Of a DNA stretch of 46,850 nucleotides, positions 1 to 46,850 are shown in pieces (within the stretch, counting starts at the first letter, position 1; every line of letters begins with the position of its first letter). This DNA comes from Parcubacteria group bacterium GW2011_GWB1_40_14. GTDB lineage: Bacteria > Patescibacteriota > Minisyncoccia > Terrybacterales > GWB1-40-14. Below the pieces are notes generated by a model. That model ran no database searches. It saw only the letters and a list, made by a program, of their open reading frames with translations, and was not told where the DNA came from. The stretch lies in the NCBI GenBank assembly GCA_000996085.1, contig LBYG01000014.1, positions 1 to 46,850 on the forward strand, in the 5' to 3' direction. A program made the position numbers and the translations under genes.

Positions 1-96
1 CGCTTTTCGGGCTAAAGTTCCTCCAGGTTTTCGGAACTCGGCGGGACTCCTGAAAATGCAGATCCCGCTTTTGGCGGGATGGCATTTTCTAGTCGG

Positions 97-179
97 TGCT
101 GGGGGAAGGACTCGAACCTTCGAAGGCGAATGCCAACAGATTTACAGTCTGTCCCGTTTGACCACTTCGGTACCCCAGC
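97..179 (-). tRNA. tRNA-Tyr (GUA)
   Basis: Minus strand GCTGGGG...CCCCAGC acceptor, anticodon arm ACAGA-CTGTAAA-TCTGT (GTA), long variable arm, TTCGAGT T-loop; CCA not encoded. Confidence 0.93.
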
Positions 180-227
180 GAAACGCTCCGGTTTAATTTT
201 TGCGGAAAGACCTGTTTATTCCGCCAG

Positions 228-299
228 AGCCGAGAGAGAGATTCGAACTCTCGACCTACGGTTTACAAAACCGTTGCTCTACCACTGAGCTATCTCGGC
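228..299 (-). tRNA. tRNA-Thr (UGU)
   Basis: GCCGAGATAGCTCAGTGGTAGAGC...ACGGT-TTTGTAA-ACCGT...TTCGAAT...TCTCGGC cloverleaf. Confidence 0.93.
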
Positions 300-309
300 T
301 CTGGCGGAA

Positions 310-414
310 CAAAAACAGTTGCTGTTTTGTCGAAGACAAAACCCCGGGAAATTTTCTACGCCTCCACAGGAGCTTCGGCTAAATTTCCCGTTAGCGACAA
401 GCAGTTGTCGCTAA
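310..414. repeat. Array of consecutive hairpins upstream of tRNA-Thr
   Basis: ACAAAAACAG/CTGTTTTGT, GGGAAATTT/AAATTTCCC and GTTAGCGACAA/TTGTCGCTAAC inverted repeats in series. Confidence 0.6.
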
Positions 415-451
415 CCCACTTCGCTACCTCGGCATTAAGACCGTGAAAATA

Positions 452-1012
452 TTATGATAGCTCTTCTAACCGCTGCATTATTTCTTCGTCATCCGGCATA
501 AGACGCAAGGATTGTTCCAAGGCCGCCCTGGCATCTTTAACGTTTCCGGCAATCGCGTAAAGGTTTCCCAGCCTCTTATATGCGGCGGCGTCATCGTGAT
601 GATGAGCTAAATATTCAAGCAGTTTCCGCTCCTCCTCAAGAAATGCTTTTCGTTTACGAATGCGGTCAAAAAATTTAGGTAAAACATCCACCCCTGTTTC
701 GGGAGAGAATTTGCCTGAACGAATTTGTACCGAATGGGTAAGCTTTTCGGATTTCTTAAGACCCGCAAATAAAGCTTTTCGTACGCGTTTTAATACCAAC
801 TCTATGCCGTGAAAGAGCCATTTCTGCCAAGGGACTCTTTGGATAAGTTCGTGAACCTTATTTATAATTTGGAATCCTTTAGCTCCTTCCGGTTCCGGAA
901 TCTTCCAAAGCAAAGGAAAGGCTCGAGCAAGAACCAAAACTATTCCGGATAAACCGATCAAAAAAAATAATGGCGCGACAAAAGAATACATATTAAACCG
1001 AAAATCGGGCAA
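452..1012 (-). CDS. Membrane-anchored TPR-like protein
   Basis: N-terminal TM segment; C-terminal TPR-like YKRLGNLYAIAGNVKDARAALEQSLRLMPDDEEI; overlaps tsf by 20 nt. Confidence 0.6.
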   Translation of the reverse strand: MPDFRFNMYSFVAPLFFLIGLSGIVLVLARAFPLLWKIPEPEGAKGFQIINKVHELIQRVPWQKWLFHGIELVLKRVRKALFAGLKKSEKLTHSVQIRSGKFSPETGVDVLPKFFDRIRKRKAFLEEERKLLEYLAHHHDDAAAYKRLGNLYAIAGNVKDARAALEQSLRLMPDDEEIMQRLEELS

Positions 1013-1577
1013 ACTTGCCTACGGTTATCTTTTCACCAAATTTCGCAACAGCATCAGTAATAAGGTCTTGAACCGTTTTATCCGGCTCCTTAATAAAAGG
1101 CTGGGTCAAAAAACATATCTCTTTGGCGAGGGTATTTAATTTGCCTTCTATTATTTTATCTACTATATTTTGAGGCTTACCCGAATCCTCAAACTGCTTT
1201 GCCACAAGACGCCTTTCGTCGTCTACAATTTCTTTCGGAATTTCATCGGGTGATAAATACTTTGGGGTTGCGGCAACAATATGCATGGCAAGATCGTGGG
1301 CTAATTTTTTGAAATCTTCGTTACGGGCCACAAAATCCGTTTCACAACGCAATTCAACTATACCCACAACCTTGGCATTAGCGTGAAGATATACTCCTAT
1401 TGTGCCTTCGGCCGTAGTACGATCCTGTTTTTTATCCACGACAGACTGTCCTCGGGTTCTCAATAATTTTGCAGCTTCTTCTATATCATTATTTGCGTCA
1501 ATAAGCGCTTTTTTAACCTCGATCATTGAGGCGCCTGTTTTTTCTCTTACTATCTTTATATTTTCAAGTTCACTCAT
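993..1577 (-). CDS. tsf: Translation elongation factor Ts
   Basis: IVREKTGASMIEVKKALIDANNDIEEAAKLLRTRG EF-Ts N-terminus; next to rpsB. Confidence 0.95.
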   Translation of the reverse strand: MSELENIKIVREKTGASMIEVKKALIDANNDIEEAAKLLRTRGQSVVDKKQDRTTAEGTIGVYLHANAKVVGIVELRCETDFVARNEDFKKLAHDLAMHIVAATPKYLSPDEIPKEIVDDERRLVAKQFEDSGKPQNIVDKIIEGKLNTLAKEICFLTQPFIKEPDKTVQDLITDAVAKFGEKITVGKFARFSV

Positions 1578-1630
1578 GTATTTTAAAAAACTTGTCCTGA
1601 GTTAGTCGAATGGACTAGATCAGACATATT

Positions 1631-2344
1631 TTATTTATTTTTTTTACCTCGCTCTATGGCTGCAGACAGCTTAGACATAATATACCTGACAGAAGAAACT
1701 GCATCGTCATTTGCGGGTATCGGAAATTGAATTTTACTTGGGTCAACATTTGTATCGGTAATTGCAATGATCGGTATTTTGAGTTTCAACGCTTCAACCG
1801 CAGCAATATCATCATGTTTTAAAGAAGCTAAAATCAATGCATCAGGTTTGCGGGTCATTGCTTTTAATCCGCCCAAAGAAAGATTGAGTTTGGTTATCTG
1901 TCGTTTAAATCTGACTTGTTCCTGTTTTGTATATTTTCCGAGTTCTCCGCTTTGTAACTGACGCTCAAGTTCTTTAAAATTCTCGAGTCTCTTTGACATA
2001 ACCTTAAAATTGGTAAACGTTCCTCCAAACCATCTTTCTTTAACAAAAGGCATGTCGCAAGCCGTAGCGTACTCCTGGATAATATCCTTTACATGCGGCC
2101 GCGTTGCAACAAAAAGTATCATGCCATTATTTTTGGCTTTCTCTTCCAAAAAATCGCAAGCGCGGGCTAAATATTCAACGGTTTTTGTAACGTCTATTAT
2201 CTCAACATTACCTCGTACCGTAAAAATATAAGGCTCCATTTTTGGATGTCTATGAGATTTTCTATGACCAAAATGAATTCCGGCTTCAAGCATTTCCTGA
2301 ACCTCGGAAGACAACATTGATTTAATATCGTCAGTAATTTCCAT
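1631..2344 (-). CDS. rpsB: 30S ribosomal protein S2
   Basis: LEAGIHFGHRKSHRHPKMEPYIF, FVATRPHVKDIIQEYA. Confidence 0.97.
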   Translation of the reverse strand: MEITDDIKSMLSSEVQEMLEAGIHFGHRKSHRHPKMEPYIFTVRGNVEIIDVTKTVEYLARACDFLEEKAKNNGMILFVATRPHVKDIIQEYATACDMPFVKERWFGGTFTNFKVMSKRLENFKELERQLQSGELGKYTKQEQVRFKRQITKLNLSLGGLKAMTRKPDALILASLKHDDIAAVEALKLKIPIIAITDTNVDPSKIQFPIPANDDAVSSVRYIMSKLSAAIERGKKNK

Positions 2345-2420
2345 ATAATTAATGTGTTTAATTTAATATGCGCAAAGCGCAACGTGAATTAGTATAGCTA
2401 AATACCCCAAATAGCGCAAG

Positions 2421-2501
2421 CCCAGTAGAATTACCTCGACGCTTACGCTTTGTACGTTTTGGCTCAGCTAAAACAGACAGTCGAGGTAGCTCTACCGGGC
2501 A
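2421..2501. repeat. Nested palindrome (family E, single copy)
   Basis: GCCC-GTAGA-ACCTCGAC ... GTCGAGGT-TCTAC-GGGC. Confidence 0.6.
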
Positions 2502-2505
2502 CGTC

Positions 2506-2592
2506 CGGCTCTAATTTTGTCCAAAACAATTTATTTAAGGTTAATTCTGGCAAAACCAAATTAAAGCTCTATTTATAGAAAATTAGAGCTGG
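2506..2592. repeat. Family F inverted repeat (GGCTCTAATTTT ... AAAATTAGAGCTGG)
   Basis: Arms match those at 27073-27126, 29107-29138 and 38722-38748. Confidence 0.55.
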
Positions 2593-2734
2593 GCAAAGCC
2601 GTCAAAACTGTAACTAAAGTAAGGATAAAATATATCATCAAATAAAGGCGCATCTATAGACACTTTGACATTTTATTGTATATAATTAAAACTAATCATC
2701 CTTGAAAATGAACGAATAAAAGTAAGGTGATGGC

Positions 2735-3673
2735 ATGAGCCTGTTTAGTGGGTTAAAGAACCGTATTTTCGCAATACATCCTTCTGTGCCGCGAAGCGAC
2801 ACAGAATTAGTGGGTTTCTTTGTTTGCGGTCTGTATTCTCTGGTATTTGCAATAGCGGCATACCTTGAAGCTTATGGCGGACACAGGATTTCCCATCTTT
2901 TTTCTTTAACTCTATTGTTTTTTATCGGCATATATTCTCTGCATTCCATAACTGTTTATAAGGTTAAAATAAATCTTGAAAAGAGAGCCAAAAGAAGAAA
3001 AAAGCAGATCTTTGTTTGGCGCTATGGTGAAATATTCGGTTTCGGACTAATCATTTCACAATTAGCTTTACTTGCTCTTTTTATACTTGACGTTGTTGAA
3101 ATTTTTCCGGAAGAGAGTTCTTTTGTAGTTGAGGTTTTGATGAGCATGCTGGCTGGTACATCTTTATGGAAAATGGTAATCCATGATGAGCCGCGAGTAC
3201 GACACAATAATCTCTTCTTTTTAGTCCTTGTTACAATGACAACCGTAACGATCCTAGCATTTATCGTAAACGGCTTAACTGGAAGAGAAATACCTTCAGC
3301 TTTAGTGCTCATGTACTTTGCTATCTTTATTGCGCATATTTTGCACGATAGAGCCCTTGAAATACAGTGCCAAGATGAGTGCAATGATGAAACCGTGATC
3401 GATTTCTTTGGCTGGATAATAGTTTTAACAAGCCTGGTTATATATGTGCTCTCTCTCGATACCCCGATTAAGGTGTTTAACAACGTTTCAGATGAGATGT
3501 GGCAAATCGCTCTTGGAACAGGTGCGATTATGTGGGTAAGCGATTTCCTCTTAAGCAGACTAATTGAACGCAAAGAGAGAAAAGAACGAGAAGAACGAGA
3601 AGCTAAGCTCAAAGGCGACACGCAAGTTACCAAAACTCCGGAAAAAGAACCCGAAGACACAGAAACTGAATAA
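2735..3673 (+). CDS. Multi-pass membrane protein, charged C-terminal tail
   Basis: Long ORF, several hydrophobic segments, C-terminal KERKEREEREAKLKGD. Confidence 0.65.
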   Translation: MSLFSGLKNRIFAIHPSVPRSDTELVGFFVCGLYSLVFAIAAYLEAYGGHRISHLFSLTLLFFIGIYSLHSITVYKVKINLEKRAKRRKKQIFVWRYGEIFGFGLIISQLALLALFILDVVEIFPEESSFVVEVLMSMLAGTSLWKMVIHDEPRVRHNNLFFLVLVTMTTVTILAFIVNGLTGREIPSALVLMYFAIFIAHILHDRALEIQCQDECNDETVIDFFGWIIVLTSLVIYVLSLDTPIKVFNNVSDEMWQIALGTGAIMWVSDFLLSRLIERKERKEREEREAKLKGDTQVTKTPEKEPEDTETE

Positions 3674-3681
3674 ATAATTAC

Positions 3682-3712
3682 CAAAAGACCGTTTTTATAC
3701 GGTCTTTTTTTA
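3682..3712 (+). terminator. Rho-independent terminator
   Basis: AAAGACCGTTTTTATACGGTCTTTTTTT. Confidence 0.8.
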
Positions 3713-3765
3713 TTTAAGCGCATACTATTGCTCGGCGTTAAATACTGTGTTATAAATTTTAGTGC

Positions 3766-4068
3766 ATGAAAAAAGATATCCATCCAACATATTATCCCAA
3801 AGCTAAAGTTAAATGTGTCTGCGGTAACGAATTTACCGTAGGTGCTACTTTGGAAGAAATAAATATTGAGGTTTGCTCAACTTGCCACCCGTTTTTCAGC
3901 GGGAAAGCTAAAGTCATCGATACTGCAGGCAAGGTTGAAAAATTCAAAGAGCGCCTAATAAAGAAAGAATCTATGGCGGGCGTACAGAGCGGCAAGAAAA
4001 ACAAGCTGGCAAAGCGCGAAGCTCGTCGAGAAAAAGCAAGAACACAAGGACCGCCAACACGAGGTTAA
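3766..4068 (+). CDS. rpmE: 50S ribosomal protein L31
   Basis: MKKDIHPTYYPKAKVKCVCGNEFTVG...CSTCHPFFSGKAKVIDTAGKVEKF. Confidence 0.93.
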   Translation: MKKDIHPTYYPKAKVKCVCGNEFTVGATLEEINIEVCSTCHPFFSGKAKVIDTAGKVEKFKERLIKKESMAGVQSGKKNKLAKREARREKARTQGPPTRG

Positions 4069-4078
4069 GTATTTTTAT

Positions 4079-4184
4079 AGCGAGCAGCAATCCTGTTCGC
4101 GTCTGCAGGGACCCCTTCATTTATATAGCCGTTCCGGCTAAATCGGTCTTCGCCCTAATGACGCTCACAAGACAGCTGCTCGCT
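4079..4184 (+). repeat. Family H structured element, copy 1
   Basis: 71-nt core (4098-4168) repeated in inverse orientation at 37909-37979 with one difference noted; outer stem AGCGAGCAGC/GCTGCTCGCT. Confidence 0.8.
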
Positions 4185-4196
4185 TTTATATTGAAA

Positions 4197-5237
4197 ATGA
4201 CAATTCAATTAAAATCGCTTGAAGAATTAAAAAAAGAATACGCGGAGGTCGAAAAACAACTCAGTGATCCTGAGCTTTTTTCGCGACCCGCAGATATTGC
4301 GGATTTGGGACGAAAACTTAAAGAATTAAACCAGCAGATACGCTCCATAGAAGAAAAACAAAAGATAGAACTGGACATTGAAGATGTTAAAAAAATACTT
4401 TCCGGCGAACAAGACCTGGAATTGCGCGCTTTAGCCGAACAAGAAAAAGAAACTCTTGAAAAAAAGCTCGCACTATTAACGAGCGATCATCTGCAAAACA
4501 ACAAAGAAGAAATGGAAGGCGTGGTCATGGAGATAAGACCGGGTGCCGGAGGCGACGAAGCTGCATTATTTACGACAGAAATTGCTCGAATGTATATCCG
4601 ATTTGCGGAGAAAAGCGGTTGGCGCGTACAAAGCATTGGAGAAAGCGACACGTCAATTGTCGGGCAAAAAGAAGCTATATTTATAATACGGGGCAAGGGC
4701 GCCTATAAAAAACTTAAAAATGAACTGGGTGTTCACAGAGTTCAAAGAATACCGGAAACAGAAAAAAACGGGCGCCTGCACACTTCTACAGTAACTGTGG
4801 TGGTAATACCCGAAGCCCATGAAACAGATCTTGAGATAAAACCTCAAGATATTCGGGTAGATTTCCAGAGGGCAACGGGTCCGGGCGGACAGAATGTAAA
4901 TAAACGGGAAACAGCTATCCGTCTGGTTCACCTGCCAACAGGCATTATTGTAACCTCCCAAAAAGAAAGAACGCAGCAATCCAACAAAGATGCGGCCATG
5001 TCGATATTGCGATCAAAATTACTTGCTTTAAAAAAAGAAGAAGAAGCAAAAACAAAAAGCGAAATTAGGAAAACGCAAATTGGCACAGGAGACCGTTCAG
5101 ATAAAATAAGAACTTATAACTTTCCTCAAGACCGCGTGACCGACCATCGCATCAAAAAAAGTTGGCACAATATAAACGGTATTATGGAAGGCAATATCGA
5201 AGAAATGGTTCAAGAATTATATGAAACAAAAGAATAA
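4197..5237 (+). CDS. prfA: Peptide chain release factor 1
   Basis: RATGPGGQNVNKRETAIRLVHLPTGI; PET tripeptide in RIPETEKNGRLHTST; internal ATG MTIQLKSLEEL preferred to the ORF-track start. Confidence 0.94.
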   Translation: MTIQLKSLEELKKEYAEVEKQLSDPELFSRPADIADLGRKLKELNQQIRSIEEKQKIELDIEDVKKILSGEQDLELRALAEQEKETLEKKLALLTSDHLQNNKEEMEGVVMEIRPGAGGDEAALFTTEIARMYIRFAEKSGWRVQSIGESDTSIVGQKEAIFIIRGKGAYKKLKNELGVHRVQRIPETEKNGRLHTSTVTVVVIPEAHETDLEIKPQDIRVDFQRATGPGGQNVNKRETAIRLVHLPTGIIVTSQKERTQQSNKDAAMSILRSKLLALKKEEEAKTKSEIRKTQIGTGDRSDKIRTYNFPQDRVTDHRIKKSWHNINGIMEGNIEEMVQELYETKE

Positions 5238-5261
5238 AAGCTCCTATTAAAAGGAGCTTTT
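5237..5261 (+). terminator. Terminator after prfA (possibly bidirectional)
   Basis: AAAGCTCCTATTAAAAGGAGCTTTTATT. Confidence 0.7.
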
Positions 5262-6616
5262 ATTGTACTGGAGAGTCTTCAATAAGATTTATTTGTTCTT
5301 GTATCAATCCGGTCAGAGCCATAATATCGTCTGCATAAAAAGAATAAATAGGATTGTCCCAATTACTGCCTGCAAAATATATCATTGCGGCTTTCCATTC
5401 CGCCTTCGCCAAGGCTTCAGCGGACAGACAAGTCTGTAGATTGTGTTGCGCCTCCCGCTCCAAGTTTTAAGGCCGAAGCAGTAAACGCGTCTTCTAAATT
5501 CCATGGTGACGGAGGATTGTGCCCTGTGGCTTCCGCCACCTTGTCCTTCCAACCCAACCACGTCCTTGGCAAAAATTGCGCAGGGCCCATAGCTCCTCCC
5601 CATCCATATGAAGGTTTACGGGAAACCGGAGTACTATCTGGATCCAAGCCAAGCTCATAACATATTTCAAAAAAAGCGGCCTGATCGCGAGGATGCATAT
5701 CATCGCGCCAATTTCCAGTTCCAACAGAAGCGCCCCAATGTGATTCTTTCTTGAGCACAGCAAGTAAAAATGCGGGGCGGATATTGGCATACGAAGAAGT
5801 TTTTTTGGCTAAAGCTAAAGCGTCTTCAAAGGGCATTGAAACCCCGGATCCTTCAAGAAGAAATATTTGTTGCCGCAATACGGCGGCATCTTGTTTTGCC
5901 TTGGCTAACTGATCGTTAAATAGTTTTTCTCTACCCTTAGTCTGTGCAAATAAATCAACTTTGGCTTGCTTCTTTTCTTCAAGGCCGGCTTGCTGAATTG
6001 CCGCCAAGGTCTGTAATCCGATGAGTTCTTCTTTTTGTGCTTCGAGAACTTCTTTCTCTTTATCTAAAGAGGATTTAATATCTTTAACCTCAGCTATGCG
6101 CTCATGCACTGCTTTTTCAACAGATTCAATATTGGTTATTTTCCCGAAAACATCCGAAAAATTATCTGCAGTAAGAATAATTTCAAGAATAGATTCTTTA
6201 TCGTTATGATCAACGGTCAAAATGGTTTCTGCCAGAGCGTTGCGCGATTCCTGCAATTTTTTCTCGTAAACCTCTATTTCTTTTTCTTTTTCACCTATCG
6301 CCTGATGATTTTTATCTATTTCAATTTTAATGCGCTTAACTTCAAGTTCAACCTTACGTATTTGAGCGTCAAATAATTTTACTTCACGCGCTAAAGTGCG
6401 TTGTTGATTTTTTAAACCGTCGATATCCGCAACGAGTGCTGCAATTTCCTGCTCTATACCGCGCAAACTGTTATCTATTTCCTGTTTCATCTCGCTAATT
6501 GACATGGAGTAAACCGGCGCAATCAGAAGAAATGAAAATAAAACCAATAAAACTCCGCGCAAAACTATGCGTGGAGTTTTTTTATTAAATCCCAATATCG
6601 ATAAAAATTTATTCAT
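5260..6616 (-). pseudogene. Coiled-coil plus lytic-transglycosylase-like protein, frameshifted near 5423-5430
   Basis: ORF 5417-6616 (LLAVLKKESHWG, GGAMGPAQFLPRTWLGW) continues in another frame as ORF 5260-5463 (AEALAKAEWKAAMIYFAGSNWDNPIYSFYADDIM). Confidence 0.75.
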
Positions 6617-6619
6617 TTA

Positions 6620-6770
6620 TATTCCAGGTAGTAGAAATTTGACCAAATATAAATACCGTATTTCTATAATCTAAGAATATCATAATTAAGTTTTAACTAT
6701 ACAATACCTTACTAGTTTCGAACTTCGTTCTGCTAAAGCAAAACAGTCAAATTTTCACTACCTGGTATTG
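6620..6770 (-). repeat. Family A element, copy A1
   Basis: Minus strand AATA-CCAGGTAGTGAAAATTTGAC...GTCAAATTTCTACTACCTGG-AATA. Confidence 0.85.
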
Positions 6771-6841
6771 AAAAGAAGGCTTGCACTGAGCAGTTCGGCC
6801 CTGAGCTCACTGCCGAAGGGCTTATCGAAGTATTAATCCCC

Positions 6842-7525
6842 TTACTTTTCTTTCTCTTCAGCTTCAAGGGCTGCGGCCGCTTCTTCAGCCTCTTTCTTTT
6901 CTTTTTCACCCACAACTTCAACTTCGTCTACCTTCAACTCAACAGGAGTTTCTAGTGCGGCTAATTCTTCTTCAGACATCGGTTTTTCTATAAATGCAAT
7001 CGTCTGATCTTCATCCAAGCGAACTTTTACGCCTTTGGGCAATTTAATATCTCGAACGTGTATCGCATCGCCTATTTTTTCAAGAGGCGCTATATCGATA
7101 ATTATTTCATGCGGCAGATCGGCAGGCAAAGCTGAAATAGGAAGCTCATATAATGCTTTTACTAAAATTCCGCCTTCGCTACTCACGGCTACCGACGTAC
7201 CCGTAAATTCCAACGGAACATCCAAGTCCAATTCTTCATTCATATTTACCTGGTGAAAATCAACATGAATAGGAAGCTGTTTCATGGCATCGTTCTGTAC
7301 ATCGCGTATAAGAACAGTCCGCGGTTCGGTTGAGTCGACAACCAAAGATAAAAGAGCTGTTTCCCCTACAGTTTTAAATATTTTTTGAAATTCTTTCAGA
7401 GGCAAACTAATGCTCTGCGGTTCTATTCCTACACCATACAAAACCGCGGGAATTTCTCCTTGTTCGCGCAAGGTGGCTACTTTTTTGCCTTTTATTTGTC
7501 TTGTTTTTACGTTTAAAATTTCCAT
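6842..7525 (-). CDS. rplY: 50S ribosomal protein L25 / general stress protein Ctc
   Basis: KGKKVATLREQGEIPAVLYGVG, IHVDFHQVNMNEELDLDVPLEFTG. Confidence 0.92.
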   Translation of the reverse strand: MEILNVKTRQIKGKKVATLREQGEIPAVLYGVGIEPQSISLPLKEFQKIFKTVGETALLSLVVDSTEPRTVLIRDVQNDAMKQLPIHVDFHQVNMNEELDLDVPLEFTGTSVAVSSEGGILVKALYELPISALPADLPHEIIIDIAPLEKIGDAIHVRDIKLPKGVKVRLDEDQTIAFIEKPMSEEELAALETPVELKVDEVEVVGEKEKKEAEEAAAALEAEEKEK

Positions 7526-7592
7526 GCCGTGGGTTGTCCTTAAGCAAAGCGAAAGGATACAGCCACGTGCATCCTGAGCGAAGTCGAAGGAT
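7523..7592 (-). repeat. Family B hairpin abutting the rplY start codon, copy B1
   Basis: ATCCTTCGACTTCGCTCAGGATGCACGTGGCTGTATCC...GGACAACCCACGGC-ATG. Confidence 0.8.
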
Positions 7593-7702
7593 AATTTTTA
7601 TTCTAACACCTAAAAAAGCTTAACAAAAGTATCGGTTATGGTCAACCCGTTAAAAAATCAGCCCCGCTTTTACAGTGGGACTGACTAATATATTCGGAAA
7701 AA

Positions 7703-8671
7703 TTACTTCATTTGAACCAAAGTTGGCGGCGTCTTGCCTTCAAGTGCCGCAATTATATTTTCTGCTGCCAATTGTGCCATTTTAGCCCTGGTTTCTATAG
7801 TAGCTGAAGCTATATGCGGAGTAATGATAACATTATCAAGTTTGGACAAGCCTGGAGCCATTTTTGGCTCATTTTCAAACACATCAATTGCTGCTCCGGC
7901 AATTACATTATCTTGAAGCGCCTCAACTAATGCTTTTTCATCAACGATCGGGCCGCGCGAAGTATTTACCAAATAAGCACTGTTTTTCATAGTAGCAAGC
8001 TCGCCTGCGCCAATTAAATGTTTGGTTGTCGGCAACAAAGGAACGTGTATTGATACGAAATCCGCATTTCGGAGCAATTCAGGTAACGGAACATATCTTG
8101 CGCCATACTCTGCTTCAAAAGCAGGATTTGGCTTAACGTCGTAATAAAGCACCTGCATATCAAAACCTTTCACCGCATGCTTTACCACGAGAGAGCCTAT
8201 ACGCCCCAAACCGACAACTCCTAATGTTTTATGTGAAAGATCTCGGCCAAGCAACAGCATCGGACCCCAACCTTTATATTTCCCGCCGCGCATAAACGTG
8301 TCTGATTCAACAACTCTATGAGCAATGGCCAGCATTAATGCAAAAGTGTGTTCGGCAACTGTTTCCGAAAGAACTTCAGGAGTGTTTGAAATGAAAACGT
8401 TGCGTTCTTTTGCCGCGGCTAAATCAATATTGTCATAACCAACAGCATAATTTGCAACTATTTTCAATTGTCTCCCCGCAGCATCCAAAAGTTCGCCGTC
8501 AACTTTATCCGTAAGTAAAGCTAAAATAGCATCCACACCTTTGACGCTTTTGAGCAGCTCGGCTCTATCCATTGCGCCGTCCTGCGGCGCAACTTCTACC
8601 TCGTATCCCTTTGCCGTAAGTACTTTAATGCCGGCTTCGGGAATTTGTCGTGTTATGAATATTTTTGGCAT
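7703..8671 (-). CDS. D-2-hydroxyacid dehydrogenase (glyoxylate/hydroxypyruvate reductase-like)
   Basis: LGVVGLGRIGSLVVKHA NAD-binding motif; NTSRGPIVDEKALVEAL. Confidence 0.9.
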   Translation of the reverse strand: MPKIFITRQIPEAGIKVLTAKGYEVEVAPQDGAMDRAELLKSVKGVDAILALLTDKVDGELLDAAGRQLKIVANYAVGYDNIDLAAAKERNVFISNTPEVLSETVAEHTFALMLAIAHRVVESDTFMRGGKYKGWGPMLLLGRDLSHKTLGVVGLGRIGSLVVKHAVKGFDMQVLYYDVKPNPAFEAEYGARYVPLPELLRNADFVSIHVPLLPTTKHLIGAGELATMKNSAYLVNTSRGPIVDEKALVEALQDNVIAGAAIDVFENEPKMAPGLSKLDNVIITPHIASATIETRAKMAQLAAENIIAALEGKTPPTLVQMK

Positions 8672-8699
8672 AAAATTTTAAAATTTATTTGATTTATTT

Positions 8700-8849
8700 A
8701 GAACTTATACGCGATTGCTTTTTTGCGCGGTTTTTGAGGCTGTTTTGGCATGGACTCTACGCGAAAGCGTGGAGCAAAACAGCCGAAACCTCGGAGCCCC
8801 GCACTGGCGGGGCGAGAATGAGCGCAGAAAAGACAAGCGCGTAAGTTCT
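8700..8849. repeat. Family C three-way-junction element, copy C1
   Basis: GCGGTTTTTGAGGCTGTTTTGGCATGG...CAAAACAGCCGAAACCTCGGAG-CCCCGC/GCGGGG-CGAGAATGAGCG; outer stem AGAACTTA..CGCG/CGCGTAAGTTCT. Confidence 0.85.
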
Positions 8850-8853
8850 AATT

Positions 8854-9723
8854 CTAAACTTTATTCGCGCTGCCGCAAATATCTATCCAACGCTCAACAA
8901 CTTGCTGTACGCTTTTAATAACCGGCGGAAAGATTTTGTATAATGCTACCGTATCCGGATTGTCTTTAAGCGTTTTTTCAAGACTAGCGCGGAACGCAAC
9001 ACGCAAATCGGTATTCACATTTACTTTATTTATCCCCCCCATTTCTATTGCTAATTTTATATCTGATTCATCTATGCCTGAGCCGCCGTGCAAAGATAAA
9101 AATGTTCCCGCTATTTCCTTAACCTTTTGCAAAAGCGCAATATCAAGAGGTGGCTGGCCCCCGGGAGGAACAGTACCGTGGATATTACCGAAGAATGCGG
9201 CAAAAACATCAACTCCGGTTTCTTCGATGAATTTTCTTGCTTTTTTGGGGTCCGTATAACCGGAACGTATTTGTTCCACGGTATACATTTCTTTATGAAC
9301 TTCAGAACCTGCTCCTACTATCCTGTCTATTTCCCCTTCAACTATAATGCCTTTTGAGTGAGCCGCTTCTACCACCTGCTTAGCAATTTTTACATTCTCT
9401 TCATATGAAAATTTAGAACCGTCAAAATGCACAAGTCCGTAACCGGCCTCAATTGCCGCCATACAATCTTCCGGCGTTTCTGAATGATCTAAATTTACAA
9501 TTATCGGTATTCCGTATTCTTTTGAAAAATTCTTACCTATATCGGCAATGTTGCTAGCACCCATCCAATGCGTCTCGCCAGGTGAAGATTCAATAATAAT
9601 AGGCGACTTTTTATTTGCAGCCGCCTGAACAATAGCTTTAAACGTCTCGAGGTTCCCGACATTGAAGGCGCCTATTGCAAAACCTTCAGCGCGCGCTCTT
9701 TGTAACCAGTCAAAAGCTATCAT
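8854..9723 (-). CDS. fba: Class II fructose-bisphosphate aldolase
   Basis: NLDHSETPEDCMAAIEAGYGLVHFDGSKFSYEENV, VEGEIDRIVGAG, LHGGSGI. Confidence 0.93.
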   Translation of the reverse strand: MIAFDWLQRARAEGFAIGAFNVGNLETFKAIVQAAANKKSPIIIESSPGETHWMGASNIADIGKNFSKEYGIPIIVNLDHSETPEDCMAAIEAGYGLVHFDGSKFSYEENVKIAKQVVEAAHSKGIIVEGEIDRIVGAGSEVHKEMYTVEQIRSGYTDPKKARKFIEETGVDVFAAFFGNIHGTVPPGGQPPLDIALLQKVKEIAGTFLSLHGGSGIDESDIKLAIEMGGINKVNVNTDLRVAFRASLEKTLKDNPDTVALYKIFPPVIKSVQQVVERWIDICGSANKV

Positions 9724-11060
9724 AATTTAATAAATCCGTCAGCCAGATGTTCCGCGACTAACTCTTCAAGTTTTGAAGCATCCGTATATTCAATAAATAT
9801 TTTATTCCAAAGCGCTTCCTGCTGATGATAAAGATATTTTGTCAAAATATTCGCAAAACGATTATAAGAAATTAAATTATCGATAAGATCAAAAGATAAA
9901 AGTGCAGTCCCTTCAATTCCGGATGCTCTAAATTCTCCTTCACCCGAGATATTAAAGAAGCCTCCGACAAAATCCAAACCCGGCCAGAGATCCAAACCAA
10001 ATTCCGGATGCGCTTGCGCGACCTCTACCAATTTCTGTTCTGCCTTAGACCAATGAATGGCCTCCGGATTAACGTGAGGCATAAAGAGCCTGGGATCTGA
10101 TGGCGTATCTTTAGCTAAATATCTTTGAATAACCATCCAGGTGGCGGTATCGCTTGATTCAGCAGGCATAAAGCTTGGCACATCACCACGCAACGCAGAC
10201 ACCAATTTTTCGGCAAATTTTTCTTCCTTTGAATACCTGGTGAAAAGTCTTGAGTAAAAGCCTATTTCAAAGAAATAGTGCAAAAGCAAAGTAAATACCT
10301 GCATGGTTATGCCGCTTGCTACATCCTCCTGTTTTTTATGCGGATTTATTTCTCCTATTTCAGGCAAACTTATACCTTCGTCCCCGATTGGAATAACAAA
10401 TATAACCCCAAGTTCTTTAAGGTGGCTTATATTGTGCAATTTTTTGCCCATGAAGTGCGCACCAATAGCCCGCCAGCGTTCCGGCAAAACAATTACGCGC
10501 ATAAGGCGTTCTTCAAAATCATCCGGAGTTAAATTTTCATATGGCTTGAAAAACACTTCATTCAACCATTGCGGCTCTTCGGCAAAACGGACCGAAGAAA
10601 AAACCGCGGCAAAATCTTCTTTTGCCAAAAGCTGGTCTATATCATTATATCCCAAAGCTCTGAGTAAATTTTTGGGCGGATTCTTTTTCAAAAATTCCTC
10701 GGCTTTTTCCTGTTTCATAAAAAACCCTTTTGTCTCGCCGACAACTTCTTTTACAAAATTAGCCAGCGTTTCGCATCCTTCTCTTGTTGCCGGATCCGGT
10801 TTCTTTAAATATTTATTAAGCGCCAGATCGTTTTCTTCAACACGCTTAAGCAAAGCCATATAAACATCTTCAGCTTTAGCATCCCGTGATAAATTCAAAG
10901 AAAGCAAAGCTTTATCTGCGCGGCGTTCAAGATCCATTAAAACATTCTCCAAAACATTCGAGGAATTTGGAGTTATTCTGCTCATTTGTATGACAAGTTT
11001 ATCCAAAATCTCTTCTTTGGTCCTTAAAATTTTTGCTAATTTATCTATTCCCGGAGTCAT
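9720..11060 (-). CDS. Uncharacterised 446-aa protein in the sugar-phosphate cluster
   Basis: Long ORF; start MTPGIDKLAKIL preferred, at the family B boundary; 4-nt overlap with fba; no family recognised. Confidence 0.75.
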   Translation of the reverse strand: MTPGIDKLAKILRTKEEILDKLVIQMSRITPNSSNVLENVLMDLERRADKALLSLNLSRDAKAEDVYMALLKRVEENDLALNKYLKKPDPATREGCETLANFVKEVVGETKGFFMKQEKAEEFLKKNPPKNLLRALGYNDIDQLLAKEDFAAVFSSVRFAEEPQWLNEVFFKPYENLTPDDFEERLMRVIVLPERWRAIGAHFMGKKLHNISHLKELGVIFVIPIGDEGISLPEIGEINPHKKQEDVASGITMQVFTLLLHYFFEIGFYSRLFTRYSKEEKFAEKLVSALRGDVPSFMPAESSDTATWMVIQRYLAKDTPSDPRLFMPHVNPEAIHWSKAEQKLVEVAQAHPEFGLDLWPGLDFVGGFFNISGEGEFRASGIEGTALLSFDLIDNLISYNRFANILTKYLYHQQEALWNKIFIEYTDASKLEELVAEHLADGFIKL

Positions 11061-11127
11061 GCCGTGGTTGTCCGCGAGCTTCGCTCGTGGATACAACCAC
11101 GTGCATCCTGAGCGAAGTCGAAGGATT
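11058..11127 (-). repeat. Family B hairpin abutting a start codon, copy B2
   Basis: ATCCTTCGACTTCGCTCAGGATGCACGTGGTTGTATCC...GGACAACCACGGC-ATG. Confidence 0.8.
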
Positions 11128-11135
11128 TTATTAAT

Positions 11136-12131
11136 TTAATGTAAATTCTTTTTAGTTATCTTTAATTTGCCCCATCTTGCAGAGCTTTGACCCTTCTTAA
11201 GTATTCCCGGATGGGCTCCTATATATTCTATCACCGAAGTAGCATTCGCGCTCGCAAAGGCAATCGCCTTCTCTACATTACCTTTATTTCTATGCATTTC
11301 TGTGACAAAACCTGAACCAAAAGCATCGCCGGCACCTGTTCTATCCGCCATTTTTCTTTCTTTTAAAACACCGGCGTGATAACGAGTTTTGCCGTCCGAA
11401 ACCGAAACTCCATTAGGGCCGTCGGTCATAACAACCCATCCCTTGACCCAATTATCTAATTTTGAAAAAATTGCATCTGTTTTCTTGTATGGAATATTCA
11501 CAAAATACGATGCTTCTTCTTTGTTCAGAATAAGAATATCTACATGCTTCAATAAGGATCTCATCATTGCTGGCGTTGAAAGCTGAGAAGAACCAGGATT
11601 TGTCGCAACTTTAATCCCGCGTTTTGCCGCAAAGTTAATTAGTTTTGGGTAAAGAGGCGCGCAATGTCCGGCCAGATGAGTTATATAAAACCATTTTGCT
11701 TTTGCCAGCTTATTCCATGAAATATCAGTAGAAGAAATAAATTCTCCTGCGCCTCGATAAGCCAAAATAGATCTCTCACCGGACGGAGTCAAAAATATTG
11801 AAGAATAGGCGGTTAATTTTTGAGAGTCAAATTGCAAATAAGACGTATCTAACTTTTCCTTAATCAATATTTTTTTAGTTTCACTTGCCCGCACATCTTC
11901 TCCGAGACGACCTATACAACCGGAACTAAATCCTTGTCTCGCAAAGGTTACAGCCGCGTTTGAGGCAGATCCTCCCACAGTATAAAAAATGTTATCAATA
12001 TCTATTTTTGATCCCAGAGGTACGCATTCGGCAGCTCCGGTCTTAAACCGTTTGGAATGAACGGTTCTAATGTCTTTGCTTTGCATAAAAACATCGCGGG
12101 TTATTGAACCTATAGAAATAAAATCTGTCAT
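11136..12131 (-). CDS. PfkB-family carbohydrate kinase
   Basis: GGSASNAAVTFARQG, DRTGAGDAFGSGFV. Confidence 0.92.
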   Translation of the reverse strand: MTDFISIGSITRDVFMQSKDIRTVHSKRFKTGAAECVPLGSKIDIDNIFYTVGGSASNAAVTFARQGFSSGCIGRLGEDVRASETKKILIKEKLDTSYLQFDSQKLTAYSSIFLTPSGERSILAYRGAGEFISSTDISWNKLAKAKWFYITHLAGHCAPLYPKLINFAAKRGIKVATNPGSSQLSTPAMMRSLLKHVDILILNKEEASYFVNIPYKKTDAIFSKLDNWVKGWVVMTDGPNGVSVSDGKTRYHAGVLKERKMADRTGAGDAFGSGFVTEMHRNKGNVEKAIAFASANATSVIEYIGAHPGILKKGQSSARWGKLKITKKNLH

Positions 12132-12280
12132 ACCAGGTAGTAGAAATTCGACTCTTTTTATTAAAATTATCGAATTCCTTAATTAAGTCTTAATTATTAA
12201 GAATAATCTTTTTTGCCAAATTAATGATTATCCGTTTGTTCTGCCTGCGGCAGAACAGTCGAATTTTCACTACCTGGCAT
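12129..12280 (-). repeat. Family A element, copy A2, fused to the PfkB start codon
   Basis: TATG-CCAGGTAGTGAAAATTCGAC...GTCGAATTTCTACTACCTGG-TATG (minus strand). Confidence 0.9.
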
Positions 12281-12285
12281 AAATA

Positions 12286-12936
12286 TTAATTTAATTTTGT
12301 ATCATGTAATAAATCCTCTATTTTTTTATTTACAGCAAGAGCGCCATCCTCAAAAATTGCGCTTCCGGCAACTATCCTGGTAACCCCTGCTTCAGCCAAT
12401 TTCCTTGCCATGCCCGGTCTGACTCCGCCATCAACCTCAATTGCTATTTCGGGAAATTTGGCGCGCATATTTTTAACTTTTTCGATAGTATTTTCATGAA
12501 AAGTTTGGCCTTGGAACCCCGGCTCAACCCCTAAAAATAAAACCGCATCAACGTGAGGTACAAATTCATATAAAATATCTACTGCGGTTGAGGGATTAAT
12601 GCTGATGCCGACCTGTATTCCCGCTTCATGTATATTTTGAATTATCGCTTTGGGATTTTCTGTTGCTTCAACATGAAAAAATATTCTTGCGGCACCCGAA
12701 GCGATCCAAGCATCAATATGTTTTTCGGGTTCAGTTATCATCAGATCAACCTCTATCTGCAATGAAGTGTTCAACATTTTTAATTCCGCAGGATTGTTCC
12801 AGGTTACATTTGGAGCAAAAATTCCGTCCACGACATCAATCTGTGCCCATAAAACATACGGTTCTATTTCTTGAATTTTAATTTTTATATTTTCAAAATT
12901 TTTTTCTAAAATTGCGGGGATTATTTCAACTGCCAT
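12286..12936 (-). CDS. rpe: Ribulose-phosphate 3-epimerase
   Basis: IIPAILEKNFENI, DVVDGIFAPNVTW, VEPGFQGQTF, EVDGGVRPGMA. Confidence 0.93.
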   Translation of the reverse strand: MAVEIIPAILEKNFENIKIKIQEIEPYVLWAQIDVVDGIFAPNVTWNNPAELKMLNTSLQIEVDLMITEPEKHIDAWIASGAARIFFHVEATENPKAIIQNIHEAGIQVGISINPSTAVDILYEFVPHVDAVLFLGVEPGFQGQTFHENTIEKVKNMRAKFPEIAIEVDGGVRPGMARKLAEAGVTRIVAGSAIFEDGALAVNKKIEDLLHDTKLN

Positions 12937-13002
12937 GCCGTTGTTGTTCCTGAGCTTTGCGAAGGATTACAACAACGTGCATCCTGAGCGAAGCCGAAGG
13001 AT
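12934..13002 (-). repeat. Family B hairpin abutting the rpe start codon, copy B3
   Basis: ATCCTTCGGCTTCGCTCAGGATGCACGTTGTTGTAATCC...GGAACAACAACGGC-ATG; both arms changed relative to B2. Confidence 0.8.
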
Positions 13003-13010
13003 TACAATAA

Positions 13011-13457
13011 TTATTTTTCTAGCTCTTCTATTTGTTTTAATCTTCTAACGTGTCTCTCATCTCCGCTAAACGGTGTTTCTAACCAGATTTTCAGAATAAA
13101 CAGCACATTTTCCTCCGGTAAATAATCTGTGGCTATTGTTAAAACATTCGCATCTTCATGTTCCCGGGATTTTTTTGCCATCTCTTCATTAAACACCTGC
13201 GCTGAACGAATACCTTTAACTTTATTGGCAACAATATCCATACCTACACCGGAACGGCACAATAAAATACCGCGCGATGCGGATAAATTTTCTGAAACTT
13301 TTTTAGCTACAGCATAAGCAAATTCAGGATAATCATCATCCGGATCAAGGGTTTTTGCTCCCATATCTTCTACATCAAAACCCCATTCAACAAGTTTATG
13401 CTTAGCTTTTTCTTTTAACTTAAAGCCTCCGTGATCGGCCCCAATGTAAACTTTCAT
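13011..13457 (-). CDS. rpiB: Ribose-5-phosphate isomerase B
   Basis: MKVYIGADHGGFKLK; RGILLCRSGVGMDIVANKVKGIRSA. Confidence 0.94.
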   Translation of the reverse strand: MKVYIGADHGGFKLKEKAKHKLVEWGFDVEDMGAKTLDPDDDYPEFAYAVAKKVSENLSASRGILLCRSGVGMDIVANKVKGIRSAQVFNEEMAKKSREHEDANVLTIATDYLPEENVLFILKIWLETPFSGDERHVRRLKQIEELEK

Positions 13458-13460
13458 ATT

Positions 13461-14489
13461 TTATAAAAGCTTTCCAACTTTTATTACATGTTCTATTAGT
13501 GTATGAGAGTAAGCCCATTCGTTATCGTACCAGGAAAATACTGTAACCAAATCACCATCCACCACACGTGTAAACGTAAGGTCAATAATTGCCGCCTCGG
13601 TAGTGCCGCGAACATCAGATGATACTAACTGTTCTTCAGTAACACCTACTATGCCTTTCCAACGCGGCTGCTCTGCAGCCTTACGAAAAATATCATTAAC
13701 TTCTTCAACAGTAGTTGTCCGCTTTGCAACAAACGTCACCATTGCCAAAGATCCTTCAACAACAGGAACCCTTAACGCTATACCATCTACCAAATTTTCA
13801 AATGCAGGCAAGGACTTAACTACGGCTTCGGCAGCACCAGTATGCGAAGGCACAATATTCTGCGCTGCGGCGCGACCTCTGCGATAATCGCCCTTACTGC
13901 CCGGACCATCAACCAATCCCTGTGTTGCGGTATAAGCATGCACTGTCTGCATAATCGCTTTTTTTACGCCTATCGATTCATCCATTATCGCAAGAACAGG
14001 AACGGTAGCATTTGTCGTACATGAAGCATTTGCTGTTATCTTGCCTAATTCCGGCGACGATAAACGATCATCATTGGTTCCAAGAAGGACATGTTCCACA
14101 TCCCCTTTTGCCGGAGCTGAAATTACAACGCGTTTGGCACCAGCGGTTAAATGTTTCTTGCCGCCCTCATCTGAAGCAAAAAATCCTGTGGATTCAATCA
14201 CGACATCAACGCCAAGCTTGCCCCACGGTAATTTTTCAGGTTCCTTTTCTGCAAATACTTGCATCTTTTCTCCATCCACAATAAGCCATCGCTCCCCATT
14301 GCTTTCCTTCGCTTCTATATTTTTATCAAAATGACCGTAAACACTATCGTAACGTAATAAATACGCCAAGTTGCCGATATCACCAAGGTCGTTTATGGCA
14401 ACTATATCTATATCTTTATGTTTATAGGCTTGGCGGAAAAAGGTTCTGCCAATACGCCCAAACCCATTAATTGCGATTTTAATAGCCAT
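13461..14489 (-). CDS. gap: Glyceraldehyde-3-phosphate dehydrogenase
   Basis: KIAINGFGRIGRTFFRQ, NASCTTNATVPVLAIM, YDNEWAYSHTLIEHV. Confidence 0.96.
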   Translation of the reverse strand: MAIKIAINGFGRIGRTFFRQAYKHKDIDIVAINDLGDIGNLAYLLRYDSVYGHFDKNIEAKESNGERWLIVDGEKMQVFAEKEPEKLPWGKLGVDVVIESTGFFASDEGGKKHLTAGAKRVVISAPAKGDVEHVLLGTNDDRLSSPELGKITANASCTTNATVPVLAIMDESIGVKKAIMQTVHAYTATQGLVDGPGSKGDYRRGRAAAQNIVPSHTGAAEAVVKSLPAFENLVDGIALRVPVVEGSLAMVTFVAKRTTTVEEVNDIFRKAAEQPRWKGIVGVTEEQLVSSDVRGTTEAAIIDLTFTRVVDGDLVTVFSWYDNEWAYSHTLIEHVIKVGKLL

Positions 14490-14507
14490 ATGACTCAATT
14501 ATATCAT

Positions 14508-14537
14508 AAAAACGGCTCTCGTAAGAGAGCCGTTTTA
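14508..14537. terminator. Terminator hairpin between gap and gdhA
   Basis: AAAACGGCTCTCGTAAGAGAGCCGTTTT. Confidence 0.75.
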
Positions 14538-14542
14538 TAAAC

Positions 14543-15832
14543 TTAACCGCGAAGTTTAATGGCGTTGCTTAACCGCCTTAACGCCACTATATAGGTTGCT
14601 GTCCTAAAATCCGTTTTATATTCTTCTTTAACTTTTCCTATTTCCGAAGCGGCCTTCAACATTATATTCTTTAAACTTTCGGCAAATTCCTCGTTGCTCC
14701 ATGTATAACGCTGTAAATTCCCGACCCATTCAAAATAACTTCCAACCACGCCTCCGGCGTTTGCCAAAATATCAGGCAAAACAATAATATTGCGTTTGGT
14801 AAGCGTATTTTCTGCTTCCGGCGTTGTAGGACCGTTGGCCATTTCCAAAATAACTTTAGCTTTTATTTTTGAGGCATTTTCTTCTGTAAGTTGATTTTCT
14901 ATAGCTGAAGGAATTAACACATCAACATCTGCTTCCAGTAATTGTTCGTTAGTTAGCGTTTCGCAATCAACATCATTCTTAACTTCTTTTATTTTTACGG
15001 GATAACAAACATTCTTGGGTATTTTGCCTTTTTTATCCTGTGAATGGATAACCTCATTAATATCTAGACCATTTTTGTGATAAAGCGCAGACTCCGAATC
15101 CGAAACCGCTACAACTTTATAGCCTTTATTAAAAAGTATCTGTGCTATATTTGCACCTACGTTACCAAACCCCTGCACCGCTACAGAAATATCTTGCGGT
15201 AAACGGTCTTTAAATTCTTTGCTATTTTCCAAAAACCATTCCAGAACAAAAACTCCTCCAAGCGAGGTTGAAGTATCCCGTCCGGCAATACCACCCAATT
15301 CAACCGGTTTCCCGGTAAATGCCGCGGGAACCGCGTATCCGTGCAAACGGGAAAATTCATCCATCATCCAAGCCATTATCTGCGGATTGGTATTTACGTC
15401 GGGAGCCGGAACATCTTTTTCAGGACCAATAATAGGATAAATTGCGTCCACATATCTTCGGGAAAGGCGTTCCAATTCATGAGTAGATAATTTTTTTGCA
15501 TCCACCGCAACGCCGCCCTTTGCTCCGCCGTAAGGCAAGCCAACCGCGGCATTTTTCCATGTCATTAATGCCGAAAGCGCGGTAACTTCTTCTAGTGAAG
15601 CGTTAGGATGGAATCTGATACCGCCTTTAAACGGACCCAGAGCATCGTTATATTGTACGCGCCACCCTGTTAATATTTGCTGACTACCGTCATCCATACG
15701 CAAAGGCAAAGTTACTTCAACGCTTCGTTTAGGATGCTGTAAAACAGAAAAAACATGCGGGTCTATTTTTGCAAGATCCGCAGCTTTATTGAGATATGTA
15801 AGAGTGTTTTTAAATAAACTTTGATTCATCAT
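14543..15832 (-). CDS. gdhA: Glu/Leu/Phe/Val dehydrogenase (glutamate dehydrogenase)
   Basis: GPFKGGIRFHPNASLEEVTALSALMTWKNAAVGLPYGGAKGG, VQGFGNVG. Confidence 0.93.
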   Translation of the reverse strand: MMNQSLFKNTLTYLNKAADLAKIDPHVFSVLQHPKRSVEVTLPLRMDDGSQQILTGWRVQYNDALGPFKGGIRFHPNASLEEVTALSALMTWKNAAVGLPYGGAKGGVAVDAKKLSTHELERLSRRYVDAIYPIIGPEKDVPAPDVNTNPQIMAWMMDEFSRLHGYAVPAAFTGKPVELGGIAGRDTSTSLGGVFVLEWFLENSKEFKDRLPQDISVAVQGFGNVGANIAQILFNKGYKVVAVSDSESALYHKNGLDINEVIHSQDKKGKIPKNVCYPVKIKEVKNDVDCETLTNEQLLEADVDVLIPSAIENQLTEENASKIKAKVILEMANGPTTPEAENTLTKRNIIVLPDILANAGGVVGSYFEWVGNLQRYTWSNEEFAESLKNIMLKAASEIGKVKEEYKTDFRTATYIVALRRLSNAIKLRG

Positions 15833-15837
15833 AAAAA

Positions 15838-16290
15838 TTAATTCCAAAAAAACATTTCTAAAACTTTACTTCGACAATTTTGATAATTCTCGTATTCCTG
15901 TGCAGCTTGAACTTGTCTTGTCTTTTGGCTCTTACAAAGTTCTTCGTATAATTCTAAGCGTTCTCTTTTCTTCTCTTCACTATCAATAAAATTAGGTGAC
16001 TCTTGTAACAAATCTTTTAGGTTCTCCGCCAGCTTACATGAATCTGTTCTTGGAGCCACATAAACCGTAGGCTTTCGACCACATTTATCATAAACGGTTC
16101 TTTCTGGTAATTCAGATAAAAAACCCAAAAGACCAAAAAAGATGCTTATGGGTATAATAATAATTAATATCCATTTCAGTAATACACTTAGAACATTTAT
16201 CAATTTTGATACTAAGGGAAAACGATTAGAAAAAAATCGCCAGAAATCCTTAATAGTTTCTAAATCTTTTTTTATCGAAAATAATTTCAT
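15838..16290 (-). CDS. Hypothetical membrane protein
   Basis: ORF with one strong TM segment; 4-nt overlap with 16287-16511. Confidence 0.5.
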   Translation of the reverse strand: MKLFSIKKDLETIKDFWRFFSNRFPLVSKLINVLSVLLKWILIIIIPISIFFGLLGFLSELPERTVYDKCGRKPTVYVAPRTDSCKLAENLKDLLQESPNFIDSEEKKRERLELYEELCKSQKTRQVQAAQEYENYQNCRSKVLEMFFWN

Positions 16291-16511
16291 ATCTCACACC
16301 CAAATTTCTTACTTTTTTCAAGAAGTTTTTCTTTTTCTTGTTGTAATTTATCTAGTTTTGTAATTTCTTCTTGATTTAATTCAATATAAGAAACCTTCTT
16401 ATTAGCGGAAGTCTTTTCTAGAGAAAATTTATCTTCGATTTCTTTTATTTTACGCTCAACTACATCCAACTCTTGTTGTATTTCGTTACATTTAGCATCA
16501 TTAAAAACCAT
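16287..16511 (-). CDS. Small coiled-coil protein
   Basis: Heptad-rich ORF coupled to 15838-16290. Confidence 0.45.
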   Translation of the reverse strand: MVFNDAKCNEIQQELDVVERKIKEIEDKFSLEKTSANKKVSYIELNQEEITKLDKLQQEKEKLLEKSKKFGCEI

Positions 16512-16558
16512 AAAAAATTACTTATTCTTCTGACCTTCGACGCTGCTCAGGACGAAAA

Positions 16559-17509
16559 CTACTGTTTTCGCAGCCACAGATAGGCGTCTTCAAGCGCCTT
16601 TACAGAGTCACCCATTGAAATATTGTTCTGTTTGTAAGGCTGATCGGTAACATCACCAGCTGCCCAAATGCCCTCTACGCTTGTACGGGCAGTTTTGTGA
16701 TCTATTACGACGTCGCCTGCAGGCGTTAACTGAACCAAATCTTTTACCATTGCCGAATTTGGCACAGAACCTATTTCAACAAAAATGCCTTGTACCGGAA
16801 TTTCTTTTACTTCGCCTGTCTTGCTGTCCTTATAAACCAAACCGGATACAAATTTATCTCCTTTTACTTCCTGAATATCCGCATTTACTATCGGGACAAG
16901 TTTGGGGCTTTTAAAAATCCGCTCACGAGTTACCGGGTCTCCACGGAATTCTTCACTACGATTCAAAATATAAACTTTTGTTGCGTGTTCCAACAATTGT
17001 TCTGCTGATTCCAAACCTGCGTTTCCTCCACCGATAACCGCAACTTCCTTGCCGTTAAACAAGGGTGCATCGCACGTTGCGCAATAAACAACACCTTTGC
17101 CGTCAAATTGCGCTGCTCCCGGAACTTGAAGTTTGCGGCGTCCGGAACCCGATGCCAAAATTATTGCTTTTGTCTCGTATGTTTTATTTTCATCGGTAGT
17201 AACTACAAACCCGTTCGATGTACTCAGGACAGGTCCTCCATCTTTCTTCTCAACTTTAGTAACCAAAACGCCGGTTTTTATTTCAAGAACATCTCCCGCA
17301 TATTGACGCAAATGTTTTTCTATTATATCGGCCATATCCAAACCTACTATTGAAGGAATGCCGATCCAGTTTTGTATGTGCGCCGAAACCGTTGATTGCC
17401 CTCCGAAACTGTCGGTTATAAGTAAAGATTTTATTTTCTTGCGCGCAGCATAAACACCCGCCGCAACTGCGCCGGGCCCTCCACCTATAATTATTAATTC
17501 GTATTGCAT
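16559..17509 (-). CDS. trxB: Thioredoxin-disulfide reductase
   Basis: GGGPGAVAAGVYAARK, CATCDAPLF, GGGNAGLESAEQL, AAGDVTDQPYKQ. Confidence 0.94.
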   Translation of the reverse strand: MQYELIIIGGGPGAVAAGVYAARKKIKSLLITDSFGGQSTVSAHIQNWIGIPSIVGLDMADIIEKHLRQYAGDVLEIKTGVLVTKVEKKDGGPVLSTSNGFVVTTDENKTYETKAIILASGSGRRKLQVPGAAQFDGKGVVYCATCDAPLFNGKEVAVIGGGNAGLESAEQLLEHATKVYILNRSEEFRGDPVTRERIFKSPKLVPIVNADIQEVKGDKFVSGLVYKDSKTGEVKEIPVQGIFVEIGSVPNSAMVKDLVQLTPAGDVVIDHKTARTSVEGIWAAGDVTDQPYKQNNISMGDSVKALEDAYLWLRKQ

Positions 17510-17523
17510 AAAGTTATTTGTAA

Positions 17524-17692
17524 GATTTGCGCGTTTGCTTTTTTGAGCGGTTTTTGAAGTCGTTTTGGCATGGTGTCCTGAACTTCAGCGAAGGGCCAAA
17601 ACAGCTGACCTGCTCCGACAGAACGTCGGAGAACCTCGGAGCGCTTCGCTGGAAGCGCGAGAATGAGCGAGAAAAAGGTAAACGCGAAAATC
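17524..17692. repeat. Family C element, copy C2
   Basis: GAGCGGTTTTTGAAGTCGTTTTGGCATGG...GCCAAAACAGC...CCTCGGAG-CGCTTC/GAAGCG-CGAGAATGAGCG. Confidence 0.85.
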
Positions 17693-17926
17693 CTATTTTA
17701 AATTGAGTAATTCCATTATTTTGGGTTTATTAAAACCCACAACTATATTATTATCTATCTCTATTACCGGAACTCCGAGTTGTCCGCTACGCGCAACCAT
17801 TTCATTGAGAGCATTTCTGTCTTCGATAACATTGATCTCCTGATACTGAATATTGTGCTCATTAAAAAGCTGCTTAGCAGCTTTGCAATATACACAAATT
17901 GGAGTTGTATAGATTTTTACTATCAT
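17693..17926 (-). CDS. Glutaredoxin-family protein (CVYC)
   Basis: VKIYTTPICVYCKAAKQLFNEHNIQYQEINV; GVPVIEID. Confidence 0.88.
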   Translation of the reverse strand: MIVKIYTTPICVYCKAAKQLFNEHNIQYQEINVIEDRNALNEMVARSGQLGVPVIEIDNNIVVGFNKPKIMELLNLK

Positions 17927-17966
17927 ATAAATACAATTATATATCCAAAAACCTAAAGCTCAAAAT

Positions 17967-18866
17967 TTATTTCTTGATAGCAAGCAAGGCCGCGCCCATG
18001 GCACCCGCATATTCTCCAAGTTTAGCTTTCTTAACTTTCAACGCGGCGCGAGCCTCCGGCGACACGATATCTTTTTTTGCCGCCGGTACCGCTTTTTTTA
18101 ATAATAAGTCCGCATCTTCGGCAATACCGCCGCCTATTACTATAATCTCCGGGTCCCAAAAGTTAACAATATTGGCTAAGGCATATCCTAAATATGCGAT
18201 CATATCCGCAAAGCCTGCTTTAGCTTTTTTGTTTCCGGCGCCAGCTCGTTGAGCAAGCTCTTCCTGAGTCTTTACACCATGCCGCCTGATTGCTCTAGCC
18301 GAAAGATGTTCTTCAAAATGGCCCCAGCCGCCGCAGGAACATTTTACACCGCCTGGATCAATTATAGTGTGACCTATTTCTGCGGAACCACCGTGGGCGC
18401 CTTTTTCTAAAACCTTGTTCACGACAAACCCTCCGCCCATACCGGTACCCAATGTGATACCCACAACTCGCGAAGCACCTTTTGCCGCACCTGCCAAAGC
18501 TTCGGCAAACGCAAAAACATTCGCGTCATTATTCAATATATACCTCCTGTCAAGCGCGGCAGAAAGTTTACGTAACAATGGGAAATTATCTAACTCACGA
18601 ATATTCGGTGAGTGTAAAATTGTAGTGCCGGAAGAGTTAATAATGCCGGCAAAAGCTACACCCACACCTGCAAATTTAGTTCTATATTTTATTTCCAAAC
18701 TTTTTATTTGCGCGACAATAAAATCAACAAGCTTTCTTTTATTATGCGGCGTGGACAGATGAAATTTTTCAAAAGTTTTTATACTTTTTCCGGAAATTAT
18801 AATAAATTTTGTGTTACTGGCGCCTATATCTACTCCCAGATATAAATTTTTATCGATATTTTTCAT
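17967..18866 (-). CDS. ROK-family sugar kinase
   Basis: LGVDIGASNTKF, GTGMGGGFV, GHTIIDPGGVKCSCGGWGHFEEHLS. Confidence 0.92.
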   Translation of the reverse strand: MKNIDKNLYLGVDIGASNTKFIIISGKSIKTFEKFHLSTPHNKRKLVDFIVAQIKSLEIKYRTKFAGVGVAFAGIINSSGTTILHSPNIRELDNFPLLRKLSAALDRRYILNNDANVFAFAEALAGAAKGASRVVGITLGTGMGGGFVVNKVLEKGAHGGSAEIGHTIIDPGGVKCSCGGWGHFEEHLSARAIRRHGVKTQEELAQRAGAGNKKAKAGFADMIAYLGYALANIVNFWDPEIIVIGGGIAEDADLLLKKAVPAAKKDIVSPEARAALKVKKAKLGEYAGAMGAALLAIKK

Positions 18867-18868
18867 GA

Positions 18869-19516
18869 CTAAACAATTTTACTTATAAGGGCTCCTATTG
18901 CATAGGCGGAAGCTGCAGAAATAAAACCTATGAGCAGCATTTCTATGCCTGAAATTATGAAATTCTTTTTGGTAACAATACCGCTGAAAGCTCCCACCGA
19001 AAAAATAGCCATACCGGTCAATACAGAGGTTATTAAAAATTTATTTTCTATGGTCCAAAAAGGAAGATAGGCCAAAAGCGGCAAAATGCCAAATATCAAA
19101 AAAGATACAAAGGTTACCGTAGCACTTCGGAACGGCTTAAATGTATCTTCATGACTTAAACCGAGTTCATCTTTCATCATCACATCTACCCACCTTTTTT
19201 TATCCGAAGTTATTACCGTAACAACGCGTTCAAGATCCTGTCCTTCAAAACCCCTATCCCTGTATATCTGCCTTATTTCTTCTGTTTCTTCTTCGGGTTT
19301 ATTTTCAACCTCCCACTCTTCACGTTTGCGTTCACTTTTAACAAAATCCAACTCGGATTTTGTACCAAGATAATTTCCCATAGCCATAGAAATGCCGTCA
19401 GCAATGATATTTGCCATGCCGATAATAATTACAATGGTTGGAGAAAGACTGGCTCCTGTAACGCAGCGACCATGGCCTTCGCCTACTTTTTTACCCAAAA
19501 TTTTATCGATTAGCAT
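18869..19516 (-). CDS. VIT/CCC1-family transporter-like protein
   Basis: MANIIADGISMAMGNYLGTKSE and C-terminal TM segments. Confidence 0.85.
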   Translation of the reverse strand: MLIDKILGKKVGEGHGRCVTGASLSPTIVIIIGMANIIADGISMAMGNYLGTKSELDFVKSERKREEWEVENKPEEETEEIRQIYRDRGFEGQDLERVVTVITSDKKRWVDVMMKDELGLSHEDTFKPFRSATVTFVSFLIFGILPLLAYLPFWTIENKFLITSVLTGMAIFSVGAFSGIVTKKNFIISGIEMLLIGFISAASAYAIGALISKIV

Positions 19517-19650
19517 ACCGGGTAGTAGAAATTCGACTATTTATTAAACAATCTATGAATTTCTAATTAATAATAAATAACTTAACTTTATAACTTGATC
19601 GGATAGATTTGTTCGCTTAAGCGAACGGTCGAATTTTCACTACCCGGCAT
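19514..19650 (-). repeat. Family A element, copy A3, fused to the VIT start codon
   Basis: TATG-CCGGGTAGTGAAAATTCGAC...GTCGAATTTCTACTACCCGG-TATG; both arms carry the compensatory A-T to G-C change. Confidence 0.9.
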
Positions 19651-20902
19651 ATTCTTCCAAGGCTTTTAAACTATCTGTTAATTCCAAATAATTCTTTATT
19701 TCGTTTTTATTCTTAATTAATTCACCAATTATCTTCCGGTCTTTTGATCTGTTAATTATAGTAGCGCCAACCAAAAGATTATCCCTGAAAAAGAATTGTT
19801 CACGCCAGCCTGTACCTCCGCCTAACGATTCGTTTTCTCCGCGGGAAACGGTAATCGTGTCTTTATCTGCCGATGTGTCTCCCATAAATATTATATTTAT
19901 TCCGAAATATACTCCGCTGTAACTTGAAATAAAATCTATTGAACTTTTTTCTCCGAACATGTTTTGTCCCGCAATCTTGCCGTGAAAAAGCGCGTTCGTC
20001 CAGCTACCGATACTAAGATGTTTACCGAACGAAGGTTGAAAAGAATTCGCTACGTCTCCGCCCGCATAAATATCCTTAACTGAAGTTTCAAGACGTTCAT
20101 TTGTTTCTATACCTTTGGTTATTTTTAAACCGCTACCGGCAAAAAAATCGCTGTTCAGATCCAATCCCAGGCCCAAACCCACAGAAGAACACTCCAAAAT
20201 TTCTCCGCTATTTAATTTTACTCCTTCAACCGTATCTGTACCTAATATTTCGGTAATATAAGAATTATTGATTATTTTAAACCCATTATTTTCAATAAAT
20301 GAACTCAATAAATTTGCTGAATCCGCGTCCAGCCTGTCGCCCATATAATATGGACGGCGTATTACTACATAACCACCTATGCCGCAGGCCGCAAAAGAAG
20401 AAGCAAACTCCAGACCGATAAATCCCCCGCCCCAGATAACAATTTTTTGTTTTTCTTGAGGTAATTCTTTGATTTGCTTTATAGTTTCAATTATATCATC
20501 TGCGTCAAATATTGTACGGAAAAAATGGATGTTTTTTAGATCAATTCCGGGAATTGAGGGTTTTGCTATATGACCGCCCGAAGCCAAAAGCAATTTTCCG
20601 TATTCTATTTCTTCTCCACTTGTCAGATAAATTTTATTCTCGTCTGAAACCAATTTTACGGCAGTTTCACCACCAAAAAAAACTATATTGTTCTTCCTAT
20701 AGAATGCTTCGTCTCTGAGAAAAAGTGCCTCGCGAGATATCTTGCCTTCAATATAATTAGGTAATAAAACCCGCGAATAAAGCGGGTTATTTTCCTGATC
20801 AACAATTGCGATGCTTGCTTCAGCGTCTTTCCCCCTTAAAGTTTCTGCGGCAGTTACGCCGCAGATCCCGTTGCCTATAATTAAATAATCGAACTTTTGC
20901 AT
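19640..20902 (-). CDS. FAD-dependent NAD(P)H oxidoreductase (rubredoxin/nitrite reductase-like)
   Basis: YLIIGNGICGVTAAETLRG; IWGGGFIGLEFASSFAACG; YAGGDVANSF; final codons and stop lie in A3. Confidence 0.88.
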   Translation of the reverse strand: MQKFDYLIIGNGICGVTAAETLRGKDAEASIAIVDQENNPLYSRVLLPNYIEGKISREALFLRDEAFYRKNNIVFFGGETAVKLVSDENKIYLTSGEEIEYGKLLLASGGHIAKPSIPGIDLKNIHFFRTIFDADDIIETIKQIKELPQEKQKIVIWGGGFIGLEFASSFAACGIGGYVVIRRPYYMGDRLDADSANLLSSFIENNGFKIINNSYITEILGTDTVEGVKLNSGEILECSSVGLGLGLDLNSDFFAGSGLKITKGIETNERLETSVKDIYAGGDVANSFQPSFGKHLSIGSWTNALFHGKIAGQNMFGEKSSIDFISSYSGVYFGINIIFMGDTSADKDTITVSRGENESLGGGTGWREQFFFRDNLLVGATIINRSKDRKIIGELIKNKNEIKNYLELTDSLKALEEYAG

Positions 20903-21904
20903 TTATTTTTTCTCTTTACGGCTGATAGCTTTTTTTGCTGCAACGGCTATATCTTTGGCGCGCAAGCCGAACTTATCCATCAATTCATCTGGTTCACCCG
21001 ATTCACCAAAACGGTTTTGTACGCCGATAAATTCCTGCGGGGTAGGATAATTCCGTCCCAAGGCTTCTGCGACCGCACTTCCCAAACCGTTTATAATTTG
21101 ATGCTCTTCACAGCTTACAACCGCTCCACATTCTTTTGCGGCTTTTATTATTGTCGCCTCATCTAACGGCTTAATTGTAGGAGCATTTATAACGCAGGCA
21201 GAAATCTTTTCCTTTGCTAATTCTTCAGCTGCCAATAATGCTTCATAGACCAAAGGACCCGCGGCAACCAAAACAACATCTTTTCCTTCGCGATAACAAT
21301 ACGCCTTACCTACTTCAAATGGAGTATCATCTGTGGTAACAACCGGTGTTTTTTCCCGGGCATATCGGATATAAACCGGACCTTTTATTTTTGCCGCAGC
21401 AACGGTGGCACGTCTTGCTTCGCGGGAATCAGCCGGTACAAGAACTATCATATTTGCGATACCGCGCATAATACCGATATCTTCAATGGCTTGATGTGTT
21501 GCTCCGTCAGGACCCACTGAAATACCCGCATGAGCGGCTGCAACCTTAACATTTTGATTATTGTAACAAATAGTTGTTCTGATCTGTTCCCAATTTCTTC
21601 CCGGAGAAAACATTGCATAAGAAGATATAAAAGGAACCTTGCCTACTGCCGCAAAACCAGAGGCCAAAGCAGCCATATTTTGTTCAGCGACACCGACTTC
21701 TATATAGCGGTTAGGATATTTTTTTTGATACACGCTTGAACGGGTAGATTCTGAAAGATCGGCACATAGAACAATAACATTCGGATCAGCATCCCCGGCA
21801 ATAACCAAACCCTCACCAAAACCGTTACGGATCGGTATCTGTTCCACTTTAGAACGATTGTACAAAGTTTCTTCGCTCGCTAATTTTAATTCTTTATTTA
21901 ACAT
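20903..21904 (-). CDS. Transketolase, C-terminal subunit
   Basis: RYIEVGVAEQNMAALASGFAAVGKVPFISSYAMFSPGR; GPVYIRYARE. Confidence 0.93.
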   Translation of the reverse strand: MLNKELKLASEETLYNRSKVEQIPIRNGFGEGLVIAGDADPNVIVLCADLSESTRSSVYQKKYPNRYIEVGVAEQNMAALASGFAAVGKVPFISSYAMFSPGRNWEQIRTTICYNNQNVKVAAAHAGISVGPDGATHQAIEDIGIMRGIANMIVLVPADSREARRATVAAAKIKGPVYIRYAREKTPVVTTDDTPFEVGKAYCYREGKDVVLVAAGPLVYEALLAAEELAKEKISACVINAPTIKPLDEATIIKAAKECGAVVSCEEHQIINGLGSAVAEALGRNYPTPQEFIGVQNRFGESGEPDELMDKFGLRAKDIAVAAKKAISRKEKK

Positions 21905-21908
21905 ATAA

Positions 21909-22403
21909 TTACACTCCTTGATTAGTGTGTGTTTTGGCTCTTTTAATTAAATCGTCACGAACAATTTCTGCATCTTGTACCGAAAGACCGGGTAACCTTC
22001 CCTCGGCCCCCATCATACCGCTCATTCCCGCGGTCTGTATCTTAATATCAGATAAACCCAATATTCTTGCGATTATTCCACGATCAATATCAACATTTTG
22101 TATGCGGTCGTAAGGAATAGTTACATATTTTTTCCGTATAACCCCAAGCTCTTTTTTAAAACCATTATCAGTAAGCTCGTATTTATAATTTTGATAAGAT
22201 AATTTTGCCCAAATATAAGCAATTACGAGTAAAATAATAAACCAAACAATAAATAATATTGGAAATATTACCGGAATTTCTATATCAACTCCTCTAACTG
22301 AAAAAATAAACAAAAAATAAAAAGGGGGTATTAGCAAAAATAAAACAGCTCTTACTCCTTGAAAAAAGAACAACCAAATTGAACTGGGATGTAGGTTTTT
22401 CAT
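21909..22403 (-). CDS. Bacterial PH-domain membrane protein
   Basis: Two TM segments then YELTDNGFKKELGVIRKKYVTIPYDRIQNVDIDRGIIARILGLSDIKIQTA. Confidence 0.85.
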   Translation of the reverse strand: MKNLHPSSIWLFFFQGVRAVLFLLIPPFYFLFIFSVRGVDIEIPVIFPILFIVWFIILLVIAYIWAKLSYQNYKYELTDNGFKKELGVIRKKYVTIPYDRIQNVDIDRGIIARILGLSDIKIQTAGMSGMMGAEGRLPGLSVQDAEIVRDDLIKRAKTHTNQGV

Positions 22404-22405
22404 AT

Positions 22406-23203
22406 CTATTGGTGTTCACTCGTTATTTTCCCGCCAAGAGTACGCAATTCTTCAAGAGCCTTTTTTGCCTGTTCGGCATTTGGCGGAATGCCATGCCATT
22501 TAAAATCATATTCCATAAAATCAACACCTTTGCCCGGAATTGTGTGTGCAATTATAATTGATGGTTTATTGGTTATTGCTTTAGCTTCCTCAACGGCATT
22601 AACAATGGCTTCAAAATTATGCCCATCAATTTCAAGTACGTGCCAAATCTGTATATTATTTCTATCTATTACGCCAATCAGACGTCCTAATTTATATTTT
22701 CCTGCCCACATCACTGCTTCCCAGATATTCCCGATATCCATTTCAGCGTCCGACATTAAACAATAAGTCCAATTTTTCTTGCCATCCATATTCAAACCGT
22801 ATGCCATGCCTGCGGCTTGCGATAAACCTGAGCCCAAAGGACCCGAAGTATTTTCAATCCCGGGTAGAGTTCCGCGATGAGGGTGTCCCTGCAGACGCGT
22901 TCCAAGTTTACGCAAGGTTTTTAATTCTTCTACAGGAAAATATCCGGCATGAGCCATAACCGCGTATTGCACCGGACAAATATGACCGTTGGAAAGCAAA
23001 AGCCTGTCGCGCTCTTCCCAATCAGGATTATTAACATCTTTATTTAATATATGAAAATAAAAAGCCGTAAAAATATCCGCCATGCCCAAGGGGCCTGCGG
23101 AATGACCTGAGCCGGCCGCCAAAAGCATTTCAATAATGCTTTGACGAACTTCGTTAGCCTGATGAGTAAGTGATTTTACTTTTTCTGGATCAAGATATGC
23201 CAT
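22406..23203 (-). CDS. Transketolase, N-terminal subunit
   Basis: GSGHSAGPLGMADIFTAFYF, LSNGHICPVQYAVMA, GPLGSGLSQAAGMAYG. Confidence 0.93.
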   Translation of the reverse strand: MAYLDPEKVKSLTHQANEVRQSIIEMLLAAGSGHSAGPLGMADIFTAFYFHILNKDVNNPDWEERDRLLLSNGHICPVQYAVMAHAGYFPVEELKTLRKLGTRLQGHPHRGTLPGIENTSGPLGSGLSQAAGMAYGLNMDGKKNWTYCLMSDAEMDIGNIWEAVMWAGKYKLGRLIGVIDRNNIQIWHVLEIDGHNFEAIVNAVEEAKAITNKPSIIIAHTIPGKGVDFMEYDFKWHGIPPNAEQAKKALEELRTLGGKITSEHQ

Positions 23204-23303
23204 ATAAAAATGAAAAATACAAAACTAAAAAGGTAAAACTACACTGAAATTATAACACGAAACTGAAGTCCCTCAAAAAGAAAACCTGTCTATATAAGAC
23301 AGG

Positions 23304-23507
23304 CTAACTATGCTTTATTTTATGGAAATGATCGTATATAGACGAACCAACAAAAAAACCCAAAAACGTGACAATAAAAACAACAGGAACAATAATATCA
23401 TCTATGGTTTTTAGTGTTTCCGGGTACAAGCTGGCAAACGATAGAGCAATAATTGTAACTAAACCACCAAAAACAGCTCCTGTAGCAAGCTCAACCAATA
23501 AACGCAT
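23304..23507 (-). CDS. Small membrane protein
   Basis: 67-aa ORF, two hydrophobic segments. Confidence 0.5.
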   Translation of the reverse strand: MRLLVELATGAVFGGLVTIIALSFASLYPETLKTIDDIIVPVVFIVTFLGFFVGSSIYDHFHKIKHS

Positions 23508-23661
23508 TGCAATGCTCCTCCATGGGTCAATTTAAAGAACTTATCATACAATAAAGGTTTTTATAAACTTATCAAGCTTTATGTATAAAGTGAGTACGGT
23601 GATAATAAAAAAAGTAGAGCGGTATATAAAAACAGCACTTTAAAAAGTGCTGTAATTTTAA

Positions 23662-24036
23662 CTAACCCAACCAAGCTTTAGGGAGACGCTTAACACATTT
23701 ATTGGCTAAAAATTTGCTTAGCTTACCAATTATTATATTAATCACGACCAGAACAAAGAAAGAAAGTAAAAGATTATCCAAGATGTCAAAATTTAGAAAG
23801 ATCAAAAGACTATACAACGTTATGGATGTCAATACCATCAGGAATATGACGTAAAACGCATTGGTGTAATCTTTATCCTTAAATTTCTTATGCACGTCGA
23901 GCACAATGAGCAAACAACATGATACCAAAAACATTAAAGGATAAAGCCACGCGAACAATCCAAAAAAGAAAAAGGCTAATGAAAGAATAAGTATTGCAAA
24001 GCTCAGGTTAAACGCGCGATTCCACCACAACGGCAT
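23662..24036 (-). CDS. Hypothetical membrane protein
   Basis: 124-aa ORF, multiple TM segments. Confidence 0.55.
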   Translation of the reverse strand: MPLWWNRAFNLSFAILILSLAFFFFGLFAWLYPLMFLVSCCLLIVLDVHKKFKDKDYTNAFYVIFLMVLTSITLYSLLIFLNFDILDNLLLSFFVLVVINIIIGKLSKFLANKCVKRLPKAWLG

Positions 24037-24152
24037 TTTAGTCTCCTATTTTGTTTACAAGGAACGACAAAAAATATATTACATTATAAAAATATGTTTG
24101 TCAAGTATTTCTCCATTAACGCCGCCGAAATAAAAAACCTATAATTTACTCT

Positions 24153-24386
24153 TTAAGGATAAATCTGATTTCCATCTTCGTCGAATACTTTAATAGCTTT
24201 TGTAGGACAAGATTGCGCGGCCATTAAAATAGTTGCGTCGTCCGCACCTTTTGGATTAGTTACCACAGCTTTATTCTCACCATCCAATTCAAAAACATCG
24301 CCGGCAAGAGCTATGCAAGTTGCCGCGCCAATACACAATTCTCGGTCAACTTCTATTCGTCCTATTTTTTTCTTTTGTTCAGCCAT
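24153..24386 (-). CDS. Ferredoxin, single Fe-S cluster
   Basis: RIEVDRELCIGAATCIALAGDVFELD...AAQSCPTKAIKVFDEDG. Confidence 0.9.
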   Translation of the reverse strand: MAEQKKKIGRIEVDRELCIGAATCIALAGDVFELDGENKAVVTNPKGADDATILMAAQSCPTKAIKVFDEDGNQIYP

Positions 24387-24520
24387 ACCAGGTAGTAGAA
24401 ATTCGACTATTTATCAAATAATTAAAGAATTTCTTGTTAAGAATAAATAATGTGATTTTATAGCTTGACCAGATAGACTTGTTCGCTTAAGCGAACGGTC
24501 GAATTTTCACTACCTGGCAT
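24384..24520 (-). repeat. Family A element, copy A4, fused to the ferredoxin start codon
   Basis: TATG-CCAGGTAGTGAAAATTCGACCGTTCGCTTAAGCGAAC...CTACTACCTGG-TATG. Confidence 0.9.
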
Positions 24521-24524
24521 ATAT

Positions 24525-24755
24525 TTATAATAGCGCGTTTACCAACTTTAAAGCCATAGTTATATCTTTATCTTTATAACCATGCACACGCATTCCGGCC
24601 TCAAAAGAATCAATAACGTTAGCAAAACAGCCTATGCACTGTAATCCATAAGCTTCCTTTAGAAATTCGCCTACTTCCGGATATTGCTGCGCAATATTTC
24701 CCAATAACATATCCTTAGTAATCTTATTCTTTAATTTAGATTTTTTTATTGTCAT
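24525..24755 (-). CDS. DUF1858-type small protein
   Basis: ITKDMLLGNIAQQYPEVGEFLKEAYGLQCIGCFANVIDSFEAGMRVHG. Confidence 0.85.
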   Translation of the reverse strand: MTIKKSKLKNKITKDMLLGNIAQQYPEVGEFLKEAYGLQCIGCFANVIDSFEAGMRVHGYKDKDITMALKLVNALL

Positions 24756-24762
24756 AAGATTA

Positions 24763-24896
24763 AATAACCAATTACCAAGAGACAAGATACAGACAAATTC
24801 CAATAATTAATTATCCAATAACCAAGTCCGTGTTTGATTTTTTGGGCTTTGGATATTGAGGTTTATTTGGTTATTGTTTCTTGTGCCTTGTATCTT
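24763..24896. repeat. Family I long imperfect palindrome, copy I1
   Basis: AAAGATACAAGGCACAAGAAACAATAACCAA...TTTGTCTGTATCTTG...GGTTATT (minus strand). Confidence 0.75.
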
Positions 24897-25257
24897 TAAA
24901 ATTTAACTTACTTAAAGCTTCAAATGCCAGCAATGCGCATTTTTGACGGGATGGGGTTATCTGTGAACCGAATAACTTTAATATATTTTCTGCTTTCAAT
25001 TTTTTCATATCATTTATTTTCTTGCCCGTAATTTTCTCCGTTAACATTGAAGCGCCGGCTAAACATAAAATACATCCTCTGCCTTCAAATGCCGCTTCTG
25101 AAACCGTATCTTTTTTATATTTTAAATACAATGTTACCTCATCGCCGCATGATAAATTCGCCTCGTGTATTGAAGCATCAGCCTTCTGCAACTTTCCGAA
25201 ATTACGCGGATTACGCGCGTGATCCAAAATTTCCTGTCTGTACAATAGAGAATTCAT
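24871..25257 (-). CDS. sufU: Fe-S cluster assembly scaffold SufU/IscU-like
   Basis: EILDHARNPRNFGKL...NLSCGDEVTLYL...GRGCILCLAGASMLTEKITGK. Confidence 0.9.
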   Translation of the reverse strand: MNSLLYRQEILDHARNPRNFGKLQKADASIHEANLSCGDEVTLYLKYKKDTVSEAAFEGRGCILCLAGASMLTEKITGKKINDMKKLKAENILKLFGSQITPSRQKCALLAFEALSKLNFKDTRHKKQ

Positions 25258-25258
25258 G

Positions 25259-26521
25259 TTATTTTTTTTCTTCTGTCAATAAATCCTGCTCTGGGTTTAG
25301 CGTAGCATAAACTCTCTTTAATCCTTGTATTAGCTCATCTATATCTTTTTTGGTCGTATAAACGCCAAAACTTGCTCTTACGCTTGAATCAATATTCAAA
25401 TAATCATGCAGCGGCATGGCGCAATGGTGGCCTGCACGAACAGCAATGCCGTATTCATCAAGCGCGCTTGCAACATCGTGTGAATGAATATCCTTCATAT
25501 TAAATGACACCAAGCCTGTACGCAGATTTACATTCTTCGGTCCATATATCCGAACATACGGCAGTTTTGATAATTTAGCTAAAGCATGCGCGGTAATATC
25601 TTTTTCATGCTTTCTTACCGTATTTATGTCTATTTTATTTATATATTTTACTGTGGCAGATAAACCGATAACTCCAGTAATATGCGGTGTTCCGGCTTCA
25701 AATTTCCATGGCACATCATTCCAAACAACTTTATCCAAATATACTTCTTTGATCATCTGTCCACCCACCTGATAAGGCGGCATGGCTTCAAGTATTCCTT
25801 TTTTGCCCCATAAAACTCCGATGCCTGTTGGACTATATAACTTATGCCCGGAAAAGACAAAAAAATCACAACCCAACTTTTGGACATTAACTTTCATGTG
25901 GGGCGCAGATTGAGCGCCGTCGATGAACAATACTGGGCGAGCGTTCAGCGTGTAGCGTTTAACAATTAGACTACTAATTTTCTCTATCGGATTAATAGTT
26001 CCCAAAACATTTGAGGCATGCGCAAACGCAACTAATTTTGTTTTTCTTGATAATTTTTTATTAAAATCTTTAAGGTCTAATAAACCCTCTTTAGTTAAAC
26101 CAACAACTACAAGTTTTGCGCCCTTTTCCTTAGCCAAACGCTGCCATGGCAAAAAATTAGAATGGTGTTCCATTATAGAAACAATGATTTCGTCACCACG
26201 TTTAATATTTGCTTGTCCCCATGTTTCGGCTACAAGATTAACACCTTCGGTCGTGCCGCGGGTAAAAACTATTTCAGTTGGATCTTTTGTGCCTATAAAA
26301 TTACCGATAACCTTACGACTAGCTTCAAACATTTCGGTTACTTCTTCGGACAATGCATAAATCCCGCGATGCGGGTTGGCGTTATGATTTTCCGCAAAAT
26401 TACGTACAGCATTAAGAACCGCTTTTGGTTTTTGAGCGGTTGCTGCAGAATCAAGATAAACTAACCGCTTACCGTGAATTTTTCTTTTTAAAATTGGGAA
26501 ATCATTACTTAAATTTTTCAT
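25259..26521 (-). CDS. sufS: Cysteine desulfurase SufS
   Basis: YLDSAATAQKPKAVL, SGHKLYSPTGIGVLWGKK, RAGHHCAMPLHDYL. Confidence 0.95.
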   Translation of the reverse strand: MKNLSNDFPILKRKIHGKRLVYLDSAATAQKPKAVLNAVRNFAENHNANPHRGIYALSEEVTEMFEASRKVIGNFIGTKDPTEIVFTRGTTEGVNLVAETWGQANIKRGDEIIVSIMEHHSNFLPWQRLAKEKGAKLVVVGLTKEGLLDLKDFNKKLSRKTKLVAFAHASNVLGTINPIEKISSLIVKRYTLNARPVLFIDGAQSAPHMKVNVQKLGCDFFVFSGHKLYSPTGIGVLWGKKGILEAMPPYQVGGQMIKEVYLDKVVWNDVPWKFEAGTPHITGVIGLSATVKYINKIDINTVRKHEKDITAHALAKLSKLPYVRIYGPKNVNLRTGLVSFNMKDIHSHDVASALDEYGIAVRAGHHCAMPLHDYLNIDSSVRASFGVYTTKKDIDELIQGLKRVYATLNPEQDLLTEEKK

Positions 26522-26524
26522 ATT

Positions 26525-27070
26525 TTACAATTTACTTAAAAATCGCGCTATCATTTTCTGTTCCTGTTGTGAAAATCCCTTCATTAATTGACCGATAAAT
26601 CCTTCGGTCAATAAACTTTTTGCTTTATCTCTGGACAGACCCCTGGACTGCAAATAAAAAATCTCATGCTCGTCCAGCGGCCCGGCATATGTTGAGTGGG
26701 TTGCTTTAACATCATTCTCATCTATTTCAAGATACGGTTCAAGGCGATTTTTAGCATCCGACGAAAGAAGTATAGCCTTTGCCTCAAGGTGAGTATCTGA
26801 ACGCCTTGCTCCTTTTTTAATATTAACATTGCCTTTAAATTCTATTTGAGCTTTATCGGTCAGAACGCCTCTTACAACAACACGACTTTTTGTATCCCCC
26901 ACCTTGTGATCAACACGTATATTTAATGGAAATTTATCAATACCTCCGCCTAAAAATATACCGTAAACTTCAAGTCCTGTATTTTTTCTATTCAAAACAA
27001 AATTTAAATCTACAGGCTTGCTTTTGCCCGTCCAAAGATAATATTTCTTTTGTATTTTTATAGTAGGCAT
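26525..27070 (-). CDS. sufD: SufD-like Fe-S assembly protein (short)
   Basis: Conserved SufB/D C-terminal core: SDTHLEAKAILLSSDAKNRLEPYLEIDENDVKATHSTYAGPLDEHEIFYLQSRGL. Confidence 0.87.
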   Translation of the reverse strand: MPTIKIQKKYYLWTGKSKPVDLNFVLNRKNTGLEVYGIFLGGGIDKFPLNIRVDHKVGDTKSRVVVRGVLTDKAQIEFKGNVNIKKGARRSDTHLEAKAILLSSDAKNRLEPYLEIDENDVKATHSTYAGPLDEHEIFYLQSRGLSRDKAKSLLTEGFIGQLMKGFSQQEQKMIARFLSKL

Positions 27071-27072
27071 TG

Positions 27073-27126
27073 GAGCTTGTCCAGCCCTACCCAGCTCTAA
27101 TTCTTAATTGGGGCTGGGTTAGAGCT
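27073..27126. repeat. Family F composite palindrome
   Basis: CCAGCCCTACCCAGCTCTAATTCTTAATTGGGGCTGGGTTAGAGCTG. Confidence 0.5.
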
Positions 27127-27129
27127 GAA

Positions 27130-27158
27130 TTGACATTTTACTAATTTATCTTTATATT
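27130..27158 (+). promoter_or_regulatory. Sigma-70-like promoter
   Basis: TTGACA - 17 bp - TATATT upstream of 27196. Confidence 0.55.
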
Positions 27159-27195
27159 ATAAACAATGTTCTTTTATTTATAGGGAGGTTTTGTA

Positions 27196-27426
27196 ATGGA
27201 TAAGCTTGAATATAAAAAGGGTGATGAGGTTTTCCGATGGTACATAAATAGAAAAGCAGTTCAGATCCCGGAATTGCCGCATGGCGACAGATGGGTTCCT
27301 GGCGAAGTAAAAGGATATATAATTAAAGATCTTAATGATGACGTTCTCATCAATCTCCCCTACGAACGAATTATAGGAGACAATCCCTTAAAAATCAGCA
27401 AACGCCTACTCAGACCTTGCGTATAG
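27196..27426 (+). CDS. Small hypothetical protein (76 aa)
   Basis: AGGGAGG SD about 10 nt upstream of ATG; own promoter. Confidence 0.6.
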   Translation: MDKLEYKKGDEVFRWYINRKAVQIPELPHGDRWVPGEVKGYIIKDLNDDVLINLPYERIIGDNPLKISKRLLRPCV

Positions 27427-27522
27427 CGTTCCAAAGTTAACGGAACGCTTTTTTTATTATATACGAAGACTCTAAATATAACGAAATTGCTTTTCTGAAA
27501 AACGTATACTATAACTTATAGT

Positions 27523-27825
27523 ATGGAAAATGAACGTTATCGTGGCACCGAATCAATTATTGATCTCGTCGTTGAAGAGTATGTTTTTAATGCGGCGCAG
27601 AATGAAAAAATAGCACAAGCAGTTGAACAAGCTTCGGATGCCGTTGAGGCAATACGTGCAGTACGTGAACTTTTAAGAGGGCTTTACCCGGAGATAAAAG
27701 ATATCCCTGAACCAAAACCCGGACCAGACCAACAGATGATTGGAGGTATCGCCAGCAATGAATACCGTATAGCAAAAGGAATTGTTACTCTCTTACGAAA
27801 AAATCAGGAAAGCGAAAAATCGTAG
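27523..27825 (+). CDS. Hypothetical protein (100 aa)
   Basis: ORF followed by a terminator-like hairpin near 27908-27938. Confidence 0.55.
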   Translation: MENERYRGTESIIDLVVEEYVFNAAQNEKIAQAVEQASDAVEAIRAVRELLRGLYPEIKDIPEPKPGPDQQMIGGIASNEYRIAKGIVTLLRKNQESEKS

Positions 27826-28024
27826 ATATTTTTATCCTCACCGCATAATTTTTTGATTACGCGGCTTTTTCTTTTTCTTCCGCCCATTCAACATGACGCA
27901 CTTCTAGCGCTCTGATAATTTCAGAGTGCTTTTTATTTTATACTTTTAATGTTTTAATTCCACTCGCCAGAACCTCTAGCCTATTCTGATATATAACAGA
28001 TTACATATGCATTTTTTCTAACAA

Positions 28025-28942
28025 CTACTGGATTTTCTTAACAATAACTTCTCTTGTTACAAAATCTTGATACGAAATACTGCCCGAATCTATCCATTTA
28101 GCATTTAGGGATCGTGATTCTATCTGAAAAAGATATGGATTGAAATATGCCGAATCTATATATTTTACTGGTAAATACTTGGTAAGTGTTGTTTTTGGAT
28201 AGGAGACGATGACGGTTTTCTTATTTTTTAAAATATCATAAAGATACAAAAACAGTTCTTCTTTTTGTGTTATGGTTTCAACTAATATTAGTTTTCGCTC
28301 AACATTAAAATCCTGTTTTTCTAACCACTCTATAGATTGTGCCGGAACCATAAATCTTTCTACGTTCCAAGTATTAATATCTATTTTGAAAAGAGATGCA
28401 GCTTCCGGAGTAGGATTATCTGAACCGCCCCAATATATATTGGTTGTACCCCAAAATTCATTACTATCGGCCGACCAACCCAATAACGTAGGATCAAGTA
28501 TATACGTTTCGGTCGCTGGAATTTGTTTTATAGGATCTAGCAATTCTTTTGGGGCAAGATCATATATTTCAAACTCCTTTTTGTCTCCTGTTATCAAATT
28601 AACAAAAAATAAATTAAATTCCTCTATAACGTAAGGTCCATCTCCAGCCTCTTGAAACCTATACCAAATGGGGATGTCTTTCCTTGTTACAATAACGGAA
28701 TATTTGCCATTTGGAGCCTCTTCCTTCTTAAATCTTATATCTTCTTTGAGACTTTGATTTTCAACTTGCTTTCGTAATTTATCTGCCTGTTTTGCAATAG
28801 TATCAGATTTATTTAAAAAATAATCGTTGTTTAAGGATTCTTCTTTTATCATAAAAACTCCGCCCCAAACTATAATTATGGCGGCGATAGCGCCCGTTAA
28901 GGCTATAAGTTTATTTGTTTTAGTAAGCTTAAATTTCATCAC
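28025..28942 (-). CDS. Membrane-anchored extracytoplasmic protein, unknown function
   Basis: N-terminal TM helix LIALTGAIAAIIIVWGGVFMI followed by a long beta-rich region. Confidence 0.65.
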   Translation of the reverse strand: MMKFKLTKTNKLIALTGAIAAIIIVWGGVFMIKEESLNNDYFLNKSDTIAKQADKLRKQVENQSLKEDIRFKKEEAPNGKYSVIVTRKDIPIWYRFQEAGDGPYVIEEFNLFFVNLITGDKKEFEIYDLAPKELLDPIKQIPATETYILDPTLLGWSADSNEFWGTTNIYWGGSDNPTPEAASLFKIDINTWNVERFMVPAQSIEWLEKQDFNVERKLILVETITQKEELFLYLYDILKNKKTVIVSYPKTTLTKYLPVKYIDSAYFNPYLFQIESRSLNAKWIDSGSISYQDFVTREVIVKKIQ

Positions 28943-29056
28943 AATTTTATTCTATCACAAATAAGCTTGCTTCTTTTCTCTTAAAAAAGATGCGCGTGTT
29001 GGTTTAAGCGCATCCGAGGAAATGCGCTGTTGTCTCCCTCCACTCCTCTTTCTTTT

Positions 29057-29213
29057 GGGTTGCAAGAAATGTCTTTGAGCGGTTTTTGAGGCTGTTTTGG
29101 CATGGTTCCAGCTCTAATTTTACAAAATTAGGGCTGGACAAAACAGCCGAAACCTCGGAGTCCCGCGCTGGCGGGACGAGAATGAGCGAAAAGATATTAC
29201 TTGCAACCCTACC
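29057..29213. repeat. Family C element, copy C3 (contains a family F hairpin in its loop)
   Basis: GAGCGGTTTTTGAGGCTGTTTTGGCATGG...CAAAACAGCCGAAACCTCGGAG-TCCCGC/GCGGGA-CGAGAATGAGCG; outer stem GGGTTGCAAG/CTTGCAACCC. Confidence 0.87.
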
Positions 29214-30514
29214 CAATACTCCCTTCCATTTGCATCTCAATCAATCTATTTAACTCACTCGCATATTCCATGGGCAATTCCTTAACAATAGGCTCAATAA
29301 ATCCATTAATTATCAGCGAAGTCGCCTGCGCCTCATTCAAACCACGCGAGCGAAGATAAAAAAGTTGTTCATCTCCCAATTTTGCAACACTTGCTTCATG
29401 GGCAAGAATTGAATCGCTCTCATCAGTCTGTGTTGTCGGATATGTATCAGAACGCGATTGTTCATCGAGTAATAAAGCATCGCACCTTACAAAAGACTTT
29501 GCTCTCTTGGCGTTTTTTGTCACTTTAACTAGGCCTCTGTAACTTGTGCGTCCTCCGCCAAAACTTATAGATTTTGAAATAATAGAAGAAGATGTATCGG
29601 GCGCCAAATGGATCATCTTCCCGCCGGCATCCTGATGTTGTCCTTTACCCGCAACCGCAAGCGATAAAACCTCGCCTTTTGCGCCTCTGCCCCGTAAAAA
29701 CACGGATGGATATTTCATCGTAATCTTGCTTCCCAAATTGCCGTCAATCCATTCCATTATGCCGTCATATTTCAACAACTGCCGCATGTAAAGAATCGCT
29801 ACTATATGTGGGCGCAGTGCATCCTTCAACGTAATGTACGGAACTCCCAGGCTCGGCAATTATTAACGTCCTTTCAAATTGACCCATACGGGCAGCGTTA
29901 ATTCGAAAATATGCCTGAAGAGGCAGTTCAACTTTTTTCCCGGCGGGAATATAAACAAAAGAACCTCCGGACCAAAATGCGGAATTTAAAGCGGCAAATT
30001 TATTATCTGCGGCAGGTATTGCTGTACCAAAATATTTTTTAACGATATCGGGGTATTTTTTAACTGCGGTATCTGTGTCACAAAACAATACTCCCTGCTT
30101 AGCCAACTTATCTTGAACAGAACTATAAACTACTTCTGATTCGTATTGGGCTGAAACGCCGGCCAAAAATTTTCTTTCTGCCTCGGGTATTCCTAAACGG
30201 TCAAAGGTTTTTTTGACTTCCGGCGCAACATCCGCCCAGGTTTTACCTTGTTTATCCTGAGAACGAACAAAAGAATGAATATTGGAAAAATCTATTTGTG
30301 CTAAATTTGCTCCCCAAACAGGCATGATCTTTTGTTCAAATATGTCAAAAGAACGCAGACGAAAATCTCTCATCCATTCCGGCTCTGACTTCATTTCAGA
30401 TAATTCCTCTACCGCTGTTCTGGTTAAGCCCATACCGGATTTATATACATAATTCTCAGGCATTTTAAAACCAAATCGGTAGGCTCTATTAACTTTCATC
30501 TTTTGTTTTGACAT
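29209..30514 (-). pseudogene. sufB: SufB, split by an internal deletion and frameshift near 29763-29770
   Basis: ORF 29765-30514 ends ...TYSSDSLHAAVVEI*; ORF 29209-29859 carries GIMEWIDGNLGSKITMKYPS...GKGQHQDAGGKMIHLAP...MEGSIG in another frame; about 33 conserved residues absent between. Confidence 0.85.
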
Positions 30515-30544
30515 AAATTGCGCTCTTTACTAAAATCTATATTC

Positions 30545-30742
30545 AAATAACCAATCACCAAGATACAGACAAAACCTAAATGACAAAATCCAAAGGACTA
30601 AAGTTCAAAAACCCTCTCTCTGTTTGGATTTTAAGCATTGAATTGACATTTGAGCTTTGGAATTTGAACTTTTGATTATTGTAATTTGTCTGGTTATTGT
30701 GCCGAAGGCATCCTTTCAGGATTTCTTGTTCCTTGTATCTTT
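30545..30742. repeat. Family I long imperfect palindrome, copy I2
   Basis: AAAGATACAAGGAACAAGAAA...CAATAACCAGACAAA...TTTTGTCTGTATCTTG...GGTTATTT (minus strand). Confidence 0.75.
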
Positions 30743-31501
30743 AAAAACACGAATGTTCTTAAAACCTTCTTTATCTATTTTTGTTAATAATTCGTTTCCT
30801 CCGCCGCTTATTATTTTGCCTGCTTTTAAAACATAGACTTTATTTGGCGCAAGATATTTAAGAAGTCGGGTCGTGTGAGTTATTAAAATAAAAGCTGTTC
30901 CTTGCCGGCGCATATTTTCGATTATCTTTGCCGTATACTTCAAACCGTCAACATCAAGACCCGAATCTATCTCATCTAATAACGCGACACGCGGACGCAA
31001 AGTGACCAATGTTGCCAATTCCACCCTACGTTGTTCTCCGCCAGAGAAACCAACATTTACGTCCCGATCCACAAAATTTTCAGACAAACCTGCTTTTTCC
31101 AACATTCCAGTTAAATGTTTACGCCAGACAAGCAGAGGCATATGTTCTTTATTTATAGCGTTATTTGCAAGCCTTAAAAAATTTACCAAAGAAACGCCCG
31201 GCAAAGAAACAGGGTGCTGAAAAGCCAGAAATAAACCTTCTTTAGCGCGGTCTTCAGGATTAAGTTTAAGAATATTTTTGGTTCCCAAAAAAACTTTCCC
31301 TTTTTTCACAATATAGCGAGGGTCTCCGGCAAGCGCTAACGTTAAACTGGATTTTCCGGAACCGTTTGGACCCATTAATACATGAAGCTCTCCTGATTTT
31401 ATGTTAAAAGAAACGCCGTCCACAACCTTTTTAGTTTTGGTCCAAACCTCAAGTTTTTGTATTGAAAAAATTATTTTGGCCTTACGCATAATAGTATCCA
31501 T
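30716..31501 (-). CDS. sufC: Fe-S assembly ATPase SufC
   Basis: ABC ATPase: GPNGSGKSSL, FSGGEQRRVELATLV, LLDEIDSGLDVDGL; internal ATG (31501 or 31489) preferred. Confidence 0.92.
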   Translation of the reverse strand: MDTIMRKAKIIFSIQKLEVWTKTKKVVDGVSFNIKSGELHVLMGPNGSGKSSLTLALAGDPRYIVKKGKVFLGTKNILKLNPEDRAKEGLFLAFQHPVSLPGVSLVNFLRLANNAINKEHMPLLVWRKHLTGMLEKAGLSENFVDRDVNVGFSGGEQRRVELATLVTLRPRVALLDEIDSGLDVDGLKYTAKIIENMRRQGTAFILITHTTRLLKYLAPNKVYVLKAGKIISGGGNELLTKIDKEGFKNIRVFKDTRNKKS

Positions 31502-31604
31502 TAAGTTTACCTTGTTAAAAAACCCCGTCAACAAGTTATATCTATTGTGAATTCTTAAATAAATAGCTAATATGCAAAAGGTTCGTTTACAAAAAGGAGG
31601 CCGT

Positions 31605-31838
31605 GTGTTCAAAGGAATTATCGCATTTGCTCTAATGTTTTTACTAGACCTAACGTTTGTATATCTTACAGTAACGTCAACGAATATTGGATTTGCGATG
31701 TTTTGGGGAATTTTTGCTTTTGGTTGTATTTTTTCAACAATAAAAATTGCTTATTTAGCCTATAAGACTAACGAGTGGCCTGAAGTTACAGGCGGTCCGA
31801 GCATTACATATCTGAACCAACCTAGAAATAAACGTTAA
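31605..31838 (+). CDS. Small two-TM membrane protein
   Basis: GTG start after AGGAGG; hydrophobic ORF (the track starts at 31572). Confidence 0.5.
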   Translation: MFKGIIAFALMFLLDLTFVYLTVTSTNIGFAMFWGIFAFGCIFSTIKIAYLAYKTNEWPEVTGGPSITYLNQPRNKR

Positions 31839-31879
31839 AAAATAATAAAAAACTCCGATATAACATCGGAGCTTTATTT

Positions 31880-32728
31880 TTATTCTTTTTGCTGTTCAGC
31901 TTTAAGTTTTTTGATCTTCTTATCTAACTTATTAAAATTTATATCTAAATATTCTATTGCACTTTGCAGAGCAACATCGAAATCATAAGCTATGGCAAGT
32001 TCGGCGTAAGTTTCCTGGCCATCCGCAGAAACCAACCATAAACCCCAGCCGGATTCACCCGTGGCAATATTGCCTTCAGTAACCCTGAATTGATAACCAT
32101 ATCTGCGCGCAGAAACCATCTGATAAAGCTTATCAAGCAATTCTTCGGTAGTTTGACGTGAACGGAATTCCCAAACAAGAGATCTGCCTTGACTTGCCTG
32201 CCAAGCGAAACTTGCACCCACGGCTCTTTTAGCTAACCTTTTAAGTTCTTCGGGTTTTGGATCTGCATCCCAACCCATTCTATTGCTTGCAATACCAATA
32301 TCATGAAAGCCCCAACCAAATTCAATAGGAATACCACGATAATACATAAAATGAGTGGCTTCAGATACGCCAATATCTTCAAACGCCTTCTTAAAAATAT
32401 CGCCGTAAGGCAAAACCCAATTTCGCCATGTTTTATCAGGATAACCTGAATTCTGGCCTTCCGTCATGACAATAGACGGCAAATTATTACTATCAATAAC
32501 CACAACGGCTTGTTTTTTAATATCTGCATTTATAAAAGTTAACTCGTAAGAGTCCGGGGATTTGCCTGAACCGTTGCATTGCGGACAAGTAGAATTATGT
32601 TTGCCCTTGCCTGAACACATTTTACAATCCGCAAGCGGAATTTTATCTTTTTTACCGGCTATACACCAACATTCTAAATTCTTAAACTTTTTTTTCCCTT
32701 TACAATTTGTGCAAACCATCACTTGCAC
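31880..32728 (-). CDS. Zinc-finger protein with DnaJ-like CxxC repeats, unknown C-terminal domain
   Basis: CTNCKGKKKF...CKMCSGKGKHNSTCPQCNGSGK. Confidence 0.65.
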   Translation of the reverse strand: MQVMVCTNCKGKKKFKNLECWCIAGKKDKIPLADCKMCSGKGKHNSTCPQCNGSGKSPDSYELTFINADIKKQAVVVIDSNNLPSIVMTEGQNSGYPDKTWRNWVLPYGDIFKKAFEDIGVSEATHFMYYRGIPIEFGWGFHDIGIASNRMGWDADPKPEELKRLAKRAVGASFAWQASQGRSLVWEFRSRQTTEELLDKLYQMVSARRYGYQFRVTEGNIATGESGWGLWLVSADGQETYAELAIAYDFDVALQSAIEYLDINFNKLDKKIKKLKAEQQKE

Positions 32729-32967
32729 CCGCTTTCTTCTAGCTTTGCCGCAAGTTCGGGTAAAGTAGTAGCTTCTGCGATTTTCTGTATTATATAAACT
32801 GGTATTTCAAATTCGATTGTTTCACCCGTAGGGCTTTTCATTTTCATTTTGCGGCGTTCTTCGGTTCGAACGAATCTGCTAAAAACATAGCCTTTTTCAG
32901 AGCGAGTTATTATAAATTCGGTAAAACACATGCGCCGGATTTTATCCGCGGCTTGTTTAGCGTCCAA
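32719..32967 (-). CDS. Hypothetical 82-aa protein coupled to 31880-32728
   Basis: 10-nt overlap with the downstream ORF. Confidence 0.5.
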   Translation of the reverse strand: MDAKQAADKIRRMCFTEFIITRSEKGYVFSRFVRTEERRKMKMKSPTGETIEFEIPVYIIQKIAEATTLPELAAKLEESGCK

Positions 32968-33187
32968 TTATGTCTCTCCTTCAGATTTTTCAGGACTAAC
33001 GCTTTCAAAGAACTTTAAATATATTATCCTTATTATTAAAGGGCGGCAAGCTTTTGACCCCCACAACCTTTTTGCGACAGAAATATTCGCAGATATAAAG
33101 CTTTAACCTTTAAACGATAATACAAAAGTTTTGGAGTGTTGTAACGCTCCAAAATTATTAGCTCATTATGCAAAACTAGTGTCGGGG

Positions 33188-33216
33188 TTGACTTTTGTAG
33201 ATATTTATAATATAAT
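33188..33216 (+). promoter_or_regulatory. Sigma-70-like promoter
   Basis: TTGACT - 17 bp - TATAAT. Confidence 0.7.
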
Positions 33217-33283
33217 ATCATTACTTAAGACCTTAGTCTCGTTCTTTGCACAACGTAAAAATAGCCAGAAAAGAGACCCTACT

Positions 33284-33697
33284 ATGAGCAGAGCCGGCAG
33301 ACAACCGGATGAATATGGCAATTCAACATACCTAACTGAACTGCAGAACTCCGAAGGAAGGATGTTCTTTGTTCTAAAAACCATCTTCGATTCTGATGGA
33401 GAGATCATCTCTGAGAAAGAATTGCCGGTGGCCTCACCGCATTCTGAACCGGATGATGGATTGGTTAAGTATCTTCTGGAAAATGATTTTGTGCCGAAAG
33501 ATCGGACAGCAAGACTGACCAAGATACGAAACTCCAATCGAATAGATGAAAAAGGACACGCTACTTACGTTGTCGAGCTCCAAGACGCTTCTGGAATCTT
33601 GCTCCGGCAAGATAAAACCGTCTACTGTTTTAACAGAGACTGTCTAGAAAGCGGCTGCGTTCAGGCTCGCGGCGGAAGAATGGTCCTGGCATCTTAA
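33284..33697 (+). CDS. Hypothetical protein with two similar segments
   Basis: Start MSRAGRQPDE follows the promoter; repeats DEYGNSTYLTELQNSEG / DEKGHATYVVELQDASG; followed by a GC-rich hairpin. Confidence 0.6.
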   Translation: MSRAGRQPDEYGNSTYLTELQNSEGRMFFVLKTIFDSDGEIISEKELPVASPHSEPDDGLVKYLLENDFVPKDRTARLTKIRNSNRIDEKGHATYVVELQDASGILLRQDKTVYCFNRDCLESGCVQARGGRMVLAS

Positions 33698-33845
33698 CTC
33701 AAAGATTTTTTTAAACTGAAAGCCCCTTCCGATTCGCCAGCTGGCGAAACGTCGGAGGGGGCATTAATTTTAAAATACGCTATTTAGAACATATATCAGA
33801 AACTAAAACCCCGTCAGTATAACTGACGGGGTTACGCTTATATGC

Positions 33846-34022
33846 TTAGAAATTACGTCGCGGAGGACGGTTTTTCTTGTAGCAATCCCTGCAATAGACA
33901 GGGCGACCTTCTGCCGGCTTAAAAGGAAGCTCGGTAATTTCATTACCGCAACTGGAACATTTCCAGTTTCCTTGAAACATCGGTCGGTCAAAGCGTGGTC
34001 CTTGATTATTATCGTAAGCCAC
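33846..34022 (-). CDS. Small zinc-ribbon protein (58 aa, GTG start), absent from the ORF track
   Basis: VAYDNNQGPRFDRPMFQGNWKCSSCGNEITELPFKPAEGRPVYCRDCYKKNRPPRRNF*. Confidence 0.8.
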   Translation of the reverse strand: MAYDNNQGPRFDRPMFQGNWKCSSCGNEITELPFKPAEGRPVYCRDCYKKNRPPRRNF

Positions 34023-34288
34023 GTTTATTACTAAAATAGCTTTGTAAATAACTTATATAAAATCTGTTATTTACTTAACTAAATATATTTTAATTACGAC
34101 CTTTTAATACTGAACTCTTGGCCGCAACGAGCCCTCCTTCGTCCCGCAGAGCGGGACTACGGCAGGACGCGGTGGTAAACCTATAAAGCTTAAACCACGC
34201 TTTGCTAACTACTAAGTTCGAAATTAAGTATAGGACATCTGATTTTGTTGTCAAATTAAAATGCCTGGCTTCTGCCAAGCATAAAAAA

Positions 34289-34876
34289 TTAAGCTAATCC
34301 CAAATATAATTGCCACCAATAACGTCTGTATTTTTTGTCGTCTCTATACCAGGACGGTCGAACGTCATTTTGTCTGCAAGAAGGACATCTGATATACCCG
34401 TGAAAGTTATCTTTCGCCTGCCAACCAGGCTTTACACGATGATAAAAGTATCCTTGCTCTGCATAAAAACGAATACAGCATCTCTCAAAACCATATAAAA
34501 GGCCGAGCATAATCTCAAGCGCAGGATCTTCCTCAGCATCAAAACGTAAATTTGCTTTGTAGCCCATCTTACAAAGCCTTACAACTGCTTTTGCAGCAGA
34601 AAGACCCTCGATTTCTTTAAGCAGTACTCGAAAACGATAGGCTTCAATAAGGATTGATTCGGCGTCTTGTTCTTTTTCCGCAATATCCCACAAATGCCTC
34701 ATTGTCATGTCTAAAGAACCGCGTACCATCTCATACTTTTTAGAATCGATTCTAACTATATCAGTAGCCGGCTTTAAACCATCGGCGACGGCGGCCAAAT
34801 CATTACCCGTCAAAAACCATTCATCTAAACGTAACAGAACCCATTTCAATTCCTGCATTTTTGAACGAAAAGTCAT
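34289..34876 (-). CDS. Hypothetical protein with a C-terminal CxxC
   Basis: 195-aa ORF; GYIRCPSCRQNDVRPSWYRDDKKYRRYW. Confidence 0.55.
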   Translation of the reverse strand: MTFRSKMQELKWVLLRLDEWFLTGNDLAAVADGLKPATDIVRIDSKKYEMVRGSLDMTMRHLWDIAEKEQDAESILIEAYRFRVLLKEIEGLSAAKAVVRLCKMGYKANLRFDAEEDPALEIMLGLLYGFERCCIRFYAEQGYFYHRVKPGWQAKDNFHGYIRCPSCRQNDVRPSWYRDDKKYRRYWWQLYLGLA

Positions 34877-34951
34877 TACGAATCCTCCTTTTTAAATTAT
34901 CAAAAAGCTTTCATTAAAATACTATAAATTTATTAATTTATCAACCAAAAA

Positions 34952-35032
34952 AGCGTTTCGCGGTTAGCGTATGGCGTTTAAGATACGCAACGGGACTAAA
35001 CGCTAACCGCTCTACGCTAAACGCTAAACGCT
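34952..35032. repeat. Palindromic element (family G, single copy)
   Basis: AGCGTTTCGCGGTTAGCG...CGCTAACCGCTCTACGCTAAACGCTAAACGCTA; tandem CGCTAAA units. Confidence 0.65.
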
Positions 35033-35813
35033 AGAAAAGCGACTGTGTATGCGGAACTTCTTTTATCTCGGCATTTAATATATTTACCAGAGCAATTTCC
35101 TGATTTTTGCCGTTTGAATAATCGCGCAAATCAGCTTTTTTTGATAAAACCGAATTTACTTCAAATATGCCTTTTGCCTGGGGGTCCTGATTATTGCCCG
35201 GCATAATATAATTCAACTCTACCGGCCTCCTTGTAAGTTGAGCCCTTCTCAAAGTTTCTAATATATCATGGTCACTTTTTTCGCGGCCCCAACGTACCGG
35301 AACAATATAGGTTGAGCCGTTTTTATTAAGTACTTTGAGATATCCCTGTTTGCTGCCAAGCTCATATAGATCACGGGTTAGGCGGACATCATCCAGACAA
35401 TATTTTTCTAATAATTCCCAGTTGCCTTCCTGATACCATTTAATCGCTTCCAAACCGTGACCGCTCTTTGTTTCTCCTAAATTTGTTTCGGATAATGCCG
35501 CCAAACCGACACGAAACCCAAGAAAATTTGCTACATCTTCCATAAGATCCAGCGTTGGAACGTTCTTCAAAAAAAGTTCTTTGGCATAAGGCTGTAAAAC
35601 CTTCCAATCAAAAGCTTTTATATTAAAACCGATGACCTTTTCTCTGGATTTTATCAAACTAAGCAATTCATCAATTTGGCTTTCCCTGAAAGCAACAAAT
35701 TTATCGTCAACATAATCGTAAACACCAACCAAAGAAATGCCTAACCTATCGGCAAATTCCTGACCGCCAACATCAGAAAATTGTTTTTTTGTTTCCAAAT
35801 CGAGTACAAGCAT
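35031..35813 (-). CDS. RNase H-fold 3'-5' exonuclease-like protein
   Basis: MLVLDLETKKQF, IGFNIKAFDWKVL, CLDDVRLTRDLYEL. Confidence 0.75.
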   Translation of the reverse strand: MLVLDLETKKQFSDVGGQEFADRLGISLVGVYDYVDDKFVAFRESQIDELLSLIKSREKVIGFNIKAFDWKVLQPYAKELFLKNVPTLDLMEDVANFLGFRVGLAALSETNLGETKSGHGLEAIKWYQEGNWELLEKYCLDDVRLTRDLYELGSKQGYLKVLNKNGSTYIVPVRWGREKSDHDILETLRRAQLTRRPVELNYIMPGNNQDPQAKGIFEVNSVLSKKADLRDYSNGKNQEIALVNILNAEIKEVPHTQSLF

Positions 35814-35952
35814 GGGACGTATTTTAACGTACAGAAAAATTAAAAGCAATAAATCTGATAATAATTTCTGACAATTTAAATTAGATTTTAAAAAAACAAG
35901 CAGCTTTTCTTGAGGCTGAATACAAAAAATTTCGGGCTTTTTTTAATTTTTA

Positions 35953-36339
35953 CTATTCATATTGATGCGGCCTATGCAATATAAAATCTCTGCTTTTAAC
36001 TTGGATCATTACATCATTTAACGGTATAACTCCTCCTTCATTATTCAAAAAATCTTTTTTAGAAAATATATAACCGTGAGGTTCTTCACGTAAGGCAACA
36101 AGTTCTGTAAGGTAATAACTTCCTAACATTTCAAGAAGTTGAGTAAGGGTGGGCCCCTCTTGTTCCGGTCTTAAGCCCATTTTGTTATACCCCCAGTCAT
36201 ATAAAAGTTCGTCCTCAACAGCGACGGTCACTCGCCTGACTCCGCCCTGCCATTCAACGACAAAAGCGCCCATTTCCACGCCACCCATTTTAGGTTTACG
36301 ACTAACTCCAATGAATGTAAATTTCGTCGCGTCTGACAT
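35953..36339 (-). CDS. Hypothetical protein
   Basis: 128-aa ORF. Confidence 0.45.
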   Translation of the reverse strand: MSDATKFTFIGVSRKPKMGGVEMGAFVVEWQGGVRRVTVAVEDELLYDWGYNKMGLRPEQEGPTLTQLLEMLGSYYLTELVALREEPHGYIFSKKDFLNNEGGVIPLNDVMIQVKSRDFILHRPHQYE

Positions 36340-36368
36340 ACTAATTATTATACCAAACTATGCGGCAA

Positions 36369-36426
36369 AAAAATACCGTTCTGCTAATCCGCCATCTGTC
36401 AGCTTACAGATGGCGGAACAGAACGA
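36369..36426. terminator. Two-step perfect hairpin, possible terminator
   Basis: CGTTCTG..CCGCCATCTGT-CAGCTT-ACAGATGGCGG..CAGAACG. Confidence 0.45.
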
Positions 36427-36455
36427 TATAAAAATTTTAGTTAATTATTTCTAAC

Positions 36456-37403
36456 CTATTCCACAACTTTAACAGTGCCGGTATGTGTAACATTCAAATG
36501 GTCATGATAACCAAATGTTCCTGCGGTGTTAAAAATAAAGCTGTACGTAGCATCTTTAACCAGTCCTAATCCTGCATCAAAACCTGCTAATCCTGTATGT
36601 GCGGGATGAGGATCAGAAGCAGGCCAGGCTAATGCAGTAGCTTCATTTTCCCAAGTTACTGTACCGCCTTTTTTAATGGTCACCGTAGGTGGCACAAACC
36701 CATTTTCGGTAATTTCTACCTTTGCTGTAGTTTTTACTTCGGTATTTGTTGTATTAGTAGATTGCTTTATTTTGCCCAACACAGCAATACGTGAAGCTAT
36801 CCAAGCATCTCCTTCGGCAACGCCTTTAACATTCACCCGCACGCCTGTCTTTATATCAGCTAAAGAAACGATGCCTTTTTTCAATACGATCTTAGTATTA
36901 TCATTATAGGTAATAACTAATTGTTTTGTTTTAAACTCGCGGGCAATTTTATTAGCCGTCTTAACCGTAAGAGTTATTTTTTTAGCTGAAGTATCATGAG
37001 AAACAACATCTCCCGTTAACTCAAATTTTGCAGAACGGGCATTTAACTTTGTAGCAACTAATTTTTCTCCATCCAAAGTACCCCGGGCCTGTACAGTATC
37101 GCGTATTTTAATGTCGGCTAAAATGGCTGCTTTGCCGTTTTTGGTTATTTTGGTATCGGTAACAACCATAACAACAACTTCTGTTTTACCGCGAACAACT
37201 TTATTGCCTTTCACGTTTTTAACAGTAACTGTATTTGCTGTTGAATCAACCGCAAATACGACTCCTGTTAACTCGAATTTTTTAGCTTTTGCCGGTTTAT
37301 TAGATGAACGGTTTTCTTTTGAATCGTTATCTGCGAAAGCTACCGGTGCCATAAGCAATGAAGCTAGCACCATTGTAGACGTAATTTGTGTTAATTTATT
37401 CAT
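36456..37403 (-). CDS. Secreted protein: DUF5666-like repeats plus cupredoxin-like domain
   Basis: Signal peptide MNKLTQITSTMVLASLLMAPVAFA; two FELTGxVxxxD units; VEITENGFVPPTVTIKKGGTVTWENE...GTFGYHDHLNVTHTGTVKV. Confidence 0.8.
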   Translation of the reverse strand: MNKLTQITSTMVLASLLMAPVAFADNDSKENRSSNKPAKAKKFELTGVVFAVDSTANTVTVKNVKGNKVVRGKTEVVVMVVTDTKITKNGKAAILADIKIRDTVQARGTLDGEKLVATKLNARSAKFELTGDVVSHDTSAKKITLTVKTANKIAREFKTKQLVITYNDNTKIVLKKGIVSLADIKTGVRVNVKGVAEGDAWIASRIAVLGKIKQSTNTTNTEVKTTAKVEITENGFVPPTVTIKKGGTVTWENEATALAWPASDPHPAHTGLAGFDAGLGLVKDATYSFIFNTAGTFGYHDHLNVTHTGTVKVVE

Positions 37404-37583
37404 ATTTTTTATTAAAAGTTAATTAATAATAACCTTTTCGTTATATATGACGATCAATACTATTTTTCCTTACATTTTATTTTGTGTCCCATTTTAACAC
37501 AAAAACCTTTTCTTTACGTGGTTTTCAGCCTATAAAGATTAATTTAAAAAATAAAAGACGCTTTTAAAAGCGTCTATTTTTTA

Positions 37584-37802
37584 TTAAATACGATTATGTG
37601 CCGCGTCATCCCAAAAGGCTAAACCGACAGCTATCAATAAACTAAGCAGCCAAATGCCTACCAAAACGACTGAAAATTGAATAAAAGGAATCAAAATCCC
37701 GACAATTACAGCAAAAAAAGAAAAAAACAGATAAACGGTCCAAAAAACGAACTGATTCGTTTTTGAACTCCAGGGCCAAAGAATAAATTCCTTGCGGCTC
37801 AC
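37584..37802 (-). CDS. Small membrane protein
   Basis: 72-aa ORF, two TM segments, terminator downstream. Confidence 0.5.
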   Translation of the reverse strand: MSRKEFILWPWSSKTNQFVFWTVYLFFSFFAVIVGILIPFIQFSVVLVGIWLLSLLIAVGLAFWDDAAHNRI

Positions 37803-37893
37803 TACGTTCTCCTTTTGATTACGTAAAAAGAACTATTCTTATTATACAAGAATTTAAATCGATGTCAAGACTAACGAAAAATACAAAATTAAA

Positions 37894-37997
37894 AGACGGC
37901 GAAAAGCCGTGAGCGTCATTAGGGCGAAGACCGATTTAGCCGGAACGGCTATATAAATGGAGGGGTCCCTGCAGACGCGAATGGCTTTGCGCCATCT
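37894..37997 (-). repeat. Family H structured element, copy 2 (immediately 3' of 5S rRNA)
   Basis: Core 37909-37979 is the inverse complement of 4098-4168; outer stem AGACGGCGAAAAGCC/GGCTTTGCGCCATCT. Confidence 0.8.
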
Positions 37998-38011
37998 CAA
38001 ACCAAAATAAA

Positions 38012-38122
38012 AACCATGGCAACGACCTACTTTCCCTTTAAAGTATCATCGGCGCTGGTGGGCTTAACTATCCTGTTCGGAATGGGAAGGAGTGTGGCAC
38101 CGCCGCTATTGTCACCATGGAG
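38012..38122 (-). rRNA. rrf: 5S ribosomal RNA
   Basis: Minus strand CCATGGTGACAATAGCGGCGGTGCCACACTCCTTCCCATTCCGAACAGGATAGTTAAGCCCACCAGCGCCGATGATAC...CCATGG. Confidence 0.93.
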
Positions 38123-38133
38123 ATCCAAAATTC

Positions 38134-38196
38134 TTCCGCCACTGATTATAATGTCGCGTGCGACCTTACAAAGGCGGATCCGCCTGAGGCGGAAAA
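38134..38196 (-). repeat. Family D palindrome in the 23S-5S spacer
   Basis: TTCCGCC...GTCGC/GCGAC...GGCGGATCCGCC...GGCGGAA; largely complementary to the leader copy at 42194-42258. Confidence 0.7.
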
Positions 38197-38227
38197 GTAT
38201 TAAAAATGTATCTTAAACCATTCGTTA

Positions 38228-38257
38228 CCGAGTAGTAGAACAAAGTTCACTACTCGG
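38228..38257 (-). repeat. Short hairpin resembling the terminal stem of family A
   Basis: CCGAGTAGTAGAACAAAGTTCACTACTCGG; same TAGTAGAA/TTCACTA asymmetry as family A. Confidence 0.5.
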
Positions 38258-38591
38258 CTTTGCATTATTTCTAACGGAGCCAAAATGCGTTATTAGTACT
38301 GCTCAGCTTAACGCCTTACGGCGCTTCCACTTGCAGCCTATGAACCCGCCCAACGTTTGCCATTCCAGTTTCTACTTAAATCCATAAATTTCTTTTCAGT
38401 ATACTTGATTTTATTTTAAGTCTTCTTAAAACAGCAAATGTTGAGCAGGTGTAATACCTAGTCATCTACTAGGACGCTATGAATCCTAATCTTGAAGTTG
38501 GCTTCGCGCTTATATGCTTTCAGCGCTTATCCGTTCCCGACATAGCTACCCGGCAATGCTCTTGGCAGAACAGCCGGTACACCAGAGGTCA

Positions 38592-38622
<31 letters not shown>

Positions 38623-38674
38623 GTCTTCTCAAGATTCTACGCCTGCAACAGATAGGAGACCAACCTGTCTCGCG

Positions 38675-39173
38675 CATGTTAAACCACTTATTACTAAGTG
38701 CATGGACTATACCACTATCCCGCTCCAATTTTTATAAAATTGGGGCTGGATAATCGACGTCTTAGCTATCAATATGATAACTCCAGTCCTTATCGGACTA
38801 AGTCTCTACGGGGTCAAGCGCTCGCCTAGCTCGCTAAATTTAAAATTAAAAACTAAAGTGTAAAATTTTGGTATTCCGCCAAAGGTGGAATTATAATTTT
38901 GCCCGAAAGGCAAATCGCTTAAATTTTTACTTTTTCGCTTTAACTTTTTAACTTAGCATTTTACTTTGCAAAATGCGCTGACTTCCCTCGGTATTATCGC
39001 GATCATACGACAGGTTGTTTGCAAACAACAAGTATGAAAGGACTTCACCGATATGAGTCGATTTCCCGCCTCGTATAATTACGAAACGAGGCTGCTCCGC
39101 AAAAGCGGAGCGGCTTCACTTTTGTGTCGCCACAAAAGGCCGCCTAACCCAACAATGCATGGGAATTTTTTTG
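38675..39173 (-). other. Group I intron in 23S rRNA (L2593-equivalent site), ORF-less
   Basis: Interrupts GGTTCAAACCGT | CGCGAGACAGG; exon ends in U, intron ends in G; GCGG internal guide pairs CCGU with terminal U-G; R-like GTAGAGACTTAG and S-like GGTATAGTCC motifs. Confidence 0.88.
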
Positions 39174-40587
39174 ACGGTTTGAACCCAGCTCACGTATCTT
39201 TTTAATTGGCGAACAGCCAAACCCTTGGTAGCTTCTCCACCACCAGGATAAGATGAGCCGACATCGAGGTGCCGAGCGAAGCCGTCGCTATGGACGCTTG
39301 GGCTTCACCAGCCTGTTATCCCCGGAGTAGCTTTTGTCTGTTGATCTTCCCCCCGACTACATCGAAGGGTCGGTTCACTAAGTTCTGCTTTCGCAACAGC
39401 TCGACCTATATGTCTCGCTGTAAAGCTGGCTTGTGCCTTTACGCTATCGCTCCGATTTCCATCCGGAGCTAGCCAACCTTGATAAACTCCTCCGTTACTT
39501 TTTAGGAGGATAGCACCCCACTAAAACTACCCACCAGACACTGTCCGCGCCATGCTGCTAACATGGCAACGTTAGAACGAAGCGCTCCAAAAAAGTGGTA
39601 TTTCACTGTCGAGTCCAGCCTGGCCGAAACCAAGCCTTCAACCTCTCCCACCTATTCTACGTATTTGGAAAGCATCGCCAATATCAAGCTGTAGTGAAGC
39701 TTCCGGGGTCTTTTCGTCTAGTTGCAGGTAGTCCGCATCTTCACGGACATTGCATTTTCACCGAGCTCTTCGTTGAGACAGTCCCCCAGTCGTTACACCA
39801 TTCGTGCGGGACATAACTTACATGCCAAGGAATTTCGCTACCTTAGAACGATTATAGTTATCGCTGTCGTTCACTGGCCCTTCGGGCTTTAGCAATAAAA
39901 AATTGATATAATCTCATCCCTATCACCGCAACCGTTAAGGTTCCAGCACTGGACAGGTGTCAGCCCCTATACATCCTCTTAATGAGTTCGCAGGGACCTG
40001 TGTTTTTGATAAACAGTCGCTAGGGGTCGTTAGCTGCGCCCTGAAATAAATCAGGGAGGCCTTATCGTCAAACTTACGGCCACTTTTTTGCCGAGTTCCT
40101 TAACGAAGAATCACTCGTTCGCCTTGGTGCATTTACACCGGCCCACCTGTGTCGGTCTTCGGTACGGGTTCATAAAGATTAACCTTAGAAGTTTTTCTCG
40201 AAACCTTGCTCATCAGCGTTCTTCCATAAATGGAATTCCCTGCATCTCTTAGAATCGTCATTGAAGACATTCTGCCGGATTTGCCTGGCAAAATTCCTTA
40301 AGAAACAGACGCGAATCCAATAACGCGCGCTGACTACTAAAATTTGTCCCTCCCATTGAATCTTTAAGAAGTGCAGAAATATTAATCTGCTGTCCATCGA
40401 CTACCCCTTTAGGGTTGGTCTTAGGCCCGACTAACCCGTGGTTGATTGTCATTGCCACGGAAACCTTAGGCTTTCGGCGGTCATGGTTCTCACATGACTT
40501 GTGGTTACTCATTCCGGCATTCTCACTACCCTGCACTCCAGCAAATTTCACAATTTGCCTTCACTGCGCAGGATAAGCTCTCCTACC

Positions 40588-40694
40588 ATTCTACCTAACT
40601 GTTGCAATTCAAACTATTCTTAACATCCAGTTACCAGAAAAATCCGGCAAAAAGATTACAAAAAATAATCTAAATCGCAAAAGTTAGGTAGAAT
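40588..40694 (-). other. 23S intervening-sequence-like insertion at the helix 45 region
   Basis: ATTCTACCTAACT...AGTTAGGTAGAAT, 13-bp perfect terminal stem, about 107 nt versus about 22 nt in E. coli. Confidence 0.75.
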
Positions 40695-42193
40695 CCGCAT
40701 CGTCGGTACTTCGCTTAGCCCCATACATTTTCGGCGCGTAGCCTCTAAACTAGTGAGCTGTTACGCTTTCTTTTAAGGATGGCTGCTTCTAAGCCAACCT
40801 CCTAGGTGTCTGTGAAGCCACACTTCCTTGAAATTTGCACTTAGCGAAGATTTGGGGACCTTAGATGGCGGTCTGGGCTTTTTCCCTTTTGACTACGGAG
40901 CTTAGCCCCCGCAGTCTAACTACTATACATAAAGTCTTTGGCATTCGGAGTTTGATTGGTTTTCCTGGCGCAAGGCCAATGAACACCATTCAGTGCTCTA
41001 CCTCCAAAGATACTATATAGTGCTATCCCGAAAGATATTTCGGAGAGAACCAGCTATTACCAGGTTCGATGAGCTTTTCACTTCTACCCACAATTCATCC
41101 CAAAGTATTGCACGGCTTATGGGTTCGGACCTCCCTCCGTATCTCTACGGAGTTCATCCTGATCATGGGTAGCTCACCTGGCTTCGGGTCTTATGTGTCC
41201 TACTTACCAAACAAACAACAAATGGCATATGGCAACCCCTATAAATAGGGACGGCCACGAGCCATAAGTAATATGTAAGGTTACGCCCTTTTAAGACTTG
41301 GTTTCCCTGCGCCTTCATTATGAAAATAATTTAAGCAGCAGAACACATAAACTCGCCGGATCGTTCTACAAAAAGCACGCCGTCACCCCGCCTTGCGGCG
41401 AGGCTCCGACTCTTTGTAAGCATATGGTTTCAGGTTCTATTTCACTGCCCTCACCGGGCTACTTTTCACCTTTCCCTCGCGGTACTTGTTCGCTATCGAT
41501 CACAAATAGTATTTAGTCTTAGGTCGTTAGTTGACCTTGCTTCACCCGGGGCTTTCTTTCCCCGGGCTACTCAAGAATAAAAACAAGAAGTATGAATTAA
41601 TTTTCATTTACGGGACTGTTACCCTCTTTGGTGACTCTTTCCAGAGTCTTCTACTAAGTAACTCAAAATAACTTCTCTCCAATAAATTGGAACGTCTTTA
41701 TCTTACTACACCCGCCACCACAAGTGATGTCAGGTTTGGACTACTCCCTGTTCGCTCACCGCTACTAAGGGAATGTGCTAACATAACGCTTCAACGATCA
41801 ACTCTCAGGCACCAACAAAAGTTAGCGACTGAAAGTTGAAAGCAAAATGAAATGTTAACTTTCTTTTCTTTTCCTCCGGCTACTGTGAGGTTTCGCTTCG
41901 CCGAGTTCCCGATCCAGCCTTGCGGCCAGATCAATTTGCCTTAATCAGCAAATTAGGTTACCCCATTCGGAAATCCCCGGATCATAGGTTGCTCAGCACC
42001 TTCCCGAGGCTTATCGCAGCCACGCCGCGTCCTTCATAGGCTATTTATGTCGAGGCATCCACCATATGCTCTTATTTTTGGCTCCGCGAGAAATAATGCA
42101 ACTCCCGACGCCTAGACAGAATTAAGTTTAACTTAATTCAAACGCGGGATAATAAAATTCTCGCTGGAGTGATTTAATTTACATTTTACCTAC

Positions 42194-42258
42194 TTTTCCG
42201 CCAATTGGCGGATCCGCCTTTATAAAGTCGCAAGCGACCTTACAGTAAGTGGCGGAGA
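42194..42258 (-). repeat. Family D palindrome in the 23S leader
   Basis: CTTTTCCGCCAATTGGCGGATCCGCCTTTATAAAGTCGCAAGCGACCTTAC..GTGGCGGA. Confidence 0.7.
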
Positions 42259-42493
42259 ATTTTCAACGTTCTTTTCGTTCAACCATTATTTTCCTTTCAT
42301 CCCCTCAAAGAACTATTTTTTAAAAATATTCCTTTGAGGAAACAAAAACGCGCCCTTGGCGGCGCGCATACGTCACAAAACGAACGTGCATAGCTAGCCG
42401 CTTATTATGAAAAGATTTAATCTGCTATTGAACATGAGATTTATAGTAATTAGTGAAGTTATTAAAGCGAATTATCTGTTCTTCACTGTTGTC

Positions 42494-42521
42494 ATTATAC
42501 GCACACAAGGTACCGTGTCAA
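42494..42521 (-). promoter_or_regulatory. Consensus promoter of the 23S-5S operon
   Basis: Minus strand TTGACA - 16 bp - TATAAT, about 400 nt upstream of 23S. Confidence 0.8.
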
Positions 42522-42567
42522 GAGTTCAAAAGTTTAGGGATGGGTTTTGAAACCCATCCCTATATTC

Positions 42568-42840
42568 TTACCAGATAGAGATTGCGCCACCGCCACCGTC
42601 GCGAAAGAGTCGGCGAGTGGGTTGGTAGTCGACCAGAAGAACGCCGAGCTTAACTGTTGACACTGCCGTTCCAATCATCCTACAGGATGACCGATTCCCG
42701 TTAAGCCACACGGCAGATCCCCCATCTTCCAGTTCTCGACTAGCCAATTGCCTTGCCGATTTTACCGTTTCGGCTGCAACCAACTGTCCTACCACTTCAC
42801 CATCTGCCAAACCACGCCGTTTCAAAATAAAGAGCATCAT
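42568..42840 (-). CDS. Hypothetical 90-aa protein
   Basis: ORF downstream of a consensus promoter. Confidence 0.5.
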   Translation of the reverse strand: MMLFILKRRGLADGEVVGQLVAAETVKSARQLASRELEDGGSAVWLNGNRSSCRMIGTAVSTVKLGVLLVDYQPTRRLFRDGGGGAISIW

Positions 42841-42874
42841 TGCAAATCTCCTTAATTGATTTGTTGTTTAATTT

Positions 42875-42902
42875 ATTATAGCACAACTATAAAACTTGTC
42901 AA
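42875..42902 (-). promoter_or_regulatory. Sigma-70-like promoter for 42568-42840
   Basis: TTGACA - 16 bp - TATAAT. Confidence 0.75.
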
Positions 42903-42966
42903 TAGCACCTAAAACAAAATCCAGCCCGATCATCTGGGACTGGACTAAAAATCACTGATAACTATG

Positions 42967-43149
42967 TTACTTTAGTTTATCGAAAGAATCTGCAGTAGAA
43001 TTCTGCATTATCCAAGCCGCCAGTAACCCGGCAAAAAAACCTGCAACAAATCCGGAAAGGGATGTTGCGATTTTTCTACCGACTGTCCAGTGGTAAGTGT
43101 TCGCTTCGCCCGAAACGAAATCTTGATAGATATTTTTAAATCTCTGCAT
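42967..43149 (-). CDS. Small single-TM protein, paralog of 43218-43409
   Basis: TVGRKIATSLSGFVAGFFAGLLAAWIM. Confidence 0.6.
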   Translation of the reverse strand: MQRFKNIYQDFVSGEANTYHWTVGRKIATSLSGFVAGFFAGLLAAWIMQNSTADSFDKLK

Positions 43150-43217
43150 GGCAGTATAGTAAAAATCCGCTTTTCTAAGTGAAAAATTAGCGAATTTCTA
43201 ATTAAAATTAATATATT

Positions 43218-43409
43218 TTACGGGGTTTGAACTCGAGAAACCGCATAAGCCCACCAAATCAATCCGATAGCTATAGAGCCTGCAACAAATCCGAAAATAA
43301 ATCCGGAAAGACTTGAGGCAATATCTGTACCTATCTTATGTTTATAAGGCTTTGTTTCTGGTTCTACAAACTCTTGTGTAAAATTTGTTTTTTGTGGATT
43401 ATTATCCAT
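43218..43409 (-). CDS. Small single-TM protein, paralog of 42967-43149
   Basis: KIGTDIASSLSGFIFGFVAGSIAIGLIWW. Confidence 0.6.
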   Translation of the reverse strand: MDNNPQKTNFTQEFVEPETKPYKHKIGTDIASSLSGFIFGFVAGSIAIGLIWWAYAVSRVQTP

Positions 43410-43499
43410 AAGTTATACATATTATAGTACTAATACTTAAATATTCGAAATCGCCTTATCCACATATGATAAAAAATATACTTATGCGATAATACGATT

Positions 43500-43637
43500 A
43501 TGCCAGGTAGTGAAAATTCAACCGTTCGCGCAGCGAACAAAATGCCTGGTCAACTTTTATAATAATAATTCGTAATTTTTAATATAGAAATTTCTTAATT
43601 TATTACCTAAAAAGTCGAATTTCTACTACCTGGTATG
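43500..43637 (+). repeat. Family A element, copy A5, fused to the start codon of 43635-43967
   Basis: TATG-CCAGGTAGTGAAAATTCAACCGTTCGCGCAGCGAAC...GTCGAATTTCTACTACCTGG-TATG. Confidence 0.9.
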
Positions 43638-43967
43638 ATTAAAATTGACGATGTAAAATTGAATCTTCTTGAGCCAAAAGAACACCCGGAAAGAAATAAA
43701 AATTTTATGCTAGTTTTTGCTTCGGACAATAAAAATATTTGCATGGCTTTTAACTGGGCCATAGAATCTATCTTAAAACGAGAAGGTTTGTCTCCGTACC
43801 ATCACACTGAAAAAGAACTGGTTAAACAGCACGAGCCGGGACTTCACGAGTGGGAAATACGCGAAGAAGGACGCAAAGAACACCTGGAAAAATTAGTTGC
43901 GGAGATTGAAGAACGCGCAAAAGAAACCGCAGATATATTTGATCATTTTGGTGCCGAAATAGAATAG
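43635..43967 (+). CDS. Hypothetical 110-aa protein
   Basis: ORF starts at the A5 boundary ATG; terminator-like GGGTTTT context downstream. Confidence 0.6.
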   Translation: MIKIDDVKLNLLEPKEHPERNKNFMLVFASDNKNICMAFNWAIESILKREGLSPYHHTEKELVKQHEPGLHEWEIREEGRKEHLEKLVAEIEERAKETADIFDHFGAEIE

Positions 43968-44009
43968 ATTAAAACCCGCCAAACCATTTAAAGTTTTGAC
44001 GGGTTTTTG

Positions 44010-44489
44010 TTATTTAACTGCTCGCGAAGTTTCCTCGCGGATCCTTGTCAGGATATCGCAGAAAACTGTTGCGGGCAGAGATGTTCTTAGACCTTCGGAG
44101 TGTCCGAGTTCATGGACAAGCTTGCTGTCCCCGGTGCCCAAAAGAGCTTTCATTGCGCGTGCGTTCTGTTCGAACTTTGCGCGGATAGCTCGTTCAATGA
44201 GCTTGTGATGGACAAAAGCTCCGTAAGGATACTCTCGTCCGTTCCACCAAACCCAACGGCTTTGCCGATCAGCTTGTCTGCTCAAACGCTTCGCAGTCAT
44301 GCCGACGGAAAGGAAAGCCAACTTCCTTAAGGGATCACCTACGGGAAACTTAATTCCCTGAATGAAACCCTCAACAGATGCGAGCCTCACTCCATCAAGA
44401 ATGAAAGGATCATCCGATAAGTTGCTGAGTCTGCGGGCCCGCCAATCGCCGGAATCGCTGACGATATTTAGTCGAGACAAAACATTCAC
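44010..44489 (-). CDS. NADAR-superfamily-like protein (YbiA-like)
   Basis: LSNLSDDPFILDGVRLASVEGFIQGIKF...ERAIRAKFEQNARAMKALLGTGDSKLVH resembles YbiA FSNF...SEHYFQAQKF...RRALRAKFEQHAELRALLLATAPAKLVE. Confidence 0.75.
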   Translation of the reverse strand: MNVLSRLNIVSDSGDWRARRLSNLSDDPFILDGVRLASVEGFIQGIKFPVGDPLRKLAFLSVGMTAKRLSRQADRQSRWVWWNGREYPYGAFVHHKLIERAIRAKFEQNARAMKALLGTGDSKLVHELGHSEGLRTSLPATVFCDILTRIREETSRAVK

Positions 44490-44506
44490 GTATTGCTCCT
44501 TTGAAC

Positions 44507-44785
44507 TTAAACCAACAAAGAAGAAGTTGTTTCGGGTTGTTCTCCTGAACCCGGACAGGTAACACCCATTATGGTGTGTGGAGCCAGTACGTATGGAACG
44601 ACCGGCTTCTCAAGGATCTCTCGCTGGCCTACAGGCTGGTCTTCTATGTCGTATAGCTTAAGCTCGATCAACGGGTGCGGCCAACGACAGTAAGAACACT
44701 GGCCCAGTATATGTTTATTTACATCAGCAAGGACAACAAAAATTTGTCCTTGGAACATCTGCCGCAGAATGCTTGGTGAAAACAT
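44507..44785 (-). CDS. Hypothetical 92-aa protein with a CSYC motif
   Basis: ORF directly upstream of the NADAR-like gene; shares its promoter. Confidence 0.5.
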   Translation of the reverse strand: MFSPSILRQMFQGQIFVVLADVNKHILGQCSYCRWPHPLIELKLYDIEDQPVGQREILEKPVVPYVLAPHTIMGVTCPGSGEQPETTSSLLV

Positions 44786-44823
44786 TTTTATTTCCTTTTC
44801 AAACGACTAGATTTAGTTATTAC

Positions 44824-44852
44824 ATTATACTATAAAAATTAAGACTTGTCAA
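44824..44852 (-). promoter_or_regulatory. Consensus sigma-70 promoter
   Basis: TTGACA - 17 bp - TATAAT. Confidence 0.8.
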
Positions 44853-44906
44853 TGTTAATTTCTAATATAAAAACGCCATCTTTTTAGATGGCGCTTTAAA
44901 ACTTAT

Positions 44907-46286
44907 TTAAAGCCCTAACTCTCTCTTCCATTTTTTGGCAATAGTTTTTGATTTCTCAGCCGCAATGCCGCTATATGAAAATACGCTTGAAACGGCTTTT
45001 TGCTGCTCTCGCGTCATTTTTTCTAGATATTTCTGTATTTCAGAATCACAAATAATCACGTCGTGAAAATTACAATTTTCATCTTGGGCTTTGCGAACCA
45101 AAGTTTTAACTTTTTCATGGGCGTCAGGATGTCCTAACGCAGCTAAAACCACATGCAAAGGCTCTGCCAGTATCAATCCCTTCTGCATGCTTAAGTTTCT
45201 TTTAATATTTCTTTTATTTACTTTGATCGAACCCATTGCCTGGGTAAGTCTTTTAGCCATGTAGACAACATACGTAATTATTTCGCTGTAAGTGCGGCTC
45301 GAAGCAGAATTTGTAAGATCCCGTTGGTGCTCGCTTATTTGGTCCATATATACGGTTATCATTCGCGGAACAACAATTTTCCAAGAACTTTTTACGTTTT
45401 CAAAGCTTATCGGGTTTTGTTTTTGCGGCATGGTCGAGGAGCCAACTTGTGTTTCCTCAAAATCTTCCTGAATTTCAGCTATTTCGGTTCGCTGAAGGTT
45501 GCGCATATCATCAGCTAAATTTGCAAGCACGCCCGCGACAATAATAATTTCACTAAAAAGTCGAGTAAATGCTTCGGGCGGAACGATCTGGGTAGAATGT
45601 TCTGACGCAAAAAGTCCAAGTTCGCTGAGTATATCTTGCTCAAAATTTTCAGGGTCATCAAAAAATAACGAAGAAGCATTATATGCTCCTGTTGCACCGG
45701 AAAATTTTCCGGTAAGTTCTTCAGAGCGCAAATTCAAAGCTTTAATGCATTTGCCTATGCGGCTTATATAGCCCGCAACAGCAAAGCCAAATGTTATCGG
45801 AACAGCATGCTGCCCATGGGTTCTGCCAACCTGCGTGGTTTCTGCTTCCTTTAAAGCTAATGAAATAAGAACTTCTTCCAGATTAATAAGTGCCGGAACG
45901 AGCACGTTTTCACAGGCCTGCTTATAGCGAAGTGCATTTGCGGTGTCCACAATATCATAAGACGTTGCGGTCAAATGTATGTATGGTTTTGCCTCTGCGC
46001 TAACATTAGCTCGGATGCAATTAACCAACGCGCGCACATCATGATGTATGCGCTTTTCTTCATCATAAACTTCTTCAACCGTAACTTGTCCGCATGCGGC
46101 TTTAATTTCCCGGAATACGGATTCAGAATACATCCCCCGTTCATATAAAGCTTTGGCCAAAGAAATTTCAACAAGTATTTTATACTTAACAAATGCTTTT
46201 TCGGATAAGTATTTTGCTGTCTCTTCATCCCAATAACGGTAATCTATTGGCGAAATATCATCAAAAGTATCTTTCGGCTTGCCCAT
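44907..46286 (-). CDS. purB: Adenylosuccinate lyase
   Basis: ISPIDYRYWDEETAKYLSEKAFVKYKI, TQVGRTHGQHAVPITFG, GSSTMPQKQNPISFENV. Confidence 0.93.
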   Translation of the reverse strand: MGKPKDTFDDISPIDYRYWDEETAKYLSEKAFVKYKILVEISLAKALYERGMYSESVFREIKAACGQVTVEEVYDEEKRIHHDVRALVNCIRANVSAEAKPYIHLTATSYDIVDTANALRYKQACENVLVPALINLEEVLISLALKEAETTQVGRTHGQHAVPITFGFAVAGYISRIGKCIKALNLRSEELTGKFSGATGAYNASSLFFDDPENFEQDILSELGLFASEHSTQIVPPEAFTRLFSEIIIVAGVLANLADDMRNLQRTEIAEIQEDFEETQVGSSTMPQKQNPISFENVKSSWKIVVPRMITVYMDQISEHQRDLTNSASSRTYSEIITYVVYMAKRLTQAMGSIKVNKRNIKRNLSMQKGLILAEPLHVVLAALGHPDAHEKVKTLVRKAQDENCNFHDVIICDSEIQKYLEKMTREQQKAVSSVFSYSGIAAEKSKTIAKKWKRELGL

Positions 46287-46486
46287 AATAATATTCTCCT
46301 GTAAAAGAAAACTCTGTGGTTTTACCCACAGCGTATCAGTAATCTTTTATTTTCTCAAGGAAAACCACTTAAATAATAATATTTTTATAACTTTGCTATT
46401 TTCAATATATATTGGCATCAATCATTATATATGTAACTATATTATTTAGACGTTCTTAAACAATTCGCAACTCAAGGAGAACTAAA

Positions 46487-46831
46487 ATGGATCGGCAAAC
46501 TCAAGAAGCATGTGAACGAGTCGGAAAAGCTTTGCCGAAAGGCGCGTTTCTAACAGAACCATTTAACTGGTCTATATCCGGTCCAGCCTGGGACGTTACT
46601 GTTGGCATCAGCGAAGCTGATTTTCTTACATTAAATTTGCCCGCTTGGTTGTTCAAAAAAAATACAGATTGCTGGCAGCTTGCAACAGAAAAACGTCCGT
46701 TACCAAACGGAAATGTTAAACTGGCATCAGCGATGGCTCCCACTATCGAACTTGCATACATAAGGCTACTTGGAAAACTTGATGTGCTTAATATAGCTAT
46801 TGCAAATCTTGCTGAAGACAATCAGAATTGA
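46487..46831 (+). CDS. Hypothetical 114-aa protein
   Basis: AAGGAG SD upstream of ATG. Confidence 0.5.
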   Translation: MDRQTQEACERVGKALPKGAFLTEPFNWSISGPAWDVTVGISEADFLTLNLPAWLFKKNTDCWQLATEKRPLPNGNVKLASAMAPTIELAYIRLLGKLDVLNIAIANLAEDNQN

Positions 46832-46850
46832 AATATACAATTACAAAAAA

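Follow-up and report, generated by a model that had tools for sequence, protein, structure and literature searches.

Short palindrome-ended repeats at duplicated start codons in a Patescibacteria genome: likely non-autonomous relatives of a GIY-YIG nuclease-encoding mobile element

In the genome of Parcubacteria group bacterium GW2011_GWB1_40_14, several unrelated genes begin immediately behind copies of one short repeat, and the start codon found at one end of the repeat recurs at the other. This raises the question of what the repeat is and how a gene can live with it on its start codon. Five copies lie in the window, i.e., the whole stretch of 46,850 nucleotides that was analyzed. An earlier note, made without database searches, had described them as elements of 140-150 bp between 4-bp direct repeats (TATG at four copies, AATA at one), with the right-hand ATG serving as the start codon of a PfkB kinase, a VIT protein, a ferredoxin, and a hypothetical gene. 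All five copies and their flanks were confirmed, as were the four start codons at the TATG copies; exact boundaries corrected the length to 130-145 bp. Copy A2 (12133..12277, 145 bp, minus strand) abuts the ATG of the PfkB-family kinase gene (11136-12131; PF00294). Its duplication consists of a right TATG (12129..12132, minus strand), which contains the PfkB start codon, and a left TATG (12278..12281, minus strand), a captured start codon that opens a leader ORF of 19 codons; the left arm CCAGGTAGTGAAAATTCGAC (12258..12277, minus strand) and the right arm GTCGAATTTCTACTACCTGG (12133..12152, minus strand) contain covarying pairs. Copies A3 (19518..19647, 130 bp, minus strand; TATG at 19514-19517 and 19648-19651) and A4 (24388..24517, 130 bp, minus strand; TATG at 24384-24387 and 24518-24521) abut the ATG of a VIT-family gene (18869-19516; VIT1, PF01988) and of a ferredoxin gene (24153-24386; PF13370), respectively. 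Within A3, the nested hairpin P2 GTTCGCTTAAGCGAAC (19611..19626, minus strand) shows covariation across copies. Copy A5 (43503..43633, 131 bp, plus strand; TATG at 43499-43502 and 43634-43637) abuts the ATG of a hypothetical gene (43635-43967), whose 110-aa product had no match in a Pfam search. Copy A1 (6624..6765, 142 bp, minus strand; AATA at 6620-6623 and 6766-6769) does not sit on an ATG and lies 7 bp upstream of that of a 399-aa ORF (5417-6616). An Rfam scan of the window returned rRNA and tRNA only, with no intron core and no known leader family at the element.

The element is abundant in the source genome, a Patescibacteria assembly of 944,541 bases (0.94 Mb) in 38 contigs. The arm pattern gave 98 matches (47 on the plus and 51 on the minus strand) against 0 for the reversed control pattern, far above chance. 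Fifty-eight copies were resolved end to end, mostly 126-145 bp long with shorter ones of 68, 72, and 109 bp and one of 306 bp, and several more partial copies are present. Two identical left halves without a right arm were seen 673 bp apart (L035:4776-4900 and 5449-5570), each followed directly by a different coding sequence, the right end having apparently been deleted or replaced. A lone right arm precedes a start codon at L033:5045-5068, where the stop codon TAG of the upstream gene overlaps the arm.

The flanks of the resolved copies speak for insertion. Matched 4-bp flanks were found at 46 of the 58, namely TATG at 38 and another tetramer at one copy each for the remaining eight (AATA, TGTG, CTTG, TAAG, CATG, CACG, AATG, and TCCG); all except AATA end in G. 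These eight mark the repeats as true target-site duplications, which a conserved leader would not give. Forty-six copies abut the ATG of an ORF of 30 aa or more, every one of them in sense orientation, and no element reversed on a start codon was found in the source genome. About 12 of the 58 lie away from start codons, and even in copies away from genes the orientation relative to NNNG is constant. Among the copies with TATG at both sides, 37 of 38 are on a start codon, compared with at most 42% of non-genic TATG sites (binomial 3e-13). The background for this comparison was 302 kb around the copies, with non-genic TATG sites divided into 152 called starts, 156 ambiguous sites, and 422 non-starts; gene calls were simple longest-ATG ORFs, so that the enrichment is approximate. 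Host genes are functionally unrelated and include what we take to be pgk, rpmJ, rpmC, serS, ftsA, mraZ, and a phosphoglycerate mutase gene, their N-termini having been recognized by eye without a search. This genome-wide tabulation of flanking 4-mers and distances to start codons did not show the random pattern that would have refuted the earlier reading, and the constant orientation to the gene claimed for the window holds for all start-codon copies.

Comparison with relatives shows that the element is mobile. In a genome of the same genus, about half of which was covered, it is missing at 17 of 18 orthologs, with the start codon retained, and common to one. A covariance model search found copies in 7 of 54 other genomes, patchily spread over families of the class, and all named matches belong to Patescibacteria (Portnoybacteria, Yanofskybacteria, Liptonbacteria, Nealsonbacteria, and others). 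The left flanks of long copies in other genomes were TATG (24), CATG (8), AATG (5), GATG (2), and some others. One 71-bp copy in Portnoybacteria is nested in the left arm of another copy, and the resulting composite recurs at several start codons, in one case together with an intact GIY-YIG frame. Elements with different arm sequences, the same plan, and the same TATG flanks are present in other genomes of the class. The proposal that these are small, non-autonomous mobile elements which duplicate 4 bp of their target at start codons is thus supported by matched non-TATG flanks, empty orthologous sites, nested copies that spread again, and a fixed orientation to the gene; the alternative offered by the earlier note, that the element is retained for driving translation, was not shown. 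A different palindromic repeat (GACTCGAGGAGATGCA.. / ..CACATG) was observed upstream of two gene starts in genome G001 (L083, L091), ending exactly before the ATG of orthologs whose source-genome versions carry the element.

An autonomous partner, which the earlier note had not found, is suggested by the full-length copies. The 306-bp copy of the source genome (C38) holds an intact ORF for an 86-aa GIY-YIG protein between the same arms, and five further copies of 311-325 bp in other Patescibacteria genomes hold one as well. These ORFs (86-101 aa) fill the space between the arms. Every copy above 300 bp with these arms, in the source genome and 76 named stretches, contains a GIY-YIG ORF and nothing else; no DDE or HUH Y1 transposase was found between them. 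The proteins belong to the GIY-YIG nuclease family PF01541 (E 1.4e-15 to 1.6e-17, with invariant catalytic residues Y6, Y17, G19, R27, H31, and E63), from which DNA cleavage is inferred. Their closest solved structures are 1zg2 and 1ywl (UPF0213), and the matches to SLX1 and TIGR01453 are weak. The pairing of arms and nuclease extends beyond this family: 56 of 78 distinct GIY-YIG loci of the class have strong inverted arms directly at the ORF, at least 26 of these 56 adjoin the ATG of an ORF of 40 aa or more, and for the arm classes of short copies in genome G020 there are GIY-YIG loci whose arms are similar (L258, L252).

At several of these loci the left, captured ATG appears to serve the nuclease. 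It is in frame with the nuclease at 19 of the 56 armed loci and, among those at start codons, at 16 of 26 vs one third by chance (p 0.003, uncorrected for kinship). Several families have a nuclease reading frame that runs uninterrupted from the captured ATG across the arm, the duplicated ATG being left to the host gene, and left arms that differ in DNA encode similar N-termini (MPSNTTSS, MPSNTTSN, MPSKTKSN, MPGRTNSN, and MPGSENST). Locus L142 (MNPVRDSKFF..) has no other ATG or GTG start ahead of the nuclease core. Loci of the ATCCCGTTAG class carry an ATGA duplication, the TGA stop of the nuclease overlapping the host ATG (L142, L144, L297). The arrangement is not general: three of six family-A nuclease copies (L043, L214, L217) are out of frame with the captured ATG and need their own start, and some families skip it, with double stops in the arm and their own ATTATG. 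Where an internal ATG is missing, GTG may take its place in several copies, so that use of their own start is not excluded. Inside the nuclease ORF of L175, L217, L226, and L043, the sequence GCGATTATGTTC surrounding the ORF's own ATG has a complement, GAACATAATCGC, some 90 nt further downstream, and L043 shows a matching change; this pairing may hide the nuclease's own start.

Paired with each other, the arms make a 20-bp stem in which one mismatch is constant (the arms have one to two conserved mismatches). At pairs 3-182 and 17-168 both partners change, and many compensatory changes across copies are seen in the nested hairpin. On the 3' side of this hairpin lies a motif, TATCTGG, that resembles the right end and is complementary to the left one (pairing score 12.3 on average; 6.1, sd 2.7, for shuffled sequences). 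From sequence alone, it is possible that the left end pairs either locally or with the right end. The long stem was predicted in silico in 45 of 45 start-codon copies, covering the last 15 nt ahead of the host ATG (probability of being unpaired 0.09, as against 0.50 for controls), and according to this model it should hinder translation unless opened. The missing Shine-Dalgarno sequence, earlier taken as a special trait of these copies, is normal here: element-free genes of the source genome lack such a signal (41/240), T precedes their ATG in about half, and -10-like motifs occur near it. The leader ORF from the left ATG spans 6-53 codons. Since its length is not conserved, leader-peptide regulation as a conserved attenuator was rejected, and the leader ORF was kept only as a possible opener of the stem. 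No -10-like motif at a consistent, proper distance from the right ATG was found that would indicate a leaderless promoter inside the element. A -10-like sequence is about equally frequent near the left TATG of target sites (17/45) and at control genes (39/119), and 18 of the 45 targets lie directly behind an upstream gene; targeting of leaderless starts through the transcription bubble was therefore rejected as a general rule. An invertible promoter was also rejected, since in the copies examined the nested hairpin is always 3' of the 5' arm in gene sense and the interior is never inverted. At L216, L226, L169, L190, and L205, mostly in Portnoybacteria, the arms are exchanged (TAG left, TGA right) and the interior keeps its orientation to the gene.

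What, then, are the copies? Mobility, target-site duplication, start-codon bias, sense orientation, and the pairing of arms with nuclease genes are shown. The explanation that most likely unites them is that the copies are non-autonomous, palindrome-ended mobile elements related to a GIY-YIG-encoding element that inserts at start codons. Full-length relatives of about 300-325 bp consist of two arms and one single-domain GIY-YIG nuclease gene. The element would enter a staggered target of 4 nt, in most cases the NATG of a gene start, so that both its ends come to carry the start codon. The left ATG would retain the original upstream signals of the gene and, in several full-length families, start the nuclease ORF through the left arm, and the right ATG would become the new host start codon, leaving the host protein unchanged. 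The GIY-YIG protein is inferred to cut DNA and mobilize the short copies in trans, perhaps, by analogy to other GIY-YIG enzymes on branched DNA, by cutting at the base of a hairpin or cruciform. Cleavage at the foot of the palindrome would agree with the activity of SLX1 and other GIY-YIG relatives on branched DNA. The start-codon bias might stem from the need for expression or from accessibility of start sites, and the 20-bp stem over the host start might be opened by ribosomes coming from the left ATG or by an RNase III cut. That the nuclease moves the element, the mode of integration, the cause of the start-codon choice, and the route of host translation are all inferred. Against this explanation, no transposition was observed, and, to our knowledge, no GIY-YIG-type enzyme has been shown to integrate DNA. 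The start-codon data also do not separate intrinsic target specificity from selection after insertion.

The rival that survives best concerns this last point, namely that insertion is broad and the start-codon bias is purely a matter of selection, because the protein is unaltered there or expression signals are supplied. It falls clearly short of an even chance. In its favor, copies away from starts exist, and arm classes differ in the duplication around the same ATG; TATG and ATGA duplications are more easily explained by retention or accessibility than by a single cutting specificity. Against it, other intergenic TATG sites would be at least as harmless, yet hold only 1 of 38 copies, and the orientation to NNNG stays constant away from genes. 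A second rival explains the tolerance of the element by removal or skipping at the RNA level: RNase III could excise it, as happens with rRNA intervening sequences, it could be spliced out, or ribosomes could bypass it from one AUG to the other. This has a lower chance again. In its favor, the 20-bp stem joins both AUGs and formed in silico in 45 of 45 copies, and CPR rRNA genes contain non-intron insertions, some encoding a GIY-YIG protein and others short (PMC11270868). However, the same stem is kept in copies away from genes, there are no RNA data, and neither ribosome bypassing nor splicing has direct support.

It is unlikely that the copies are miniature elements (MITEs) moved by a conventional transposase, DDE or HUH (REP/RAYT-like), and just happen to share genomes with GIY-YIG genes. 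Their short size, inverted ends, and 4-bp duplications would suit such an origin, and the GGTAG of the arm resembles the GTAG of REPs. Against this stand the presence of only GIY-YIG ORFs in all copies above 300 bp and the match between short-copy arm classes in G020 and GIY-YIG loci L258 and L252; HUH elements, moreover, are not known to produce target duplications. No intact DDE or HUH element with these arms was seen, although related genomes were outside any transposase-family search. The weakest rival, a non-mobile, structured 5' leader RNA of a regulon (riboswitch-like or a translation enhancer) that was duplicated or selected, has on its side two covarying helices, the alternative pairing of the inner motif with the left end, and sense orientation at all start codons, but is very improbable in view of unrelated host genes, the lack of an Rfam match, about 12 copies away from starts, nested copies, and above all the matched non-TATG duplications and empty orthologous sites, which largely refute it and leave only a regulatory role gained after insertion as a possibility.

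The GIY-YIG-related element can be compared with several known systems. CPR rRNA genes contain insertions with GIY-YIG ORFs that are neither group I nor group II introns, along with many ORF-less insertions below 200 bp (PMC11270868). The present element shares with them its occurrence in Patescibacteria, a GIY-YIG ORF in a non-intron insertion, and short ORF-less forms alongside. The rRNA insertions differ in their location in rRNA genes and in being described as sparse, with no boundary structure or mechanism given in the relevant sections of PMC11270868, whereas the present element has palindromic arms, 4-bp duplications, and start-codon sites. MITEs such as Correia elements and MITEAba12 are likewise short and non-autonomous, with inverted ends, target-site duplications, and many gene-adjacent copies. 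The criteria for a MITE are met as regards the absence of a transposase gene, 20-bp terminal inverted repeats, target-site duplication, and empty sites; that of a DDE-transposase-encoding partner with the same ends is not, the partner here being a GIY-YIG nuclease. The present element further differs in inserting on and duplicating the start codon and in arms that covary as a single stem. REP/RAYT systems (IS200-like TnpA-Y1) also have palindromic repeats bracketing a small nuclease gene; they differ in having an HUH enzyme and lack the 4-bp duplication and start-codon sites, and the IS200/IS605 and REP/RAYT criteria are unmet here (no HUH Y1 transposase, target-site duplications present). GIY-YIG homing endonucleases (I-TevI, T4 Seg/Mob) and group I intron endonucleases share the PF01541 domain, the weak TIGR01453 match, and selfish spread, but the present protein is single-domain without an added DNA-binding domain, and the element has a short target, duplications, and no intron; the intron RNA core required of a group I or II intron with a homing endonuclease was absent from the Rfam scan of the window. 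Single-domain UPF0213-type proteins are of the same size class and include the closest solved structures, and the single-strand-specific Ssn nuclease of Neisseria, also of this size class, is reported to act on repeated palindromes; neither has been shown inside a mobile element with duplications. No paper joining GIY-YIG proteins with such elements was found in the open-access literature searched, with subscription journals and preprints outside its scope, and reachable prior art is limited to the GIY-YIG-bearing non-intron insertions in CPR rRNA genes (PMC11270868).

A bolder reading makes one joint claim: that this is a new transposon class, built of an arm, a tiny GIY-YIG gene, and an arm, which inserts into start codons, captures the host promoter and ATG for its nuclease, and returns a duplicated ATG (with an ATGA stop-start overlap in one arm class), and whose short derivatives are now the 5' leaders of about 5% of genes in some Patescibacteria genomes. 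As a whole, this may as well prove wrong as right. If true, this mobile element would avoid doing harm when it inserts, since it splits and duplicates the start codon and so leaves the host protein intact, and would express its nuclease from captured host signals. This would provide a role for the very numerous small GIY-YIG genes of Patescibacteria (present in at least 57% of 286 genomes of the class) and could account mechanistically for the non-intron insertions in rRNA genes of this group, which are unexplained. It would also mean that dozens of genes, including essential ones, are under a newly gained hairpin leader, and raises the question of how short-leader genes without Shine-Dalgarno sequences are translated behind a 20-bp stem.

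Further arrangements were observed around GIY-YIG ORFs. A second arm class, CCCGTTAG..CTAACGGG, surrounds those at L141, L142, L144, L147, L256, L264, and L297, several copies having an ATGA duplication and a nuclease stop that overlaps the host start. At L146 and L149, with arm class CCCCCACACC..GGTGTGGGGG, TGTG duplications lie directly 5' of TGTGGATAA, which resembles a DnaA box. Lastly, three GIY-YIG ORFs of the source genome (L046, L047, and L049 on contigs 21, 35, and 34) are flanked on both sides by tandem copies or pieces of tRNA genes (Gln-like, Trp-like), suggesting insertion into tRNA genes with partial tRNA duplication.
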